Below are positions 1 through 64,000 of a stretch of 64,000 nt of DNA, piece after piece. Origin of the DNA: Saliphagus infecundisoli (GTDB lineage Archaea; Halobacteriota; Halobacteria; Halobacteriales; Natrialbaceae). Within the stretch, counting starts at the first letter, position 1; every line of letters starts with the position of its first letter. The notes under the pieces are model-generated. The model did no database searches. It was not told where the DNA came from and worked only from the letters and a program-made list of their open reading frames with translations. Where the stretch lies: assembly GCF_020177375.1 (NCBI RefSeq), contig NZ_JAIWHV010000016.1, positions 1-64,000 of the forward strand, in the 5' to 3' direction. The translations under genes were made by a program, and so were the position numbers.

Positions 1-2
1 GC

Positions 3-1004
<1,002 letters not shown>

Positions 1005-1091
1005 GAGAAAGTCGCTCGCGTGGTGGTTCGGCATGAGCCGAGACCCCCAACGTGAGGATTCCCGCGCCTGTAGGCGCGGTGAGGATGTCAA
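1005..1091 (+). mobile_element. Right end of the TnpB element with terminal hairpin
   Basis: The non-coding end directly after the tnpB stop. It holds a perfect 7-bp stem (CCGCGCC, loop TGTA, GGCGCGG) at 1062-1079 followed by GAGGATGTCAA, the layout of haloarchaeal IS200/IS605 right ends. In this family the 3' part of the transcript serves as guide RNA (omegaRNA). The exact last base is estimated from where the downstream coding sequence resembles host protein, so the boundary may be off by several bases. Confidence 0.65.
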
Positions 1092-2085
1092 TTCCAGCGA
1101 CATCGGTAAAGATCCGAGCCGTATCGACGACGAACAGCCCGACGACGAGACGGTCGCCGACGCACTGGGCTTCGAGCTCACCGACAGCGATGAACAGCCC
1201 GATTCGACCGCGCACGCGGTGAACGGAGATGTAGCCAGTTCAGCCATGAGCATGGATTCGGAGAGTCTGGACGGTGGCCCCGAGAGCGATGGAATCGACG
1301 AGATCAACGAGATCGACGATCTGACTGATCTCATCGGCGTCGTTCGCTCCCAACAGGAGCTGATCGCCCGCCTCGGAACTCGGGTTGCCTCCCAACAGGA
1401 AACGATCGACGAGCTCACTGACGACATGGAGGAGGTTACTGATGACGTCGAAGCGGTCACCGACGAGGTTGACGACCTCGAGGAGCGCGTCGACGACGTC
1501 GAGGAGACGGCCGATCAGTCCGTCGCCACCAGCAAGGAGATCGCCGCCACCGTCAACGGCGCCCTGGAAGAACGCGACACAGACACCGACGAGACCGAGG
1601 GCGACTCAAAGAGTACCGACACCGCTGGGCCAGGCGAAGCATCGTCGCCAATGGACTTCTTCCTCAACTGCCAGCAGTACCACGTCAACCAGAGTCTCTC
1701 CGCGAATCGTGCTAGAGCCGTCGAGATCGTCCGCAGACGCGCAGAGTTCGCCAAACGCCGGAACGGCGACGGACGGCTCTTCTTCGATTCTGCGGCCCTC
1801 AAGGAAGCGCTGTTGGCGATCATGGGCGAACAGCCCCATCGCGAGACCCGACAGCGGGTCTGGAGATACATTCGCGAGATGGGCGGGCCCGATATCACCG
1901 AGAAACAGTCGATGGTCGATCCGACTAACCAGCAATCGAAGAAGGTCGTCCTCGAGATCGACGATGACGCCGATGACCGCTTCGACGAGGGACGATACGT
2001 CGGGCTAAACCTACTCGCCGATATGAACAGCCGCGACGTGGCTCAGGGCGGCGTCACACCTGTTGTGACCGGGGTGAACGCCTAA
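1033..2085 (+). CDS. Acidic coiled-coil protein of unknown function, 5' end replaced by IS sequence
   Basis: I do not recognise this family. From about residue 20 the protein is strongly acidic, with a heptad-like coiled coil near residues 100-160 (repeated DDxEEVTDDV-type units), an acidic linker, and a compact C-terminal domain from about residue 207 (MDFFLNCQQYHVNQS) with many basic residues. The start codon and first 19 or so codons lie in the right end of the TnpB element, so the original 5' end has been lost and the present start is either chimeric or non-functional. The C-terminal part is duplicated at 10487-11086, where it is frameshifted. The stop is followed by a structured tail shared by three loci. 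Confidence 0.55.
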   Translation: MSRDPQREDSRACRRGEDVNSSDIGKDPSRIDDEQPDDETVADALGFELTDSDEQPDSTAHAVNGDVASSAMSMDSESLDGGPESDGIDEINEIDDLTDLIGVVRSQQELIARLGTRVASQQETIDELTDDMEEVTDDVEAVTDEVDDLEERVDDVEETADQSVATSKEIAATVNGALEERDTDTDETEGDSKSTDTAGPGEASSPMDFFLNCQQYHVNQSLSANRARAVEIVRRRAEFAKRRNGDGRLFFDSAALKEALLAIMGEQPHRETRQRVWRYIREMGGPDITEKQSMVDPTNQQSKKVVLEIDDDADDRFDEGRYVGLNLLADMNSRDVAQGGVTPVVTGVNA

Positions 2086-2366
2086 GGGAGGCTCAGAACG
2101 GATCCCAGAGGAGGAACTCCTCAGGATCCACCCGAACCCACGAATCGATCCATCCCAGACCACACGGGAATGCCCCATGCAGTAGCAACAGCTAGGGAGG
2201 AGCGGCCTTTTGTTCAGAGGGAGCGGAAGAGTGAGTAACACTCTGGAGCGACTGGGACTCGCACCCCCGTCACAACGCCTGTGACGATCGTGACGGTCTG
2301 GAGAGCCTCACCTCTTTGCCTTGTGCAACACTTCCGCGATCACCCATCGTCGCTGTTGCACAAGGC
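1491..2366 (+). repeat. Repeated cassette, copy A (gene 3' part, structured tail, terminal hairpin)
   Basis: About 830 bases here (1491-2329) match 10487-11330 closely at a constant offset near 9 kb; the last 230 bases (2096-2326) also match 13914-14144. The tail contains GTCACA-N5-TGTGAC palindromes at 2053-2069 and 2269-2285, a GAGGAG-GAA-CTCCTC hairpin near 2110 inside a larger GGATCC-flanked inverted repeat, AGAGTG-AGTAA-CACTCT at 2228-2244, and the CCTTGTGCAAC hairpin at the end. Copies A and B stop resembling each other exactly at the left arm of that hairpin. The tail between 2086 and 2317 has no convincing gene. Confidence 0.75.
2318..2366. repeat. Variable-loop hairpin, copy 1
   Basis: Inverted repeat with arms GCCTTGTGCAAC (2318-2329) and GTTGCACAAGGC (2355-2366) and a 25-base loop. 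The arms recur at four other intergenic places with unrelated loops of 24-26 bases. This copy closes the repeated cassette. It could be a recombination site, a bidirectional terminator or an RNA-processing hairpin; the sequence alone does not decide. Confidence 0.8.
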
Positions 2367-2492
2367 ACGCTGTCACTCCTCATCGGCGGCCCACTCTAAA
2401 CACCCGTCGCGGTCAGCTACGGCAACACCTAGAGATCTGCACGAGAGTCGTCGTACCGTTCACATCTGACTCAATCTGAGGCAACCACTCGA
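2367..2492. other. Intergenic sequence, nothing recognised
   Basis: Short spacer between the cassette end and the convergent DUF7509-like gene. I see no gene, tRNA or clear repeat in it. Confidence 0.5.
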
Positions 2493-3179
2493 TCACTCGC
2501 TATTATCATTCCGTTCGAACCCGTCATCAATCGGGAAGTCGCCTCGACGCTCCGAACGAATAACGCCGGCGAGAAACCGTGCGAGCTGATCGTGAAGCTC
2601 GGATCGTGTCCCATACTCAGTGAGTGCGACCTCGTACTCGAAGGGCACTGCATCAAGGGTTGCACTCGAGACGCTGTGCTCGCGGAAGACATGGAATCGC
2701 TGTGGTGGCTTCCTTGGCGTGCCTTCGGCATGACCGAGATCAAATCCTGAGAGCACAGCACCGATCTCGATATCAACGCCGTCACGAACGCCCGCTTTGG
2801 GAAGAACGAACACAACAGCGTTGCTCGCCCCAGCGTAGGCTTTCGACTGGCTGATAACGTTCATCCGCTCCTGGTCTGTTTCAGTCGGGACAGTCTCTGT
2901 CGGGATATCGGCATCGACGGCGAGAAACGCGTTCACACCAATATCGGTCCGCATCCACTCAACGATCTCCCGAAGATCATCGATAAGGTCGGTATCGGGA
3001 TCACCAAACGCACCTAACTCGGCGTCAGTGTCGTCGATATCGACCTCCTCCTGCAGAACATAGTCGAGGCTGAACATCGTATACGGGCCCATCACATACA
3101 CCAGAAACTCGCTATGCGCGGTCGGCTCCAGACGCTCAAGAAGCACTTCCCGCATCGTCCTCCCAGCGTACGTTCGCAT
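2493..3179 (-). CDS. DUF7509-like protein with nucleoside-deoxyribosyltransferase-like features
   Basis: A 228-residue haloarchaeal protein resembling what I recall as DUF7509. After an N-terminal helix it has FLVYVMGPYTMF, then a helix, GVNAFLAVDADIP, and a segment KAYAGASNAVVFVLPK followed by a Gly-Val-Asp-Ile-Glu-Ile-Gly stretch. This order (MGP strand, second strand, helix with a conserved Glu) resembles the Rossmann-like fold of nucleoside 2-deoxyribosyltransferases and SLOG/TIR-type nucleotide-binding domains; that link is inference. The start at 3179 was chosen because TTATAA at 3204-3209 lies about 27 bases upstream, fitting a leaderless mRNA. It is divergent from the regulator at 3299, and a truncated paralogue lies at 14870. 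Confidence 0.7.
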   Translation of the reverse strand: MRTYAGRTMREVLLERLEPTAHSEFLVYVMGPYTMFSLDYVLQEEVDIDDTDAELGAFGDPDTDLIDDLREIVEWMRTDIGVNAFLAVDADIPTETVPTETDQERMNVISQSKAYAGASNAVVFVLPKAGVRDGVDIEIGAVLSGFDLGHAEGTPRKPPQRFHVFREHSVSSATLDAVPFEYEVALTEYGTRSELHDQLARFLAGVIRSERRGDFPIDDGFERNDNSE

Positions 3180-3202
3180 TGGAAGAGAGTGATTCCGCTC
3201 AG

Positions 3203-3210
3203 ATTATAAA
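3203..3210 (-). promoter_or_regulatory. TATA-like element for the DUF7509-like gene
   Basis: ATTATAAA on the plus strand reads TTTATAAT toward the gene. Its centre lies about 27 bases before the ATG at 3179, the usual distance for a leaderless haloarchaeal transcript. Confidence 0.5.
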
Positions 3211-3248
3211 CGCACCTGTTCAGCGACATACCTCTACGTCCGATTCAA

Positions 3249-3266
3249 GGTTAACAGCCGTTAACC
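3249..3266. promoter_or_regulatory. Palindromic operator candidate between divergent genes
   Basis: Perfect inverted repeat GGTTAAC-AGCC-GTTAACC. It sits just upstream of the TATA-like GATATA (3268-3273) of the regulator gene at 3299, where a bound dimer would block TFB/TBP. The likely ligand is the winged-helix protein encoded beside it. This rests on position and symmetry only. Confidence 0.55.
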
Positions 3267-3298
3267 TGATATAGGGCGACGGTCTATTAGTACCCAAG

Positions 3299-3715
3299 AT
3301 GTCAGACAGTCCCTCCACACGGCGCTCGAATACGACCGACAACACCGACGGAGAGATGATGTCCGTACTCGCAGCCGACCTACTCGACGACAGCAATATC
3401 CTCGGCCTCAGAGAGTACCTGGAGTTATTCGAGGAGATTGCCGAGCCCACCCGGTTCGCGATGTGCTATATGCTCCAGACGAACGGGACGATGAGCGCAT
3501 CGGAACTGGGCGACGCTCTCGGCCGAACTGAGAACGGCCTGCACTATCATCTGGATCGGTTACAGGATGCTGGACTCGTCGAAAACCGAAAGCGGTCGAA
3601 GCCGAACGCAGACGGACTTTACTCATATTATGAGCTATCGGGTCTTGGCTCCGACCTCACTGATGCCGCGATCGACTTCATCCAACAAGAGAAACGGGCA
3701 CTCGACGAATACTGA
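3299..3715 (+). CDS. ArsR-like winged-helix regulator
   Basis: 138 residues. After a Ser/Thr/Asp-rich N-terminus it has LREYLELFEEIAEPTRFAM, then a helix-turn-helix (MSASELGDALGRTENGLHYH) and a wing (GLVENRKRSKPNADGLYSYY), the arrangement of archaeal ArsR-type regulators. The ATG lies 27 bases after GATATA, so the mRNA is probably leaderless. It is divergent from the DUF7509-like gene, with a palindrome in its promoter that suggests autoregulation. A related regulator at 14308-14754 is paired with a broken DUF7509-like gene, so the pair seems to travel as a unit. Confidence 0.8.
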   Translation: MSDSPSTRRSNTTDNTDGEMMSVLAADLLDDSNILGLREYLELFEEIAEPTRFAMCYMLQTNGTMSASELGDALGRTENGLHYHLDRLQDAGLVENRKRSKPNADGLYSYYELSGLGSDLTDAAIDFIQQEKRALDEY

Positions 3716-3865
3716 CTTCGGCACGAAGAAAGAGGCGGACTGTCGCTCATCGAGAAACGCTGCCTCGTCGATGTCGTCGCGCTCGAACCATGTCTCATTG
3801 CTGGCTGTAAACGACAACGAGTCTGCTTCTATCCGTTCTGTGCACAAGGCAGCACTCGATATCAA
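3716..3865 (-). pseudogene. Fragment of a family 2 glycosyltransferase gene
   Basis: The 44 bases at 3745-3788 are identical to 12956-12999 inside the glycosyltransferase gene, and on the minus strand both read FERDDIDEAAFLDE. The resemblance stops on either side, so this is a short relic, not a gene. It shows that the 3.7 kb and 12-14 kb patches exchanged or duplicated sequence, as the nearby DUF7509/regulator pairs and cassette copies also show. Confidence 0.6.
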
Positions 3866-4040
3866 ACAACGATTCCAGCATTCTGTCCGCCACTTGCAAG
3901 AGTCCGCTGTAGAAGAGAAGGGAGGTTCAGTGACGGTCTCGGCTACTCCCCGTCATCGTACCGATCCCTCCGCGGGTCAGTCAGTGGGCTACGCGAGTGA
4001 ACGCCCGTTGCGCGGAACGACTGACAGGTGTTCCCCGCGA

Positions 4041-4988
4041 TCACTTGTCACCACCCGAACGACCGCGGTTACCTCGGCCTGGCTTATCGTGGTGTGATTT
4101 CGTCAGTGCAAAGGTCGCCATGTTTGGGTAGTCGGCGATCAGCCCATCGACACCCAGTTCAAGGGGCTCGCTGGCTTCCCGCCAGCTGTCGATCGTCCAG
4201 ACGTTGACGTCTCGCCCTTCGCCATGGGCAGTCTCGACAAGGTCACGGTCAAGGGCACCAGTCGAGACGTTCACCGCTTCGGCGTCGAGTTCGCGTGCGA
4301 TTTGAAGATTCTCGTCGACGTTGCCGCCGAAGATAGGCGCGACGGCGACACTCGAGTCGACCTCACGCACAGCGCGAATCGCGTCAGGATCGAACGAGGA
4401 CGCGTAATAGTCGCCAGGGTAGCTGGATGCAATGTTGAGTGTTCGTTCGGCGAATTCCCTCCACGAAAGCGGACCCGACTCCTTGAATTCGAGGTTCATC
4501 ATCACCGGCGGCCGGACCGCTTCGAGGGTCTCCTCGAGAGTCGGAATCGTCTCGCCAGACGAGAGCACTTCGGCCTCAAGAACCGTTTCAGCCGGCGTCT
4601 CGCCGACGAGTCCCGATTTGTCGGTAAGGTCGTCCAGCGCCGCGTCGTGGAAGACGACGATCTCCCCATCACTTGTTGCGACGAGATCGATCTCAATCCG
4701 ATCCGCTTTGAGCCGGGTCGAACCGGCGACGGCAGCGACCGTGTTCTGTGGAAAAACGTCTCGGTACCCACGGTGGGCGGTGATTCGGACGCCTTCATTG
4801 CGGTCCCAACCCCAGCCGTCCGCTTCGTCTCTGTCTTCTTCATCTTCCCTATGGTCGTCTTTCCAGTCCGGCCATGCGGTGCCAGTACCACTGAGGCCGA
4901 CAACACCGAGTGCTGCACCGCCTGCTTTGACGAGGTTTCTTCGCGATACGACATTCCTGATGCCCTGATTTTCTGAAGACATCATCAC
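4041..4988 (-). CDS. Exported glycerophosphodiester phosphodiesterase
   Basis: 315 residues. Hydrolyses glycerophosphodiesters to glycerol 3-phosphate and an alcohol. The N-terminus has a twin-arginine signal (SRRNLV near residue 16, then a hydrophobic Ala/Gly stretch) and an Asp/Glu-rich linker, so it acts outside the membrane. The GDPD domain shows His72-Arg-Gly in AHRGY, PQNT, the metal ligands Glu99 and Asp101 in EIDL, and His114 in FHD. The C-terminus is short and basic. It is divergent from the PhnD/C/E/E transporter genes and a HAD phosphatase, so the group probably frees and imports organic phosphate. A plus-strand TAAATTTTTA at 5011 reads as a TATA box toward this gene. Confidence 0.92.
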   Translation of the reverse strand: MMMSSENQGIRNVVSRRNLVKAGGAALGVVGLSGTGTAWPDWKDDHREDEEDRDEADGWGWDRNEGVRITAHRGYRDVFPQNTVAAVAGSTRLKADRIEIDLVATSDGEIVVFHDAALDDLTDKSGLVGETPAETVLEAEVLSSGETIPTLEETLEAVRPPVMMNLEFKESGPLSWREFAERTLNIASSYPGDYYASSFDPDAIRAVREVDSSVAVAPIFGGNVDENLQIARELDAEAVNVSTGALDRDLVETAHGEGRDVNVWTIDSWREASEPLELGVDGLIADYPNMATFALTKSHHDKPGRGNRGRSGGDK

Positions 4989-4999
4989 GCTCGAAGAAG

Positions 5000-5376
5000 A
5001 CTGGTAAGATAAATTTTTATGATTTTTGTAATACTTTTATGAAAGTCTATTTAGAACCTGTGGGAGATATTGTGAACTATTCCATCCTCTGTAGATCCAT
5101 GCGATAACAGGGGGAGGGTTCAGTCGAGAGACCTACGAGACGACTGAATCTTCTGTCGGCGGACTCAGGATATTATGGCATTTGTTCTTGTGGAGTTCGT
5201 GGCTGTCCTGGCTTTCTCATGGGTCACATGTGCGGTAACGGCACCTATCCGATGTATACCGAGCGACCATTGGTTTTCTTGATATCGTTGTGGATAGAGT
5301 AAAAGAATGGTAATTTAATAGCTTCTGAGAAAGCTGATCCGAAGAATTAAGACACCCCCACTATTGATCATTAGAT
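5000..5376. other. Divergent promoter region with a stem-loop
   Basis: About 380 bases between the phosphodiesterase and phnD. It is AT-rich near both ends, as expected for two promoters. A stem with arms near GGTTCAGTCG (5117-5126) and CGACTGAATC (5141-5150), 9 of 10 pairs, lies in the middle. No open frame here looks real. A phosphate-responsive operator would be expected, but I cannot identify one. Confidence 0.45.
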
Positions 5377-6714
5377 ATGCGTAATATAGATAGACGAACG
5401 TTCGTTAGTGGAGTAGGTGCCACTGCAATTAGTGGGATAGCTGGTTGTATCGGTAATGGGAACGGGAACGGCAATGGTGGCAACGGGAACGGAAACGGCA
5501 ACGGTAACGGAAACGGCAATGGGAACGGGAACGGCAACGGTAACGGAAACGGCAATGGGAACGGGAACGGCAACGGTAACGGAAACGGCAATGAGAACGG
5601 GAACGATACCGACAGTGGAAATGGCGGTAACGGAAACGGCAACGGTAACGATACTGATAGTGGCAATGGCAACGGTGGGGCCGCTGATCACACGGATCCC
5701 TCAACATATCCTGAATTCGATCCGTCGAGCCCCGAGTTCCCACAATTGACCAGTACGCTGATGGAGGCTGGCTATGAGACAGGCTCGATGACCGACCTCG
5801 AGCGGATGCGCGAAGACCAGCGGGACGAACCGCGCTACGGTGACCCGGTCGCCGAAACGCCAGACAGCGAGGGTGAGCTTATCAATCCGGACACGCTCCA
5901 GTTTTCGCTAGTCCCGACCGAGGACCCGACAGTATACGAGAACACGCTTGAACCACTACTCACGAACATTGAGGAGGAAACCGGCAAATCGGTCGAGTAT
6001 GCGACGTTGGACTCGTATGCAGCTCAGGTCGAAGCGATGCGCTCCGAACGACTTCACATGGCCGGCTTCTCGACAGGTACCGTCCCCTACGCGGTCAATA
6101 TCGCCAACGCCGTCCCCTTCTCAGTACAAGTCGACGGGAGCGGCGATGAAGGGTCATTTGGTTATCGGCTATGGCTGATCACGCAGGTCGACAACGAGGA
6201 ACTGGGTTCCCTCGAGGACTTCCAGGGTGATCCGATGCAGAACGTCGCCCACGCCGACCCGACGTCGAACTCCGGCAACCTCGCGCCGCGAGCGCTGTTC
6301 GCTAACGAGGGCGTCGTCCCGGAGGAGGACTACGAAGTGAGTTATTCGGGCGGCCACCAGCAGAGTTCGCTGGGCGTCGCCAATGGGGATTACGAGGCGG
6401 CCCCGGTCTGCTCGACCTGTTATGCCCGGGTCGCGCGGGACGATCAGCTCGATCCGGAGGGAATCAAGGTCCTCTGGGCCTCGGAACCGTTCCCAACAAC
6501 GGCGTTCTCCTACGTCAGCACGCTTCACCCCGATATTCAAGAGGGCGTCCGAGCGGCCTTCCTAGATTACGACTACCAGGATACGGCTATTGCCGAGGAG
6601 TTCGAGGGCCGTGGCACCTGGGTGGAGATCGACTACGCGACCGTCTGGGACATCATCCTCCAGACTCATGAAAATCAAAGCATCGAGTACGAGACCGGAA
6701 ACATGGGCGAATAA
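5377..6714 (+). CDS. phnD: Phosphate/phosphonate ABC transporter substrate-binding lipoprotein
   Basis: 445 residues. Binds phosphonate, phosphite or an organophosphate at the cell surface and delivers it to PhnE. The N-terminus has a twin-arginine motif (DRRTFV) and a lipobox ending at Cys24 (GIAGC). An unusual Gly-Asn linker of about 75 residues follows (about 26-103), coded by a hexanucleotide repeat. The binding domain begins near residue 135 with PDTLQFSLVPTEDPTVYEN, and later has a segment typical of PhnD proteins (HADPTSNSGNLAPRALF). It starts a run of four genes in order D, C, E, E. The true ligand cannot be told from sequence. Confidence 0.9.
   Translation: MRNIDRRTFVSGVGATAISGIAGCIGNGNGNGNGGNGNGNGNGNGNGNGNGNGNGNGNGNGNGNGNGNGNGNENGNDTDSGNGGNGNGNGNDTDSGNGNGGAADHTDPSTYPEFDPSSPEFPQLTSTLMEAGYETGSMTDLERMREDQRDEPRYGDPVAETPDSEGELINPDTLQFSLVPTEDPTVYENTLEPLLTNIEEETGKSVEYATLDSYAAQVEAMRSERLHMAGFSTGTVPYAVNIANAVPFSVQVDGSGDEGSFGYRLWLITQVDNEELGSLEDFQGDPMQNVAHADPTSNSGNLAPRALFANEGVVPEEDYEVSYSGGHQQSSLGVANGDYEAAPVCSTCYARVARDDQLDPEGIKVLWASEPFPTTAFSYVSTLHPDIQEGVRAAFLDYDYQDTAIAEEFEGRGTWVEIDYATVWDIILQTHENQSIEYETGNMGE
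5453..5684 (+). repeat. GGNAAC hexanucleotide repeat coding a Gly-Asn linker
   Basis: Tandem hexamers of the type GGNAAC, with third-position variation, interrupted twice by GATACCGACAGTGG-like units (Asp-Thr-Asp-Ser-Gly). They encode a flexible, neutral linker between the lipid anchor and the binding domain of PhnD. In-frame repeat gain or loss would change tether length without breaking the gene. Confidence 0.9.
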
Positions 6715-6787
6715 CCTAGAGTCACACCCATTCAACGGAGGCGGCTTTCCCTAAGACAACGAAAACACACTGATAATTTACTAGCAC

Positions 6788-7621
6788 ATGCTTTCAGTAA
6801 CTGACCTGCAGAAGACCTATCCGTCGGGTGACGAGGCGCTCAAGGGCGTTTCCATCGACGTCACCGGCAGCGAGACCGTGGCGATGATCGGCCCCAGCGG
6901 CGCCGGTAAGAGCACGTTCATCCGGTGTGTGAACCGTCTCACCGAACCCAGCGGCGGCAGCGTCGAACTTGACGGCGTTGAGGTGACCGCTCTCAGTAGC
7001 GATGACCTGAGAGAAGCGCGCCGCGACATGGGAATGATCTTTCAGGAGTACAACCTCGTCGAACGGCTCACCGTCATGGAGAACGTCCTTTCCGGCCGAC
7101 TGGGCTACGTGAGCACGTGGCAGGCCTTTCGGCGGAACTTCCCGCCCGAGGACGTCGAACGGGCGTACGAGGTCTTGGATCGGGTCGGTTTAGCGGACCA
7201 CGAGAACAACCGAGCGGACGAGCTTTCGGGTGGCCAGCGCCAGCGCGTCGGCATCGCACGGGCGATCCTCCAACGGCCGAAGATTCTACTGGTCGACGAG
7301 CCAACCAGCAGCCTGGATCCGGAAACCTCGAAGGCCGTGATGGACCTCCTGACGGAGATCGCCGCCGAGGACGACATCCCCGTGTTGATCAACATCCACG
7401 AGGTCGACCTCGCCCAAGAGTACGCCGAGCGGATCGTGGGGCTCCGGGACGGCGAACTCGTCTTCGAGGGGACGCCGGACGATCTCGACGAGACGGCGAA
7501 GGGGCAGATCTATCGTGGTGAGGAGATCCCCGACGTCACGACCGGCGCCCAACAGTCGGCGACGACCGATGGTGATGCCACCGAAGGCGCGACGGAAGAA
7601 GGCGAAATCAGGCGAGGCTAG
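6788..7621 (+). CDS. phnC: Phosphonate-type ABC transporter ATP-binding protein
   Basis: 277 residues. Powers import through the two PhnE permeases. Walker [10 protein letters not shown] is at 35-43, the Q-loop at [10 protein letters not shown], the signature [10 protein letters not shown] at 146-155, Walker B LLVDEP at 167-172, and a switch His in NIHEVD. The family-typical GRLGYVSTW segment after the Q-loop supports PhnC rather than another importer. The C-terminus carries about 25 acidic residues beyond the usual end. phnE begins one base after the stop, so the two are co-transcribed. Confidence 0.93.
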
Positions 7622-7622
7622 C

Positions 7623-8432
7623 ATGGCGACGGAACAAACCGAACGACGTGAATGGACCCGCCCGACGGCGTTTTACAACCACTACGTCAAGTGGACAGTC
7701 TATCTCGTCATCACCGTCTTCCTGTTGTGGAGCGCCTGGAACATGCGGATCTCTTTGGATCGCATGCTCCAGGGGTGGGATGCCGCCGTGGAACTGCTCG
7801 TTGGTATGTTCCCGCCGGAGTTCACGCCGTTCAAAACGGATCTCCTGATCGAGGGGATGGTCGAGTCCCTTGCGATGTCGGTGATCGCGACTATCGTCGG
7901 CGTGATCATTTCGATCCCAATCGCGTTCATGGCTGCGGAGAACATCGCACCGCGACCGATCTACTGGCTCGGCCGCGGGATCATCACGGTTTCGCGGGCG
8001 TTTCACGAGCTGATCGTTGCAATCATCTTAGTCAAGGCAGTCGGGATCGGTCCGCTGGCCGGCGTTCTCGCGCTGTCCTATAAGACAATCGGGTTCTTCG
8101 CGAAGCTACTCGCCGAGGAGATTGAGGACATCGACACCGGCCAGATGGAAGCGACAGAGGCCACCGGTGCGAACAGCATCCAGACGTTGCTGTTCGGCGT
8201 CGTGCCACAGGTCATGCCCAGGATCGTCGGCCTGACGATCTACCGGTGGGACATCAACATCCGCCACAGTACGATCGTCGGCATCGTCGGTGCCGGCGGG
8301 ATCGGTGCGACGCTGTTGAACGCCTTCGACCAGTACGACTACGACTTCTTCATGACGATCATCCTCGCCATCATCGCGGTGGTTATGATCGGTGAACTGG
8401 TTAGCACCTACGTTCGGGGGCGGATCCAATGA
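7623..8432 (+). CDS. phnE: Phosphonate-type ABC transporter permease (first copy)
   Basis: The start at 7623 (MATEQTERREW) was preferred over the longer frame because it sits one base after phnC and gives a normal PhnE length of 269 residues. One membrane helix near the N-terminus is followed by the permease domain (VESLAMSVIATIVGVIISIP), the EAA-type coupling segment (GQMEATEATGANSIQTLLFG) and the conserved IYRWDINIRHSTIVG. The last four bases overlap the start of the second permease gene, which suggests the two subunits form a heterodimer. Confidence 0.92.
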   Translation: MATEQTERREWTRPTAFYNHYVKWTVYLVITVFLLWSAWNMRISLDRMLQGWDAAVELLVGMFPPEFTPFKTDLLIEGMVESLAMSVIATIVGVIISIPIAFMAAENIAPRPIYWLGRGIITVSRAFHELIVAIILVKAVGIGPLAGVLALSYKTIGFFAKLLAEEIEDIDTGQMEATEATGANSIQTLLFGVVPQVMPRIVGLTIYRWDINIRHSTIVGIVGAGGIGATLLNAFDQYDYDFFMTIILAIIAVVMIGELVSTYVRGRIQ

Positions 8433-9220
8433 CGGACTACCGGACCTGGGAGCGGCGGACGCCGCGCCAGCGCCTCGTGCGGTTCACGCTCGGCCTGCTG
8501 ACGATCGTTGTGGCGGTGGTCGCCTGGACCCTGCTGGACGTCAACTACAGCTATCTGACGTCCTCACCCGAGGAGTTCATGGATCTCTTCAACCGGATGT
8601 ATCCGCCGAACATGACCTACTCCGGCGAGATCCTCTCCCCGCTGATCGAGACCGTCCATATCGCGGTCCTTGGAACGGCGTTAGCGATCGTGTTGTCGGT
8701 TCCGGTCGCGTTGCTTGGTGCCGCCAACACCACGCCGAATAGGGCCAGCTTCCTCCTGGGGAAGTTCATCATCTCCGCGTCCCGTTCGGTAAACGTCATC
8801 ATCTGGGCGCTGGTGTTCGTGATCATCTTCGGATCCGGAGCCCTGGCTGGCGTGCTCGCCATCGGCCTTCGCTCGATCGGTTTTTGTTCGAAGCTGATCG
8901 CGGAGGCCATCGAAGAGATCGATCCCGGTCAGGTCGAGGCCGTAAAGGCGACCGGCGCCAATTCACTCGAGTCGGCGATTTACGCCATCATGCCCCAGAT
9001 CAAGCCCGCCATCGTCGGTGTCTCGACCTATCGGTGGGACATCAATGTCCGTTCCTCGACGATCATTGGCTTCGTCGGCGCCGGCGGCATCGGCGTCGAA
9101 CTCAATACAGCGATCAACACCTTCCAGTGGCAGAATGTGCTGACCATCCTGATCGCCATCCTTGCGCTCGTCGTCTTTAGCGAGGTTGTCTCCGCGTACC
9201 TGCGACGGAAGGTCCGCTGA
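8429..9220 (+). CDS. phnE: Phosphonate-type ABC transporter permease (second copy)
   Basis: 263 residues, 4-base ATGA overlap with the previous gene. It has the same plan as the first PhnE: N-terminal helix, permease core (IETVHIAVLGTALAIVLSVP), coupling segment (GQVEAVKATGANSLESAIYA) and YRWDINVRSSTIIG near the C-terminus. The two permeases clearly arose by duplication but have diverged. The segment before the core mentions no binding motif, so it is purely a channel subunit. Confidence 0.92.
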   Translation: MTDYRTWERRTPRQRLVRFTLGLLTIVVAVVAWTLLDVNYSYLTSSPEEFMDLFNRMYPPNMTYSGEILSPLIETVHIAVLGTALAIVLSVPVALLGAANTTPNRASFLLGKFIISASRSVNVIIWALVFVIIFGSGALAGVLAIGLRSIGFCSKLIAEAIEEIDPGQVEAVKATGANSLESAIYAIMPQIKPAIVGVSTYRWDINVRSSTIIGFVGAGGIGVELNTAINTFQWQNVLTILIAILALVVFSEVVSAYLRRKVR

Positions 9221-9542
9221 GCCCCGTTTTCCGTTCGGTGCCCGCCGTTTGTTTCCCCCACACAAATACTAACTGTCTAGACTTCTACATCATGTCAGTA
9301 ATCAATACAATGACGGAGCTGGATCCGATACTGTCGGAAACGGCTGCTGACTAAATCATGAATCGGCCACGCGTAGGGATCAAGACGGGTTACAATGGAA
9401 GGACAGACCACACGTCCAAAATCGAGGTGAGGAGGATGAACGTACAACTGGTGTCAAGTCGACCGAGTAGGACCCTCGACTGGCATTGGTGCCGAACGCG
9501 ATCCGTGACGAAAGAAATTCGACGAGACGATCCCTGGTCACA
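9221..9542. other. Intergenic region after the transporter genes
   Basis: About 320 bases. A CACAAATACTAAC stretch near 9261 might be a TATA-like element. I see no gene, hairpin of note or repeat. Promoter elements for the HAD gene probably lie in its second half. Confidence 0.4.
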
Positions 9543-10331
9543 ATGAGCGACGGTACCTACGATGCAGCAATTCTCGACCTCGACGGAACGGTCTATCTCG
9601 GCGACAGACTCGTTCCGGGCGCTGCCGGAGCAATTGAGGAATTACGGGGCCGGGACCTCCCCGTCCTCTTCTTGACAAACAAAGCGATCGAACGTCGCGC
9701 CGACTACAGCGAGAAGCTCGAGCACCTCGGCGTCCCAGCGACCCGTGAGGACGTCATAAACTCCGGGTGGGTGACCGCACGATATGTCGTAGAAAACTAC
9801 CCAGATCAGGAGGCGTTCGTCATCGGTGAGGAGCCCCTAATCGAGGAGCTAGAACGAGCGGGGATCGATATCGCTCGAACCGGCTCTGGCGACCTTCTGG
9901 TTGTCTCTATGGATCGAGAATTTACCTACGAGAAACTCGATATAGGGATGAAGACTCTTGAAAGTGGTGCGCCGTTTCTGGCAACGAATCCGGACCGGAC
10001 CTGTCCGACCCAGTCAGGGGCGATACCGGATGCCGCTGGCATGATAGGTGCGATCGAAGGCGTTACTGGACGTTCCGTAGATGCGATGCTCGGCAAGCCA
10101 TCAGCAACGATGCTCGAGACCGTGATGGGGAGGCTTGACACCACTCCCAAGAAGTGTCTGTTAATCGGTGATCGTCTCGAGACCGACATCGCTATGGGTG
10201 AACATGCGGGAATGACGACCGTCTGTGTTCTTTCGGGAGTCACCGACCATGCTACCCTCGCAGAAAGCGACATAACCCCGGACTACGTCCTCGAGTCAAT
10301 CGCCGATATTTGGCGGGTCTTCGAGGACTGA
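9543..10331 (+). CDS. HAD-IIA family phosphatase (NagD-like)
   Basis: 262 residues from ATG 9543; longer forms add an unconserved N-terminus. HAD motif I is DLDGTVYLGD, with the nucleophile and acid Asp pair. Motif II is in VLFLTNKA, the C2-type cap follows (NSGWVTARYVVENYP), the Lys of motif III is in LGKPSATML and motif IV is GDRLETDIAMG. Relatives act on p-nitrophenyl phosphate, glycerol phosphates or phosphoglycolate. With a glycerophosphodiesterase and a phosphonate-type importer next door, dephosphorylating an imported phosphoester such as glycerol phosphate is a reasonable guess. Confidence 0.88.
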   Translation: MSDGTYDAAILDLDGTVYLGDRLVPGAAGAIEELRGRDLPVLFLTNKAIERRADYSEKLEHLGVPATREDVINSGWVTARYVVENYPDQEAFVIGEEPLIEELERAGIDIARTGSGDLLVVSMDREFTYEKLDIGMKTLESGAPFLATNPDRTCPTQSGAIPDAAGMIGAIEGVTGRSVDAMLGKPSATMLETVMGRLDTTPKKCLLIGDRLETDIAMGEHAGMTTVCVLSGVTDHATLAESDITPDYVLESIADIWRVFED

Positions 10332-10486
10332 GAGATCAGGTGATTCGTTCGTGGCATCCTCCTCGTTGGTGATTCGAAGCATATGTCTGCCCTGTGAGAC
10401 TGAGACCAATTCACTGCGCGAGGGCGTTCAACCAATCTACGAAGACGACTCTCAGGGGAAGGTGTAGGAATTGCCAATCGATCCAG
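10332..10486. other. Intergenic region before cassette copy B
   Basis: Non-coding sequence up to the point where similarity to copy A begins. A TTG at 10471 opens the reading frame of the copy B fragment, but nothing looks like a promoter for it. Confidence 0.4.
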
Positions 10487-11086
10487 ACGACATCGAAGAG
10501 ACCGCCGATCAACCCGTCGCGACCAGTAAGGAGATCGCCGCTACCGTCAACGGCGCCATAGAAGAGAGCAGTACGGACACCGACGAGAGCGGATCCAAGT
10601 CCGACTCCAAGAGCGCCGATACCGCTGGGCCAGGGGAGGCCTCCTCGCCGATGGATTTCTTCCTGAACTGCCAGCAGTACCACGTCAACCAGAGCCTCTC
10701 GGCCAATCGCGCGAGAGCCGTCGAGATCGTCCGCAGACGCGCGGAATTCGCCAAGCGACGGAACGGTGACGGACGGCTCTTCTTTGATTCGGAGGCCCTC
10801 AAGGAAGCGCTGCTGGCAATCATGGGCGAACAACCCCATCGGGAAACCCAACAGCGGGTCTGGCGGTACATTCGCGAAATGGGTGGCCCTGATATCACCG
10901 AGAAACAGCCGATGGCCGATCCGACTAACCCCCCAATCGAAGAAGGTCGTCCTCAAAATTGATGACGACGCCGATGATCGCTTCGACGAAGGACGCTACG
11001 TCGGACTGAACCTACTCGCCGATATGAACAGCCGCGACGTCGCCCAGGGCGGCGTCACACCTGTTGTGACCGGGGTGAACGCCTAA
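10487..11086 (+). pseudogene. Second, frameshifted copy of the gene at 1033-2085
   Basis: Matches residues about 155-350 of the copy A protein with mostly synonymous changes. It lacks the N-terminal half and its own start. A run of six C at 10933-10938 replaces the copy A sequence AACCAGC with one extra base and shifts the frame, so the reading passes to GRPQN and stops at 10962; the true C-terminus (KKVVLKIDDDADDRF and on) is in another frame to 11086. That the substitutions before the shift remain mostly silent suggests the copy was under selection until recently. Confidence 0.8.
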
Positions 11087-11318
11087 GGGGGGCTCAGAAC
11101 GGATCCCAGAGGAGGAACTCCTCAGGATCCACCCGAACCCACGAACCGACCCATCCCAGACTGCCTGGGAATGCTCCGTGCAGTAGCAACAGCTAGGGAG
11201 GAGCGGCCTTTTGTTCAGAAGTCGTGGAAGAGTGAGTAACACTCTGAAGCGGCTGGGACTCTTACCCCCGTCACAACGCCTGTGACGATCGTGACGCTCT
11301 GGATCGTCTCACCTCTTT
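11087..11318 (+). repeat. Structured cassette tail, copy B
   Basis: Nearly identical to 2086-2317 at a constant offset of 9001 bases. It keeps the GTCACA-N5-TGTGAC palindromes at 11054-11070 and 11270-11286, the GAGGAG/CTCCTC hairpin, and the AGAGTG/CACTCT hairpin. No gene is evident in it on either strand. Confidence 0.75.
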
Positions 11319-11367
11319 GCCTTGTGCAACATTCCGGCCGTAGTTGGGTCCAGATGTTGCACAAGGT
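11319..11367. repeat. Variable-loop hairpin, copy 2
   Basis: Arms GCCTTGTGCAAC (11319-11330) and GTTGCACAAGG (11356-11366) with a 25-base loop unlike that of copy 1, although the DNA to the left is almost identical in both places. The outer strand beyond the right arm is also different, so similarity between the two cassettes ends exactly at the left arm. Confidence 0.8.
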
Positions 11368-11430
11368 AATTACCAGTCTGTGCGAGTACGGCAGCTCGAC
11401 CCGAAGATCCTCCCAGAACCATGTCCTCTA

Positions 11431-11874
11431 TTATTCGTTCCAGAACGCACGTTGTCGATCTTCGATCTCATCGAGGACCCGTGAGAGAACGTCACGCCAA
11501 TCCGCCGGGTGGGACGTGTCCGTGCCAGGAGTCGGCGCCTCTGGCCCTGGGTGGAGGTGATCACGGGCGTTGTGGCTAGATGGGTGCCGATCCCACCGAT
11601 GATCGAACACCCCGTCATCGTGCTCCTCGTGGTAGTGCAGCGAGAAATCACCATTTTCGAACCACACGATCTCAAGACGAGCGACCTGAACAGTCGTCGG
11701 GTAGAACCGTCGGTCGTACACACAAACAAGGCGCTCGGGAGCAAATGTTGGTTGGCTATCGATCCGAGCGAAGCGCTCGTCAGCGGACCACCGTTCCTCG
11801 ATTACGTCAAGTCGATCGAAATCAACCGGTGCACCGCTACCCGAATTGGACCCGTCGTCCGACTCGTCGGTCAT
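11431..11874 (-). CDS. TumE-family toxin (DUF6516-like)
   Basis: 147 residues from MTDESDDGS, chosen because it gives the 4-base ATGA overlap with the preceding gene. It shows the haloarchaeal TumE pattern: YDRRFYPTTVQVARLEIVWF, then a His-rich segment with HYHEEHDD and FDHRWDRHP, and a C-terminus ending DRQRAFWNE. TumE-type proteins are toxins of type II modules, possibly RNases. The neighbour upstream is a winged-helix protein that would be the antitoxin and repressor. Family from memory; the toxic activity of haloarchaeal members has not been shown to my knowledge. Confidence 0.75.
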   Translation of the reverse strand: MTDESDDGSNSGSGAPVDFDRLDVIEERWSADERFARIDSQPTFAPERLVCVYDRRFYPTTVQVARLEIVWFENGDFSLHYHEEHDDGVFDHRWDRHPSSHNARDHLHPGPEAPTPGTDTSHPADWRDVLSRVLDEIEDRQRAFWNE

Positions 11875-12443
11875 ACGGCCGGCTGCTGGTCGGCAGCGTC
11901 CCCCGACTCGGCCGTCAGAGCCCGTTCGAGGAGTTGGATCTTGCGTCGAGCAGTCTTCCACTCGGAGACCGTCTTCCACACGTCTTCAATAGACTGGCCG
12001 GTGTCAGCCGCATACGCCGAAAGAGAGACTTCATCGGGAGACTCGACGTCGAATTCGTCAGCGAGAGTCTCCACACGTTCGGTCTCGGTCTCCAAGAACT
12101 CAACGAGTTCATCCGTCGTATGGTTCTCTCGAAGGGTCTGGACGCGTCGCCAGTTCAAGTATGACTGATTGCGTTCATACGTTGCTGGCGAGTCAGTGAC
12201 CTGCGTAACGATGCCCATTCGCTCGAACCACTCGAGGTACTCCCGGGCAGCATCCACACCGTGGCCAGCCCGATCGGCAATCTCACTAGCGGTTGCCGGG
12301 CTCTCTAGCCCAAGCACGGCATCGAAAAAGTCGTCTCTCGTTCGCGGTCCGCTGACGAGATCCGATGACGGGGTCAACGCATCGAAGTCCGGTGAATCAG
12401 CCGGGTCGACACCTGCCTGACGGTCGGAACGTGGGGTTTCCAT
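11871..12443 (-). CDS. Winged-helix antitoxin-like protein (DUF7342-like)
   Basis: 190 residues from METPRSDRQ; an upstream ATG would add 18 residues without acidic haloarchaeal character. It has a winged-helix region (TASEIADRAGHGVDAAREYL, then GIVTQVTDSPATYERNQ) and a C-terminal helical half. It is the usual partner of TumE-like toxins in haloarchaea: first in the pair, overlapping the toxin by four bases. It likely represses the pair and neutralises the toxin by its C-terminal half. Confidence 0.75.
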   Translation of the reverse strand: METPRSDRQAGVDPADSPDFDALTPSSDLVSGPRTRDDFFDAVLGLESPATASEIADRAGHGVDAAREYLEWFERMGIVTQVTDSPATYERNQSYLNWRRVQTLRENHTTDELVEFLETETERVETLADEFDVESPDEVSLSAYAADTGQSIEDVWKTVSEWKTARRKIQLLERALTAESGDAADQQPAV

Positions 12444-12533
12444 ACCAAATCCACGAGGTGAGACGGAATAAATCTTGTTCCGACGGAATAACCCCACACG
12501 GAGTGGAGAATCGGTTGGGGGGACCTCACCAGA

Positions 12534-13451
12534 TCACGACTCGACGACCCGGACATCGAACTTCTCCACCCACCGGTATCGTCGGCCACCCCAGACGAAC
12601 GTCCGGCGAACGAGTGCATAGAAAACCAGGGGTACGAATACGAACAGTGCCGGGTAGGCCAGCACGGCCGTCCATCGGCGGACGCCCAGAATTTCGTTGA
12701 CGGCGACGTGAGCTGCCGTCAGAAAGACCGCCATGTAGAGCGGGACCAGAATCGCCACTGCAAGGACGAACAGCGAGACGAGACAAGTCCCGGCGACGGT
12801 GCCGGGGAAATGCCACCGGAGAATCTTCGTCCACCGGACCGGGCGCTCGACGGCCTCGTGAAGGGACCCTCCGATCGGGACGATTCGCGTCCGGCCGACC
12901 GTCGTCACCTCAAGGTACTCCATGAGGAGGCCATCGTCGCTGACGGTCCGCCGAAGCTCATCGAGAAACGCTGCCTCGTCGATGTCGTCGCGCTCGAACA
13001 TGACCGCGCCGCCCCAGATCTGATTGCCGAGATAAAGCCCCAGCGAGCCAGCAGACGCATACAGCGGTTCGAGCACCACCGACAGGGGATCCCGACCGAC
13101 GAAATACGGCACCTCCGACACCGGCCCGTACTCCGCATAATCCGAGTTCATCGTTGCCAGCCAGTCCGGGGGATGATGGAAGTCGTCGTCCGTCCAGACA
13201 AGTCGGTCATGATTTGCGGCATTCATCCCGGCAGCGATGGCGTTAGCCTTCCCCGAACAGCGTTCGGGTTCGCCGGCGGCGATGAGTCTGACGCCCTCCG
13301 GATAGACCTCCTGCTCGGTGACCGGATCGGCCTCATTGTCATGGATGACCAACAGTTCGTCTCCCTCTCCAAGTTGGGCGGCCAGTTCGGTGCATGCATC
13401 GGTCCACCTGGTCGTCGGCAGGAGGACGCTCATCGGTGGCCGTGCAGCCAT
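12534..13451 (-). CDS. Family 2 glycosyltransferase with membrane anchor
   Basis: 305 residues from MAARPPMSVLLPTTRW; the longer frame is unconserved. The GT-A fold shows SVLLPTTRW at the start, the nucleotide-sugar-binding motif with Asp in LLVIHDNEA, a DDD metal site in LVWTDDDFHHP, and the acceptor-side motif in FERDDIDEAAF. Two or three hydrophobic segments near residues 220-280 anchor it, facing the cytosol. It resembles haloarchaeal ceramide-type or dolichol-linked glucosyltransferases. Forty-four bases of it are duplicated at 3745-3788. Confidence 0.85.
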   Translation of the reverse strand: MAARPPMSVLLPTTRWTDACTELAAQLGEGDELLVIHDNEADPVTEQEVYPEGVRLIAAGEPERCSGKANAIAAGMNAANHDRLVWTDDDFHHPPDWLATMNSDYAEYGPVSEVPYFVGRDPLSVVLEPLYASAGSLGLYLGNQIWGGAVMFERDDIDEAAFLDELRRTVSDDGLLMEYLEVTTVGRTRIVPIGGSLHEAVERPVRWTKILRWHFPGTVAGTCLVSLFVLAVAILVPLYMAVFLTAAHVAVNEILGVRRWTAVLAYPALFVFVPLVFYALVRRTFVWGGRRYRWVEKFDVRVVES

Positions 13452-13610
13452 GGGAACAACGTCTGGTGGCGCAACGAAAAACGAACCGATCACTCCCAGT
13501 TGGGTACGGTCAGGGCGAATCCCACCCTGTACCGGCCCACACCGTGATATCCAGAGACATACGGTTCGTTCGTACCAACCTACATGTACCTCGGGTTCAG
13601 TGACCAGTTT

Positions 13611-14003
13611 ATGGACGCAGTCTCGACCCACAGTCGACGACGGTTTCTCGGATGTGCTGGCGGGGCACTCCTCGGCGCGGGGGTTGCGAGCACGTCAGCG
13701 AGTGCCGAAACAACCACCGAGATTACCATCATCCACGATTCGTATTTCAACGGGCTGTACAACAGCGCCGAAGACCCGGACAACATTGCAACCTACTTCG
13801 GGTTGGTCAATGCGCTCCGTGAGAGAGCGCTGAATCCGCTCGTTCTTGGGAAGGGCAATGACCTCTCACCCTCAGTGATGACGACGCTATTCGATGGGGC
13901 ACACGTGATCGACGAACGGATCCCAGAGGAGAAAGTCCTCAAGATCCACCCGAACCCACGAATCGATCCACCCCAGACCGCCTGGGAATGCTTCATGCAG
14001 TAG
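13611..14003 (+). pseudogene. Truncated exported 5'-nucleotidase/metallophosphatase
   Basis: Starts with a twin-arginine signal (HSRRRFLGCAGGALLGAG) and continues into the first strand of a UshA-like metallophosphatase (TTEITIIHDSYFNGLY; the family normally has His-Asp/Asn metal ligands here). After about 101 residues (near 13913) the frame enters the cassette tail, reading ERIPEEKVLKIHPNPR, so roughly four fifths of the enzyme is missing. The missing catalytic residues make activity impossible. It marks the insertion point of cassette copy C. Confidence 0.75.
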
Positions 14004-14144
14004 CAACAGCTAGGGAGGAGCGGCCTTTTGTTCAGAAATCGTGGAAGAGTAAGTAACACTCTGGAGCGACTGTCGCTTGCACTCTCGTCACAACGCCTGT
14101 GACGATCGTGACGCTCTGGATCGTCTCACCTCTTGGCCTTGTGC
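13914..14144 (+). repeat. Structured cassette tail, copy C (partial)
   Basis: 231 bases matching 2096-2326 and 11097-11327. One GTCACA-N5-TGTGAC palindrome is kept at 14087-14103; the GAGGAG/CTCCTC hairpin is changed. The left arm of the terminal hairpin breaks off after CCTTGTGC (14137-14144), and there is no right arm. The gene part of the cassette is missing. The 160 bases after it, up to 14307, hold no recognisable gene. Confidence 0.75.
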
Positions 14145-14307
14145 CAATTCTTGGCGTTTTCAGCCACTAATGAGACACGTACCACGGGCCGGTTATCCAC
14201 ACTGAAGGGTTAATCTGTTCGAGAGCGTGGCGGTCTCATTTTCAAGAAAGAGTTCGCCTCGTTTCAGGTAGCCTCCCACCTTTGTCAGCAAAGTCTCGGA
14301 TTGACGC

Positions 14308-14754
14308 TCAGCCGTACGTATCGTGAATCGTCGCTTCGTCAGCGGCCAGCTTCTCGATGCCCGTCTTGAGACCGTGTGTAAGCACAGTCTGACCCAGATC
14401 AGTGAGGGTATAGTACGAATAGGGGTCTTCAGTCCCGGTATTCGGATCACGTCGGTTCGCGATGAGAGCCGACCGCTTGAGTTTGCGCAGATAATAGTGG
14501 AGTTCGTTCCCTTCGCGATCGAGGGCAGAAGCAAGCTCACTTGCGCTGAGTCGTTGTTCCTCACTCAGCGTACAGAGGATCCGGAACGCGGGTTCGGACG
14601 AAGCCACATCATACATCTCCAGATAGTCCTCGACCGTAAACAGACTGTCCTCCGGGAGGTCGATCTCGAGCGTCGGTGTATCGTCGTCGCCGTCATGGCT
14701 GCTGTCTTTCCGAAGAACGCCGCCATCCGATCGTGTGGAGGAGTGGTCGGTCAT
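14308..14754 (-). CDS. ArsR-like winged-helix regulator (paired with a DUF7509 relic)
   Basis: 148 residues from MTDHSSTRS. Organisation as in the regulator at 3299: acidic N-terminus, EDYLEMYDVASSEPAFRIL, helix-turn-helix LSASELASALDREGNELHYY, wing and short C-terminal helix. The two regulators are clearly related but diverged. It is divergent from the truncated DUF7509-like gene at 14870, the same arrangement as at 2493-3715. The promoter region between them has TTAAATA at 14793, but I see no perfect palindrome like that at 3249. Confidence 0.78.
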   Translation of the reverse strand: MTDHSSTRSDGGVLRKDSSHDGDDDTPTLEIDLPEDSLFTVEDYLEMYDVASSEPAFRILCTLSEEQRLSASELASALDREGNELHYYLRKLKRSALIANRRDPNTGTEDPYSYYTLTDLGQTVLTHGLKTGIEKLAADEATIHDTYG

Positions 14755-14869
14755 CTTCGATTCCTGTATCCTCATGTTCGGCCCCGACCAAGTTAAATAT
14801 GTTTACTCCGGTGGAAGTGGACCGGAATCGCGTGGGTTTATCCTGGTAGCCGACAGTCGCTCTGAACGA

Positions 14870-15013
14870 ATGCGAGACCGTCTCCGTGAGGCGCTTATCG
14901 ACAGCGATTATATCGAGACGGAGGCCAGCAAACCCGATTTTCTCGTCTACTTGATGGGCCCGTACAAATCCTATCCCCCCTACGAGTCGTCGGCATCGGC
15001 TGAGGTAGCGTGA
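14870..15013 (+). pseudogene. Truncated DUF7509-like gene
   Basis: 47 codons. MRDRLREAL and KPDFLVYLMGPYKSYPPY match the N-terminus of the DUF7509-like protein at 2493-3179 (MREVLLERL; EFLVYVMGPYTMF). The reading stops directly after, so the rest of the fold is gone. The partner regulator at 14308 is still intact. Confidence 0.65.
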
Positions 15014-15133
15014 CTCGTCTCAATGTGTCGAACACGACCAGAGACATCGCTTCGTCGAGAGGCTGAGCCATTCCGCTCGTGTAGTAAGACGATGGACCCG
15101 ATACAGTATTAGTATGGCAGGTGTATACACACC

Positions 15134-15934
15134 ATGGAATCCGCACTCGACGACATCGAGTTTCTCGCTCGGTCGCCGTCACGCGTCACGGCGCTCGAAA
15201 TGCTCGCTGAACATCCCCGGAGCCGAGACGAATTGCAAATGCTAACCGGCGCCTCACCCTCGACAGTGGGACGGATGCTGCGGGCGTTCGAAGAGCGCCA
15301 CTGGATCCGAAGGGATGGCCACCAATATACTGCGACCTCATTGGGCGCGTTCGTAGCGACCCAGTTCGAAGATCTCACCGAGCAGATCGAAGCCGAACGA
15401 ACGCTTCGCGAGGTCTGGCAGTGGCTTCCGTCCGAGGACGATGGCTTCACGATCGAAATGGGTGCTGATGCGACCATCACGATCGCTGATATCAACGATC
15501 CATATCAGCCCGTCAATCGATTCGTTTCGTTGCTTCGCGAAACGGATCAGTTTCGATTCGTCGGATTCGACGTGGCGTTGCTTGAGCCGTGTCGAGACGA
15601 TCTCGCCGAGCGGATTCTCGGAGGAATGGAGGCTGAGATTATTGATCCACCGAGCATCGCGAACTATATCCTCACGACCTACCCGAAGCACTGCGCTGAT
15701 CCACTTGCAAGTGGCAATCTCACTGTTTGGCTCCACGATGATTTGCCTCCGTATGGGATCAGTTTATTCGATGACCGGATCGGGATCAGCGGGTACAACC
15801 AGGAGAGCGGGACCGTTCACGTCTTCCTCGACACCGACCACCCGATGGCCCGTGAGTGGGCCCAATCGATATATGAGGAGTATCTCCGCGATGCTCGACC
15901 ACTCGCATTGGATTCTGAGACGAAATATGCGTGA
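15134..15934 (+). CDS. HTH regulator with FilR1-type (DUF1724) effector domain
   Basis: 266 residues. The N-terminal winged helix (RVTALEMLAEHPRSRDELQM, then SPSTVGRMLRAFEERHWIRR) is followed by a linker and an effector domain similar to the middle domain of the methanogen regulator FilR1. That domain contains VNRFVSLLRETDQFRFVGFD and LTVWLHDDLPPYGISLFDD. It is related to the regulator at 40507. The ATG follows AGTATTAGTATGG by about 25 bases, fitting a leaderless start. Targets are unknown; neither neighbour gives a clear lead. Confidence 0.85.
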   Translation: MESALDDIEFLARSPSRVTALEMLAEHPRSRDELQMLTGASPSTVGRMLRAFEERHWIRRDGHQYTATSLGAFVATQFEDLTEQIEAERTLREVWQWLPSEDDGFTIEMGADATITIADINDPYQPVNRFVSLLRETDQFRFVGFDVALLEPCRDDLAERILGGMEAEIIDPPSIANYILTTYPKHCADPLASGNLTVWLHDDLPPYGISLFDDRIGISGYNQESGTVHVFLDTDHPMAREWAQSIYEEYLRDARPLALDSETKYA

Positions 15935-16193
15935 TGAGCACGAACGCGACCCGTTTCGAGCGAGGTCGTCTATATCGTCATACAGTTCTCTCTACCTGAT
16001 CTATTTTTGCAGTCAATGAAAGGAGGTCACTCTCTGCATTCCGGCCACACTCTGCATGCAGGTCACGAGATACCTACATCATGTCCGCCAGCGCAGTCAT
16101 TCACTGACGATAGGTACCAGAGAACACAGCCCGTAGACACTGGAAACAGGTGTATCGTGCGGTCGAACAGTGGTCGGATAGAAATTCAAACCA

Positions 16194-16748
16194 ATGTCAG
16201 CAGAAACAAATGGAGTAGATGTCGAACGGCTCGGACAGACAGTTGAAGCACTCACTGATGACTCAACAGGGGGCCAATTTCGATTTCGGGCAAATACCGA
16301 ATGGACCGACGGTCTGCGATGTGTGACTGCGATCGATGATTTCGATCAGGCTGGCGAGCAGATCCACACCCAAGAGTTCGCGATCGAGGGCGACGAGCCC
16401 GAACAGATCCTCGGCCAGCGAACGGCCCCGAACGCGGTCGAACTCCTGCTCGCCGCCCTCGGGTCGTGCCTGAGTGTCGGGTATGCAGCGAACGCCGCAG
16501 CGATGGGCATCGAGCTCGACGAGCTCCAGTTCGAGATGGAGGGTGACGTCGATCTCCGTGGGTTCCTAGGGATTTCCGAGGAGGTCCGCCCGGGATACAA
16601 CACCATGACCTGCACTGCCTACATCGATGCCGACGCGTCAGAGGAAAAACTCAACGAACTCCGTGATCGAGTCGAAGCGACCTCACCCCTGATGGACAAC
16701 ATCATGAACGCCGTCCCGCTCGAAACGGAGGTCGTTTCGAGCTCCTGA
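16194..16748 (+). CDS. OsmC family protein
   Basis: 184 residues. OsmC/Ohr-fold proteins reduce organic peroxides or bind small thiols. The central helix has the family signature with one cysteine (VELLLAALGSCLSVGYAANA); the second peroxidatic cysteine of Ohr (near VCPYS) is not seen, so classic Ohr peroxidase activity is doubtful. A 10-base gap separates it from a truncated methyltransferase gene; in haloarchaea such OsmC genes are often beside SAM-dependent methyltransferases. Confidence 0.88.
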   Translation: MSAETNGVDVERLGQTVEALTDDSTGGQFRFRANTEWTDGLRCVTAIDDFDQAGEQIHTQEFAIEGDEPEQILGQRTAPNAVELLLAALGSCLSVGYAANAAAMGIELDELQFEMEGDVDLRGFLGISEEVRPGYNTMTCTAYIDADASEEKLNELRDRVEATSPLMDNIMNAVPLETEVVSSS

Positions 16749-16758
16749 GGTGGGACGG

Positions 16759-16929
16759 ATGGCCCAAACACTCGACGTCGAGAAGTTAGAACGGGAAGTC
16801 AAGAACGTTTATCGGGATGTCGCGGAGACTCCGGACGGAGAGTTCCATTTCGAAATGGGACGAGATCTCGCCGAGCGCCTCGATTGCGTAGCGGTAGCGA
16901 GCCTCTCTAGAAGGATCGGTCGTTGCTAA
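16759..16929 (+). pseudogene. Truncated SAM-dependent methyltransferase (ArsM-like) gene
   Basis: 56 codons. The first 45 (MAQTLDVEKLEREVKNVYRD, then FHFEMGRDLAERL) match the N-terminal helix region of haloarchaeal arsenite-methyltransferase-like proteins. The frame then leaves the family (VASLSRRIGRC) and stops; the Rossmann domain is missing. It follows the OsmC gene with 10 bases between, so it was likely the second gene of an operon before being cut off. Confidence 0.6.
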
Positions 16930-17087
16930 TGAATCTTCTGTGCGTCTTCGATCAGTCGGTCCAATAGCGGCGGTGACGAATAGTCGAGGTGTTCGCCGAG
17001 TTCGTGGCCAAGCTGCCTCAATGAGGGGCTTGCCGGAGATACCCTCGATGACCCGACTCTGACTGTCCGGATCTCTTCATCTAACCA

Positions 17088-18584
17088 TCACTCACAGCCT
17101 TCTTGGTCGCCTTCAGTGGTCTCCTCGGCAAGGGTCGTTTCGTGAGCGGCGAGATTGACGCCAAGGATCGTTAGATCGTAGCCCGCCTGGACGATGAGCT
17201 GGATGTATGATCTCTTGCAGACGGGTCCCCACGAAAGGGATGTATTGAGTGCCATCCCAACCTGTACATAGGGAATCAACAGCTGGTCGAAGACGCTAAT
17301 CGATACCCTCGGAAAGATAATACCGAATCCAGCGTGGACGGGTTGGCCAAAATAGGCCCCCGAATCGGCGCTTTCGGGGTCGATCTTCAGCGTCCCGATC
17401 GCCGCTTCCGGAACGACCTCAGTCCCGTCGTAGACAAACCCGGTATCACCACCGAAGCTGAACCGCGACGTTGCGGTCGCTGAGGCGTTACTGACGACAT
17501 TGATGCGTGCCTTCAATTCGATCGATGTCGTGACCGTGATCGGAATCGCCCCGACCATGAAAATGTGCCGGAACATGAACCCGCCGGGAAGCGGAATCTC
17601 CGTTTCCTCCTCAACACCGGAGCCTGCGGCTGCGATATCGATTTCGATCTCGCCCTCTAGCTGGTTCGCCTCGACATCCATCGCCGTTAATTCGCTATCC
17701 GCATACTCCACCTGCCCGGTGGCTCGAACGGCCTTCGCAGTACCGATACCCGTAAATCGAAGGTTCGCCTCGCTACCCGAAGGAGACGTCATTTCGGCTT
17801 TGAGCCGGACTTCATCACCCATCGGTGTAAGACCGAAGACGTAATCGGTGGTCCCCTGTGTGAACTCGAGTTGCAGGACCTCTCGGTCCCCATTTTGCAC
17901 TCGTTGGAACGTCGGTCGTCCCATCACCTCCCCCGCACGGTTCGTCACAGCGACGTCCGCAAGCGCGACCGTGCTCGACGCTGGCGACACGCCGAGACTG
18001 TTCGAACTGCCCAGAACCGAGTCTTCGGCAGCAACCCGGTCAAACTGCTCGCTTGTGTAGCTCGAGGTGAATCCGAGATCAGCGTCCCAGCCGACAGTCC
18101 CGTCACTGATTGCCTCATTGAGCGACGCGAATTCAGTGTCGACCACCAGTGTCGATCCGCGTTCCTCGACAGAGTTCACTCGACGAAGTGCCAATCCAGA
18201 GATCCAGAGGACTGACCCTTCCTCGAAATCGACACCTGACGATCGTAGACGATCCGCGTCAAAGATATACTGGTGAGTCTCGAGATCATACGTCTCTAAG
18301 GCGGTTAGATCCTCACCTTCGAGAAGAACGGTTTCAGAGGTAAGATCGACATCGAAGGTCGTATCGACGTCACCGGCCGGCAGAAGAAACGGGTCTGCAT
18401 CATCGCTCACGAATGGGTCTCCCGTACCTGGACTAGGGTCCGATCCATTTCCAGTACCTCCGCGAGATGGCGCATCGCCCCCGCTAAGACACCCAGCCAT
18501 ACTGGCCGTACCAGCGGCAATCGCGTGAAGAACATGCCGTCGGTCGAACCACCCTTCATATTGTTCCGTCGTCCGTTCTTTCAT
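17088..18584 (-). CDS. Exported lipoprotein of unknown function
   Basis: 498 residues from MKERTTEQY. Signal: twin-arginine-like DRRHVLHAI, hydrophobic segment and lipobox ending SMAGC, then a Gly/Ser/Asp-rich linker. The mature part is rich in beta strands (Thr/Val/Gly alternation) with several acidic stretches and no catalytic motif I recognise. Two cysteines near the C-terminus (PVCKRS and EGCE) could form a disulfide. It probably sits outside the cell as a binding or structural lipoprotein. Similar lipoproteins are common in haloarchaea without a known role. Confidence 0.75.
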   Translation of the reverse strand: MKERTTEQYEGWFDRRHVLHAIAAGTASMAGCLSGGDAPSRGGTGNGSDPSPGTGDPFVSDDADPFLLPAGDVDTTFDVDLTSETVLLEGEDLTALETYDLETHQYIFDADRLRSSGVDFEEGSVLWISGLALRRVNSVEERGSTLVVDTEFASLNEAISDGTVGWDADLGFTSSYTSEQFDRVAAEDSVLGSSNSLGVSPASSTVALADVAVTNRAGEVMGRPTFQRVQNGDREVLQLEFTQGTTDYVFGLTPMGDEVRLKAEMTSPSGSEANLRFTGIGTAKAVRATGQVEYADSELTAMDVEANQLEGEIEIDIAAAGSGVEEETEIPLPGGFMFRHIFMVGAIPITVTTSIELKARINVVSNASATATSRFSFGGDTGFVYDGTEVVPEAAIGTLKIDPESADSGAYFGQPVHAGFGIIFPRVSISVFDQLLIPYVQVGMALNTSLSWGPVCKRSYIQLIVQAGYDLTILGVNLAAHETTLAEETTEGDQEGCE

Positions 18585-18858
18585 AATCGCTACCAGTACG
18601 ATATCGGACAATATGAATATATCTGTGGTTGTATATTGGTCTCAAATTCGACTGGTTTCTATAGATCGGGGTGTGTGAATAATTCCTGATAGCCAACTCA
18701 TCCCCATATACACGAAGAATTATGGGCTGGAAACGTGGTTTACAGAAATCGATCGACGGAGCGTACTAATATGATCCTATATATAAATTTTCTGGATTAG
18801 TAGCTGTCAAACACTGATAAATACATTGATATATATCCTCACCGAATAATGATCTGCA
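18585..18858. other. AT-rich divergent promoter region
   Basis: About 270 bases between two divergent genes for exported proteins. Clearly lower in GC than the surroundings, with TATATAAATTT at 18778-18788 and further TATA-like runs (ATATATC near 18830). Likely holds both promoters; no gene is visible. Confidence 0.5.
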
Positions 18859-20652
18859 ATGGGAACAACTGATCATCTACCGGAGAAGGGAAAGGACATT
18901 ACGAACGAAGGGTCGAAAAAGTCACCCACTCGGCTGTTTCAGAGTGGATCGACTGGAAGACGCGGATTTCTTGCTGTCGTAGGAACGGCCGCTGCTGCAG
19001 GGTTCCTCTCGACGGGAACTGCAGGGCAGTCGGCTGGAACTCTCGAGAATGATGAGGTCACGCTCATGCTCAGTATGGGAAGTGGGGTCGGGAGTTTTAC
19101 CCTACGAGCGACGGAGCTCGATGATGGCTATCTATTGTACCCATCAGCAAGTACGACGTATCTCACGGTCCAGGTGGATGGGACGAATTACACGACATCG
19201 AGTGCGGGCGAGCAAATGGACCAGTATCTCACGGACGAGCCAGCTGTCGATGGTGAGTCTGTCGCTATGGCCTGGCAGTTACCCGAGGGAGTTGTCGTCA
19301 CCCAAACGATCGAGCTCGTCGGACCGCTCGCGGAATTCACCGTTGACGTAGAAAACACGAGCGGACAGGCCCACGACGTTAACGTTCGGTATCTCTTCGA
19401 CTACCAGGTACAACAGCAAGACGGCAGCCCAATCTGGCTCCAGAACGAGGTCTTGACCACTGAACGGGAATTTGAGGACCTGACATTCGATTCCTGGAAC
19501 ACGTACAACCAGATCCCGGATCCGACGCTCACCGGTCTCGCAGAGATTGAAACGGAGCCCCAGTTGATCCAGTTCGTCTCGTGGCCGAGCGCAGTGGGGG
19601 TCGCCTATGATTACGAGATTGACCCCGATCGGCAGTTCTTCGATCCCGAATACGAGTCGGGAGACAGTGCTGGGCTGCTCTATTGGGAGCTCGGGTCTAT
19701 CGCTGCGGGTGGCACGAGAAGTGTCGTTACCCGATACGGGCTGGGTGAGCCGGGTGAGGCGGCCGAGACGTTCAACCTGCGATTCGAGGATCAGGAAAGC
19801 GAGGGCGATAGTGTCGTTGTGCAGTCTGTCTACCTTCCGCAAGCGGGATTCGTCGTTATTCACGGCGAGGATGGCGACGTACTCGGTGTCTCGGAGTATC
19901 TGACGGCTGGTCCTCACGAGGACTTGGAAATTAGCCTCGATCCGGCCCTAGAGACAGATGCAACGCTAGTTGCGATGCTCCACGAAGAAACGAATGACAA
20001 CGAGGCATTCGACTTCGTGGAGACTGATGGTGCAGAGGACGGCCCGATCACCGATGGGGAGGGCAACGCTGTTACCGATGATGCGTTGATCACGCTCCCG
20101 GGAGACGAACCCGAAGAGCCTGAGGAGGAGACCGAGGAGGAGGAGGAGGAAGAAGAGCCCGAAGCAGAAGAGGAAGAGGAACCTGAGGAGGAATCCACCG
20201 AAGAAGAGGATGAATCGTCGGATGATTACTCACGGACATACGAGGCCCACCTGTCCGGAGAGGACCACGGGATAGAGACGGATGCGGGAGGACGTGTAAC
20301 CTTCACCGTGGATAGCCACGATGAGGGAACCGACATTCACTACGAGGCGACGGTTCAGGATATCTGTAACGTCACGCAAGCACACATCCATCTCGGTGCT
20401 GCATGCGAAGATGGTCCAGTCGTCGCTTGGCTCTACCCCGAAACCGGCATGGAGCCTGCACTGATGGCAGGTTCTGTCTCTGGTACGCTCACTGAAGGGA
20501 CGATCACTGAGGACGACCTCATTGACGCGTGGGAAGGGGCTACCATCGAGGATGTTGAGACAGCTTTCGCAGAAGGTGAGGTATACGTCAACGTCCACAC
20601 CGAAGATCATCCAAGCGGTGAGATCCGCGGCCAGATCCAGTCCACTTCGTAA
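18859..20652 (+). CDS. Exported protein with DUF7282-like and CHRD domains
   Basis: 597 residues. The signal has GRRGFLAVVGTAAAAGF after an unusually long 30-residue N-region. The first 300 residues are beta-rich and unrecognised. Residues about 315-415 resemble DUF7282 (VVQSVYLPQAGFVVIH, then SEYLTAGPHEDLEISL). A linker of nearly pure Glu (about residues 415-455) follows, then a CHRD domain (SRTYEAHLSGEDHG, THAHIH-like QAHIHLG, GEVYVNVHTEDHPSGEIRGQ) to the C-terminus. CHRD domains occur in cell-surface proteins of all domains of life. The acidic linker probably acts as a spacer in high salt. Confidence 0.82.
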   Translation: MGTTDHLPEKGKDITNEGSKKSPTRLFQSGSTGRRGFLAVVGTAAAAGFLSTGTAGQSAGTLENDEVTLMLSMGSGVGSFTLRATELDDGYLLYPSASTTYLTVQVDGTNYTTSSAGEQMDQYLTDEPAVDGESVAMAWQLPEGVVVTQTIELVGPLAEFTVDVENTSGQAHDVNVRYLFDYQVQQQDGSPIWLQNEVLTTEREFEDLTFDSWNTYNQIPDPTLTGLAEIETEPQLIQFVSWPSAVGVAYDYEIDPDRQFFDPEYESGDSAGLLYWELGSIAAGGTRSVVTRYGLGEPGEAAETFNLRFEDQESEGDSVVVQSVYLPQAGFVVIHGEDGDVLGVSEYLTAGPHEDLEISLDPALETDATLVAMLHEETNDNEAFDFVETDGAEDGPITDGEGNAVTDDALITLPGDEPEEPEEETEEEEEEEEPEAEEEEEPEEESTEEEDESSDDYSRTYEAHLSGEDHGIETDAGGRVTFTVDSHDEGTDIHYEATVQDICNVTQAHIHLGAACEDGPVVAWLYPETGMEPALMAGSVSGTLTEGTITEDDLIDAWEGATIEDVETAFAEGEVYVNVHTEDHPSGEIRGQIQSTS

Positions 20653-21217
20653 CTAGAGGCGTGTCCCGACACGGACTCTCTGGCGGGCGGTTTCCCCCAC
20701 CGTACCGCCCGCTCATGCTGTTACTAGCCTTGATAGTATCGATCAGGACGTCGTCTACAACGCGTTGCATGATCTCGAGCGGTACCGACAATTTCTGGTG
20801 GAGGTTCGTGACCACCTCGAATCGATCGGCGCGCTTAGCGAGGAACTCTAATCGCTGACTCTGTAAACCGTGATCGATAGTGCCGGATTCGAGTAGTAAC
20901 AATCATTTCCTTCCGCATGAAATCGGACACTGGAGACGGTGTAGCCCTTTCGGCTCGTTTCGCTCGCTTAGGAACGAGGCTTAGCACCCCTGATTACGGC
21001 CACTCAGGTCAGAATATGTGTTCCTGAGAGATCTCATCCACACACTGATGTCCGATAGTACACATGCTAACAACAACGGTTATTACCAATAAAAGTGTTC
21101 ACCCTATACAGAATGGTCCCAGCTACGTACGGCGAGCTCGCCAGGGCGAATCCGAAGCGACTCATGTGGTGCCCGAGTTCGCGATAACGAGTAGAAAAGA
21201 GGGCAACCCACTAGTTC
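20653..21217. other. Long intergenic region with one gene remnant
   Basis: About 565 bases. Apart from the remnant at 20723-20851 I see a GC-rich patch with TTTCGGCTCGTTTCGCTCGC near 20947 and an AT-richer stretch near 21075 (AACGGTTATTACCAATAAAAG) that may be a promoter for the gene at 21218, though it is far upstream. No other gene is convincing. Confidence 0.4.
20723..20851 (+). pseudogene. C-terminal remnant of an unidentified helical protein
   Basis: An open stretch of 42 codons reading TSLDSIDQDVVYNALHDLER and ending DHLESIGALSEEL, with amphipathic helix character and haloarchaeal codon use. There is no start codon of its own and no similarity upstream, so it looks like the tail of a deleted gene. 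I do not recognise the family. Confidence 0.4.
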
Positions 21218-22018
21218 ATGTCTTCAAGAGATTCTGATCAGGATATAGACGGAGTCATACCTCACGCTCGCGAGCTTTGTCAAGAAGAGCTTACACTGAC
21301 ACACAATGAGAAACAGGCCTTTGAGGAGTTCGCCACTCGAGTCCAAGAGCTCTCCACGACGTCTACCCGTTCGACTGCCCCAGCGCAAGCGACTACTGGA
21401 CCCAGTACCTCCACACTTGACCCGGTACAGATAGCCGACGGGACGAGCGATGTCCGAGAGGCATATCGTAAGACGGTGATGTCCGTGTCACATTACGAAG
21501 AGATGTATGGTGAAGCACTTGCCGAAAACGTGAGTAAGGAACTCAATCCTGAGATTGCGGCCGTTCTTGAAAACGATACTCCTCTCACGCAAGAACTGTG
21601 TCAGTATGCGAGCGCCCTGGCGCACGAAGCACAGACTCAACGGGAACAATTCAAAGAGACCATTATCAACGAAACGCAATCACTCGAAATCGCAGAAGAA
21701 GAACTCCACGCGATCGAATCAGCGCTCGAAGAGATGAACGTGCGGATATTATCTGAACAGTCCTACATCGAATTGGAGAGAGTATGGGAGCAACTGGATG
21801 AACTCCAGGACCGAACGGAAGCAATTTCGAAGGAGCGTCAAGAAAGGGTTCATGCGATCGTCGTTGACATGCGCTCCAATGGTCCAATCACGTTGCAAAC
21901 CTACCTCTATCAGCCGTTGTCAACTTCCTTTCCTGTTCTAGCTGAGTGTACAGACACGCTCAGGAAGATACTGATGGCCAAATCGTCCGTTATCGACTCA
22001 CTTACGCGGCGAGTATAA
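21218..22018 (+). CDS. DUF7260-like coiled-coil protein
   Basis: 266 residues, soluble, mostly helical. A Ser/Thr-rich linker near residues 50-70 separates a short N-terminal helix from a core with VREAYRKTVMSVSHYEEMYG and a long coiled coil near residues 145-205 (rich in Glu, Gln and Arg). It matches what I recall as haloarchaeal DUF7260, of unknown function. There is no signal peptide and no membrane helix. Stands alone between intergenic DNA and the convergent symporter. Confidence 0.7.
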   Translation: MSSRDSDQDIDGVIPHARELCQEELTLTHNEKQAFEEFATRVQELSTTSTRSTAPAQATTGPSTSTLDPVQIADGTSDVREAYRKTVMSVSHYEEMYGEALAENVSKELNPEIAAVLENDTPLTQELCQYASALAHEAQTQREQFKETIINETQSLEIAEEELHAIESALEEMNVRILSEQSYIELERVWEQLDELQDRTEAISKERQERVHAIVVDMRSNGPITLQTYLYQPLSTSFPVLAECTDTLRKILMAKSSVIDSLTRRV

Positions 22019-22201
22019 GAGCCCGTCCAAAAAGGGGTTTTCAAAATCAGATGTTAGAAACCCATACAATACCGCTCATCGTTGCTTCTTGGGTTCGTTC
22101 GCTCAGTCACCAACACGAAAATTGGTAGGGCCAAAAAATTTGAGTTGATTCCTCGGCCTTTAGATCGCCTATGGCATTAATTGAGTAAATTTATTGATAA
22201 G

Positions 22202-23527
22202 CTATTCCATAGCCATGGTGCTCCCATCACCTTGGGATCCATCAGCATTACCCCAAGTGCCTTCTGTGAAATCAATCGCATCGGTCCACTTACCAACGAC
22301 GGACGACACTGCGAGATCGCCAGTAACATTGTTCATTGTTGCGATGCGGCCCAGAATCGGATCCACACCAGCGACAAAGCCAACAATCTCGAGAGGAAGC
22401 CCTAACGCGTTCAATATCACTGTCAACATGATTAAGCCCGCTCCAGGGACACCCGCGGTGCCGATGCTGATCAGAATGACAGTAAACAGAATAATAACCT
22501 GATCACCGATCCCGAGCGAGACGCCGACGAGATTTGCAGCGAACACTGCGGTCACTGCTTGCCGAATCGCCGCACCGTCCATATTGATCGTCGCCCCAAG
22601 TGGCAGACCGAAGCCATAGACCGACTCATCGATTCGCAGGTTTTCTTCTGCATCAGCGATCGTCACGGGAAGCGTCCCACTCGATGAGCGGATCGTAAAG
22701 GCCGTCAACATGGCGTCTTTCGCGCCATCAAGAAAAGCAAGCGGCGATTGACCCAGAATTCCGACTATCATGAGACCGAGATACGTAACGGTCATATGGA
22801 TACTGATTCCGACAGCGATCACACCAACAAGCGCACCGAGCTGCACGATCGTGCCGAGTCCTTCGGTCCCAATCGAGGTAGCCATCAGCGCGAACACGCC
22901 GATGACGCCGTACTCTAGAACACCCCAGACGATCTTGAACAGCGCCTGCGTGCCAGCATCGATAAATGCAAAGAAGCCGTCGATAGGCTCCTCTACGGAC
23001 CGATCAGTGGCTGTCTCGCGGACCATCGTCAACGCCAACCCGAACACGATAACAACGAATATCGTCCCGAGAATATCACCCTCAACCATTGCCGCCAATG
23101 GGTTCTCGGGAACGATTCCTAACACGACTTCCGTAACTCCCGGTGGTTCGGCTTCCTGTGCTTCGCCACCGGTGAACTCCACTGCCCGGCCAGGATTAAA
23201 CAGATTCGCGACGGCTAGTCCGATGCCGGCTGCGATTGACGTGGTGACGATATAGAGCCCCACTGTCAGCCCTCCGACCTTCCCCAAGCGTGACGGAGTG
23301 AGCTTTCGCATTCCACCGAGCAGAGTGAAGACAATGATCGGGATGATGAGCATTTCGAGTAGTCGCAAGAAGAGATCCCCAAGCGGACTCAAGACACTCG
23401 CTTGTTCACCGGCGACTGCACCAAGTGCAGTCCCGAGTACGAACGCTGCAGTGATACGATAGATGATCGGGATAGAGCGATAGGCGCTCCATCCACGACC
23501 GAAAATCGACGCTTGAGTTGTGCTCAT
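22202..23527 (-). CDS. Dicarboxylate/amino acid:cation symporter (DAACS family)
   Basis: 441 residues with about eight membrane helices and two re-entrant hairpins. Takes up glutamate, aspartate or C4-dicarboxylates with sodium or protons. The family motifs are clear: a Ser-rich hairpin (FTIRSSSGTLPVTIADAEEN), GATINMDGAA and the second hairpin around GTAGVPGAGLIMLTVILNALG. The LPLEIVGFVAGVDPILGRIAT segment precedes the TMNNVTGD substrate-binding motif, with its Asp and Asn kept. Complete at normal length. No neighbouring gene points to the substrate. Confidence 0.95.
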   Translation of the reverse strand: MSTTQASIFGRGWSAYRSIPIIYRITAAFVLGTALGAVAGEQASVLSPLGDLFLRLLEMLIIPIIVFTLLGGMRKLTPSRLGKVGGLTVGLYIVTTSIAAGIGLAVANLFNPGRAVEFTGGEAQEAEPPGVTEVVLGIVPENPLAAMVEGDILGTIFVVIVFGLALTMVRETATDRSVEEPIDGFFAFIDAGTQALFKIVWGVLEYGVIGVFALMATSIGTEGLGTIVQLGALVGVIAVGISIHMTVTYLGLMIVGILGQSPLAFLDGAKDAMLTAFTIRSSSGTLPVTIADAEENLRIDESVYGFGLPLGATINMDGAAIRQAVTAVFAANLVGVSLGIGDQVIILFTVILISIGTAGVPGAGLIMLTVILNALGLPLEIVGFVAGVDPILGRIATMNNVTGDLAVSSVVGKWTDAIDFTEGTWGNADGSQGDGSTMAME

Positions 23528-23822
23528 CGTGTGAATTTGCGACGGCGGCTATCAATCGGTGTCGTTGCCGGTGAAATCTCCCGATACCTATGAGCCTGGA
23601 TCATCAGAGGTCGCTAGTGCCCCCAATCTGTTGTGCGTTCGATAAAATAGAACGTTCTATATTCCCACCATTCCTAATATAAATATGTGTAGGTCTGTTT
23701 CTTTCTCTGACTATCACCGCCCTATTTACGTCAGACAATGGTCAATGAACCGTGAAGAGATACTAGCTGGTAATCACCACGCGCCTCACTTGAGCTCGCG
23801 CCACCCACGAGGAATCCATCCC

Positions 23823-23987
23823 ATGGCCACAAACGAAACCCACGCACTCGGCTCCTGTCCGCGGTGTAGCACGGAGATCAAACCCCTGCACGTGCTCATT
23901 GAGTACGAGAGTACACCAGGAGAACAAAACATGTTCGCCGAGTGCCCGGCGTGCCAGGAAGTCGTAACCCCCACACCAACGCCATGA
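23823..23987 (+). CDS. Small zinc-ribbon protein (DUF7837-like)
   Basis: 54 residues from ATG 23823. CPRC near residue 12 and CPAC near residue 41 form one zinc knuckle pair around LHVLIEYES. It matches a family of single-domain haloarchaeal zinc proteins of unknown role. The stop overlaps the next start by four bases (ATGA), so the two miniproteins are translated together. Confidence 0.65.
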   Translation: MATNETHALGSCPRCSTEIKPLHVLIEYESTPGEQNMFAECPACQEVVTPTPTP

Positions 23988-24148
23988 TACGACTCGCCAC
24001 CCGGGTGAAACGTGCTGTGCGCCCCGACGACGCTGTCGAAACCATTCGCGAGTGTCGCCATTGTGGGACGAGTGTTGACTCAAGCTCGTCCGCGTGCCCA
24101 ACCTGTAATACGGCTGAAATCGCTACATATACGATTCAGGAGCCATAG
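23984..24148 (+). CDS. Small zinc-ribbon protein
   Basis: 54 residues; starts inside the stop of the preceding gene. A basic N-terminus (IRLATRVKRAVRPDD) is followed by CRHC and CPTC knuckles, a typical rubredoxin-like zinc ribbon. Short proteins of this kind may regulate transcription or bind RNA, but nothing shows which. Confidence 0.65.
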   Translation: MIRLATRVKRAVRPDDAVETIRECRHCGTSVDSSSSACPTCNTAEIATYTIQEP

Positions 24149-24331
24149 TGAAGGATGAACAATAATTTTGTCAGGACTTCAGAGGGTTGAGAGATATACG
24201 AAATCGATTGCCGCTCTCAGTCTCGTTTCAATGTGAAAGTGGGTGTAACTTTCTGAATACCAATCTCTATACGCTATTTAACTCATGTATTCCCTGTCGG
24301 TACACAAATCATGCCAATTTCAGCCATTATC
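24149..24331. other. Intergenic, nothing recognised
   Basis: Spacer between convergent genes, relatively AT-rich, without gene or clear hairpin. Confidence 0.4.
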
Positions 24332-24934
24332 TCACCTTGATGCTCTTTCATTGATCCTCAGTTTAGTTTGATTCGAAGCGAGAAAGTGGGTAACGGAACT
24401 GAGTACAAGCGCACTAACGACCAGTCCTGAAACGAGATGTATCGTTGCGATTGACAAGACGGGGATACTGAGATACGCACCTGCCATCCACACCATCCCA
24501 CCACTACTCACAAGCGCATACCATTGCGACCATCGATCCGGTCGCTTCTGTACTATTGTGAGATACTCTTGCAGAGAATCTGCGTTCTCCGAGAGAGTGA
24601 TCAGACCGCGGTCTTTGTTGTAGTCAATGACTCCCGCGTCATCCATTTTCGGGAGGTGCGTCTGGTAGAGAGCGACGTAGACGCGTTTTCGCTGGTCGGA
24701 TTTTAATTCACGTACCTCGATGTCATTCTCCCAGGCGGCGATTTCTTCAGCAAGCTCACTCAACGTTATCGTCTCATCAGCCTCCTGGAGATATGCAAGC
24801 ACCTGGCGTCGACGACGGTTTTTCAGCAGATCAAAAATCACGTCCTTCGAGAGCTGATCTTGTGAGGGTGCGTCTACAGTGTCTCTAATCTCTTCAGGGA
24901 GTTCGTCTGTAGAATCGAAATCGAGTACGGGCAT
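24332..24934 (-). CDS. DUF7344 winged-helix protein with C-terminal membrane helices
   Basis: 200 residues. A winged helix (DVIFDLLKNRRRRQVLAYLQ, LSELAEEIAAWEN, then KRVYVALYQTHLPKMDDAGV and IDYNKDRGLITL) matches the haloarchaeal DUF7344 domain. Two hydrophobic helices follow near residues 140-185 (GGMVWMAGAYLSIPVLSIAT; HLVSGLVVSALVLSSV). A membrane-bound DNA-binding protein of this kind could sense a membrane or redox signal. No neighbour suggests a target. Confidence 0.8.
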   Translation of the reverse strand: MPVLDFDSTDELPEEIRDTVDAPSQDQLSKDVIFDLLKNRRRRQVLAYLQEADETITLSELAEEIAAWENDIEVRELKSDQRKRVYVALYQTHLPKMDDAGVIDYNKDRGLITLSENADSLQEYLTIVQKRPDRWSQWYALVSSGGMVWMAGAYLSIPVLSIATIHLVSGLVVSALVLSSVTHFLASNQTKLRINERASR

Positions 24935-25187
24935 TAGGTATCCTCCTCAGTTATCGAAACATCGCTCATTCCGCCCGATCTGCAGGCGGCCTGATCAGAA
25001 AGCTCCCCTGGGAGCCACATACCAGTGGTAGCAGTCGCCTTTTGCGTTATCGAGTGGTGATGAGTGGTGGGCACAGGAACCGTTCTATGGTGGCGTCTGT
25101 AGAAGGTATAAGCAATAAGGGGCGTTTGCAGATCCTGCGACTCTGGTTTGATATCTAAGAGTCATGCAACGACGAAATTCATTGCCA
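24935..25187. other. Intergenic, nothing recognised
   Basis: About 250 bases between two minus-strand genes; I see neither gene nor repeat. Promoter elements for the DUF7344 gene should lie at its left end. Confidence 0.4.
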
Positions 25188-25652
25188 CTACTCGTCGCGG
25201 ATCTCGAGATCGAACTGCTCGTTTTCGGTGACGGCGTTAAGGACGACGCTGGTGTTGGATTCGTTGATATCGGAATCGGCCAGTAAGGCCTTGATCTGGT
25301 CGTTCATCTCGTCGGTGTCCCGAAACCGCCCGATCGCGATCACGTCGTAGTCGCCGGTCACCTCGTAGACGTTCGTCATCTGCTCGAACTCACGCAGTCG
25401 GTCGGTAATATCGGAAAGGGCACTACCTTCAACTTTGAGCTGAATGACTGCGGTGACGTCGAAGCCGAGCGCGTCGTAATTGATCTGTGGAGTGAATCCC
25501 TGGATAACGCCCTCTTCTTCGAGGTCCGAGAGATGGTTCGAGACGGTCGTCACCGAGACGTCCAAGTCCTCGGCGAGACTCCGGAGGCTTGCCCGACCGT
25601 CACCTAACAAAGCGTTCACGAGTTCTGCGTCGAGGTTTTCGTACGTCATCAA
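25188..25652 (-). CDS. Lrp/AsnC family transcription regulator
   Basis: 154 residues. The N-terminal helix-turn-helix ([19 protein letters not shown], then [20 protein letters not shown]) is followed by the RAM ligand domain ([30 protein letters not shown]). The canonical Gly-Asp-Tyr-Asp turn is present. Such proteins form octamers and respond to amino acids. A TATA-like ATTATAG (minus strand, 25671-25678) about 25 bases upstream fits a leaderless start. The nearby dicarboxylate symporter may be a target, but this is a guess. Confidence 0.92.
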
Positions 25653-26085
25653 CTACGGCTATAATACCACCCCACTATAATCTGACGAACGGTCATCGGA
25701 AAGAGACCCAAGTGAATAATCACAGAGTATTGGGAGATTATGATATTGCCGTGTATAGAATCGGACCTCTGGCACAGCAAAAAGACTCGCTAGTAACCAC
25801 GGACGTGTCCATCAGGAAATCATAGACCGGAATCCGACCTTCCGAAACAACCGAACGGAGAGGCCCAGTGAGCAGGCTCGTCGACCGGGGAACGTTGGAA
25901 TAATCACTAACCATCGTACGATAAATCGTATACTCGTACTGGAAAGTGACACGACGTTTGCTTTCAATTAGATGGAGGGAGCTGTATCAGATGATGAATG
26001 ACCAAAACCCATCTGTATCTGTATATCAGTACTGGGATATCTTCGGATCGGACGGACTAATACGGCTGCAACTGGTCCATACGAT
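25653..26085. other. Divergent intergenic region
   Basis: About 430 bases between the Lrp-type gene and an EamA-like gene. Contains the CTATAAT promoter of the regulator at its left end and, near 26055, CTAATACGG about 27 bases before the EamA-like start. No gene or long repeat seen. Confidence 0.45.
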
Positions 26086-26508
26086 ATGAACAGCGAGTAC
26101 CTCTCGTGGGCGTTTCTCGGTCTCTTGGCGTACACGTTCGTCGCACCGCTGATGAAGGTAGCGACGAGCGACATTCCGAGCAACGTTGCCGTCTTCATTT
26201 CGAACCTGATACTCGTTGGGGCGGCCGCTGTGGTCGTGCTCTTCACGAACGAATCAGTCACACCGTATCTCACCCATCCGAAGGCCCTCTACGCCTATGC
26301 GGCCGGTCTCGCGCTTGCGGTCGGCATTATCGCCTACTACCGTGCGCTCGCGATGGGCCCCGTGAGCGTTGTCACACCGATTTTCGGGATGTTCCTCGTC
26401 ACGAGCTCACTCATCGGGATTGTCGTCCTTGGCGAATCGCTCACCATCAGAAAAGCTGCCGGCATCGGGTGCGCCATCCTCGCCGTCTATCTTACAGCCG
26501 TCGAATAG
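26086..26508 (+). CDS. EamA-like small membrane protein (half-size DMT transporter)
   Basis: 140 residues, about five membrane helices: one EamA domain instead of the two of normal drug/metabolite exporters. The segment IIAYYRALAMGPVSVVTPI is the family hallmark, and GESLTIRKAAGIGCAILAVY ends the domain. Single-domain members act as homodimers. The size is normal for that subclass, so I see no truncation. Confidence 0.85.
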   Translation: MNSEYLSWAFLGLLAYTFVAPLMKVATSDIPSNVAVFISNLILVGAAAVVVLFTNESVTPYLTHPKALYAYAAGLALAVGIIAYYRALAMGPVSVVTPIFGMFLVTSSLIGIVVLGESLTIRKAAGIGCAILAVYLTAVE

Positions 26509-26622
26509 TGTAACCAATGATTAGCAGTACGTCGGCAGTTGAGCCAAGATAGTAGGGTGAAGGAATTGGAGTGCTACCGATGAACCGACCGATCCACGTG
26601 ACGTAGGAGGGTCCGAAATCGA

Positions 26623-27273
26623 TTAGTTCGAATCTTGGACATCGGTAACGATGTCTTCGAGGCGACTTCGGAATGGACCTTCGCCGTCGAGTACCTCACC
26701 GGGACGGACACGGTATGTTTCTCCGAGTTTTGAGGCCCGAATAGTCCGGTTGTCGTCTTCGATAGTGGTAGTCATCCCGCCATCGTCGAGGCGCTTCTGT
26801 AGGGTACGGACGGTCTCAGATGGCTCTTGAGAAGCGTCCGATGTAGAGGGTTCGGCGTCGGTGTCAGCGTCCGCTGGACCGTCGGTTTCACACTCGCCGG
26901 TTCTGGATGAGGACGTCGCTTCATCGTCAGTCTCTGTTGCAGGGTCGGTTGCTTCGGGTGGCTCACCAGATTCGAGTCGAGGGGCAGGAAACGAGTAATA
27001 CCGGAGATCGCTGTCATCCAGTGTTGGATAAGAGATCGGCGCATTGCGATCCCAGTCAGGAAACGAGTCGGTGAGAGTATCCTCGAACAGGACAGTCACA
27101 ACTGGTGCATCCGATGGGTAGTCAGGATTGTCCTCTGCAAGGGTCGTGTCCAAGCGAGGAAGATCCCACTCCTCAGCAGGAGTATCGCGAGTGTTCACGA
27201 CGATTGCGGGATCGGGATCATCGTCATCGCGATCGTGAACAACATCGCCGATGGTCCAGCGGGAGTCGGTCAT
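26623..27273 (-). CDS. Hypothetical acidic protein
   Basis: 216 residues from MTDSRWTIGD. The N-terminus (VVHDRDDDDPDPAIVVNTRD) and C-terminus (KLGETYRVRPGEVLDGEGPF) look folded; a Ser/Thr/Asp/Glu-rich low-complexity stretch near residues 105-150 separates them. No catalytic or metal motif. I do not recognise the family; such proteins are common on haloarchaeal plasmids. Confidence 0.6.
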   Translation of the reverse strand: MTDSRWTIGDVVHDRDDDDPDPAIVVNTRDTPAEEWDLPRLDTTLAEDNPDYPSDAPVVTVLFEDTLTDSFPDWDRNAPISYPTLDDSDLRYYSFPAPRLESGEPPEATDPATETDDEATSSSRTGECETDGPADADTDAEPSTSDASQEPSETVRTLQKRLDDGGMTTTIEDDNRTIRASKLGETYRVRPGEVLDGEGPFRSRLEDIVTDVQDSN

Positions 27274-27368
27274 AGATGACTGCTGACAACCGGATTGAAT
27301 AAGCGTTTCTGCTCCGTTCGGGACGACGGGATTAGTGCCGGGATCATCCCATTCATGACTTGGTGACA

Positions 27369-27508
27369 CGCTCTTCCGCAATCTGGCGAACAGGACGTAT
27401 AACCGGGGGATGCGATCGGTCTTCCTCAGCTAAAATGGTGTTTCAAGCCGTAATATGGTGGAGGTTGTTGTGTGTTAGCATATTGTTTCGCTGCGTTGAG
27501 CAAGAGCG
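27369..27508 (+). repeat. 140-bp repeated upstream region, copy 1
   Basis: About 83% identical to 31891-32030, same length and same orientation, from CGCTCTTCC to GCAAGAGCG; these ends are inverted repeats of each other. In both copies a start codon follows about 10 bases later, yet the downstream genes are unrelated. The stretch AAGCCGTAATATG could serve as a TATA element. It reads as a transferable promoter or the ends of a tiny mobile element. Confidence 0.65.
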
Positions 27509-27517
27509 TCGATTCAT

Positions 27518-27678
27518 ATGCCGATGAAACGAACCACCCTCAGACTCAGCGACGAGCGCCAGCGATCCTCAAGGAAGCCAGCGCGATTGTCGCCGACAGT
27601 CCGGAGGACGACCCACCGATGTCAGATGTGATCGACGCGGCACTCACCCATCTCCTCGAGACTCGGCTTTGCACGTAG
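27518..27678 (+). pseudogene. Frameshifted small DUF7386-like gene
   Basis: Starts MPMKRTTLRLSDER and should continue into the helix seen in another frame (ILKEASAIVADSPEDDPPMS, then DVIDAALTHLLE). A frame change near 27560 separates the two halves; the full chain would match small haloarchaeal DNA-binding-like proteins (DUF7386). Short direct or homopolymer error cannot be excluded. The start is 10 bases behind the 140-bp repeat. Confidence 0.6.
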
Positions 27679-28229
27679 TGCGGGTGACATATATATTGCC
27701 GAAACAGCCATGAAAGGCAGTCTACTGACGTATTTCCCCTAATGAGCGGAACGACGAGTTGCCCCCGACAGGAGCGACCGGCCCACGTTTTCGTACCGAT
27801 CGGTGTGCTATCAACGAGATCGGGTGCTTGACCAGCGTCAGAATATCTGGTCAACAGCCACTCTTCTGCTGATCTGGCGATACAAGTTGTAGCATCTCCA
27901 ACATGCAAAGCCGAGCTCGAGAGTGAAACGAACATCCAGAAGGCTCGCGACGAGCATCCGCCCCACGCCATCCAGTCGATCGCGAACACGAGTGTCCTAG
28001 CGCTGCGCTACCGGACGCGAGTCGAGAGCCGGTGGCGGTAGGAGTTGAAAATTGCAGCGCGTTTTACCTGATTCTCCCGTTACATCCAGGTGCGAACTGA
28101 CCATCAGTGATTCTTCCTGTTCCGAGAAATGTTACAGTGGCCATGCGGGATATACAGCGCGGCTGTGGCACAGACTAAAAGGTAATCTGTGAGGTTTGGA
28201 ATTGGTTAGTACGGCACATGACTTGGAGA
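27679..28229. other. Degenerate region of about 550 bases
   Basis: No intact gene. An open plus-strand stretch near 27891-28043 reads VASPTCKAELESETNIQKAR and then HPPHAIQSIANTSVLALRYR, which looks like gene debris rather than random sequence. Further decayed coding sequence may be present near 27741. Nothing identifiable. Confidence 0.35.
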
Positions 28230-29204
28230 TCAAGGATCAGATGTATCGTCGAGCGGTATGTCTTCAGGGGCGTCTATAACAAGGTCAGCCTCGATCACGC
28301 AGGTTTGGAGACGCGTGATCACATCAGGAGCGAGTTCGAATTCGGAGGGAAGTTCATCGTGCCAGTCCCAATAGCGTGTGTAGATCGTCACCTCGCTCTC
28401 CTCAAAGGGAACGGCTCGAAGGAAGAATAGCCGGGAATCGATGTCGGGGTCCTGAAGAATGCGTTCGACGAGACCAGCGGCTGCATGCTGGTTGGCGTAG
28501 AACGCTTGTTCGAGCGTTGATTGGCTCCATTCCGGTTCGGAACTGTGAGCCACCTCGTGAATGCGAGCGGCCACATCGTGATCGGAATGGCCGATTCCCC
28601 AGCCATAGGCATACGAGGCCTCCCATTCAAGATAGCCGAGCGAGGGCTCAGACAACGCCAGTGGTTGCCGGTCTTCAATAGGAAGTTCGCGATCGGCGAA
28701 GACTTGAAGGTAGTCAAGTGCCTCGGCGGGGATTGATTCCACACCGTCTGTAACGCGTCTGCGGATCACATACCGGCCGCACACATTTGCAATCAGATGG
28801 CACAAGCCGGGTGGCGGCGTCTCGATGCGAGGATCTGAAGTATCGAGTAACTTGCTAAGCACCGGCCAGCCCTCCGCTTTGACAGTCTCGTCTACGTGTG
28901 TGGCCAGTGGTTCATAGTATGTCCAGACCAGATCGCGAAGGGTCTCGAAATCTTCCCATTCGAGTGTCTTCCACAGCAGATGCGTATATTCATCGATCGC
29001 CTGAATACTGGTGTCTCTCGTGAAATCGCGCTTGAGAGACACCTCTAATGCAGACGTATTATTTATCGTGAGTGAGTCGAGCGACTGCTCAACCCGCCTC
29101 TCGTCAATCCGGCCGAGTTCCTCTCGGTCGTGGTCGTGGTACAGGTGGGATCTGTAGTTAGATTCACTCTCGAATGACTGCTCGCAGTACCGGCAGTCGG
29201 GCAT
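28230..29204 (-). CDS. C2H2 zinc-finger protein with helical repeat body
   Basis: 324 residues. The N-terminus is a C2H2 finger (CRYC near residue 4, then HLYHDH) followed by a body of short helices that may form HEAT-like repeats (EDFETLRDLVWTYYEPLATH; ERILQDPDIDSRLFFLRAVP). Leaves no catalytic motif. Single C2H2 fingers are frequent in haloarchaeal plasmid and virus proteins. I do not recognise the family; DNA or RNA binding is inferred from the finger only. Confidence 0.7.
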   Translation of the reverse strand: MPDCRYCEQSFESESNYRSHLYHDHDREELGRIDERRVEQSLDSLTINNTSALEVSLKRDFTRDTSIQAIDEYTHLLWKTLEWEDFETLRDLVWTYYEPLATHVDETVKAEGWPVLSKLLDTSDPRIETPPPGLCHLIANVCGRYVIRRRVTDGVESIPAEALDYLQVFADRELPIEDRQPLALSEPSLGYLEWEASYAYGWGIGHSDHDVAARIHEVAHSSEPEWSQSTLEQAFYANQHAAAGLVERILQDPDIDSRLFFLRAVPFEESEVTIYTRYWDWHDELPSEFELAPDVITRLQTCVIEADLVIDAPEDIPLDDTSDP

Positions 29205-29409
29205 ACCTACACTGGCAGTAGCGCGTCACAGCACATAGAGATACCGCCGAATCTGGATGAATCTTGATTATTCTTCGAATGAATGCAGTCAGCACCCAGT
29301 TGACTCTCTTGGTCGAGAAATGTCTCCAAAATCAAAGACGGTGGATGGATCCTCAAGACCTCACTGACAGGGAAAACGTGTGAATAGCTGGCGATCATAG
29401 AGGCTTCCA

Positions 29410-29673
29410 ATGGTCGAAGCGTCCTACGATATTATGTTAGTGTACAACTCGGAAGCGAAGGATATCGAAGTGACCGGCGAGACGGAATGTCCGGTTTGTG
29501 AGGAACCAGTATTTCCAGACTTGACCGAAGAGGTGATGGATGCTGCTCTTGACTACGGGATTGAGGCACCCTTCGACTGTCCGGACTGTGACACTGCTCT
29601 TGTGTTCATCATTGAGCCGACGGCTACTGGCGAGGTTGGGCTGGGGATCTCGGTCGTCCGCGACCCAAGATAA
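29410..29673 (+). CDS. Small zinc-ribbon protein
   Basis: 87 residues. CPVC near residue 31 and CPDC near residue 59 can bind one zinc; the rest is acidic, with a short strand-rich C-terminus (TALVFIIEPTATGEVGLGIS). Unrecognised. Overlaps the tail of the convergent gene at 29624 by 50 bases, which suggests the C-terminal part of that gene is not real or decayed. Confidence 0.6.
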   Translation: MVEASYDIMLVYNSEAKDIEVTGETECPVCEEPVFPDLTEEVMDAALDYGIEAPFDCPDCDTALVFIIEPTATGEVGLGISVVRDPR

Positions 29674-30046
29674 CCTCGCTCCACAGTGAGGCGCGATCCG
29701 CCGTGTCGCTGGGTGCTACGGGATGATACCGTAGTGGTGGAGCAGGGTGGCAAGTCCATGGGGGAATGTCTTCAATACCGCCGTACCGCTGTTTGAGCGT
29801 TTCCAGTTCATCTGTATAATGATCGTTTAACGTCTGTGCTTCTTGGAGGCCAGTGTCGGTGAGCTCCCAGACAGTTGTTGATCCGGAATCTTCCTCGGAG
29901 AAGAGCATGCTTGTCTGGCGTTCACCAGCTTTGGTGATGAGATCGCGCTCATGCAACGATTGCAGTGCCTCTTGGACGTCTGGTTCGACAGCGTCTTCGA
30001 GTTCCATCGTGCGTTGGAACGTCGGATGTCCCGGTATTTCGGTCAT
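29624..30046 (-). CDS. Winged-helix protein, last gene of a minus-strand operon
   Basis: 140 residues. The N-terminal 95 are convincing: FQRTMELEDAVEPDVQEALQ, SLHERDLITKAGERQTSMLF, VWELTDTGLQEAQTL form a winged helix. The last 45 residues are rich in Pro, Arg and Ser and unlike the rest, so the ancestral stop may have been lost by frameshift. Starts 9 bases after the 41-residue gene upstream, so it is the last member of the operon starting at 31780. Likely the regulator of that operon. Confidence 0.6.
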   Translation of the reverse strand: MTEIPGHPTFQRTMELEDAVEPDVQEALQSLHERDLITKAGERQTSMLFSEEDSGSTTVWELTDTGLQEAQTLNDHYTDELETLKQRYGGIEDIPPWTCHPAPPLRYHPVAPSDTADRASLWSEVILGRGRPRSPAQPRQ

Positions 30047-30055
30047 ATCGGCGAG

Positions 30056-30181
30056 CTAGGCGCAGTCAACGACGAATTGGCCTGTTGTGTGCTGTTTGCT
30101 GCGATAGCCGTGTTTGTAGCGCCCGTCTTCGGCGGCAAGCTGGTGAATGATTACGTGTTCGATCCAGGTTTCTGTTTGCAT
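30056..30181 (-). CDS. 41-residue protein in the operon
   Basis: MQTETWIEHVIIHQLAAEDG followed by RYKHGYRSKQHTTGQF and VVDCA. It lies 6 bases after the nuclease-like gene and 9 bases before the winged-helix gene, which argues it is translated. The N-terminal part would form one amphipathic helix. No family recognised. Confidence 0.5.
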   Translation of the reverse strand: MQTETWIEHVIIHQLAAEDGRYKHGYRSKQHTTGQFVVDCA

Positions 30182-30187
30182 GGCGGT

Positions 30188-30886
30188 TCAGTGAGCGGGA
30201 TCGGTGGACGTGTCGTTCAAGCGAGGGCCTGTCTCGGGGTTGCCGACGAAGATGACCCTGCTGGGCTCGGTTGTTTTCACGAGGACGGTGTCGTCGCTGC
30301 TGTCACGTTCGTACAGTGCCGCGGTCTCGTCTTGGTAGTCAAGCAGGTATTCGCCGCCGCGTTGGCCGGAAAGACCGAGGTGAAGCGAAGCTGATCCGAT
30401 ATAGTCGCCGTTGGGCGTGACGGGCAGCGGAAAATCCCGTGGTGGTCGGTCGTCGGGAAGGCAGACGTGAGTAACTTCAATCGGTGTGCGCCACTTGTAG
30501 AGTTTCAGGTAATCCCCAGGTTGGAACCACCGCAGATTGCGTTCCCAGCCCAAGACGCGTATCCCTGCATAGTCGTGACGGTACGGTTCAGCTGCGAAGC
30601 CTGCTTCAGTGAGTGTGCCGTCCAGACAGGGGATCACATCGGGCACGCGCTTGTGATAGAAGGTTTCATCGCCCACGGTTTCGGTGTGGGTCGCTTCTGC
30701 TTCTGTCTTGACCTCGATCATGGCATCGTTCTCGTACGGGATGAGCGTGTCTGTCCGGAGTTGGAGATCAGGATACCAGTTGTCCTGCTCGATCGTGACG
30801 ACGCGGGCATCATCGAAGGTCTGCTGAATGACGGTCTTGACGGCGTCAACCAAGTCGGTATAGACTGCTTCTTTCGCGTTTACCAT
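30188..30886 (-). CDS. Possible PD-(D/E)xK nuclease
   Basis: 232 residues. The N-terminal half has a helix, a strand with NWYPDLQLRTD and then AMIEVKTEAEATH; a Pro-Asp followed about 20 residues later by Glu-Val-Lys is the active-site spacing of the PD-(D/E)xK nuclease fold. The C-terminal half is a beta-rich domain (VLGWERNLRWFQPGDYLKLY; GSASLHLGLSGQRGGEYLLD) that might bind DNA or a protein. I do not recognise the family. The order of the operon is zinc ribbon, KOW-like, this gene, 41-residue gene, winged helix. Confidence 0.6.
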   Translation of the reverse strand: MVNAKEAVYTDLVDAVKTVIQQTFDDARVVTIEQDNWYPDLQLRTDTLIPYENDAMIEVKTEAEATHTETVGDETFYHKRVPDVIPCLDGTLTEAGFAAEPYRHDYAGIRVLGWERNLRWFQPGDYLKLYKWRTPIEVTHVCLPDDRPPRDFPLPVTPNGDYIGSASLHLGLSGQRGGEYLLDYQDETAALYERDSSDDTVLVKTTEPSRVIFVGNPETGPRLNDTSTDPAH

Positions 30887-30951
30887 AGCTGGAGCTATCG
30901 TGTCTTCAGGGGGAGCATGCTTCTATACATTTTTTTTCATCCGAATAGCAT

Positions 30952-31236
30952 TCAGTCGTTCTGTTTTTCCACCAAGAGGATGGGGACATCGTATTCAACA
31001 TCACCGGTGTCAATAATGACATGCGTGCGCTTCTTCTTGGCGATTCTGCCTGTGAACTTGATCTCATCGTCCTCAACTACCTTGACCGTCTCGCCTTCGG
31101 AGAACCGGGGCATTTTCTCAGACTGGATAGCGTTCCGTTTCCCCCGCATCCGTTCGACAACGTACTTGTTGAGGTCCTGCAGCTCGTCAAGGGAAAGCTC
31201 ATCTACCGCCTCGTAGAGTTCCTCAAGCGTGGCCAT
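30952..31236 (-). CDS. Small protein with KOW-like strand region
   Basis: 94 residues from MATLEELYEAVDEL; a longer frame adds non-family residues. The N-terminus is a helix pair, and the rest has GETVKVVEDDEIKFTGRIAK followed by RTHVIIDTGDVEYDVPILLV, a beta-barrel-like pattern recalling KOW/SH3 modules. The 65-base gap to the nuclease-like gene and 55-base gap to the upstream gene leave an operon likely but not certain. Confidence 0.55.
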   Translation of the reverse strand: MATLEELYEAVDELSLDELQDLNKYVVERMRGKRNAIQSEKMPRFSEGETVKVVEDDEIKFTGRIAKKKRTHVIIDTGDVEYDVPILLVEKQND

Positions 31237-31291
31237 ACACACGGCTACTGGTTGGACTGGTTTAGGAGTATGGTGAGCAGTCAGAAGGGTG

Positions 31292-31780
31292 TTACGGCAG
31301 TTCGTGGCCGCAGTTCGGACAGAAGGTTTCACTTCCGTTTAACAGGTGGGTGCATTCCAGACACACCCGGTTGCTCGGTGATTCGGCAACGTCAGCCAAG
31401 AAATCAATCGGCGTAGCCTCCTCGGCCCTGGGCCCGTGACCATAAGCATCGCCACGAAGCGTACTGATCCAGATCACGCTCTCGTCAACAAGACTCACGT
31501 GTCCCGCTATCTCGAACCGGGTACCAATCTTGTACACTCTTGACGGCATGCGGTCAAGATTCGACCGTAGCTTCTGATTCTGCTCAATGTCCCGCTCATA
31601 CACGTTCTCAACAGGTGTTGCCGTAACCCTCCCAGGAAAATTGGAGAGGGGTCCGAATCGTTCCTCAACTCGTTCCACCTCAACAGGAATGCCGTGCATT
31701 TCATATATTTTTTCTAATAGATCTAGAATGCGGTCATGGAACTCTTGTAGCTGCGCGTCGGCGTAGTACCGTAGTTTCAT
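31292..31780 (-). CDS. Zinc-ribbon protein, first gene of the operon
   Basis: 162 residues. An N-terminal helix (QEFHDRILDLLEKIYEMHG), a beta-rich middle (RVYKIGTRFEIAGHVSLVD; ESVIWISTLRGDAYGHG) and a C-terminal zinc ribbon (CLECTH near residue 139, CPNCGHELP at the end). The frame starts 5 bases after a likely transcription start for a leaderless gene. Unrecognised; with the nuclease-like gene it may form an accessory defence or plasmid-maintenance unit. Confidence 0.6.
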   Translation of the reverse strand: MKLRYYADAQLQEFHDRILDLLEKIYEMHGIPVEVERVEERFGPLSNFPGRVTATPVENVYERDIEQNQKLRSNLDRMPSRVYKIGTRFEIAGHVSLVDESVIWISTLRGDAYGHGPRAEEATPIDFLADVAESPSNRVCLECTHLLNGSETFCPNCGHELP

Positions 31781-31890
31781 CTATAAGATGTCTGCTACCT
31801 GAATTAACCATGTTTGCGTAAATATTGGTTTTGGATGCGGCTCAGATGGTATGTCAACCATCTGTATTCGGTTAATCCTACTTCCGCGAT

Positions 31891-32030
31891 CGCTCTTCCG
31901 AAATCTGGCGAACAGGGTGTATAACCGGGGGAAACGACCGGTCTCCCTCAGCTAAAACGGCGTCTCAAGCCGTAATATATCAGGGATTGTTGTATGTTAG
32001 CACATCGTTTCGCTACGTTGCGCAAGAGCG
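31891..32030 (+). repeat. 140-bp repeated upstream region, copy 2
   Basis: Second copy of 27369-27508. An ATG follows 10 bases later (32040) and opens a broken DUF6176-like gene, so the same leader stands before two unrelated small genes. Confidence 0.65.
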
Positions 32031-32039
32031 AGAGAAGTT

Positions 32040-32398
32040 ATGGTAGACGTTGTCCTCCTCCGGTTGAGGGTGCGATCCGGCTGGCCACGGCGAGTCATGG
32101 AGTTTCTTGTCCGAGTTTTTGCTTCGAACAATTCATCATGCAAGATGGGGGAATGATCGGAGATGCGTTTCGAGACTGGCTCAATGCTCAACTTGAGCCG
32201 ATTCTGACCGTTGAAGGAATGTACACCGAATCCGCCTTTCTCTGTCGAGATGACGGCAATCTCTGTTTACTCTGGTATATGGAAGCTGAAGACATCGGGC
32301 CCGTCTACAAAGCGTTTGAAACGTCGGATCACCCCCTGACAAACGAACGGTCATGGGCTGGTTCTTCGAAGAACCCGAGAAGATCCTCATAACTGATG
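32040..32398 (+). pseudogene. Decayed DUF6176-like gene
   Basis: Begins MVDVVLLRLRVRSG in one frame, continues with LNAQLEPILTVEGMYTESAF and LCLLWYMEAEDIGPVYKAFE in a second, and ends VMGWFFEEPEKILITDV in a third. Together they follow the haloarchaeal DUF6176 pattern, so at least two frameshifts have occurred. The end abuts the transposase remnant on the other strand, which probably cut off the last residues. Confidence 0.65.
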
Positions 32399-32533
32399 TC
32401 AAAACTCGTTGTCGAGATAATCGATAACGTCGGAAACGTAGCGTTCGAGGCTATCCTCTTCGACCCACTCCGCGACGTTCTTTGGCAGGAGGTGTTGCTG
32501 ATCTTGATCGTATCGGATAAAATTGAACGTCAC
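32399..32533 (-). pseudogene. Fragment of an IS1182-type transposase
   Basis: 44 codons from GTG 32533, TFNFIRYDQDQQHLLPKNVAE and then DSLERYVSDVIDYLDNEF. This is the N-terminal domain of IS1182-family transposases (the part with FIPYDQDQLLLLPPSL). The catalytic part is absent and no terminal repeats are visible, so only debris of an element remains. Confidence 0.55.
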
Positions 32534-32965
32534 GGGTGATTCCTTACGCTATACAGGATTTTCTGCTAGATAAGGTCTACGTCATGTGAGTTCTCTGCCG
32601 ATGTTTCTTGGACAGGCTCAAAAGCGACTATCAACTACTCCTTCACGCGTGGGCTCCCAATAGACCGTGACTGGTGAGTCCTGAACCTGTACGCAATAGC
32701 TGTTTCAGATTCGCGTCCGGCAAAACCAAGCCATCCTGATCCCTCCGACCTGTGCCCACCCAGAATGACGCCCAGACACCCCCACCTGGCGATCACACAA
32801 CTAGTGGAGCCTCCAGTAAGTTCCTACCCGGTTACGTAGCGAGTCCTACGGCAAACACGCGGGGAGTACTCTGCTGTCAAGAGTTCCGCTCAATCTATCA
32901 GGTCTCTAACTGGGTACGGATTAACTGGCAGGTCCACTAGACGAACAAAAGGCGTCTTCACTGTT
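32534..32965. other. Intergenic region before the hairpin and DUF6788 gene
   Basis: About 430 bases. A plus-strand open frame (32752-32940) has no sign of being real. Small inverted runs are present but nothing stands out. It probably contains the promoter of the operon beginning at 33018, which would then have to start inside or before the hairpin. Confidence 0.4.
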
Positions 32966-33015
32966 ACCTTGTGCAACATCTTTATGGAGAGAGACGGCCA
33001 ACTGTTGCACAAGGT
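32966..33015. repeat. Variable-loop hairpin, copy 3
   Basis: Arms ACCTTGTGCAAC (32966-32977) and GTTGCACAAGGT (33004-33015) with a 26-base loop. Ends two bases before the ATG of the DUF6788-like gene at 33018. If transcribed, the hairpin would occupy the 5' end of the mRNA; if not, transcription must start inside it. Confidence 0.8.
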
Positions 33016-33017
33016 CA

Positions 33018-33374
33018 ATGGCTTCACTCACCCCGCCGGAGTCACTCCCGAAGTACATCGCGGACGGGCTTCCGAAACAAGACGATGAGACGCTTCGCGA
33101 CACACAGGAGTACATCGACCAACTCATAGCCGATCGCGAACGGCACCGAGAAGAGCCCGTCACCGAGGACGAACTCCCCAATGACGTCGACGTCGTTGAG
33201 GAAGATTCGGATGGAACCGTCTATCACGAGTATCGGACTTGTGGCGATGATACCTGTCAATGTATGAGTGGCGGCTCAAAACATGGCCCCTACGCCTACC
33301 GAGCGTATCGCGACGGTGACACGGTTCGCAGGGAATATCTCGGCAAAGCTCCGGACACCAACACAACTGCCTAA
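33018..33374 (+). CDS. DUF6788-like protein
   Basis: 118 residues. The N-terminal half is helical with a Glu/Arg-rich coiled segment; the C-terminal half has the conserved Cys pattern YRTCGDDTCQCMSGGSKHGP and the strand YAYRAYRDGDTVRREYLG. It fits the family I recall as DUF6788, found next to mobile elements in bacteria and archaea, role unknown. The three cysteines with a His could bind a metal. The MBL-fold gene starts three bases after the stop, so they are co-translated. Confidence 0.7.
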   Translation: MASLTPPESLPKYIADGLPKQDDETLRDTQEYIDQLIADRERHREEPVTEDELPNDVDVVEEDSDGTVYHEYRTCGDDTCQCMSGGSKHGPYAYRAYRDGDTVRREYLGKAPDTNTTA

Positions 33375-33377
33375 CGA

Positions 33378-35189
33378 ATGCCCATCAATACGGACCACCC
33401 TTGGCTTCCCGCGGAGACCGACGAAACCTTCGATCCACTCGATCACGCTGACGTCTCACCTGACGCAGAAACACCCCTCATCATCACCCCCCGTGGTGGT
33501 GCTCGGGAAGTCGGTCGAAGCTGCTACCAAGTCGACACCGAGCACGCCACGTATCTCGTCGATTGCGGTCTGAATCAAGGCACTGGTAACCAATTCCCCG
33601 ATGACCGTGGTCTCGGCCCCGAAGCCATCGACGCCGTCTTTCTCACCCACGCCCATATCGATCACTGCGGCGGCCTCCCCGTGTTCGAAGCCCGTGGCCT
33701 CCTCGAGGATGATGCCCCGATCGTCGCGACACCCCCGACTATTGACCTTGCCACGCTCCTCTTGCGTGACTCGCTGAAAATCCACCAACACGAAACGACG
33801 CATCGCGATCGTCAATTCACCGAACGCGATGTCACTGCCGTCATCGACCGGTTCGAACCCGTCTCCTACGGCGGCGGACTCGTCGCCGGCGTTGCCGACG
33901 TCCCCGAACAAGAGCCGCTCGTCTTTCGATTCGGGAACGCCGCCCACCTGCTGGGATCGGCCTGGCTCACGCTCCAGAGCACTGGCCAGAAGGTCGTCTT
34001 CTCTGGGGATCTCGGTGGTCGTGCCGGACACCTCCCCTCGATCGAGACGCCACCGCAGGCCGATCTCCTCATCTGTGAGTCGACCTACGGTGGAACCCAC
34101 AGCCATACGTCGATCAACGATGCGCAAACGACCCTCTTCGAGGCGATCGAACAATCCGTCCGAAACGGATCCCCCGTATTGATCCCGACGTTCGCTGTCG
34201 GCCGCGCGCAGCTCCTGCAACTCGTGATCGGTGACCGACTGCACGAATTCCCTGCTGAGCTGCGCCAGAAGATGCGCCTCGTCGTCGACGGGATGGCCCA
34301 AGAGGCGACCGAGATCTATCACGAATACGTCCAGGACGACACGGTCATGGACGAAGCGATGGTGAACCGGGTCGTCGAAAGCGGGTACGAGACACCGTTC
34401 CAGCCTGATATCGCCGAGTTCCCTGAGTCAGATGCCGATCGACGAACACTCCTCGAGGATGCTGGCGGAACCGGCACTGTCCCGATCGTCATCGCACCCT
34501 CGGGGATGCTGAGCGGGGGAAATTCGCCACGGTATCTCACCGAGTTCGCGGCTCGATACGACCGTGCAACACTTCTCTTGACTGGATACCAAGCGTCTGG
34601 AACCCTCGGCCGAACGCTCCAGAACCAGGTCAAGGCTGACGACGACGAACTCACGTATACGACCGAGGCAACGCCCTTTGGAACTGATTGGCCCACTTCG
34701 GAGACCGTCCAGTGGACGACGATCGACACCGACGACGGCCCCGACCGGGTGACTCGAGCAACGATCCCGTCCGAGTGGCTCCAGACGATCCATGGGTTCA
34801 GCGGACACGCCGCCCAGGACGGCCTTCTGGAATACGCCCGGCAGGTGAGCCCGAAGACGATTGCACTGATCCACGGCCCCGAATACGCCCAAGCACAACT
34901 CGCCGAACACTTCACCCGAAACGTCGAAACTACATCTCAGGTGACGCGGTCACGGCTCCTCACGCCGATTCCACTCTCACGAGAGGGGACAGACGAACTC
35001 GCGACGCCGGTCCTGACACCGGAGCAAGTCGAGGGGACCTCGAGTGACGTTCGTGAGCAGGTCCGTCAACTCCGTGAGCACGTGGCTGCATTGAGCGAGG
35101 AACTCGCCACCGCCCGGAACGAATCCAGGCTCTCGGAAGGAGACGTTCGAGCTATCGTTCGCGACGAACAGGGCGAACGGTCGGAGTAG
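33378..35189 (+). CDS. MBL-fold beta-CASP ribonuclease-like protein
   Basis: 603 residues. The metallo-beta-lactamase core has HAHIDHCGG at 91-99 (motif 2), a His in FGNAAHLLGSA (motif 3) and Asp in VVFSGDLGG (motif 4). The beta-CASP insertion follows with STYGG, LIPTFAVGRAQ, PSGMLSGGN and GFSGHA (motifs A-C region) near 470. Such proteins cleave RNA as endo- or 5'-exonucleases (RNase J, aCPSF). The chromosomal aCPSF has KH domains at the N-terminus; this one has none and carries a coiled-coil C-terminus (from about residue 550), so it belongs to the accessory class found on plasmids. Confidence 0.88.
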   Translation: MPINTDHPWLPAETDETFDPLDHADVSPDAETPLIITPRGGAREVGRSCYQVDTEHATYLVDCGLNQGTGNQFPDDRGLGPEAIDAVFLTHAHIDHCGGLPVFEARGLLEDDAPIVATPPTIDLATLLLRDSLKIHQHETTHRDRQFTERDVTAVIDRFEPVSYGGGLVAGVADVPEQEPLVFRFGNAAHLLGSAWLTLQSTGQKVVFSGDLGGRAGHLPSIETPPQADLLICESTYGGTHSHTSINDAQTTLFEAIEQSVRNGSPVLIPTFAVGRAQLLQLVIGDRLHEFPAELRQKMRLVVDGMAQEATEIYHEYVQDDTVMDEAMVNRVVESGYETPFQPDIAEFPESDADRRTLLEDAGGTGTVPIVIAPSGMLSGGNSPRYLTEFAARYDRATLLLTGYQASGTLGRTLQNQVKADDDELTYTTEATPFGTDWPTSETVQWTTIDTDDGPDRVTRATIPSEWLQTIHGFSGHAAQDGLLEYARQVSPKTIALIHGPEYAQAQLAEHFTRNVETTSQVTRSRLLTPIPLSREGTDELATPVLTPEQVEGTSSDVREQVRQLREHVAALSEELATARNESRLSEGDVRAIVRDEQGERSE

Positions 35190-35196
35190 CACGCGA

Positions 35197-38007
35197 TCAC
35201 CTGCCGGTTTGAGCGCCCGCCAATGGTTGCTGAGAGACGGTCTGCCCCATCAACACTGGATCGTATCCTGGATCGGGTTCTGGCGACTCACACGCCCCCT
35301 CGATTACTGGGAGGACCGAACCGAGCCACGGCCATTCCTCCTCGAGGGCGTCGATCGCCCCCTGTCGATGATCCGCAATCGCTTCCGGGTCGTCTCGATC
35401 GGGGAGCGTGAATCCCCAGCAGAGGACGTCGTCGGGATCACCGAAGCGAGCCGGATCATCGACGAGACTGGTGGCGAGTTCATACAGCACATCCATCCTC
35501 GAGCGGAGGTCGAGAGATGGGACAAGCGGCCGACCGTCCGGTTCATCAACGAAGAACCACGGGAGGATATCACCACCATATCGCTCATCGTTGAACGAGA
35601 GCGACAGCCGCCACCCTCCGGGGGCCTCTCGAAGCAGATCGGCGAGGACGAACCCCTCACGGTTATCGCGAAAGCTCTGAGTCGTGATCCCTGCCCGGCG
35701 AGCGATTTCGGCTCCAGAAAGCGGGTAATCAGCACCAAGCAGCACGCTCAGTGCCTGTTGCATCGAGGGCGCCACGTCACCGGTCGCGAGAAGACGGGCG
35801 GGATCGAGAGTAGCAAGCGCCCGCCGAATTTCATCGACGTGGATCTCTCGCGGTCGGTCCTCCCCACCGAGGCCGTAGTACATGGCCCGAGCGACGTCGT
35901 AGCTGGTCGCGACGAACGCATGGAACAGCGATACGGCCTCTCGGGTTGGTTCGAGGCCCTTTCGCTCACAGAGACGCCTCACGGCCTGAGAGACAACGCT
36001 ACGAGAGGCGGTCGTTCGGATCGGGATACAGACCCCGATCTCGGGAGCATCATCGTGGAGATCGCCCGGAGACCGGAGCGCCGAGCGCAACTCGTCCTCA
36101 AGGTCGGAGACGCCAGGGCCGACGACCACGAGTGAGCCGACGAGCTCACCGAGCGGATCGCGAGCATCGACTGTCAGGCCCATCGCCGCCTCTCGATGGT
36201 CTTCTCGCTGTTCGTAGAGGTGTCGGTAGGTGACGTGATGGCCGTACAGCGATTCGATCGCACAACTATGGGCGAGCGTTTGGCAGAGCGTTCGCCGGCG
36301 AGCAGAGTCGGACCAGTTGCGTGAGAACTCGGGAAGACGGACCTCCCGACTTAGATCGACGCCAGCGAGGTCGAGTAGTTGGACGATCGAGCCAGCGAGT
36401 CCCTTCGCAAACTGCGTGATCTCGCCGCGTTTCGCCGATTCGTCGGTGTAGTCGCCGTTCGCTAGTTCTCGAGTGAGTTCGCACAATCGCTCTTCTTGCT
36501 CCTGATAGAACTCGACGAACAAGCGAGGATCTTCGTACCGTTCAGCCGAGAGACCGCCGATATTCCGTGCGTCACTCAGAATCCGTCGGCTGTGGGTCGC
36601 GAAGAGATCCTCGAGAACGTCCTCCGTGAGCACGCGGTTCCACGTCCAAGGGCTCGCTAACGCTCGAGCGATGCACGTTGTGTACTGCATAGGGTTGGTG
36701 TAGGTTGCAGAGACGGTGAGTTCGTCACGAGCCTCCCCGTAACTCCACCCCATCACCCGATCGTCCCTGTCTCCATCTCTCCCTTTCAGCATCTGAATAG
36801 GCGCGTCAACGAGGGCAATCTCGCTAGAATGAGCTGCTGCACGGGCGGCTTCAACAGCGGGCGTCTCGGTGTACACCGGCTGAACGTGCTTCGGGAGGTA
36901 CTCGGCGGTCCCAGCGACCGCGTCTCCTTCCGCTTCAGCCTGTCCGTCCCTCGTTCGGTCGGCCTCGGTGCCGTCTCCCCCGTCTTGAGCGTGCGGGTTT
37001 ACACGGCTATACTCGGACGGATTTGGGGGGTCTCTCACGCTGGGTAGTTCCCCCTGTTTGCCGATCTCCGAGTCTAGCGCTTTGAGGTACTCGAGACCGG
37101 CTTTTCGAAGCGATAGTCCCCGTCCGTCGCCAGGGTAATCGACCCGTTCGGCGAGACCGAGGTCGCGATCGAGTTTCAGACCGACCTGTCGCCGGTTCGC
37201 CTCAGAGAGTCGGAGCTCTCGCGAGAGATCGTCATAGCTGAGCATTTCGGAGTTTTCGGCCCGGAGCGCCCGGAGGACGGCCGTTGCCGTCCCATCGGGG
37301 TCAAGCGTCTCGCGGGCGTCCTCGACGCGATCAGCAACCGATCGAGGCGTCCCAGGTGTAGGGGACACGCGTGGATCGAACGGGTCCGTAACGCTCACTG
37401 GGAGGTGGTCGCGGTGCCTTTCCCAGAGGACCCGTCCGGCCTGGCCAGTCGCGACGAGATACACTCGGCAGCCTTCGGCGAGCGCGAGACAGAGCTCGAG
37501 AACGTCGCGGCGCTGGTCGGCCTTTCGGTCGGTGAATCGTCCGTCCAAGTGGATCGCTATCTCGGGAGTAACACTGCTCGCGGTGAAAATCGGGATCGCA
37601 GCACGGTCGAGATCGTCGCGAGACGAGCGCAGGTTAAGCGGAGATGTTTGTCCCGAGCCGAGCTGCTGACAGAGCCGCAGGAGGTTCCACAGATCCTTTT
37701 CGCGGCCTTCGACAGCGCCCACACAGAGATCGGCAAAGAGGCCATCGAGTGCCGTTACCCCGAGCTCTTCGAGCGCTAGTTCTGGGGCCTGCTCGGTTCG
37801 CGTGAGGTCACCGATCGCCTCGACGAGCTTCTGTCCCATCGCTGTACGCGAATCGAACAGCTCCTTGTGAAGCCGAGGGGCCGTCCAGTCGACATCTGGA
37901 CCGATTGTAGCATCCGCTCGATGCACCCCGTCCCGTCGGGCGCTAATCCCTGGGTCTATCGCCGTTCGTCGGTCTTGCTGTTGCTCTCTCTGTAAGTTCG
38001 TGGGCAT
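35197..38007 (-). CDS. Large winged-helix protein, possible plasmid replication initiator
   Basis: 936 residues. Two winged-helix regions are visible: SYDDLSRELRLSEANRRQVG near residue 255 and a second near 780 (DYPLSGAEIARRAGITTQSF). Between them is a long helical middle without ATPase motifs. The large size, two DNA-binding regions, absence of Walker motifs and setting next to other replication genes are compatible with a RepH-type initiator of haloarchaeal plasmids, but I compared this from memory only. Alternatives are a regulator or a nucleoid protein. It is convergent with the beta-CASP gene, with only 7 bases between the stops. Confidence 0.5.
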   Translation of the reverse strand: MPTNLQREQQQDRRTAIDPGISARRDGVHRADATIGPDVDWTAPRLHKELFDSRTAMGQKLVEAIGDLTRTEQAPELALEELGVTALDGLFADLCVGAVEGREKDLWNLLRLCQQLGSGQTSPLNLRSSRDDLDRAAIPIFTASSVTPEIAIHLDGRFTDRKADQRRDVLELCLALAEGCRVYLVATGQAGRVLWERHRDHLPVSVTDPFDPRVSPTPGTPRSVADRVEDARETLDPDGTATAVLRALRAENSEMLSYDDLSRELRLSEANRRQVGLKLDRDLGLAERVDYPGDGRGLSLRKAGLEYLKALDSEIGKQGELPSVRDPPNPSEYSRVNPHAQDGGDGTEADRTRDGQAEAEGDAVAGTAEYLPKHVQPVYTETPAVEAARAAAHSSEIALVDAPIQMLKGRDGDRDDRVMGWSYGEARDELTVSATYTNPMQYTTCIARALASPWTWNRVLTEDVLEDLFATHSRRILSDARNIGGLSAERYEDPRLFVEFYQEQEERLCELTRELANGDYTDESAKRGEITQFAKGLAGSIVQLLDLAGVDLSREVRLPEFSRNWSDSARRRTLCQTLAHSCAIESLYGHHVTYRHLYEQREDHREAAMGLTVDARDPLGELVGSLVVVGPGVSDLEDELRSALRSPGDLHDDAPEIGVCIPIRTTASRSVVSQAVRRLCERKGLEPTREAVSLFHAFVATSYDVARAMYYGLGGEDRPREIHVDEIRRALATLDPARLLATGDVAPSMQQALSVLLGADYPLSGAEIARRAGITTQSFRDNREGFVLADLLREAPGGWRLSLSFNDERYGGDILPWFFVDEPDGRPLVPSLDLRSRMDVLYELATSLVDDPARFGDPDDVLCWGFTLPDRDDPEAIADHRQGAIDALEEEWPWLGSVLPVIEGACESPEPDPGYDPVLMGQTVSQQPLAGAQTGR

Positions 38008-38101
38008 CCATGTGCCCGAGTTAGGCGCTGACGGCCGGCGTCCGTCATGCCAAAGCGACTAGCAGCCCTCAACGCGGATCGCTCCGCAAGAGCGTCCAGA
38101 C

Positions 38102-38121
38102 CACTCTCTTCGGAGAGAGTG
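38102..38121. terminator. Hairpin, possible terminator
   Basis: Stem CACTCTCT and AGAGAGTG (8 bp) around TCGG. It sits between two minus-strand genes and may end transcription of the small zinc-ribbon gene at 38297. No T-run follows on either strand, so termination is only a possibility. Confidence 0.4.
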
Positions 38122-38296
38122 CTGCGGCTCTTTCTGGGGAGGAAAGCTTTTGTGCTTTGGCCGGGAAGAAGGAAATGTTCCACGTTCCCTTCTCCGACGC
38201 GAGTGGTTTCCTGAGCTGTGCCGCAACTGTTCTCAAGACATTTATAAAATGATTGGGTTCCCTGAGGGTGGATCGCAGTCCCCAGCGGAACGGGGT

Positions 38297-38680
38297 TCAC
38301 GAGTTGCCTCCGGTAAATTCGGAGTCCCCGTCGCACTGACGGAAATGGTGGGCCCAATGAGTGAGGGCGATTTCCTGGCCACACTTCGGGCAGGCGTTCG
38401 TATTCCCACCATCAACGCAGAGTGAGTGACACTTTCCACAGTGCCGATCTGCTCGTTCCTCGGCCTCGGATTTGGGGACCGCGATATACGCCCCTCTATT
38501 GTTGCAGATGGGAGTCTGGGAATCAGCCGTACTGTGGTAGAGCAACTCCCCATGTGGATTGCCCTGTGGGAGGAGAACGATCGGTTCGTCCAGCTCGCTC
38601 TCTGAGCGGTTGCTTTGTTCGTCGTCTATCGGAGGGGCAACGGTTTTGTTAGCCGGGGATGATGTTTCTGGTGGCGTCAT
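38297..38680 (-). CDS. Small zinc-ribbon protein
   Basis: 127 residues. The first half is rich in Ser, Pro and Glu; the second has CGKC near residue 81, LCVDGG and CPKCGQEIALTHWAHH with two His, so one zinc ribbon and maybe an extra ligand. Not recognised. Lies upstream of the 936-residue gene on the same strand, separated by about 290 bases, so not obviously co-transcribed. Confidence 0.5.
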   Translation of the reverse strand: MTPPETSSPANKTVAPPIDDEQSNRSESELDEPIVLLPQGNPHGELLYHSTADSQTPICNNRGAYIAVPKSEAEERADRHCGKCHSLCVDGGNTNACPKCGQEIALTHWAHHFRQCDGDSEFTGGNS

Positions 38681-39143
38681 GGTAATCAGGGCCGACAGCG
38701 CTCGCCACCAGTGTCAGACTCCGGTTGAGCGAGTGCTGTCGTGCTCGACGATGGTTATGATCGGTTCCTCTCAGAGGGATCGATCCGCCGAACGACGCCC
38801 TCCGTCGGGAGCAGGCACTAGCCACCAAGGTTCCAACTAAGAGACTAGTCTCTGCTCCCGGTTCCGGAGTATCGCCGCTCGCCGGCCGATCGCCAACCGA
38901 TGGCAGTAACGAACTTACCTTATGAGCGTGTAGCAACATATGTCGTTCCTTCTGAACGGCAAACAGGGCGCTTGATGGATTCCAAGCGATCAGCGCCCTC
39001 GTTTCCTGCGTAACTGTTTGTCGATAGCATTTTGCTTGCTTCGATATTCTTGTTCACCTTCCTACTTATGTCTTTATCTGGAGTTATTTTCATATCTAAC
39101 GGGGCATAAGATCTATCTAGATCGGATACACTATTGTCTTTCC
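38681..39143. other. Intergenic region with a palindrome
   Basis: About 460 bases without a convincing gene. A perfect palindrome AGAGACTAGTCTCT at 38841-38854 might be an operator. From 39010 to 39130 the sequence becomes AT-rich (TATTCTTG, TTATTTTCATATC), likely holding the promoter for the winged-helix gene at 39144, or an AT-rich replication element for the large protein next door. Confidence 0.4.
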
Positions 39144-39437
39144 ATGCGGCGTTGTATCGAAGAGATAATGAAGCAGGTTGGGTGGTTCTCGAAAATCGAT
39201 TACGAGATAATGGGGTTTTTTGAGGAGCATGATTTGGAGATGTCCCCGAAAGTTTTGGCGGCAAACCTCGGGTATCATCCGTCCTATATGGGGCGTCGAC
39301 TCCGAACACTTCGGGATTCGGAGCTGTTAGTGCAGTTTGATAACGGCCACTATGCTCTCTCTGATCTTGGCCGAGAGTTTCTAACTGGAGAGCTCTCCCA
39401 GGACGAGATCGAAGCTCTTGATCCTGAGAACGAGTGA
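39144..39437 (+). CDS. Small winged-helix protein (phiH1-repressor-like)
   Basis: 97 residues from MRRCIEEIM; a start at 39168 (MKQVGWFSKI) is equally plausible. The winged helix is IDYEIMGFFEEHDLEMSPK, VLAANLGYHPSYMGRRLRTL and FDNGHYALSDLGREFL, as in the phiH1 repressor and related plasmid regulators of haloarchaea. Likely a repressor acting on itself or on the large gene upstream. A longer frame extends upstream, but its codon use is unlike the rest. Confidence 0.75.
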   Translation: MRRCIEEIMKQVGWFSKIDYEIMGFFEEHDLEMSPKVLAANLGYHPSYMGRRLRTLRDSELLVQFDNGHYALSDLGREFLTGELSQDEIEALDPENE

Positions 39438-39618
39438 AGTGTGTAGACTGATCTATCTCTCCGCAAACCGCAATTGGGTCGTTGCTGTACCTCGATTTCA
39501 TTCATCACCGGCTTGGAATCCAATGGTAATAGTTGTATCCGGCGCCACACTGTGAACCCCCTTGCAACACTCCCTTATAAATCACGGGTCAATAATTTAA
39601 TAATATCACCTATATAGT

Positions 39619-40281
39619 TCAAATACGATATGCTGCGATTGCTTCTATATTCAGCACTGACGGCAGCTCGCGATCTGGATCAGCAGCCGCCAAAGCGGCC
39701 CGGGCGACGGGATAGAGTGGGAGTGGACGAGCAACACCGAGGCGTTTGGAAATGGGTTTGATCTGATCGAGGAGGCGAAATCCTGCGTTGACAACCTCTG
39801 AAAAGTGGGGCTGACCTTCCCCGTAGATGGGGCCAGGTCGGAGGGTTGTCGTTTGAAGATCGAGATCACTAATCGCGCGTTCGGCCCGCCGCTTTGACGA
39901 AACGTATTCCTCACGAACGGTTGGAGGTGCAGCACTTGCCGAGATGAACACGAATGAGCCAACGCCCGCACGCTCGGCTTCGAGTGCCGTTAGAATCGTT
40001 GAATCACCATTGAAACGCTCGTAAGACTTGCCATCCGCTGGAGACTCGTGAAGTGTTCCGATTGAGTGAATGACCGCATCGCAGCTGTCAAGTTGGTCAC
40101 GCCATTGATGGGGGCTGAATACGTCGCCTACGGTCCACGAAACTTGGTCAATCCAGTCGGCTGTTCCATCGGGACGACCACCTCGAGAGACGCTTCGCAC
40201 ATCGTAATCAGCCGCGAGTGCAAAACGGCAGATTTCTTGGCCGATGAATCCACTTCCGCCGATGACGAGGAGTCGGTCCAT
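39619..40281 (-). CDS. Atypical short-chain dehydrogenase / NAD-dependent epimerase-like protein
   Basis: 220 residues. Rossmann GxxGxxG in VIGGSGFIGQEI at the N-terminus, an Arg (VSRGG) after the second strand, VIHSIGTLHE where the family has the active site region, and YVSSKRRAE with Tyr-x-x-x-Lys. This matches NDUFA9-like SDR proteins. Substrate unknown. Relatively short at the C-terminus but without evident truncation. Stands alone. Confidence 0.85.
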   Translation of the reverse strand: MDRLLVIGGSGFIGQEICRFALAADYDVRSVSRGGRPDGTADWIDQVSWTVGDVFSPHQWRDQLDSCDAVIHSIGTLHESPADGKSYERFNGDSTILTALEAERAGVGSFVFISASAAPPTVREEYVSSKRRAERAISDLDLQTTTLRPGPIYGEGQPHFSEVVNAGFRLLDQIKPISKRLGVARPLPLYPVARAALAAADPDRELPSVLNIEAIAAYRI

Positions 40282-40506
40282 AAAGTCTCATTTTACGCTG
40301 GAATCCTATCAGTTCCGGCCGCGCAATAGACAGTCGGCATCAGGTGCGGATCGGTTAGTCTTGTACGCCATCGTAATTCACCGGTTAGATCCACTAATAT
40401 CCTAGTTGATACATAATTAAGATATTTTTCTATAGAGTAATTGTATGCTAAAGAACTATCAAATTTATATGGATACGGTTCGAAAGTTGGTTAGGAGAGA
40501 ATTGCT

Positions 40507-41289
40507 ATGTCCACCAATACAGCAGACCACATTGAGTTTCTGACCTCTTCGGAAAATCGGATTGATTTGCTCCGTGAATTGGCTCAACAATCTGGGCGGA
40601 AATCGGAGTTAACACGTCGATGTGAGGCCTCACGCGCGACGGTTCATCGAGCGATCGAAGAAATGGAAGACCGTGGATGGGTTACTGACGATAACGGAGA
40701 GTATCGTCTTACACCCATCGGCACTACACTCATTGAGCACTATGACGAGTTCGAGGAAGCGTTTTCGACAATACTCAGTAAGAGAAGTTTCTTTGAATAT
40801 TTTGAGTCAGATATTGAGATGCCGAAAGAAGTAGCCGAGAAATTCAAATTAACGACAGCATCACCGGGCGATCCGCACGCGACTATGCGAGTGTTCAGAG
40901 ATGCAACAGACTCAGAGGTGGGACGATTCGCAGGAGTCGTACCGGTTCTAAGCCCGGGATACAATCAAATCGCGAAAGAAATGTTCGACTCAGGGACAGA
41001 AATGGAACTCGTCGTAGGTCAGGATACCCTTGGAGCGATGCAATCTGGCTATCAGGAGGGTACTGAGGCAGCTCTGAACTCTGACAATTTCACACTTTAC
41101 GTGTATCCAGAGGACTTGCGAATCTCGGTCGCGTTGTTCGATCGTAGCGCTGCAATGATCGCAGCCTTCGACGATGAGGGACAACTACAGAGTGGGTTGG
41201 ATGGGTCAGATGAGGAAGCCATCGAATGGACAGAGCAGGTTTTCGAGTCAATCCGTGAACAGAGCTTGCCTATTACGCAGCCACCTTAA
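40507..41289 (+). CDS. HTH regulator with FilR1-type (DUF1724) effector domain
   Basis: 260 residues. N-terminal winged helix (IDLLRELAQQSGRKSELTRR, EASRATVHRAIEEMEDRGWV) and an effector domain with VVPVLSPGYNQIAKEMFDSG and LYVYPEDLRISVALFDRSAA. Same family as the regulator at 15134. A TATA-like ATTTATATGG at 40463 lies about 40 bases upstream, so a short leader is possible. The region in front is AT-rich, unlike flanking genes. Targets unknown. Confidence 0.85.
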   Translation: MSTNTADHIEFLTSSENRIDLLRELAQQSGRKSELTRRCEASRATVHRAIEEMEDRGWVTDDNGEYRLTPIGTTLIEHYDEFEEAFSTILSKRSFFEYFESDIEMPKEVAEKFKLTTASPGDPHATMRVFRDATDSEVGRFAGVVPVLSPGYNQIAKEMFDSGTEMELVVGQDTLGAMQSGYQEGTEAALNSDNFTLYVYPEDLRISVALFDRSAAMIAAFDDEGQLQSGLDGSDEEAIEWTEQVFESIREQSLPITQPP

Positions 41290-41547
41290 TCCTCGGTAGT
41301 TCCCGATTCCGGCTCCGATTCCCGCCTCTATGTTCCGAGTAGGAGATGCTTCGATGGCGAGGTGAACCGTCGATGAGACCGAATGTGAACTACGTGATCT
41401 CTAGCGGCTCTCTCTTCGCTTCAAGTTCGTGAAGGCCATACTGCCGGTAGTACGAGTGGTATTCTCCGTCTAAAAGACAGGTATGAGCCGCTGACAGCGT
41501 ATTTACTGCACATAACAATATCCTGGTCAGTAGGATATCAGAGCCTC

Positions 41548-41823
41548 ATGCATGATCTCACCGGCTTTCAACGCGACCTCCTGTACGTCATCAACGGATT
41601 CGACCAGCCCTCGGGCCAATCCGTCAAAGAGGAACTTGAAGACCACTACGATGGGGAGATCAATCACGGACGGCTCTATCCAAATCTCGATACGGTCGTT
41701 AACAAGGAGCTCGTCGAACAGGGCGAGCTCGATCGGCGAACGAATTACTATGCGATCACGGAGGCAGGCGAAGACGCGATTCAGGAGCGACGCGAGTGGG
41801 AGAGTCAGTACATTGATCTCTGA
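41548..41823 (+). CDS. PadR family winged-helix regulator
   Basis: 91 residues. DLTGFQRDLLYVINGFDQPS is followed by VKEELEDHYDGEINHGRLYP and NLDTVVNKELVEQGELDRRT, the PadR winged helix; the C-terminal dimer helix is very short. About 70% identical by eye to the protein at 54269-54550. TAGGATATC-like sequence upstream may serve as an operator. These two paralogues border the replication/maintenance block. Confidence 0.88.
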   Translation: MHDLTGFQRDLLYVINGFDQPSGQSVKEELEDHYDGEINHGRLYPNLDTVVNKELVEQGELDRRTNYYAITEAGEDAIQERREWESQYIDL

Positions 41824-41883
41824 GCATCGAATTTACAATTCAGCTGATCAGGATGGTCTCAGAGGTCAGATATCGACAAATTC

Positions 41884-43137
41884 TCAATGAGAGTCGATCG
41901 TCATTAATCCTCTCTCACGAGCGTTCTTTCGAAGCGAGTCCAGATCAAGATTACCGGTCATATGGAGGTTTTCGAGTGTGGAGAGGGCCGCATCGATCGT
42001 GACGTCAAGTTTATAGACATAGTAGATACCACCACTTCGACCTTCGTTTTGCTTCGCTCGATCCAGAATCCCAAGCATCGAGAGTTCAGCGAGATGATTG
42101 TGGAATGCCCGTCCCCCAAGCGGGTCACGATCGGTAGTTTGAGCAAGATCCTGGTATTGATCGTACAGTACCTGTTTCTGTAGTGGAAGAGATTCGGGTT
42201 CGGCAACGGTAGATGCAACAACAGCTAACAATGTGAGGTGCCCGTGGGAGGTGAGCTCTTTCATGCTCTCTTCGATGCGCTGTTTTTCGAGAAGTTGTTT
42301 CGCATCCCGAACGTGGTCTTCAGTCACAGTCGGATCGCTTTGACGTCGTGCGAGGTCGCCAGCTTCAAGCAAGAGGTCAAGACTCTGGCGAGCACTCCCT
42401 TTGTCTTGGGCAGCAAACGCTGCACAGAGGGGAATGACGTCACCCTCAAGCACTCCCTCTTTGAACGCTAGCGTTGCCCGTTTTTCGAGGATGTTATGGA
42501 GATCAGCGGCTTCGTACGGTGGGAAATGGAGTTCGCGTTCACAGAGCGTGTCTTCGACTCGGGGATCGAGCTTTTCCCGGAACTTGAAGTCGTTACTAAT
42601 CCCGATGATTCCGACGCGAGCCTGTTCGATTTTCCCGTTGCTTCGAGCACGAGGAAGCTGATAGAGGATACTGTCGTCCTCACCGATGTAGTCGACTTCG
42701 TCGAGCACAATGAGGATCGTCCCGCCAAGCTCATCGATTCGATCCCAGAGCTTCTCGTAGACTGCGTTTAGTGGATACCCCGTCCGGCTTATTTGATTCT
42801 CTGAATCGCGGAGCTGATTGACGAGGGAAACAGCTACACGATAACTGCTCGTTAGATCCTCACAGTTGAGATAGACTGTCCGAATCGTTAGATCTTCATA
42901 CTTTTTCGCATCTTCTTCTAGATGTTGGAGCAGATATTTTGTTGTCGCTGTCTTCCCGACTCCCGTTTTACCGTACAAAAAGAGGTTGCGAGGCTGTGAA
43001 CCATTGATCACGGGCTGGAGATATCCAGTGTACTGCTCAAGTTCCTCATCCCGTTCTTCGAGCGATTGAGGCTGATAGTCATCGTGGAGGATATTTTCCT
43101 CCTCGAAGACTTCCTCAGATCGCTCAAAGAGTGCCAT
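41884..43137 (-). CDS. orc1: Orc1/Cdc6 replication initiator
   Basis: 417 residues. AAA+ ATPase that recognises origin boxes and loads MCM. Walker A GKTGVGKT at 56-63, Walker B LIVLDEVD at 142-149, sensor 1 near IGISNDFKF, sensor 2 region with GSARQSLDLL, and a C-terminal winged helix (LLAVVASTVAEPESL; GGRAFHNHLAELSMLGILD). Normal length. Its start lies beside a 550-base region with at least five copies of a box-like repeat, as expected for an origin and its own initiator. Gene number in the strain is unknown, so the symbol is generic. Confidence 0.95.
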   Translation of the reverse strand: MALFERSEEVFEEENILHDDYQPQSLEERDEELEQYTGYLQPVINGSQPRNLFLYGKTGVGKTATTKYLLQHLEEDAKKYEDLTIRTVYLNCEDLTSSYRVAVSLVNQLRDSENQISRTGYPLNAVYEKLWDRIDELGGTILIVLDEVDYIGEDDSILYQLPRARSNGKIEQARVGIIGISNDFKFREKLDPRVEDTLCERELHFPPYEAADLHNILEKRATLAFKEGVLEGDVIPLCAAFAAQDKGSARQSLDLLLEAGDLARRQSDPTVTEDHVRDAKQLLEKQRIEESMKELTSHGHLTLLAVVASTVAEPESLPLQKQVLYDQYQDLAQTTDRDPLGGRAFHNHLAELSMLGILDRAKQNEGRSGGIYYVYKLDVTIDAALSTLENLHMTGNLDLDSLRKNARERGLMTIDSH

Positions 43138-43215
43138 ACGATGCTAATTGAAAGTCTGCGTAATAAAGCTTGGGTGCAATCGTTGCAAACGATGCAGTCG
43201 TTTCGATCGTTGTGG

Positions 43216-43248
43216 GAGACAGACACCACCCATTCAAACGTTTCTCCC
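43216..43248 (-). repeat. Origin-box-like repeat, inverted copy
   Basis: GGGAGAAACGTTTGAATGGG on the minus strand, followed by TGGTGTCTGTCTC. Lies on the far side of the AT-rich core from the other boxes. Confidence 0.75.
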
Positions 43249-43353
43249 CTCGAGAGTCCCCTTCCCAGCCAAAATTCGACGAAGAAGGTTCTATCTAAGG
43301 CCTAGATTTATAGCAATATAGCCACAACAAGATCCGCACTAGGAACAGTTGCA

Positions 43354-43380
43354 GAAACGATTGAATGGGTGGTGTCCCCC
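43354..43380 (+). repeat. Origin-box-like repeat
   Basis: GAAACGATTGAATGGGTGGT followed by GTCCCCC. Nearest plus-strand box to the AT-rich core. Confidence 0.75.
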
Positions 43381-43449
43381 CTGTAATTCTGCAGCTTATT
43401 CAGCAGTTTCTCACCATATCCTGTTTGTAGAGGCCTCTATTGGACTGTT

Positions 43450-43475
43450 ACGTTTGAACAGGGGGTGTGTTTCCC
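43450..43475 (+). repeat. Origin-box-like repeat
   Basis: ACGTTTGAACAGGGGGTGTG followed by TTTCCC; two substitutions in the middle compared with the other copies. Confidence 0.7.
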
Positions 43476-43502
43476 GGATCTCCTCTCCCCTCTTCTACCC
43501 AT

Positions 43503-43533
43503 GAAACGTTTGAATGGGTGGTGTGTGTCTCCC
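43503..43533 (+). repeat. Origin-box-like repeat
   Basis: GAAACGTTTGAATGGGTGGT followed by GTGTGTCTCCC. The best-conserved plus-strand copy; it matches the inverted copy at 43216 almost perfectly. Confidence 0.75.
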
Positions 43534-43624
43534 AGTGGGTCCGCATGAAACGATTGCAGCACTGGTCTCCTGCCTCCAACCACTAAAGGCCTCTATTCGG
43601 GTTCCTCACACCTTCTAACCTAAG

Positions 43625-43650
43625 AAAACGATTGAACAGGTGGTGTGTCT
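43625..43650 (+). repeat. Origin-box-like repeat
   Basis: AAAACGATTGAACAGGTGGT followed by GTGTCT; the copy furthest from the Orc1/Cdc6 gene. Confidence 0.7.
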
Positions 43651-43721
43651 GTGGTCTCTACAAACCCCGCAATTCCTAATCGCTCATTTTGTCGAGGCTC
43701 CCAATTGATTCCGACTGCTCG

Positions 43722-44018
43722 CTAATGATGCGAGCGATTAGCAGTTGCAAGGAGTTCTTCCACAAATCCAGCGAGAATCGTCTCATGATCATCAGTACGC
43801 CCATCCGCGGGGGGTTCCCACAGTTCGACATCGATTGCCTGGGCTGTCGTTGTAGAACCCTCTGTTACGGTGACTATGAAAATCGCTTGCTGATGGATGA
43901 CGACCGTCCGATCCTCGTCGATGTCAAGAAATTCGATACCAGCCGATTCAAGTCCAGTACGAAGGTCGAGTGGTTCCTCAAAAGAACGCTGATATACAAT
44001 TTCGTCGTCGCCTGTCAT
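43722..44018 (-). CDS. Hypothetical acidic protein
   Basis: 98 residues from MTGDDEIVYQ. Three beta-rich segments (RTVVIHQQAIFIVTVTEG) and an acidic end with two His. This resembles the HalX-like or DUF7110-type short proteins of haloarchaea, but I cannot name it. It ends next to the origin region and may be co-regulated with it. Confidence 0.5.
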   Translation of the reverse strand: MTGDDEIVYQRSFEEPLDLRTGLESAGIEFLDIDEDRTVVIHQQAIFIVTVTEGSTTTAQAIDVELWEPPADGRTDDHETILAGFVEELLATANRSHH

Positions 44019-44221
44019 ACTATGTACTTCTTCCTGTGGGCACAAGTATGCCTAGCCACTATTCATAATGCTTTCTTGTCATTCCACCGCTGGGGAGGGC
44101 TCGCGGTCCTAATACAACGCCTGAGGATTGGCCTGCTACCATCACGCGCTATCACATGGATTCATGCCTCCCATAAGCTCCGGGGCACAAGGTTCATGTG
44201 CCTCAATTTCGTAGCAAGAGT

Positions 44222-44557
44222 ATGGCTGGAAAGGAGCGTTCTGACAATGGGGAGTACGTGGAGACGACAACTCCAGAGGACGTCCTCCTCGTAATGCGAG
44301 ATGCTGAGTCTCCGTTCGTCACAGTGGGCGACGTCGCCGAAGCGATCAAGTGCTCCCGCGAGACGGCCCGCCGCAAGCTCACCGAGTTACACGACAGTGG
44401 TGACATCGAACGCCGAGAGATCGGTGCGAGTGCCGTCGTGTGGTGGGTCCCGGACTCGGGGAAAATGGCGAGGATCAGCCGACGCCACGGCGACGATCAC
44501 TACGGAGAGAATCCTGATTGGTCCGACGAGCTTCCGAACCTCGGCGAAAACGCCTGA
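44222..44557 (+). CDS. Winged-helix antitoxin-like protein
   Basis: 111 residues from MAGKERSDNGE. A winged helix (VTVGDVAEAIKCSRETARRK, LTELHDSGDIERREIGASAV) is followed by VWWVP, a typical small regulator. It precedes the MazF/PemK-type toxin by zero bases. Therefore it is the best antitoxin candidate: DNA-binding N-terminal part, toxin-binding C-terminal tail (SDELPNLGENA). Confidence 0.75.
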   Translation: MAGKERSDNGEYVETTTPEDVLLVMRDAESPFVTVGDVAEAIKCSRETARRKLTELHDSGDIERREIGASAVVWWVPDSGKMARISRRHGDDHYGENPDWSDELPNLGENA

Positions 44558-44890
44558 ATGGCGTATGCTCACGGCTCGGTCGTCATCGTCGATGATCCGT
44601 ATAAACGCGGTCGCCGACCGTTTCTCGTCGTCTCAAATGACACCCGCCCCTACTTCGGCGAGGACTATACCCTCGCTGTAATGACGACCACGGAGTTTTC
44701 CGAAGCCGTACAGTTGAACGCTAATGATATTACCGAAGGTCGACTCAATACGTTCCCATCGTTTATCAAGCCCTGGTCGGTCCACGAGTTCGACCACGAC
44801 GAGATTGACCGCCGGGTCGCCCACGTGTCGAACGAAGTTCTCGACGACGTCGCGGACGCCGCATACGGCTTCATTGAGCCGAAAGACTGA
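44558..44890 (+). CDS. PemK/MazF-type endoribonuclease toxin
   Basis: 110 residues. The MazF-like barrel starts with GSVVIVDDPYKRGRRPFLVV (in the family usually G-x-V-x-x-V ... x-K-x-R-P) and continues with TLAVMTTTEFSEAV and FIKPWSVHEFD, the site where the family carries its catalytic acid or Thr/Ser. Cuts RNA at short motifs in known relatives. The ATG follows directly on the TGA of the antitoxin-like gene, so they form one unit, probably keeping the replicon. Confidence 0.8.
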   Translation: MAYAHGSVVIVDDPYKRGRRPFLVVSNDTRPYFGEDYTLAVMTTTEFSEAVQLNANDITEGRLNTFPSFIKPWSVHEFDHDEIDRRVAHVSNEVLDDVADAAYGFIEPKD

Positions 44891-45035
44891 CTGAGATGGT
44901 CAACCACCCCTATTTTGAGCGTCAACGTGAACCGAAAATTCGTTGCATGCGAGTGCGAAGGTCGACGATCTCGGATATAGCACGGCAACTCTAGTAAGGT
45001 ATTCCCCACCTCCCGATGACGGACTCACAGAGGCG

Positions 45036-46469
45036 ATGAAACTCGAGTTCGACGACGGCACACTCCTCCTTCGCGGAGCCCCCGAAACGGTTCCGTATGC
45101 AGAGTGGGATGACCGCGTCGATGAGTATCGTGCTCAAGCATATCGGTATCGAGCGCTACTCGAATGGGCTGGAACGTGGGATGACTCCCACGGACAAGAA
45201 GCCGCTGCTGATGAGCAACGAACGCTTCAGCAGGGGTTCGAGCAATCCATCGAGGACGCTGCCCGTGGCTATCCCGATCTTGACCTCACACCCGCCCTCC
45301 ACATCGAACCGCGTGACTACCAGCAGGCCGCTCTCGATGCGTGGATCGACCACGGACGTCAGGGGAGCGTCGTCCTTCCGACGGGGAGCGGGAAAACCTT
45401 CCTCGGTCTCCAGGCGATCGCTGACGCCGGTGTCAGCGCACTCATTGTGACGCCAACGATCGATCTAATGAACCAGTGGCATGCCACGCTCACGAACGCC
45501 TTCGGCGACCAACTCTTAGAGCCGATCGGCGTTCTCGGTGGCGGTTCTCACGACGTCACTGCGATCACGGTCACCACCTACGACAGCGCCTACCGCTACA
45601 TCAACGAATACGGCGACCAATTCGGCTTACTCGTCGTCGACGAGGAACACCACCTCCCCGCACCGACCTACCAGCAGATCCCCGAAATGACGATCGCGCC
45701 GTATCGCCTCGGACTGACCGCCACCTACGAGCGCCCCGACGGCAAACACGAACTCTTAGAGGATCTCATTGGGCCGATCGTCTACCAGGAGGACGTCGAC
45801 GAACTCGCCGGCGAGTATCTCAGCGAGTATGAGACGATCCACATGTCGGTTGAGTTGACGGCCGACGAACGCGAGCAGTACGACGAAGAGTACCAGCTCT
45901 ATCGCGACTACGTCGACAGCCACGAGTTCGACCTCTGGAAAGAGGAAGGGTACGCTGAGTTCCTCAAGCGGACCTCTTACGATCCACAGGGCCGGCGGGC
46001 ACTCGTCGCGAAGCAACGGGCCGAGCGGCTCGCCCGTACAGCCGAAAAGAAACTCGACACGCTCGATACCCTGATCAAGCGCCATCACGATGACCGCGCG
46101 ATCATCTTCACTGCCAACAACGACTTCGCTTACGACATCTCCCAGGAGTTCATCGTTCCCTGCATCACCCATCAGACGGATACCGAGGAACGCACGGAGA
46201 TTCTCGAGCGATTCCGCACTGGAGAGTACTCGATGCTGGTGACCTCACAAGTTCTCGATGAGGGAATCGACGTCCCCGCTGCGAACGTCGGGATCATCCT
46301 CTCGGGGAGTGCCTCGAAACGCCAATACGCCCAGCGGCTCGGCCGCATTCTCCGACCGACGGACGATCGCCAGCCGGCGCGCCTCTATGAGATCATCGCC
46401 GAGGAGACGATGGAGACGTACGTCTCTCAACGCCGCCGTGAGGGGGTGACGACCAGTGCTGACAGCTGA
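45036..46469 (+). CDS. XPB/Rad25-type DNA helicase
   Basis: 477 residues from MKLEFDDGTLLL. SF2 helicase that opens DNA in repair. Domains: DRD-like N-terminal region, helicase 1 with Walker A PTGSGKT (115-121) and DEEHH (202-206), thumb-like insertion (ELTADEREQYDEEYQLYRDY), and helicase 2 ending QYAQRLGRILRP. The longer frame upstream looks unrelated. It overlaps bax1 by 14 bases, so helicase and nuclease are co-translated; XPB-Bax1 in other archaea act together on DNA bubbles. Confidence 0.92.
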   Translation: MKLEFDDGTLLLRGAPETVPYAEWDDRVDEYRAQAYRYRALLEWAGTWDDSHGQEAAADEQRTLQQGFEQSIEDAARGYPDLDLTPALHIEPRDYQQAALDAWIDHGRQGSVVLPTGSGKTFLGLQAIADAGVSALIVTPTIDLMNQWHATLTNAFGDQLLEPIGVLGGGSHDVTAITVTTYDSAYRYINEYGDQFGLLVVDEEHHLPAPTYQQIPEMTIAPYRLGLTATYERPDGKHELLEDLIGPIVYQEDVDELAGEYLSEYETIHMSVELTADEREQYDEEYQLYRDYVDSHEFDLWKEEGYAEFLKRTSYDPQGRRALVAKQRAERLARTAEKKLDTLDTLIKRHHDDRAIIFTANNDFAYDISQEFIVPCITHQTDTEERTEILERFRTGEYSMLVTSQVLDEGIDVPAANVGIILSGSASKRQYAQRLGRILRPTDDRQPARLYEIIAEETMETYVSQRRREGVTTSADS

Positions 46470-47829
46470 TCTCGCTCGCTCGCGCACGACCGATGAGGAG
46501 GTGACACCACTATTCATCGGCCCCGAGGACGATCGCTACCGGCAGACCGCCGGGGAGCTCATCCAGTTGTTCGAGGCGCATCTCGACGAACCGAAAGGCG
46601 ATCTCGAGGACGCGATCGACGAACTGACCGTCGCGGATACCGATTACAAGATCGTTCAGGGCCTAGCGAAGCTCCTGAAAGACGAGTGTGAGTTTGAGGT
46701 CGTCGCCCCTGCCAATCCGCGAGAGATTCGTCGGCACCTATTCGAGAGAGCCAACGAACAGTATCCGATCGTTCGCCAGCCCACGCTCGGCGAGGACACC
46801 CAAAAGCTGGAAATGTACAGTGGGATCGCCGACGAGTTGGGTATCTCGCTCGAAGAGTGCTATCGGGGAATGTATGCCGATCTCGAGGACAACAAACGAC
46901 TCGTCCGTATCGGGACGCGGACGGCTGAGCAGTACGCGAGCGGTGAGGATACAGAGGCATCGATGTCGACGACTGCGCTGACGGGCAGTAGCGACGAGGA
47001 GTACGAACGGACGGATTTCACGGTTGACTGGTTGCTGACTCGGTATAATCTCGCGCTCGCCCAGGCAGTGCTCTACGATGCGACGGAGATGCGTATTCGC
47101 GTGTGGGACCACTTCGGGACGGTGTTCAGTTACGTGAAGCTGTTCGGACTGATGCACCGGATCTATCCGATCGACGCTGAGGGCGAGCGCGTCGCGAGTA
47201 CCGATCAGGCTGTTGGGTACGAAGCCGTGCTCGATGGCCCAGCATCGTTGTTTTCGCAATCCCAGAAGTACGGGATCCGAATGGCGAACTTCCTCCCGGC
47301 ACTCCCGCTCTGTGATCGGTGGGAAATGACCGCCGAGATCCTCATCGACGAGGCACTCGGCGAGACTCGAGAACTCACGCTGGACGATACTGACGGGCTG
47401 GATTCGCATTACAGCGCGGGAGAGCACTTCGATAGCGACGTCGAACGAACGCTCGCCCAGAAGTGGGAGCGGGCGACGACTGACTGGGAGTTAATGCGCG
47501 AGGATGATGTGTTCGACCTCGGTGCAGAGGTGATGATCCCCGACTTCGCGATCGAGCATCCGGACGGTCGCCGGGTGATTCTCGAGGTCGTCGGCTTCTG
47601 GACCCCAGAGTACCTGGAGTCGAAACTGGAGAAGATTCGGCAAGTGGAGGCTGACAACTTCGTGCTCGCTGTCTCTGAGCAACTGGATTGCGCGAGCGGA
47701 GACTTCGGAAGTGCTGCTGATCGCGTGCTGTGGTTCAAGACTGGTATTCACGTTTATGACGTGGTTGAGCTGGCTGAGACGTATGCACGAGAGTCTGGGC
47801 CATCAGCTCCTACGGAGATGGATATCTAA
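46456..47829 (+). CDS. Bax1 nuclease (DUF790), XPB partner
   Basis: 457 residues, start GTG inside the helicase gene. The N-terminal part is helical (ARSRTTDEEVTPLFIGPEDD); the nuclease core begins near residue 361 with IPDFAIEHPDG and RVILEVVGFWTPEYLESKLE, in which Asp363 and Glu377 match the metal-binding residues of the PD-(D/E)xK fold of Bax1. It cuts the strand opened by XPB. Normal length. Mobile-region setting suggests an accessory copy in addition to a chromosomal pair, but that is inference. Confidence 0.92.
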   Translation: MLTADLARSRTTDEEVTPLFIGPEDDRYRQTAGELIQLFEAHLDEPKGDLEDAIDELTVADTDYKIVQGLAKLLKDECEFEVVAPANPREIRRHLFERANEQYPIVRQPTLGEDTQKLEMYSGIADELGISLEECYRGMYADLEDNKRLVRIGTRTAEQYASGEDTEASMSTTALTGSSDEEYERTDFTVDWLLTRYNLALAQAVLYDATEMRIRVWDHFGTVFSYVKLFGLMHRIYPIDAEGERVASTDQAVGYEAVLDGPASLFSQSQKYGIRMANFLPALPLCDRWEMTAEILIDEALGETRELTLDDTDGLDSHYSAGEHFDSDVERTLAQKWERATTDWELMREDDVFDLGAEVMIPDFAIEHPDGRRVILEVVGFWTPEYLESKLEKIRQVEADNFVLAVSEQLDCASGDFGSAADRVLWFKTGIHVYDVVELAETYARESGPSAPTEMDI

Positions 47830-47884
47830 GGGGACAGCTGTAGTATATGGCCCCTCTCGCCATCGAGAGACATCGTTATCCGGA

Positions 47885-47930
47885 CCTTGTGCAACAAACT
47901 GGCGAACCAATCAAAGAATGTTGCACAAGG
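47885..47930. repeat. Variable-loop hairpin, copy 4
   Basis: Arms CCTTGTGCAAC (47885-47895) and GTTGCACAAGG (47920-47930) with a 24-base loop. It lies 56 bases after the bax1 stop and 88 bases before the next gene. The loop has no similarity to those of the other copies. Confidence 0.8.
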
Positions 47931-48018
47931 CGAAGATAGGCAGTGATTGCTCACTGCAGGTGCGTATCGATCGCTCCTTCTGCCGAACTGTTAACAGCTA
48001 TGCAGTTCAGTTGAGAGT

Positions 48019-48501
48019 ATGGCGCCGGTCAGTACCGGGCAAATTGGACGGTGGGTTGTCGGTGATAAGCGCCCGCGTCGTGCCCTTGTTGGCGCGGTAC
48101 TCGGGTTACTGGGACTTGCATCAGGGGCATTCTTTCTCGGACTGGATGTCGGGCTGTTCGACGTCGGTGGGGGCTGGATTGTGGTTGTACTCGGGATCGC
48201 ATTCCTTGGTGGAATATTCAGGGCAGGCCTTGGGTCAACCGTTGGTTCCCTCTGGCTCATTGCCATTTGGTGGTTTGTCTTTCCGCCGCTTGTCGGCTAT
48301 TTCACAGGTGAATGGACGACGATGGCGTCTCGTTACATGCATCCGAGAGTGCTAGGGTTCGGGTACACCTCCGCACGCACTGAATTGCTTGGCGGACTTG
48401 AATACGGCGTGCGATTTGGGCTGCTCTTTGCCGTCATCTCGGGAACCATCGCCTACATCCTCGGTACCGTCATCAACGGAGTCAAAACACGACTGGTATG
48501 A
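48019..48501 (+). CDS. Hypothetical membrane protein
   Basis: 160 residues with about four membrane helices (ALVGAVLGLLGLASGAFFL; WIVVVLGIAFLGGIFRAGLG; SLWLIAIWWFVFPPLVGYF; FGLLFAVISGTIAYILGTVI). No transport motif. Similar small Gly-rich membrane proteins occur near conserved genes in haloarchaea without known role. Cannot name it further. Confidence 0.7.
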   Translation: MAPVSTGQIGRWVVGDKRPRRALVGAVLGLLGLASGAFFLGLDVGLFDVGGGWIVVVLGIAFLGGIFRAGLGSTVGSLWLIAIWWFVFPPLVGYFTGEWTTMASRYMHPRVLGFGYTSARTELLGGLEYGVRFGLLFAVISGTIAYILGTVINGVKTRLV

Positions 48502-48581
48502 ACTCTGAAGACCTGTATCGAGCACGAGATTCGGTCAGGAACCGGTTGAATTGAAACGCATCAGTTGCTCCTTCGAGGTGC

Positions 48582-48704
48582 GTGCTGACCGCATCCCTAC
48601 AACATATTGAAACGAAGCGAGACGCTGAGCAGCGGCTCGAAGAAAAGCACGAGAGTATGAAAGGCAGTGTAAAGATGCTACAGGCCACACTCGACGACGA
48701 ATGA
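48582..48704 (+). CDS. Short antitoxin-like protein for the Doc toxin
   Basis: 40 residues from GTG 48582: MLTASLQHIETKRDAEQRLE, then EKHESMKGSVKMLQATLDDE. A charged amphipathic helix that ends in the ATGA overlap with the Doc-type gene, the position of the antitoxin. No DNA-binding part is visible; the ORF may be the C-terminal remnant of a longer Phd/AbrB-like antitoxin, since the open frame runs back only to 48555. Confidence 0.5.
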   Translation: MLTASLQHIETKRDAEQRLEEKHESMKGSVKMLQATLDDE

Positions 48705-49108
48705 CAGAGTCCCCGGAATTCCCCGATCCCGAGGACGTCCTCGCTGCGCATGATGAGATCGAAGACGATTACGACCTCACACACACCGGCGCTCGCGTGG
48801 TCGCTCCACGCCTCAAGATTGAGCGGCTTCTCGATGAAATCGACGAGCATGATGGGCTGTATCTTCGCGCGGGTTACCTACTCAAGAAGCTCATTACGTC
48901 CCATTACTTCGAGGACGGCAACAAGCGAACATCGTGGATGGTCGTTCGGGACTACCTTGCAGAGAACGGCAAGGAGCCCGCCGACCTGAGGGAGACTGTT
49001 CGAGTATTGAAACGAATCCGAGCATTCGATCCCGAGGAAATCGCCGAGTGGCTCGAGACGGGGGAGATTGACCGAGATAGGCTATACCCCCGGGGTGGCG
49101 AAGATTGA
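48701..49108 (+). CDS. Doc/Fic-family toxin
   Basis: 135 residues. Motif HYFEDGNKRTSW, with His68, Asp72 and the Gly-Asn-Lys-Arg turn, identifies the Fic/Doc fold; Doc-type proteins phosphorylate elongation factor Tu (or an archaeal homologue) and stop translation, while some Fic proteins attach AMP. The N-terminal part includes the acidic helix DPEDVLAAHDEIEDDYDLTH. Overlaps its short partner by four bases, as in phd-doc pairs. A 32-residue gene follows. Confidence 0.82.
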   Translation: MTESPEFPDPEDVLAAHDEIEDDYDLTHTGARVVAPRLKIERLLDEIDEHDGLYLRAGYLLKKLITSHYFEDGNKRTSWMVVRDYLAENGKEPADLRETVRVLKRIRAFDPEEIAEWLETGEIDRDRLYPRGGED

Positions 49109-49142
49109 ATACGCGTCGAGCACAAACGGAGAGCAAGTAACC

Positions 49143-49241
49143 ATGAGCCAGGACCTCCAAGACGACGATCGCGAGGAGTACCGGAAGCGTATCCGCAAGC
49201 TGATGGAGGAAGACCGGGAGATTCTCGACGCGCTCGACTAA
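49143..49241 (+). CDS. 32-residue acidic protein
   Basis: MSQDLQDDDREEYRKRIRKL followed by MEEDREILDALD: one highly charged helix. It lies 34 bases after doc on the same strand. I remember similar miniproteins encoded alone or near haloarchaeal toxins. It might be the real antidote if the short upstream protein is only a relic; that is a guess. Confidence 0.5.
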   Translation: MSQDLQDDDREEYRKRIRKLMEEDREILDALD

Positions 49242-49384
49242 CGCTCACTGGACCCCGTCACCGTCTGCCATGTGGACTAAGCAGATAATTCCGACAGTGA
49301 CTAGACTGATTCTTGTGCTCAGTATGGATGCGAACGTCTCCACTCCGTCAGCACCCCGACGCTAAAGGTTACGCACTTCGACGG
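49242..49384. other. Intergenic, nothing recognised
   Basis: Spacer between convergent genes without gene or notable repeat. Confidence 0.35.
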
Positions 49385-49573
49385 TTACTCGGCAAGCAGA
49401 TCATACAACATCAACAGTCCAACAGCAAGGGTAACGATACCACTAATGAGAGCGTACATTCCGGTATCGTACACCAGAGTATATGCACTTATGCTGAGGA
49501 CAACCACCGTTCCGATGGCCTGTGCAGTTCGTGTCCCCCAAAAATCAATCACTTGTTGCACGAGTGAAGACAT
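49385..49573 (-). CDS. Small membrane protein
   Basis: 62 residues from MSSLVQQVIDFWG. Two membrane helices (AQAIGTVVVLSISAYTLVY; MYALISGIVTLAVGLLMLY). It ends with a short acidic LLAE. Unrecognised. Separate from neighbours; its promoter would be in the region before the second Orc1/Cdc6 gene. Confidence 0.5.
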   Translation of the reverse strand: MSSLVQQVIDFWGTRTAQAIGTVVVLSISAYTLVYDTGMYALISGIVTLAVGLLMLYDLLAE

Positions 49574-49895
49574 ACACGAGCATTCTTGTCGTTGATCCAT
49601 AATCCTTCTTGTGCTGATCGATACGCGTAGAGCCTGTAGCAAGCACGAGATTCACCTCTAACAGCGATGAAATCAAAATCTCTGTCAACTCTACCTTGAC
49701 GACGACGTCTCTGCGTACGAGAGGGTAACACGAATCGACAACCCACAAACGACGAATCTTCCGTCACCGCCCCCAGAGTGGGATCAATCGCGACTCGGCG
49801 AGTTCTCGTCATATGTTCGAGGTCGCGTGGACTTTCGGAAGTTTCGGAAATCACCCGCCACCGTTTATCACCCCTCCCGCTGAACGGGTCGTGAT
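49574..49895. other. Region before the second Orc1/Cdc6 gene with TTTCGGAA motifs
   Basis: About 320 bases without a gene. Two TTTCGGAA motifs at 49833-49840 and 49842-49849 form a direct repeat 9 bases apart. A TTTATC at 49863-49868 about 30 bases before the GTG start serves as a likely TATA. More copies follow after the gene (50890, 50903, 50973). The layout fits an iteron-type origin for the adjacent initiator. Confidence 0.55.
49833..49849 (+). repeat. TTTCGGAA motif pair upstream of the second orc gene
   Basis: Two copies of TTTCGGAA, 9 bases apart, directly before the probable promoter. They match motifs found after the gene. Confidence 0.6.
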
Positions 49896-50924
49896 GTGAT
49901 CACCGACGCTCGGGTCTTCCAGGACGAATTCGTTCCCGAGACCGTCGTGAACCGGAATGCCGAACTCAACCGCCTCTCGGGGATCATCGAGCCAGTCCTC
50001 CACGATGATTCCTCCGAAACTGCCTGCCTGTTCGGACCGACGGGTGTCGGGAAAACCTGTTGTGCCCAGTACGCCCTTGAGGACCTTCGAGAAACAACGT
50101 TCGATGTCGAAACGGCCTACATCAACTGCTGGCACAACTACAACAGCTATCGCGTGCTCTATCGGCTTCTCGACGAACTCAACCAGACGCTAGACATTCA
50201 CCGCCAGTCCACCCCTCGGGATGAACTCTACGAGCGCCTTCGGAACGCGGATACCCACCCCTATGTCGTGATCCTCGACGAGGTCGATCAACTTGAGGAT
50301 CAGGACGTCCTCTACGACCTGTATGCATTGCCCCATCTTTCGATGATTCTCATCGCGAACGACGAACAGGAGCTCTTCTCGGGTCTCGATGATCGCCTCT
50401 ACAGTCGGCTCCGTGGGAGCGAGTGTGTCGAGTTCGAGCGGTACGGCATGGACGAACTCGTGAGCATCCTCGAACAACGCGTCCAGCGTGGGCTCAACGA
50501 CGAGACACTCGACCGAACCCATCTCGAACAGGTGGCTGACGCGGCCGCCGGCGATGCACGGGTCGCGATTGGCATCCTGCGGACGGCCGTCCGCCAGGCA
50601 TCCCGCGACGGTGCGACCCAACTTTCAAGCGAAGATATTGACGAGGCAATCCCCAAAGCACGGACGGAGCTCCACCGGAAAACGATCGATCAGCTCATCG
50701 AAGATCAGCAACTCCTCTATGAAATCATCGCTGATCACGGTGAGATCACGCCAGGGGCCCTCTATGAGGCCTATGAGGCTCAACGTGAGGCACCGAAGTC
50801 TCGTCGGATGCTTCGCAACTACCTCTCGAAGATGGAACACTACAACATCATCGAGGCTGACGGCCAGAAACGCAGTCGCGTCTATCGGGTTTCGGAAACC
50901 GATTTCGGAAACGCTGGTTCCTAA
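49896..50924 (+). CDS. Orc1/Cdc6 replication initiator (short form)
   Basis: 342 residues from GTG 49896. AAA+ core with Walker A GPTGVGKT (47-54), Walker B VVILDEVDQ (124-132) and sensor 1 at LILIANDEQ. The winged helix at the C-terminus (LYEIIADHGEITPGALYEAY; SRRMLRNYLSKMEHYNIIEA) is complete. It is shorter than the Orc1/Cdc6 at 41884 and only distantly related. It is followed by a RecA-like gene and polymerase gene on the same strand, a combination seen in haloarchaeal plasmids. Confidence 0.93.
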   Translation: MITDARVFQDEFVPETVVNRNAELNRLSGIIEPVLHDDSSETACLFGPTGVGKTCCAQYALEDLRETTFDVETAYINCWHNYNSYRVLYRLLDELNQTLDIHRQSTPRDELYERLRNADTHPYVVILDEVDQLEDQDVLYDLYALPHLSMILIANDEQELFSGLDDRLYSRLRGSECVEFERYGMDELVSILEQRVQRGLNDETLDRTHLEQVADAAAGDARVAIGILRTAVRQASRDGATQLSSEDIDEAIPKARTELHRKTIDQLIEDQQLLYEIIADHGEITPGALYEAYEAQREAPKSRRMLRNYLSKMEHYNIIEADGQKRSRVYRVSETDFGNAGS

Positions 50925-50980
50925 CCCCAGAAACGCCAGACTGAACGGCGATCTGTGAACCTCCAGAGAGCGTTTCGGAA
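50890..50980 (+). repeat. TTTCGGAA motif cluster after the second orc gene
   Basis: TTTCGGAA occurs at 50890-50897 and 50903-50910, inside the last codons of the gene, and at 50973-50980 in the spacer, followed by GCCGGAAACG. Same motif as at 49833. Together they could be iterons of the origin or operators for both transcription units. Confidence 0.6.
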
Positions 50981-51036
50981 CCGCCGGAAACGCCACGCCG
51001 GCGCTTATCGGAACTCCTCGTGATTGCTGGAGTGAG

Positions 51037-51747
51037 ATGTCCGATCACATACGGTCGAATCGATCGAACCCAATCCCCGAACTCCCCTCGCTTGGATCGG
51101 GACTGCAACTCCTCGAGGTCGATGGCGAGCCGAGAGGCCCGCTGCATACCCTCGTCGTCGATCAGGTCCTCACGAGCCAGGGCTCGGCCTACTGGGTCGA
51201 TACCGGAGGGCATGCGACGACCCAGCCACTCGCGCGGATCGCGCCCGATCCCCGGGTCCTCGACCGGATACAGGTGGCACGTGGATTCACCCCGTTCCAA
51301 CACTACACGCTCATCGATGAGCTCCGCCGCGAAATCGACGAAGAGACTACACTGCTCGTCGTTCCCGCAGTAGATAGGTTCTACCGGGAGAACGATCTCC
51401 GTCTCGACGAAGGCGAAGCACTGCTCGTTCGGGTGCTCGCGATGCTCGCTCGGTGTGGCCGTGAACACGATATCCCAATTCTCGTGACTCGGAGTCGCGA
51501 TGACGAGTTCGCGGCGCCGGTCGAGGCGAGTGCTGCGACGACGATCGAATGCCAGTCAACGACGCAGGGGCCCCGATTCGTCGCCGACGAGTTCGAGACG
51601 CTCGTCTATCCAGCCTCACACGGCCAGCTCCAGACGACGCTCGCGTTCTGGCATCGGATCCTCGACGCTCGCGAGCTGCTCTACGAGCAGGCCTCTGGAC
51701 CTGTCGCCCCATCCAGTCCGGAGGTGGTCGTCGATGGGGCGAACTAA
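51037..51747 (+). CDS. RecA/RadA-like protein lacking the P-loop
   Basis: 236 residues. The fold pattern is RecA-like: GSGLQLLEVDGEPRGPLHTL in place of the Walker A strand and loop, IQVARGFTPFQHYTLIDELR, then a Walker-B-like strand TLLVVPAVDRFY and a helix with LLVRVLAMLARCGREHDIPI. The phosphate-binding Gly-Lys-Ser/Thr is missing, so it should not hydrolyse ATP. It may act as a mediator or clamp loader-like partner of the polymerase. The next gene starts before its stop (14-base overlap). Confidence 0.65.
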   Translation: MSDHIRSNRSNPIPELPSLGSGLQLLEVDGEPRGPLHTLVVDQVLTSQGSAYWVDTGGHATTQPLARIAPDPRVLDRIQVARGFTPFQHYTLIDELRREIDEETTLLVVPAVDRFYRENDLRLDEGEALLVRVLAMLARCGREHDIPILVTRSRDDEFAAPVEASAATTIECQSTTQGPRFVADEFETLVYPASHGQLQTTLAFWHRILDARELLYEQASGPVAPSSPEVVVDGAN

Positions 51748-52021
51748 CGCGACGTATCGAGACACGCTACGGGCGCTCGAAAATCAGTGGACCGACTATC
51801 GGCGGGGACTCCGCCGTGATGAACAAAACCAGTTCGATCGCCTCTTCGAGTACGCACGAAGCCATGCGGATGCGAGCGGCTACTTGAACCACCCAGAGCC
51901 GATGTACGCACTCCTCGTTTCGATCGCCCTCGAACAGGAAGCACAACTCGAGGAATTCGACAGCCGACTTGAGACACTCGAGGAAACAGTCGATCCCGAG
52001 AGCGACGGGATTGAGAGGTAA
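51734..52021 (+). CDS. Small helical protein between RecA-like and polymerase genes
   Basis: 95 residues from MGRTNATYRDTL. Two or three long helices (RALENQWTDYRRGLRRDEQN; YALLVSIALEQEAQLEEFDS) and an acidic tail. It overlaps the preceding gene by 14 bases and is followed by the polymerase gene after 7 bases, so translation is coupled. Possibly an accessory subunit of the polymerase; unrecognised. Confidence 0.65.
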   Translation: MGRTNATYRDTLRALENQWTDYRRGLRRDEQNQFDRLFEYARSHADASGYLNHPEPMYALLVSIALEQEAQLEEFDSRLETLEETVDPESDGIER

Positions 52022-52028
52022 CCGCTCC

Positions 52029-54128
52029 ATGCCGTTCAAAATCGACTATATCGATGGGACCGTCTACTCGTGGACAACCGACGCAGACGGTGCCTCGTAC
52101 ACGATCCACGACGACTACACACCTTCTCTATACGCGAGCGCCGACGCAGACTCGGAGGCGACACTCGCGACTCTTCGCGGGAATCTCGAGCATCATCCCG
52201 CTGTTATAGAAATGGCTCTCGAGCAGTGGCGACCGGGCTTTCGCCACGATCACGAAGACGTCCTTCGGATCGACGTCGATCGGATCGACGCTGTCCGGAC
52301 CGTCGCCTCGTTCATTCGCGATCGGGGACAGCCTGGTGCCTACCGCTGTTTCAACGTCGACTTCTCGCGAGAGTTTCGCTACTGTCTCGAGACCGGTGTC
52401 GATCCGACGCCGGCCTCAGAGCTCTCGACGCTCAAGGTCGACGTCGAACCCCCACAGCTAGCGGAGCCGCCGATTACCGAACTCACGATCGATGGAGAAT
52501 CGTTCTCAGGTTCACCGGAGGCGATCCTCCAGACCGTTCAAAACCGCCTCGAAACCGTTGATCCTGATGTCTTGGTGCTGTCCTCGGCGGATCTGATCCC
52601 GACACTCAGCGCGAGTGCTGGTGAGTCCAACGTTGATTTTCAGTGGGGACGGGTACCTGGCTGGCAGCGCCTCGCTGGTCGATCGACCTACGAGAGCTAC
52701 GGAAATACGGGCCACTCGCCCGCACGGTACAACGTTCCCGGCAGGGCGATCATCGATCGGTCGAATACGTTTTTCTACGACCAATCGGGCCTCGACGGCT
52801 GTCTCGACCTCGTCTCGCGGTCGCGAAAGCCCCTCCAGGAACTCTCGTGGGCGTCGATCGGTAACGTGCTCACGGCGATTCAGATCCGTGAAGCTCGCGA
52901 GAGGGATGTGCTGGTCCCCTGGAAATCGTGGCGCCACGAGTTCTTCAAATCGATGCGAACGTTGCATGACGCCGATCGCGGCGGCTATACGTTCTCACCG
53001 GAAGTCGGCTTCCACGAAGACGTGCACGAACTCGACTTCTCAAGCTTGTATCCCAACATCATCTGTACCTATAATATCAGCCCGGAGACGATCCGATGTG
53101 AGTGCCACCGTGATCGGAAGGACGTCCCCGGGCTCGAGTATGCGATCTGTGACGAGCCAGGCTATCTCCCTGATGTTCTCCAACCGTTGATCGACGATCG
53201 TGACGAGATCAAAGCCGAGATCGCGGAGACCGATGATGAAGCTCGCGAAGCCCAACTCCGGAGTCGCTCGAGTGCGATCAAGTGGATCTTGGTCTCGTGT
53301 TTCGGTTATCAGGGCTTCAGTAACGCCAAATTCGGGCGCATCGAGTGCCACGAGGCGATCAACGCCTACGCTCGCGAGATCCTGCTCGATACGAAGGCGG
53401 TCTTCGAGCAACACGGGTGGCGACTCCTCCACGGCATCGTCGATAGTATCTGGGTCACACCGATTGAAGGTGAGTCACAGACGCCACTGGAAGATCTGGC
53501 TCGTGACATTTCCGAGGAGGTCGGTATCCGCTTGGAGTACGAATCCGAGTTCGACTGGGTGGCGTTCGTCCCGCTTGCGGATAGCGACGAAGGTGCCCTC
53601 ACGAAGTATTTCGGGAAACGGAGCGACGGGGAGTACAAGTATCGGGGGATTGCGTGCCGACAGCGAAGTACGCCCGAGTGGATTGCCTCGATGCAACAGG
53701 AATTCATTCGGACGCTCGACGCCCAGCGAACACCCGAAGCGGTCTGTTCACACCTTCAGCAAGCGCTAGGCGAACTTCGCTCCGGGGCGGTCGATCCAAC
53801 GGACTTGCTCATCACGAACCGAGCCTCGAAGCGATTAGGTGACTATCAGCAATCAACGCGGACGGTCGCTGCGCTGGAACGGGCGACGGAGGCAGGATTC
53901 AATCCCCAACCAGGCCAGGACGTCTCGTATGTGGTCGTCGACGACGAAAAGAACTCTCGAGAGCGGGTCCAACTGGAATACGAGGACCTCGATCGCTATG
54001 ATCAGGACTTCTACGCGGAGATGCTGATCGATGCCACGGAGACGGTCTGTGCCTCGCTTGGCTGGCGCCGTGATCGAATTGACCGATACCTCGCTGATCA
54101 CATCAATGGCTCTCTCCAAAACTACTGA
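52029..54128 (+). CDS. Divergent family B DNA polymerase (PolB2-like)
   Basis: 699 residues from MPFKIDYIDGTV. Motif A is HELDFSSLYPNI (Asp336), motif B is KWILVSCFGYQG (Lys418, with Cys-Phe-Gly in place of the usual Asn-Ser-x-Tyr-Gly), and motif C is HGIVDSIWVT with Asp472 kept but the first Asp of DTDS replaced. The exonuclease region is degenerate: VDVE and SSADLIPTL stand where Asp-x-Glu and Asn-x-x-x-Phe-Asp should be, so proofreading is unlikely. Such PolB2-like enzymes accompany orc genes on plasmids. It may be a translesion enzyme or an inactive scaffold. Confidence 0.85.
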   Translation: MPFKIDYIDGTVYSWTTDADGASYTIHDDYTPSLYASADADSEATLATLRGNLEHHPAVIEMALEQWRPGFRHDHEDVLRIDVDRIDAVRTVASFIRDRGQPGAYRCFNVDFSREFRYCLETGVDPTPASELSTLKVDVEPPQLAEPPITELTIDGESFSGSPEAILQTVQNRLETVDPDVLVLSSADLIPTLSASAGESNVDFQWGRVPGWQRLAGRSTYESYGNTGHSPARYNVPGRAIIDRSNTFFYDQSGLDGCLDLVSRSRKPLQELSWASIGNVLTAIQIREARERDVLVPWKSWRHEFFKSMRTLHDADRGGYTFSPEVGFHEDVHELDFSSLYPNIICTYNISPETIRCECHRDRKDVPGLEYAICDEPGYLPDVLQPLIDDRDEIKAEIAETDDEAREAQLRSRSSAIKWILVSCFGYQGFSNAKFGRIECHEAINAYAREILLDTKAVFEQHGWRLLHGIVDSIWVTPIEGESQTPLEDLARDISEEVGIRLEYESEFDWVAFVPLADSDEGALTKYFGKRSDGEYKYRGIACRQRSTPEWIASMQQEFIRTLDAQRTPEAVCSHLQQALGELRSGAVDPTDLLITNRASKRLGDYQQSTRTVAALERATEAGFNPQPGQDVSYVVVDDEKNSRERVQLEYEDLDRYDQDFYAEMLIDATETVCASLGWRRDRIDRYLADHINGSLQNY

Positions 54129-54133
54129 TACGA

Positions 54134-54157
54134 GTTCTCTTTAGGATTGGATAGCTT
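54134..54157 (+). repeat. Direct repeat, left copy, flanking the PadR unit
   Basis: GTTCTCTTTAGGATTGGATA followed by GCTT. Matches 54676-54699 with three differences. The two copies enclose 518 bases with a PadR gene and hairpin copy 5. Confidence 0.65.
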
Positions 54158-54268
54158 CCAAAGAGAGCTAACGAACGCCACAGAGGGCGTGGTCCCTATT
54201 CGGTCGGTTCACAGAATTCATAGGTATACTTCCGAACAGTTAACTTGAATTGGGTCTTAGAGATCGGC

Positions 54269-54550
54269 ATGTACGACTTGACCGGCTTCCAGCGGGACCT
54301 CCTGTACGTTGCGGCTGGATTGGACGAACCCCATGGTCTGGCGATCAAGGACGAACTCGAGAACTACTACGAAGTCGAAATCCACCACGGACGCCTGTAT
54401 CCGAACCTCGATACGATCGTCGACAAGGGACTTCTCGAGAAAGGCGAGAAAGACCGCCGAACGAACGTCTATTCGGTCACTCGTCGCGGACGGCGTGAAA
54501 TCGAAGATCGACGCAACTGGGAATCCCAGTACGTCGAGGACCTCCTCTAA
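54269..54550 (+). CDS. PadR family winged-helix regulator
   Basis: 93 residues from ATG 54269. DLTGFQRDLLYVAAGLDEPH, IKDELENYYEVEIHHGRLYP and NLDTIVDKGLLEKGEKDRRT give the PadR fold. Close paralogue of the protein at 41548-41823. A TTG at 54245 would add eight residues, but the paralogue starts at the same Met, so ATG is preferred. Followed by hairpin copy 5; both are flanked by a 24-base direct repeat. Confidence 0.88.
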   Translation: MYDLTGFQRDLLYVAAGLDEPHGLAIKDELENYYEVEIHHGRLYPNLDTIVDKGLLEKGEKDRRTNVYSVTRRGRREIEDRRNWESQYVEDLL

Positions 54551-54592
54551 CGAATCCGTCCTCCTCCTCTGCTCAGGATACAACTCATATCT

Positions 54593-54642
54593 GGCCTTGT
54601 GCAACAGAAATCCCCAATTTCAAAGGAGCGTTGCACAAGGCC
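54593..54642. repeat. Variable-loop hairpin, copy 5
   Basis: Longest arms of all copies: GGCCTTGTGCAAC (54593-54605) and GTTGCACAAGGCC (54630-54642), 13 pairs, around a 24-base loop. It stands 42 bases behind the PadR stop. Confidence 0.8.
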
Positions 54643-54675
54643 CAAGAGCACCGCCTGACCCAGACCTGATTTCAG

Positions 54676-54699
54676 GTTCTCTATAGGATTGGATGGTTT
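54676..54699 (+). repeat. Direct repeat, right copy, flanking the PadR unit
   Basis: GTTCTCTATAGGATTGGATG followed by GTTT. Partner of 54134-54157. Confidence 0.65.
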
Positions 54700-54912
54700 G
54701 ACCGAAAGCGATTATCTCGACGTTCTTCGATGACAGGTTGGGCGGTTAGCAGCGTTACCAAAGATGAGGTACTGAGTCTGCACGGAGCCGACCCGCATAC
54801 ATCACAATCAGAGTCGTTTGAATAGGGATATCAAGATTGATGTCGCTCCCCGCAGTGGTGACTACTACCCGTTTCACCTTGCTGGCTATCAGCACCTCTC
54901 TACGGCATTAGT

Positions 54913-56001
54913 ATGATCGACGTAGGCTCACTCCCCGAATTCAGTATTCCACTGAGTGACCAACCCTGGGCACTCGTTGTGGGGATCCTTCTCGGGTCGG
55001 TGCTTCTCTCTTGGGTGCTTGAATGGGGTGGGGCTTACCTTCTCAACCGATCCACACGCTGGTCAGAATTGTCGATTAGCCAAGCATTCATCGACGAGAT
55101 GCGGATCCCGCTGCATGTGTCAATCATCACCGGTGGAATCCTGCTGAGTTTGATCGTCCTCGAAAGTCTTTCCTCAACTCCTTATCTGGTTAACTTCCTC
55201 ACATCATTGGTCATTATCCTATGGATGCGGGCACTCGTCCGGATCGGTGCTGAGTGGATTGAAGTCGTCAATGCAGCCGACAGCGATTACGAGTTCTCAC
55301 CAGTTTTCAAGAACTTCTGGACCATTTTTCTCGTCCTCATCACTGGTAGCGTTCTGCTCGTCATTTGGGAGATCGATATCACTCCAATTTTGGCCTCCGC
55401 TGGTGTGCTCACCATCGTTTTAGGGCTGGCCGCGCAGGAAGCCATCGGGAACTTGATTGGCGGTATCTCCCTTTATTTCGATAATACCTACAAGACAGGT
55501 GACGTCATCGTGCTCGAGGACGGACGACGTGGCGCGGTCACCGATATCGGAATCAGGAGTACAACGATTCTCACACGGGATGACATCCTCATTACGATTC
55601 CGAACTCGGTTCTCAACTCGGCATCTGTAATCAACGAATCCGCGCCGAAACATCGGAAACGAATCAGAGTCCCGATCGCCGTCGCCTATGGAACCGATCA
55701 CGAGGAGGTTGAAGCGATCCTGCTTGACCTCTGTGAGGACATTCCACTCATTTTGGAGAGCCCGGACCCTCAGGTGATGTTCCAGGAATTCGGTGACTCA
55801 GCTCTTCTCTTTGAACTGTGGGCGTATGTCGGGCATCCATTTAGTGAACCACGTGCGACCGATCACATCAATCGGCGCGTATACGAGCGATTCAACGAGG
55901 CCGGTATCGACATCCCGTTCCCACAACGGGAAATTAGTTACCTCTCCGAGGATGGCGAACGGATGAACGAGACTCTCCGAGGAGAACAATACGAAGAGTG
56001 A
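54913..56001 (+). CDS. MscS family mechanosensitive channel
   Basis: 362 residues. Five membrane helices, the last lining the pore (GVLTIVLGLAAQEAIGNLIG, with the Gly/Ala pattern of TM3), followed by the beta-domain (YKTGDVIVLEDGRRGAVTDI; TTILTRDDILITIPNSVLNS) and the cytoplasmic alpha/beta vestibule. Opens under membrane tension and lets out solutes on osmotic down-shock. Complete. The neighbours to the right are cation antiporters, so this end of the window deals with osmotic and ion balance. Confidence 0.93.
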   Translation: MIDVGSLPEFSIPLSDQPWALVVGILLGSVLLSWVLEWGGAYLLNRSTRWSELSISQAFIDEMRIPLHVSIITGGILLSLIVLESLSSTPYLVNFLTSLVIILWMRALVRIGAEWIEVVNAADSDYEFSPVFKNFWTIFLVLITGSVLLVIWEIDITPILASAGVLTIVLGLAAQEAIGNLIGGISLYFDNTYKTGDVIVLEDGRRGAVTDIGIRSTTILTRDDILITIPNSVLNSASVINESAPKHRKRIRVPIAVAYGTDHEEVEAILLDLCEDIPLILESPDPQVMFQEFGDSALLFELWAYVGHPFSEPRATDHINRRVYERFNEAGIDIPFPQREISYLSEDGERMNETLRGEQYEE

Positions 56002-56290
56002 CCGAAGACATTCAGGGCGAGGGAGTTGACTCTAGCTGCCCTGTGCGATGATCAGAACAATAATCGCTAAATAATCCGTCTGAAAAAATGTGAAACGCTT
56101 GCTGTCGAGAGAGTCTCACAGAGAGAGCATATCATATAACAGTCCTCTACAGATATCATTCACAAGGTGTGTCCCGAATAGAGCCCTCAACTCCTGAGGC
56201 TAACTGAGTCAGGCAAGAAATGACGACCGTATAATTGCTGAATAGAGCGTGTGAGGCGAATTCTATGAGACATTCATAGAGATCCAAACT
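56002..56290. other. Intergenic, nothing recognised
   Basis: Spacer of about 290 bases between convergent genes, with no gene or notable repeat. Confidence 0.4.
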
Positions 56291-56515
56291 CTATTCAGTT
56301 TGTTTAAGGGTATATCCAGCGTCTTCAAGAGCGGATTCCACGTGGGGTTTGTGTGCTGACTCTAGATTGGTTTTTGCGCGGACGATCCCCTCGCCATTAT
56401 CATATGAAAATTGATATGAGGCGACAGCAAAGTCGCCTCCACTATCGATACCCATGACTTCGACGATCACCTCAGTCGTGTACTCATAGAGTTTTGTTCC
56501 AGTTACTTCCTCCAT
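56291..56515 (-). CDS. Hypothetical small protein
   Basis: 74 residues from MEEVTGTKLYEYT. Beta-rich (EVIVEVMGIDSGGDFAVASY) with a C-terminal helix (HKPHVESALEDAGYTLKQTE). No signal or metal motif. I recognise no family; the low-copy codon pattern is normal for haloarchaea, so it is likely real. Confidence 0.5.
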   Translation of the reverse strand: MEEVTGTKLYEYTTEVIVEVMGIDSGGDFAVASYQFSYDNGEGIVRAKTNLESAHKPHVESALEDAGYTLKQTE

Positions 56516-56639
56516 TCGTCCTCCATGACAATGTTTGTGGTGCGGGTTTAAATTCGTAAGGAGTCTCAACCAAAATCTTCATGAAATCTTGATCTCGATG
56601 CCCGATGATTCTTCAAGAAGACGAGATTTTACACCTCGA

Positions 56640-57122
56640 TTATCCGGATTTCGAGAGCAGCGTGTCAAGGGCCTGGTGCGCATCGTCATCGCCGACGATA
56701 ACGAGAATGTCATCGGCTAGTAATTCCGTGCTCGACTCCGGATTTGCTATCGTTTGGTCACCGCGTTCGACGGCGAGAATAGAGATTCCCGTCCGGGCTC
56801 GGATATCCAGGTCACTAATTGTCTGTCCGACAACGGGTGAATCACCCGGAATGGCCACCCATTTAATACGAGCGCCTGAGAGCGCGTCGTCAAGATCATC
56901 AGCGACTGGATCGAAAAAGACACCTTCGAAGATCTCTGCCAGTTTCTGTGCGTCCCGTTCGGTCGTCGTGAACAGTTCCTTGCCATCGTCGTCCGGATCA
57001 TCTCGCCAAAACACTTGTCGTGATCCATCATTGTGGATAACAATTGTGAATACTCCCCCATCAGAGAACGTAATCTGATACCGCTGTCCGACACCAGGGA
57101 GTTGTGTCTCGAAAACTCTCAT
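56640..57122 (-). CDS. RCK_C (TrkA-C) regulatory protein, KhtT-like
   Basis: 160 residues. An N-terminal ACT-like domain (QRYQITFSDGGVFTIVIHND, KELFTTTERDAQKLAEIFEG) precedes an RCK_C domain (GDSPVVGQTISDLDIRARTG; ISILAVERGD; LADDILVIVGDDDAHQALDT). Same plan as KhtT, the regulatory subunit of KhtTU K+/H+ antiporters. The partner antiporters could be those at 58056 and 59788, although they lie on the other strand. Confidence 0.85.
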   Translation of the reverse strand: MRVFETQLPGVGQRYQITFSDGGVFTIVIHNDGSRQVFWRDDPDDDGKELFTTTERDAQKLAEIFEGVFFDPVADDLDDALSGARIKWVAIPGDSPVVGQTISDLDIRARTGISILAVERGDQTIANPESSTELLADDILVIVGDDDAHQALDTLLSKSG

Positions 57123-57687
57123 ATCTATAGTGGATCGAGGAGCGTCATTATTGTTCGGACGATGCCATCCTCAAAATGATACATAACTATTATTTTATTC
57201 ACACGTATGAAAATGTCGTATTGGATCATTCTATGCCCAATAAAATAGAATATCGGACGCGACGGGGATGATTTAACAATGAATTGGGATAGCAAGGTCA
57301 ATCCTCAACGATCGCCAAAGGTACAAGAAGAGAGCAAATATAACACTTAAGCATCTTGCTTCGGTATGAAGCGACCTCCTTTATCCACCTGGTTAAGGAG
57401 TGTTTTGAGATGTGTGCCACGTCCCGACGAGGATCAAATGTGACAATGAATGTTCATCGTTGGTTGCGCCCGAGTGTCGATCAAACAGAGATAGGGCACT
57501 CCAAATCACCTGAAAAGGGAAATCGCCTGCGGAGTTTGGAATCATCGTGGGACCTTTTCCTGAAGGATCGATCACAGAAACAGGAAATTCAACCCCCACC
57601 AAGTGAGGACCGGGTAGATATGGACGCTGTAGGACAGAGTGGTCCACCTAGACATGTCGTCTCATCAGAATGGATGGCTTGGATCCA
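57123..57687. other. Intergenic region of about 560 bases
   Basis: AT-rich from 57180 to 57270 (ATAACTATTATTTTATTCAC), which could hold the promoter of the RCK_C gene. An open frame from 57356 to 57691 gives a protein without haloarchaeal composition and is not counted as a gene. Nothing else seen. Confidence 0.45.
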
Positions 57688-57888
57688 ATGAATCGGCAGG
57701 AGAATAATGAGAGGCTAAGAGAACTGTTAGTATACAACCTCAATCCGTACGTATTGCTTACACTATTTCTATCGATAGGATTGTGGATATTCGACTATAC
57801 TCAATATGCGACTCTTGCGCTCCTCGTATTTTTACTTTCATTCACAATTAGAAATTTGTTGTTCGCTTATTCAAAATTATTCGGATAA
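57688..57888 (+). CDS. Small membrane protein
   Basis: 66 residues from MNRQENNERLREL. One or two membrane helices (YVLLTLFLSIGLWIFDYTQY; TLALLVFLLSFTIRNLLFAY). Upstream of the antiporter genes by 170 bases on the same strand. Could be an accessory subunit, but nothing proves it. Confidence 0.45.
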   Translation: MNRQENNERLRELLVYNLNPYVLLTLFLSIGLWIFDYTQYATLALLVFLLSFTIRNLLFAYSKLFG

Positions 57889-58055
57889 GTCGTTCTTGGG
57901 ATCATCATCGTTTATGGATACTCCTCAATCAGTAGATAACCGAGATTTCGTGTGCTTCGTCGTGAGCAGATACCGGAACGCAATCTCTTCCACCATCACC
58001 TGACCCAGTGAAGAGCCTGACCCAGTGAAGAGGCAGATCAGTCTTTCAAATCGGT

Positions 58056-59795
58056 ATGCTCTTTGATGTTGGAAGGAAGGTGCCGTCTATGTTGGGGCTT
58101 CTGCAAACTGGATCACTCCCCTTTGCATCAGATTTTGCAGTGATCATCATCACGGCGGTGTTACTGAGCTACATCGCCCGATTGACAGGCCAGCCGACAA
58201 TTGTCGCGTACATTTTCACCGGACTCGTTCTCGGACCGGTTTTCCTTGACGTCGTCTCCCAGTCGGAACTCGTCGTGTTGATGAGCGAACTCGGGCTCGG
58301 ATTTCTCCTCTTTCTCATCGGGATGAAAATGCGTATTGATGACATCCGCGAGATCCTCCGACCTATCGTCAATATCGCCATCTGGCAGACAGTTCTTCAG
58401 ACAGCACTCGCCTTTGTCGTTGCGTTTGCATTGGGCTTCACGCTACTGGAAACGACGATTATCGCGTTAGCGACTGTCTTTGGGGCGACACCAATCATCG
58501 TGAAATTACTTTCCGATAAGGATGAACTGGCGACGCTTCCAGGAAAGATCGACGTCGGAGTCCTCATCATTCAGGACATTTATCTAGTCATTCTCCTTGC
58601 TGTTCTCAGTGCTGATTCGCTCTCGAATCCTCAGGAAATCGCCGTCAGTGTTGGAACGATACTCTTGTTGATGAGTGGGATTGGGATTGTCTCGTATCTC
58701 TCTGCACGATATCTCCTTCCGTCGCTGTTCAAGGCCGTTGCTGACGATAGACGAGCGTTTTTCATTGTCGGCATCGCATGGGCGTTCGTCTTCATCCTTG
58801 GAACCGAACAGCTCGATCTCTCTCTCGAAGTCGGGGCATTTCTCGCAGGGTTAAGTCTCGCACAGGTACCGTATACGAGTGAGCTCACGGAGCGAATCCG
58901 TCCGATTACCGATTTCTTCATGGTCGTGTTCTTTACCAGTATCGGCCTCCAGCTCGCTGCGGATAACTTGCTGGCGTACTGGGTAGAGGCATTAATCGCA
59001 TCAGCTGCGCTCATGATCGGGAACTTCCTGATAATCTTCTATCTCATAGACCGCGAACGGTTCACACCAGAAACATCGTTCATCGGGAGCCTTAATATGG
59101 CCCAGGTCAGCGAGTTCTCACTCGTCGTCGGCGCGTTAGCGGTTACCCAGGGCTTCATCGACGCATCGATTCTGGGGTATCTCAGCCTGATGGCGATCGT
59201 CACGATGAGTCTCTCAACGTACCTCATTAACTACAACTACGAGATTTATGAACGCGTCAAACCCTACCTCGCGCGCTTCGAAAGTGAAGAGAAGCGTGAC
59301 GTCGATCTCCATGTCTATCAGGATCATGCCGTCGTTGTCGGCTATGACGAGATCATTCGTGCTGCATTACCGACACTCCAAGAACACTTTGGTGACGTTG
59401 TCGTCGTTGATCGGAATCCAGCGCACGCTGAGATCCACCAGTCCGCGGATTACGAGTACATCTACGGTGATTTCAAACATGGTGAAATTCGAAGTGGCGC
59501 TGGCCTCAAGCGAGCAGCGTTCGTGTTGAGTTCGACGGTCGAATCCGACATCAATCAGATAGTCCTTGAGGAAGTCGGGGACCAGACGGTCGTCTTTGCC
59601 GAGGCCGAGTCGGTTACGGATGCAGCGAATTTGTACGACCGTGGTGCTCACTATGTTATCCTCAGTACCGCGCTCACGAGTGAGAAATTGGCTGACCACC
59701 TGCATCGGTATTTCAACGACCCGGCAGAGTTCTGGTCGGTGGTAGACAGCGATATCGGGCATCTCCGTTGGATCCGGGGTGAGTTCGATGGTTGA
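58056..59795 (+). CDS. CPA2-type cation/proton antiporter with TrkA-N domain
   Basis: 579 residues (568 if ATG 58089, which has GGAAGG eight bases upstream, is used). About twelve membrane helices with TGQPTIVAYIFTGLVLGPVF and FLLFLIGMKM, the Kef/NapA-type core (FGATPIIVKLLSD; DKDELATLPGKIDVGVLIIQD), then a cytosolic TrkA-N domain (AVVVGYDEI, VVVVDRNPAH). Exchanges K+ or Na+ for protons under nucleotide control. It overlaps the next gene by eight bases, so the two antiporters are made together. Confidence 0.9.
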   Translation: MLFDVGRKVPSMLGLLQTGSLPFASDFAVIIITAVLLSYIARLTGQPTIVAYIFTGLVLGPVFLDVVSQSELVVLMSELGLGFLLFLIGMKMRIDDIREILRPIVNIAIWQTVLQTALAFVVAFALGFTLLETTIIALATVFGATPIIVKLLSDKDELATLPGKIDVGVLIIQDIYLVILLAVLSADSLSNPQEIAVSVGTILLLMSGIGIVSYLSARYLLPSLFKAVADDRRAFFIVGIAWAFVFILGTEQLDLSLEVGAFLAGLSLAQVPYTSELTERIRPITDFFMVVFFTSIGLQLAADNLLAYWVEALIASAALMIGNFLIIFYLIDRERFTPETSFIGSLNMAQVSEFSLVVGALAVTQGFIDASILGYLSLMAIVTMSLSTYLINYNYEIYERVKPYLARFESEEKRDVDLHVYQDHAVVVGYDEIIRAALPTLQEHFGDVVVVDRNPAHAEIHQSADYEYIYGDFKHGEIRSGAGLKRAAFVLSSTVESDINQIVLEEVGDQTVVFAEAESVTDAANLYDRGAHYVILSTALTSEKLADHLHRYFNDPAEFWSVVDSDIGHLRWIRGEFDG

Positions 59796-61437
59796 ACTCC
59801 TGGCACCCCTCGCTGCGATTTTCATTGGCGCTGCTCTGTTCCTGATAGTTGCGATCAGAGTGGGAATCCCCGCAGTACCGGTCTATATCGTTGTCGGACT
59901 AGTCCTCGCCCCATTTATTCCTCAAGGGACGACCCTGGAACTCGCTCAATGGGGAATCGCGTTCCTTGTGTTCACGTTCGGTGTTGACGTTGAACCAGGA
60001 CGATTTCGGGCGGTTGCACGCGACAGCGAGCATGTCGCAGCTCTCCAAATTCTGTTAATCGGGACGCTGGTCTTTGGTCTTGGACTCGTAGTCGGACTCG
60101 ATGCGCTGAATGCCGTGTACTTCGCAAGTGCAGCTGCGCTCAGTTCATCACTCGTCGGTCGCGAACTGGCCGCTCACGACATTCGGCGCAATCTCGTACA
60201 AGGGCGTCTCATCTCGTCAATTCACTTCGCACAGGATCTATTCGCAGTCGTGCTCATCCTTACGTTGAGTGCAGACGTCTTTACACCTGACGGGATCGCG
60301 CTTAAACTCGGGTACGGCGTCGTCATCCTCCTCGTCGCCGTGCTCGTTCGAGTGTATCTGTTCGATATTCTCGTCTCGCTATCGGGAGACTCCGACGAAC
60401 TCATCATTCTAACCGGTGTCGCGCTGCTTCTCGGATTCATCAGCCTTGCGGAGTTGACCGGCATCTCGATCGTCATCGGAGCGTTCGCTGCCGGGTTGGC
60501 GATCACGCAAGAATTCCCGAACAAATTAGCGCTCGAAGCAGGTCTTGAATCGTTCGACGACTTCTTCGCGGCAATCTTCTTCGTCACGATCGGGAGTCTG
60601 ATCACCATCCCTACGCCGCGAGCGTTGCTCCTTGCGGGTGTTCTATCCCTCGTCATCGTTGTCCTCAAGCCCCTCGTGACGATCTTTGCACTACTCTACC
60701 AAGGATACGAAACCAGGACGGCATCGCTAACGAGCTTTGGGCTTGACCAAGTGAGTGAATTCGCCCTCATCATCGCCATCCAGGCGTTGATTCTCGAGCG
60801 AATTCAGCCGGACGTCTTCGAGGCGATCATCCTCGTTGCAGCACTGACGATGATCACGTCGACAGCAACTCGCCAGTTCAGTGAACCGCTCTATCGGTCT
60901 CTGAGGCGAATCCTCCCATTGGAATCAACCCACTCCAAGCTGAACAGCCGAAGTTCCGTCGACCCATCCCTACAGGACCATGTTATCATCGTCGGATACG
61001 GACGACTCGGGACGCTTGCTGCGCGGATCTGTAACGATGAAGATCAACCTATAGTCGTAATCGACCACGATCCTGTTCGTCACGAATTGGCTACAACCCA
61101 CGAGAACCACATTTTCGGCGATGCGGTAATCGAAGAGACGTGGCAGCGAGCGAATGCTGATGATGCGCGATTGATTCTCTCGACAGTGCCTGACTCTCGA
61201 GTTTCTACTCGGATTCTCGAGTTAGAGGCGAAAGCAGACGTCATCCTTCGATCGGACCGTATCGACGAAGCAGATGAACTGTTAGAAGCTGGTGCAGACT
61301 ATGTTATTGTTCCCGACTTCCTCGCCTCGGAACAGCTCTTAGAGAAGGTCCAAACGGTACTTACCGACGATGTCTCTCTCGAAGAGTGGCGCTCACAGAA
61401 CAAACATCGACTCCATGAGGAGTTTGAATTTCGATGA
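59788..61437 (+). CDS. CPA2-type cation/proton antiporter with TrkA-N domain (second)
   Basis: 549 residues from ATG 59788; a GTG at 59779 would add three. Membrane part similar to the previous gene but diverged: GIPAVPVYIVVGLVLAPFIP, AFLVFTFGVDVEPGRF, SSIHFAQDLFAVVLILTLSA, and an acidic pair in ESFDDFFAAIFFVTIGS. The C-terminal TrkA-N domain begins near VIIVGYGRLGTLAARICNDE. Tandem, overlapping antiporters of this kind suggest a heteromeric complex. Neighbours MscS, RCK_C and Usp point to osmotic stress. Confidence 0.9.
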   Translation: MVELLAPLAAIFIGAALFLIVAIRVGIPAVPVYIVVGLVLAPFIPQGTTLELAQWGIAFLVFTFGVDVEPGRFRAVARDSEHVAALQILLIGTLVFGLGLVVGLDALNAVYFASAAALSSSLVGRELAAHDIRRNLVQGRLISSIHFAQDLFAVVLILTLSADVFTPDGIALKLGYGVVILLVAVLVRVYLFDILVSLSGDSDELIILTGVALLLGFISLAELTGISIVIGAFAAGLAITQEFPNKLALEAGLESFDDFFAAIFFVTIGSLITIPTPRALLLAGVLSLVIVVLKPLVTIFALLYQGYETRTASLTSFGLDQVSEFALIIAIQALILERIQPDVFEAIILVAALTMITSTATRQFSEPLYRSLRRILPLESTHSKLNSRSSVDPSLQDHVIIVGYGRLGTLAARICNDEDQPIVVIDHDPVRHELATTHENHIFGDAVIEETWQRANADDARLILSTVPDSRVSTRILELEAKADVILRSDRIDEADELLEAGADYVIVPDFLASEQLLEKVQTVLTDDVSLEEWRSQNKHRLHEEFEFR

Positions 61438-61548
61438 CCGCCTGTAGTGAACCGGGGCTCGATTCACGATAAATCCGAGTCCAACCACCTAACTGACGGA
61501 TATACTTGAGCCGAATCCCTATATCCACTGCCGAACATTCAACACCTC

Positions 61549-62457
61549 ATGAGTAATTCCACATCGCAGGGTTCGATTCTCGTACCGATTGCGAATCCAG
61601 AGACAGCAGACCACCTCGTCTCGACAGCTGCGGATGTTGCGTCAGATACAGGACGCCCCCTTGACCTGTTGACTGTAATCACCGTGCCTGATCAGGTCCC
61701 ACTTTCGGAGGGTGAACGCCTTGTCGATAATGAGCGTGAGATCCTCGATTATGCTGCCGAAATGGTCACAGATCAGGCTATCGAAGTCACATGCCGTATT
61801 CGCTTTGCTCGTTCCATTGCGAGCGGAATTCTTAGCATAGCAGAGCAGCGAGATATTGAGACGATTCTTATGGGGTGGCGAGGGCGTCCGCGACGACGAG
61901 ACATCATCTTGGGATCGCATCTCGACCAAGTGCTTCGAAAGGCTCCGTGTGATGTCCTCGTCAAACGGATGGACGGTGATGGTGGCCTCCATCGAATCCT
62001 CCTTCCTGTTGCTGGTGGTCCAAACACTGAATTGGCAGCAAGCGTAGCAGGCTCTCTTGCTCGCGTTCACGATGCCGAAATTCACGTCATTATTGTCAAT
62101 TCACCCAAGGAAACGACAACAGAACGTGAAGAGAAAGAACAAGTGTTAGCGAAAGTCATTGCTGGATTCACGGAGGTCCCAGTAATCACTCAGGAAATTA
62201 TTGAAAGCGACTCTATCAGCAAGACCATCGTAGACCAATCGAACAATGTCGATCTTTCCGTTCTCGGAGCAACGTCTGAAGACCTTTTCCGTCGTTCTGT
62301 GATCGGGTCGCTTCCAGAACAGGTGGGACGTCAATCGACGAGTTCGGTGCTGATGGTCAAAGCATATCAGGACCTCCCTTCTCGATTAGTGCGGCTCACA
62401 TCACGCATTCGGCGTAGCAAGCCTATTACCCACCTCCGAAATAAACTAGGTCGCTAA
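61549..62457 (+). CDS. Universal stress protein with two Usp domains
   Basis: 302 residues. Two UspA domains: the first from SILVPIANPETADHLVSTAA, ending PCDVLVKR; the second from HRILLPVAGGPNTELAASVA to STSSVLMVK. The nucleotide-binding motif GxxG-x9-G(S/T) is incomplete in the first domain (MGWRGRPRRRDIILGSHLDQ) and partly kept in the second (LGATSEDLFRRSVIGSLPEQ). Starts 112 bases after the antiporter and may be co-transcribed. Usp domains commonly accompany transporters in haloarchaea. Confidence 0.9.
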   Translation: MSNSTSQGSILVPIANPETADHLVSTAADVASDTGRPLDLLTVITVPDQVPLSEGERLVDNEREILDYAAEMVTDQAIEVTCRIRFARSIASGILSIAEQRDIETILMGWRGRPRRRDIILGSHLDQVLRKAPCDVLVKRMDGDGGLHRILLPVAGGPNTELAASVAGSLARVHDAEIHVIIVNSPKETTTEREEKEQVLAKVIAGFTEVPVITQEIIESDSISKTIVDQSNNVDLSVLGATSEDLFRRSVIGSLPEQVGRQSTSSVLMVKAYQDLPSRLVRLTSRIRRSKPITHLRNKLGR

Positions 62458-62531
62458 GCCATCCTCATTCCGTACGTTCAGATTTTCTGATCTTCCGAAT
62501 TCGTTAATGCGGGCCAATCCATATCTCTTGT

Positions 62532-62684
62532 ATGAAGTGCACTCGCTGTGAAACTGACGAGGGAGAGCGTATGGAGGTCGTCTATCAAAGTGGCGCAACG
62601 ATCATTTCATATCTATGCCAGAACTGTACCCGCTCAATGGCCAGTGATTCGGATATCCTCGAAATTAATCCATCAGAAAGGTGA
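62532..62684 (+). CDS. 50-residue zinc-ribbon protein
   Basis: MKCTRCETDEGERMEVVYQS followed by GATIISYLCQNCTRSM. Two CxxC pairs (residues 3-6 and 29-32) make one small zinc ribbon. The ATG lies 75 bases after the Usp stop. Similar orphan miniproteins occur throughout haloarchaea. Confidence 0.6.
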   Translation: MKCTRCETDEGERMEVVYQSGATIISYLCQNCTRSMASDSDILEINPSER

Positions 62685-62871
62685 TGAATATTATAGTGGT
62701 CCCAGCGGCCGACCGCTTGTCTGCATTATCATCGTTTCAGGGACCATTAGATAATTGAAGATAATCTTCGAAACCCCGTAACGTATTTAATCTGGTCTTC
62801 GTTCTCGCTTTCCAAGCTATCTAGAGAGTAATTGAGCTTGGAAGTCCCCCTTAATATTACTCATCTCATTT

Positions 62872-63318
62872 TTATTTTCTCAGCTCAATATACCTATAAT
62901 ACCCAAGGTTCATGCCATATATAATCAATCCAACAAATACGAATGATATCTGGGTTTGATTGTCCGGAAAAACGCTAAATACCCCATCAGCAAACACGAT
63001 TACAAGTAACCACCAAAACGAAGTACTACCTGCCTTCCTGTATAATTCCCTACTGCGTTTATCTTGGACTATTTGCCGACGACGACCAGCGGAGATCTTT
63101 CTATATCCCAAAAAGACGAGAATACCCGCTGGAACAAGCATTCCTAGATAGAACATCTGCGGCACATCGTAGTATAGGATAGCAAGAATGCCTCCGAGCT
63201 GGAGAACTGCTGCAACGGCTACTAATATGTACCCCGTTCTTTTTTGACGTTTACTACTGGAAAGGGTATTACTCATTCCTCTACCATTTATTGTCTCACT
63301 TAGCTTCTTCAACCACAT
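62872..63318 (-). CDS. Hypothetical membrane protein
   Basis: 148 residues, four membrane helices (RTGYILVAVAAVLQLGGILA; FYLGMLVPAGILVFLGY; FWWLLVIVFADGVFSVF; ISFVFVGLIIYGMNLGYYRY) with a basic loop in the middle. A shorter start at 63276 (MSNTLSSSKRQ) is equally possible; the longer one has a TATA-like run about 30-40 bases upstream. More AT-rich than neighbours, so perhaps acquired. Unrecognised. Confidence 0.6.
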   Translation of the reverse strand: MWLKKLSETINGRGMSNTLSSSKRQKRTGYILVAVAAVLQLGGILAILYYDVPQMFYLGMLVPAGILVFLGYRKISAGRRRQIVQDKRSRELYRKAGSTSFWWLLVIVFADGVFSVFPDNQTQISFVFVGLIIYGMNLGYYRYIELRK

Positions 63319-63667
63319 GTCCTAAGTCCCTTCCCCTTTCAACAGATGATTTTTAGTTAATAAATATGAGAGTATATAATATTGAATATATGATTAAAAA
63401 GTTGATGGATTAAACGGGCCCAGCGCGAATGAGCACTTCGATCCCCCCTCACCCGTATGTAACAATAGGCGGTCTGATCGAAGTGTTCCAATCGCTGCGT
63501 TACATCAAGATGCATACGTAACGTAGAAACTATGTAAAACATGGCAGAATAATGTTTAGGTGGGGATGCATTAATCAACGCAAAAACAACCCCGTCTCTC
63601 GATTATCTCGTTCTCCTTTCCCTTGCAACTCCACTACTTTTGTCTCCACCTACATTCAATCACTTCA
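63319..63667. other. AT-rich intergenic region
   Basis: About 350 bases. Several TATA-like runs near 63360-63400 (TAAATATGAGAGTATATAATAT). A minus-strand open frame within it has no sign of being real. Likely holds promoters for both flanking genes. Confidence 0.45.
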
Positions 63668-64000
63668 ATGGACGGGTCGGCGCGGTCCGGAGATTCTATG
63701 AATCAGACGGAAGTGAGTGAGGAACTCAGCAAAGACATTGGTCTGTTGGGAGCATTAGCTATCGGTATCGGGACGATGATTGCTGCAGGCGTTTTCGTTC
63801 TTTCGGGGTTGGCGGTTGGCAACGTCGGTGCGATGGCGATCGTCTCGTTTGTGCTCGCAGCCATCGTTGCAGCCCTCACGGCGGCTGCCTACGCCGAGTT
63901 TTCGTCGATCTATCACGAGAGTGGTGGTGGATATATGTATGCCAACAAGACATTTGACACTGACCTGACCTACATTATGGGGTGGACAATGATCCTCGGC
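63668..64000 (+). CDS. APC family amino acid permease (3' end outside window)
   Basis: First 111 codons. Start at 63668 or, equally in frame, 63698 (MNQTEVSEELSK). Membrane helices begin LGALAIGIGTMIAAGVFVLS, the APC family motif with the unwound GIGxMIGxGIF-like helix that binds the amino group, then AMAIVSFVLAAIVAALTAAA and YAEFSSIYHESGGGYMY. In haloarchaea such permeases often carry C-terminal Usp domains, which would fit the Usp gene nearby, but the rest is out of view. Confidence 0.9.
   Translation, partial: MDGSARSGDSMNQTEVSEELSKDIGLLGALAIGIGTMIAAGVFVLSGLAVGNVGAMAIVSFVLAAIVAALTAAAYAEFSSIYHESGGGYMYANKTFDTDLTYIMGWTMILG

What the first reader, a model, noticed from the sequence alone, without database searches (positions are those of the whole stretch)
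2318..2366. Five intergenic hairpins with invariant arms and fully variable, length-constrained loops
The inverted repeat CCTTGTGCAAC ... GTTGCACAAGG occurs at 2318-2366, 11319-11367, 32966-33015, 47885-47930 and 54593-54642 and nowhere else that I could see in intact form. Arms are identical over 11 bases (A always follows the left arm), while the loops (25, 25, 26, 24 and 24 bases) share no sequence. A MITE would keep its inside; a normal terminator would not keep its arms; so both the arms and the spacing seem selected. Four copies lie shortly after a stop codon and one two bases before a start. Orientation CAAC...GTTG resembles the R''/R' boxes of integron attC sites (RYYYAAC...GTTRRRY) with one mismatch each, but there are no extrahelical bases and no integrase in view. 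Other options: RNA-processing or terminator hairpins, or ends of an unknown element.
Basis: partly seen in the sequence, partly recalled or inferred. Interest (0 to 1): 0.8.

Follow-up and report, generated by a model that had tools for sequence, protein, structure and literature searches.

The report
Protein-linked hairpin sites on haloarchaeal plasmids
The five hairpins belong to a widespread, apparently undescribed family of paired DNA sites on plasmids and viruses of salt-loving archaea, each class tied to a small uncharacterised protein (DUF6788) whose own promoter lies inside one of the hairpins, which points to a private protein-and-site system, possibly one that helps plasmids to be inherited.

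Summary
The five hairpins are real: arms exact, loops 24-26 nt, 28 exact copies in the genome, 0 for the control pattern. The family occurs in all seven near-complete Halalkalicoccaceae sampled (4-50 copies, mostly on plasmids) and in almost no other haloarchaeon with these arms. It is intergenic without orientation bias, so not a terminator. Arms are constrained (99.5% identical where flanks are 78%); homologies between copies stop at hairpins far more often than elsewhere. The key finding: the hairpin at 32967 abuts the start codon of a DUF6788 gene, and DUF6788 genes across haloarchaea and haloviruses (phiH1, phiCh1) carry a hairpin of the same size at the same place, with arms of several classes (GTGC, ATGT, ACCA, ATCA, AACC). 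Arm class follows the DUF6788 clade and, in the three main classes, one C-terminal residue without exception. The DUF6788 promoter lies in the loop; in three viral genomes a same-class hairpin also precedes parA. Best reading: recognition sites of DUF6788 proteins, autoregulatory at their own gene, dispersed elsewhere, plausibly centromere-like. Binding and partition are inferred, not shown. attC, REPIN/RAYT and IS-derived MITE membership fail. No paper on DUF6788 or these hairpins was found in the open library.

The parts
2319..2365 (.). Hairpin 1: arms 2319-2329 and 2355-2365, loop 25 nt
   Evidence: exact arms
11320..11366 (.). Hairpin 2: arms 11320-11330 and 11356-11366, loop 25 nt
   Evidence: exact arms
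32967..33014 (.). Hairpin 3: arms 32967-32977 and 33004-33014, loop 26 nt with TATA-like CTTTAT; 3 bases before the DUF6788 start codon
   Evidence: TATA-like motif enriched in DUF6788-linked loops (21/36 against 16/242, P=1.5e-12)
33018..33374 (+). DUF6788 gene (118 aa, PF20586 E=8e-10): proposed hairpin-arm-binding protein
47885..47930 (.). Hairpin 4: arms 47885-47895 and 47920-47930, loop 24 nt; 55 bp after the DUF790 gene
54595..54640 (.). Hairpin 5: arms 54595-54605 and 54630-54640, loop 24 nt; 44 bp after a PadR-like gene
14137..14207 (+). Relic of a sixth hairpin: degenerate left arm CCTTGTGCCAA followed by a fragment of the IS630-type MITE that elsewhere sits in hairpin loops
1492..2318 (+). 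Left flank of hairpin 1, 88% identical to about 10486-11319 (left flank of hairpin 2) up to the arm; loops and right flanks unrelated; part recurs at about 13914-14144 before the relic

Best explanation
The hairpins are paired recognition sites (two 11-bp sites in inverted orientation about 24 bp apart) of a small DNA-binding protein, DUF6788, carried by haloarchaeal plasmids and plasmid-prophages. At the DUF6788 gene itself, and at parA in viruses, the site brackets the promoter and would give autoregulation. Further copies lie dispersed in intergenic DNA of the same replicons and would be bound by the same protein; their most likely job is centromere-like (ParA plus DUF6788 plus sites). Arms are held by selection for binding, loops drift within a length limit, and site specificity co-evolves with the protein. 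Copies spread by duplication and rearrangement of plasmid segments whose junctions fall at hairpins. Shown: architecture, distribution, arm constraint, gene linkage, class concordance, breakpoints. Inferred: binding, autoregulation, partition.
For: Hairpin abuts the DUF6788 start in 9/9 plasmid DUF6788 genes picked by protein similarity, seven from other genera, and in 37/41 distinct genes overall (many of these loci were fetched through their hairpins); in a profile-based sample 18/29 have a stem of at least 9/11 against 3% at random positions. Stem positions 5-8 covary between lineages. Arm class against residue: GTGC-R 12, ATGT/GTGT-S 16, xCCW-W 9, no exception; arm classes follow the protein tree (6 changes, shuffled 21) and not the host family. 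Unlinked copies share the class of the replicon's DUF6788: own genome, all 28; phiCh1, four ATCA hairpins in the 28 kb read, at DUF6788, before parA, between repH and imm, and after gp85; phiH1 and L338 the same at DUF6788 and before parA. Mapped start site T8 of phiH1 lies in the right arm. Arms 99.5%, loop 71.5%, flanks 78% identical in 52 pairs. H. jeotgali has a second, divergent DUF6788 with its own arm class. Plasmid location.
Against: No binding data; the DUF6788 model (pLDDT 80.6) has no significant PDB match. At linked sites, arm-protein concordance could be mere co-inheritance, and class and residue share one phylogeny. Natronococcus A-GB7 has one GTGC hairpin and only a weak, AACC-type DUF6788 relative. 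No parA-like gene on the H. jeotgali plasmids starts within 1.3 kb of a hairpin. Partition does not predict breakpoints at hairpins, nor a dozen or more sites per plasmid.
Confidence: 0.5

Rival explanations
1. A REPIN-like miniature mobile family: the 46-bp unit itself is copied by a trans-acting enzyme that reads the two arms; DUF6788 is that factor or its helper, in the role that RAYT plays for bacterial REPINs.
For: Inverted doublets with conserved ends and variable spacer, intergenic, almost no singlets, loop archetype shared between unrelated flanks, class co-varies with a linked gene; compare REPINs (PMC3116915).
Against: Y1 transposase PF01797 absent from G063, G066, G068 and G069, which carry hairpins; no target duplication; no empty site in the sequence in hand; DUF6788 shows no recognisable nuclease fold; at high loop similarity, copies that share a flank outnumber free-standing ones.
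Confidence: 0.2
2. Site-specific recombination sites (integron-like or dif-module-like): a recombinase exchanges neighbouring gene segments at the arms.
For: Homology stops at hairpins (398 alignment ends there; stop fraction 0.73 against 0.15-0.35); H. paucihalophilus L074 joins the left flank and loop of one L127 hairpin to the right flank of the next, 954 bp on; loop inverted in L073; DUF6788 bracketed by two hairpins in L342.
Against: No integrase shared by the carriers; sites mostly about 20 kb apart rather than in arrays; 24-bp spacing unlike tyrosine recombinase cores (established knowledge); microhomology-mediated repair at hairpin breaks could give the same junctions.
Confidence: 0.17
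3. Plasmid-wide operators: DUF6788 is a regulator and the dispersed hairpins are its regulon.
For: Promoter inside the hairpin at DUF6788 and hairpin before parA in viruses.
Against: Dispersed copies show no preference for promoters: 21 tandem, 10 convergent, 8 divergent, as for random intergenic sites; TATA-like motifs rare in other loops (16/242).
Confidence: 0.1
4. Neutral MITE or IS remnants with conserved ends.
For: Palindromic, repeated, on plasmids; an IS630 element and MITEs seem at first sight to share the arms.
Against: The IS630 element and MITEs have their own ends and sit inside the loop; the paralogous site lacks them. Arms constrained, loops not. No IS with these ends among the half-sites.
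Confidence: 0.03

Closest known systems
ParABS-type plasmid partition (ParA, small centromere-binding protein, parS/parC)
   Same: Low-copy replicons; palindromic sites in the promoter of the binding protein and near parA; site specificity tied to the protein; several sites per replicon
   Different: DUF6788 matches no known centromere-binding fold; two 11-bp sites 24 bp apart; a dozen or more sites per megaplasmid; partition not demonstrated
REPIN/RAYT of bacteria (PMC3116915)
   Same: Inverted conserved ends with variable spacer, intergenic, hairpin-forming, lineage-specific, linked gene that co-varies
   Different: No Y1 transposase in several carriers; ends 11 bp; whole unit 46 bp; linked gene is DUF6788 and its promoter lies in the hairpin
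Integron attC sites, including archaeal integrons (PMC9668308)
   Same: CAAC...GTTG arms, variable loop, junctions of gene segments
   Different: One mismatch in each box, perfect arms, no integron integrase found; the archaeal integron paper's main text does not mention halophiles
Small mobile repeats and PATEs of Haloquadratum (PMC3119063)
   Same: Short haloarchaeal inverted-repeat elements unrelated to transposons, without target duplication
   Different: 80-110 bp, high identity inside, inserted in IS605-type palindromes; the MITEs found here inside hairpin loops resemble SMR-A in size and habit, the hairpins do not

Membership tests
Integron attC | R''/R' boxes RYYYAAC ... GTTRRRY | tested here: not met
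   GTGCAAC and GTTGCAC have one mismatch each; other classes (ATGTAAC, ACCAAAC) fail too (sequence)
Integron attC | linked integron integrase | tested here: not met
   tyrosine recombinases found by PF00589 form no group close between the own genome and Halalkalicoccus; an IntI-specific model was not run
Integron attC | cassette arrays or exchange at the site | tested here: inconclusive
   breakpoints enriched at hairpins; a few close pairs (L127, L143, L342); mostly dispersed
REPIN/RAYT | conserved inverted doublets with variable spacer, intergenic | tested here: met
REPIN/RAYT | RAYT (Y1_Tnp, PF01797) in carriers | tested here: not met
   absent from G063, G066, G068, G069
MITE of a known IS | ends shared with an autonomous element | tested here: not met
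   no element with these ends among all half-sites of the own genome; the IS630 insert has its own ends
MITE of a known IS | target-site duplication | tested here: not met
   no excess of flanking direct repeats of 2-10 bases
Transcription terminator | position downstream of genes, depleted between divergent genes | tested here: not met
   21 tandem, 10 convergent, 8 divergent, as in the null
ParA-type partition system | parA linked to the site and to a small protein gene | tested here: met
   phiCh1, phiH1, L338; not seen close to hairpins on H. jeotgali plasmids
ParA-type partition system | small protein binds the site | not testable with these tools
   inferred from class concordance
ParA-type partition system | needed for stable inheritance | not testable with these tools
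   needs an experiment

The most novel reading that the evidence does not exclude
DUF6788 with its hairpins is a new family of archaeal DNA segregation or replicon-organising systems: a tiny protein with private, lineage-specific paired sites, at least five site classes, shared by megaplasmids and plasmid-prophages, with sites that double as plasmid rearrangement junctions.
Probability: 0.33. Interest if true: 0.85.

Novelty: new variant of a known kind. Interest (0 to 1): 0.72.

Why it matters
Haloarchaeal megaplasmids carry many genes, yet centromere-binding proteins and centromeres for them are largely unknown (my own knowledge). If DUF6788 binds these hairpins, a gene family of unknown function found on dozens of haloarchaeal plasmids and in the classic haloviruses phiH and phiCh1 gains a target, haloarchaeal genetics gains a set of distinct site classes, and a role becomes testable. 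It would also bear on why plasmid segments in Halalkalicoccus are joined at these points.

Tried and rejected
IS630 ends: the 1164-bp element with arms at both ends (C17:36369-37532) turned out to be an IS630 copy inserted in a hairpin loop; the paralogous site C29:30819 has the uninserted hairpin. IS110 origin of one flank family: PF02371 absent from G049, G061 and G062. RAYT. Target duplications: none. Empty sites: none found in the sequence in hand. Terminator or operator by gene orientation: no bias. Tyrosine recombinase as common factor: no shared group. Bacterial hits of the pattern (Frateuria, Arthrobacter, others) look unrelated and were set aside by eye. Halalkalicoccus-type arms in viral contigs: none. 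Synteny of parA and a hairpin between the own genome and H. jeotgali: equal distance (about 1.76 kb), but homology covers only about 1.5 kb around parA and does not reach the hairpin, so taken as inconclusive. Literature by arm sequence and by DUF6788: nothing relevant.

Full report
Observation. The window holds five hairpins CCTTGTGCAAC-N24..26-GTTGCACAAGG at 2319-2365, 11320-11366, 32967-33014, 47885-47930 and 54595-54640, with no exact unpaired arm. The genome holds 28 exact copies; the reversed control pattern has none.

Distribution. With arms of 9-10 bp the family is found in all seven near-complete Halalkalicoccaceae sampled (4-50 copies) and in the own genome (29), but in no other of 392 sampled genomes of the class; a named scan added about 50 copies in Halalkalicoccus paucihalophilus and one in Natronococcus sp. 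A-GB7. In H. jeotgali B3 (G049), 30 of 31 copies lie outside the 2.8-Mb chromosome, mostly on NC_014298 and NC_014299.

Anatomy. On the H. jeotgali plasmids 39 of 40 copies are intergenic where 28% would be expected, in tandem, convergent and divergent gaps in the same proportions as random intergenic sites (my own ORF calls), so terminators and operators are not the rule. Exact arms are nearly always paired, with 0 pairs in shuffles. The loop never exceeds 26 nt in 97 exact copies although longer ones were allowed. In 52 pairs of copies with both flanks homologous, arms are 99.5% identical, loops 71.5%, flanks 78%: the arms are under strong constraint. No target duplication and no empty site were found.

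Junctions. About half of all flanks (133 of 256) fall into 31 repeated families that abut hairpins. Homology between copies stops at hairpins: 74 alignments stop and 29 pass (mean stop fraction 0.73) against 0.15 for random and 0.35 for nearby intergenic intervals. Hairpins 1 and 2 of the window share 0.83 kb of left flank up to the arm while loops and right flanks are unrelated. In H. paucihalophilus one locus (L074) joins the left flank and loop of one hairpin of another locus (L127) to the right flank of its next hairpin, 954 bp away, and one copy (L073) has its loop inverted relative to both flanks. These data fit recombination at the arms by an unknown route; the alignments are not independent of each other.

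Insertions. An IS630-family element and 110-bp MITEs with IS630-like ends sit inside hairpin loops; four of the five full-length MITE copies found in the stretches held lie between hairpin arms, and a sixth, broken hairpin in the window (14137) is followed by a MITE fragment. The stretches held from the own genome were chosen around hairpins and arm sequences, so the proportion is not unbiased.

The linked gene. Hairpin 3 lies three bases before the start of a DUF6788 gene (33018-33374; PF20586). All nine plasmid DUF6788 genes taken by protein similarity have an inverted repeat of the same size at the same place; the seven from genera outside Halalkalicoccus have other arms: CCTTATGTAAC (Halovenus, Halobacterium, Halocatena, with variants there and in Haloquadratum), CCTTGTGTAAC with a near partner (Halococcus), TCTTACCAAAC (Haloterrigena). 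Over all loci, 37 of 41 distinct DUF6788 genes show it, and in a profile-based sample 18 of 29 have at least 9 of 11 pairs against 3% at random positions, including a Zn-less branch of the family with its own class TTAACCAACA...TGTTGGTTAA. A class-wide degenerate pattern finds such hairpins in 81 of 392 genomes, some of them probably chance hits.

Co-variation. Stem positions 5-8 change in a paired manner between lineages. Arm class agrees without exception with one residue near the protein's C-terminus: GTGC with R, ATGT or GTGT with S, ACCA/ACCT/GCCA with W, and follows the DUF6788 tree rather than the host family. The own genome's proteins and arms group with Halalkalicoccus although it belongs to another family, which suggests transfer of protein and sites together (inference). 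Linkage alone explains agreement at the linked site; the stronger point is that unlinked copies have the class of the replicon's DUF6788.

Viruses. DUF6788 is PhiH1_250 and PhiCh1_230 in haloviruses phiH1 and phiCh1, whose prophages live as plasmids. phiCh1 has ATCA-class hairpins at DUF6788, about 70 bp before parA, between repH and imm, and after gp85 (28 of 58 kb read). phiH1 has them before the DUF6788 operon and before parA; the mapped start of transcript T8 lies inside the right arm. A metagenomic viral contig (L338) repeats the pattern in the ACCA class. TATA-like motifs are found in 21 of 36 DUF6788-linked loops against 16 of 242 other loop readings (P = 1.5e-12).

Mechanism. The simplest reading is that DUF6788 is a small DNA-binding protein that reads the two arms, controls its own promoter and, in viruses, parA, and binds further sites dispersed over the replicon. 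ParA plus a small autoregulated protein plus dispersed palindromic sites is the pattern of a partition system, which I take as the most likely role, at moderate confidence. Binding, autoregulation and partition are inferred. The AlphaFold model (mean pLDDT 80.6) shows a long helix and a beta-sheet with the Zn-ribbon-like part; Foldseek gives no significant match; arm-binding domains of integrases rank among the first hits, but at E about 2, which is not evidence.

Known kinds. attC, REPIN/RAYT and MITE definitions were tested and each fails a defining feature. No paper in the open library names DUF6788 or these arm sequences in this context; subscription literature was not searched. Verdict: a real, widespread and apparently undescribed site family tied to a protein of unknown function.

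Noticed in passing
L006 (own genome C17:36369-37532), L007, L008, L037; H. jeotgali NC_014299 257653-257807; window 14137-14207: IS630-family element and about 110-bp MITEs with TTGAG(C/G)TTTTCA ends sit inside hairpin loops; four of five full-length MITE copies in the stretches held are between hairpin arms, as if they target palindromes, like SMR-A of Haloquadratum.
   Followed up: partly
viral contigs L276-L336: 44 matches in viral contigs, many of 4-8 kb, hold CTTATGTAAC-N37-GTTACATAAG (57 bp), and others of lower GC content hold TTTCTTATGTAAC-N18 or N25-28-GTTACATAAGAAA: other conserved inverted repeats, not examined.
   Followed up: no
H. jeotgali NC_014298 396830-398072: A divergent DUF6788-like gene with its own arm class (TTTAACCAAC) and two such hairpins 1.2 kb apart: a second site class on the same plasmid.
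   Followed up: partly
L073 (H. paucihalophilus contig 12, about 143570): Loop inverted relative to both homologous flanks: an inversion between the two arms.
   Followed up: partly
L342 3231-3650: A DUF6788 gene tightly bracketed by two hairpins, like a gene cassette.
   Followed up: no
H. jeotgali NC_014299 257653 and 257797: A MITE-split hairpin whose two arms carry the same compensating change (CCTTGTTCAAC on both strands).
   Followed up: no
L071, L106, L129, L134 (Arthrobacter, Paeniglutamicibacter); L070, L082, L093, L098, L102 (Frateuria): Bacterial inverted repeats matching the same pattern in similar contexts, apparently unrelated.
   Followed up: no
window 46456-54550: Repair and replication genes (DUF790 protein, type B DNA polymerase, PadR) near hairpins 4 and 5, duplicated on another contig of the genome (C5).
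   Followed up: no
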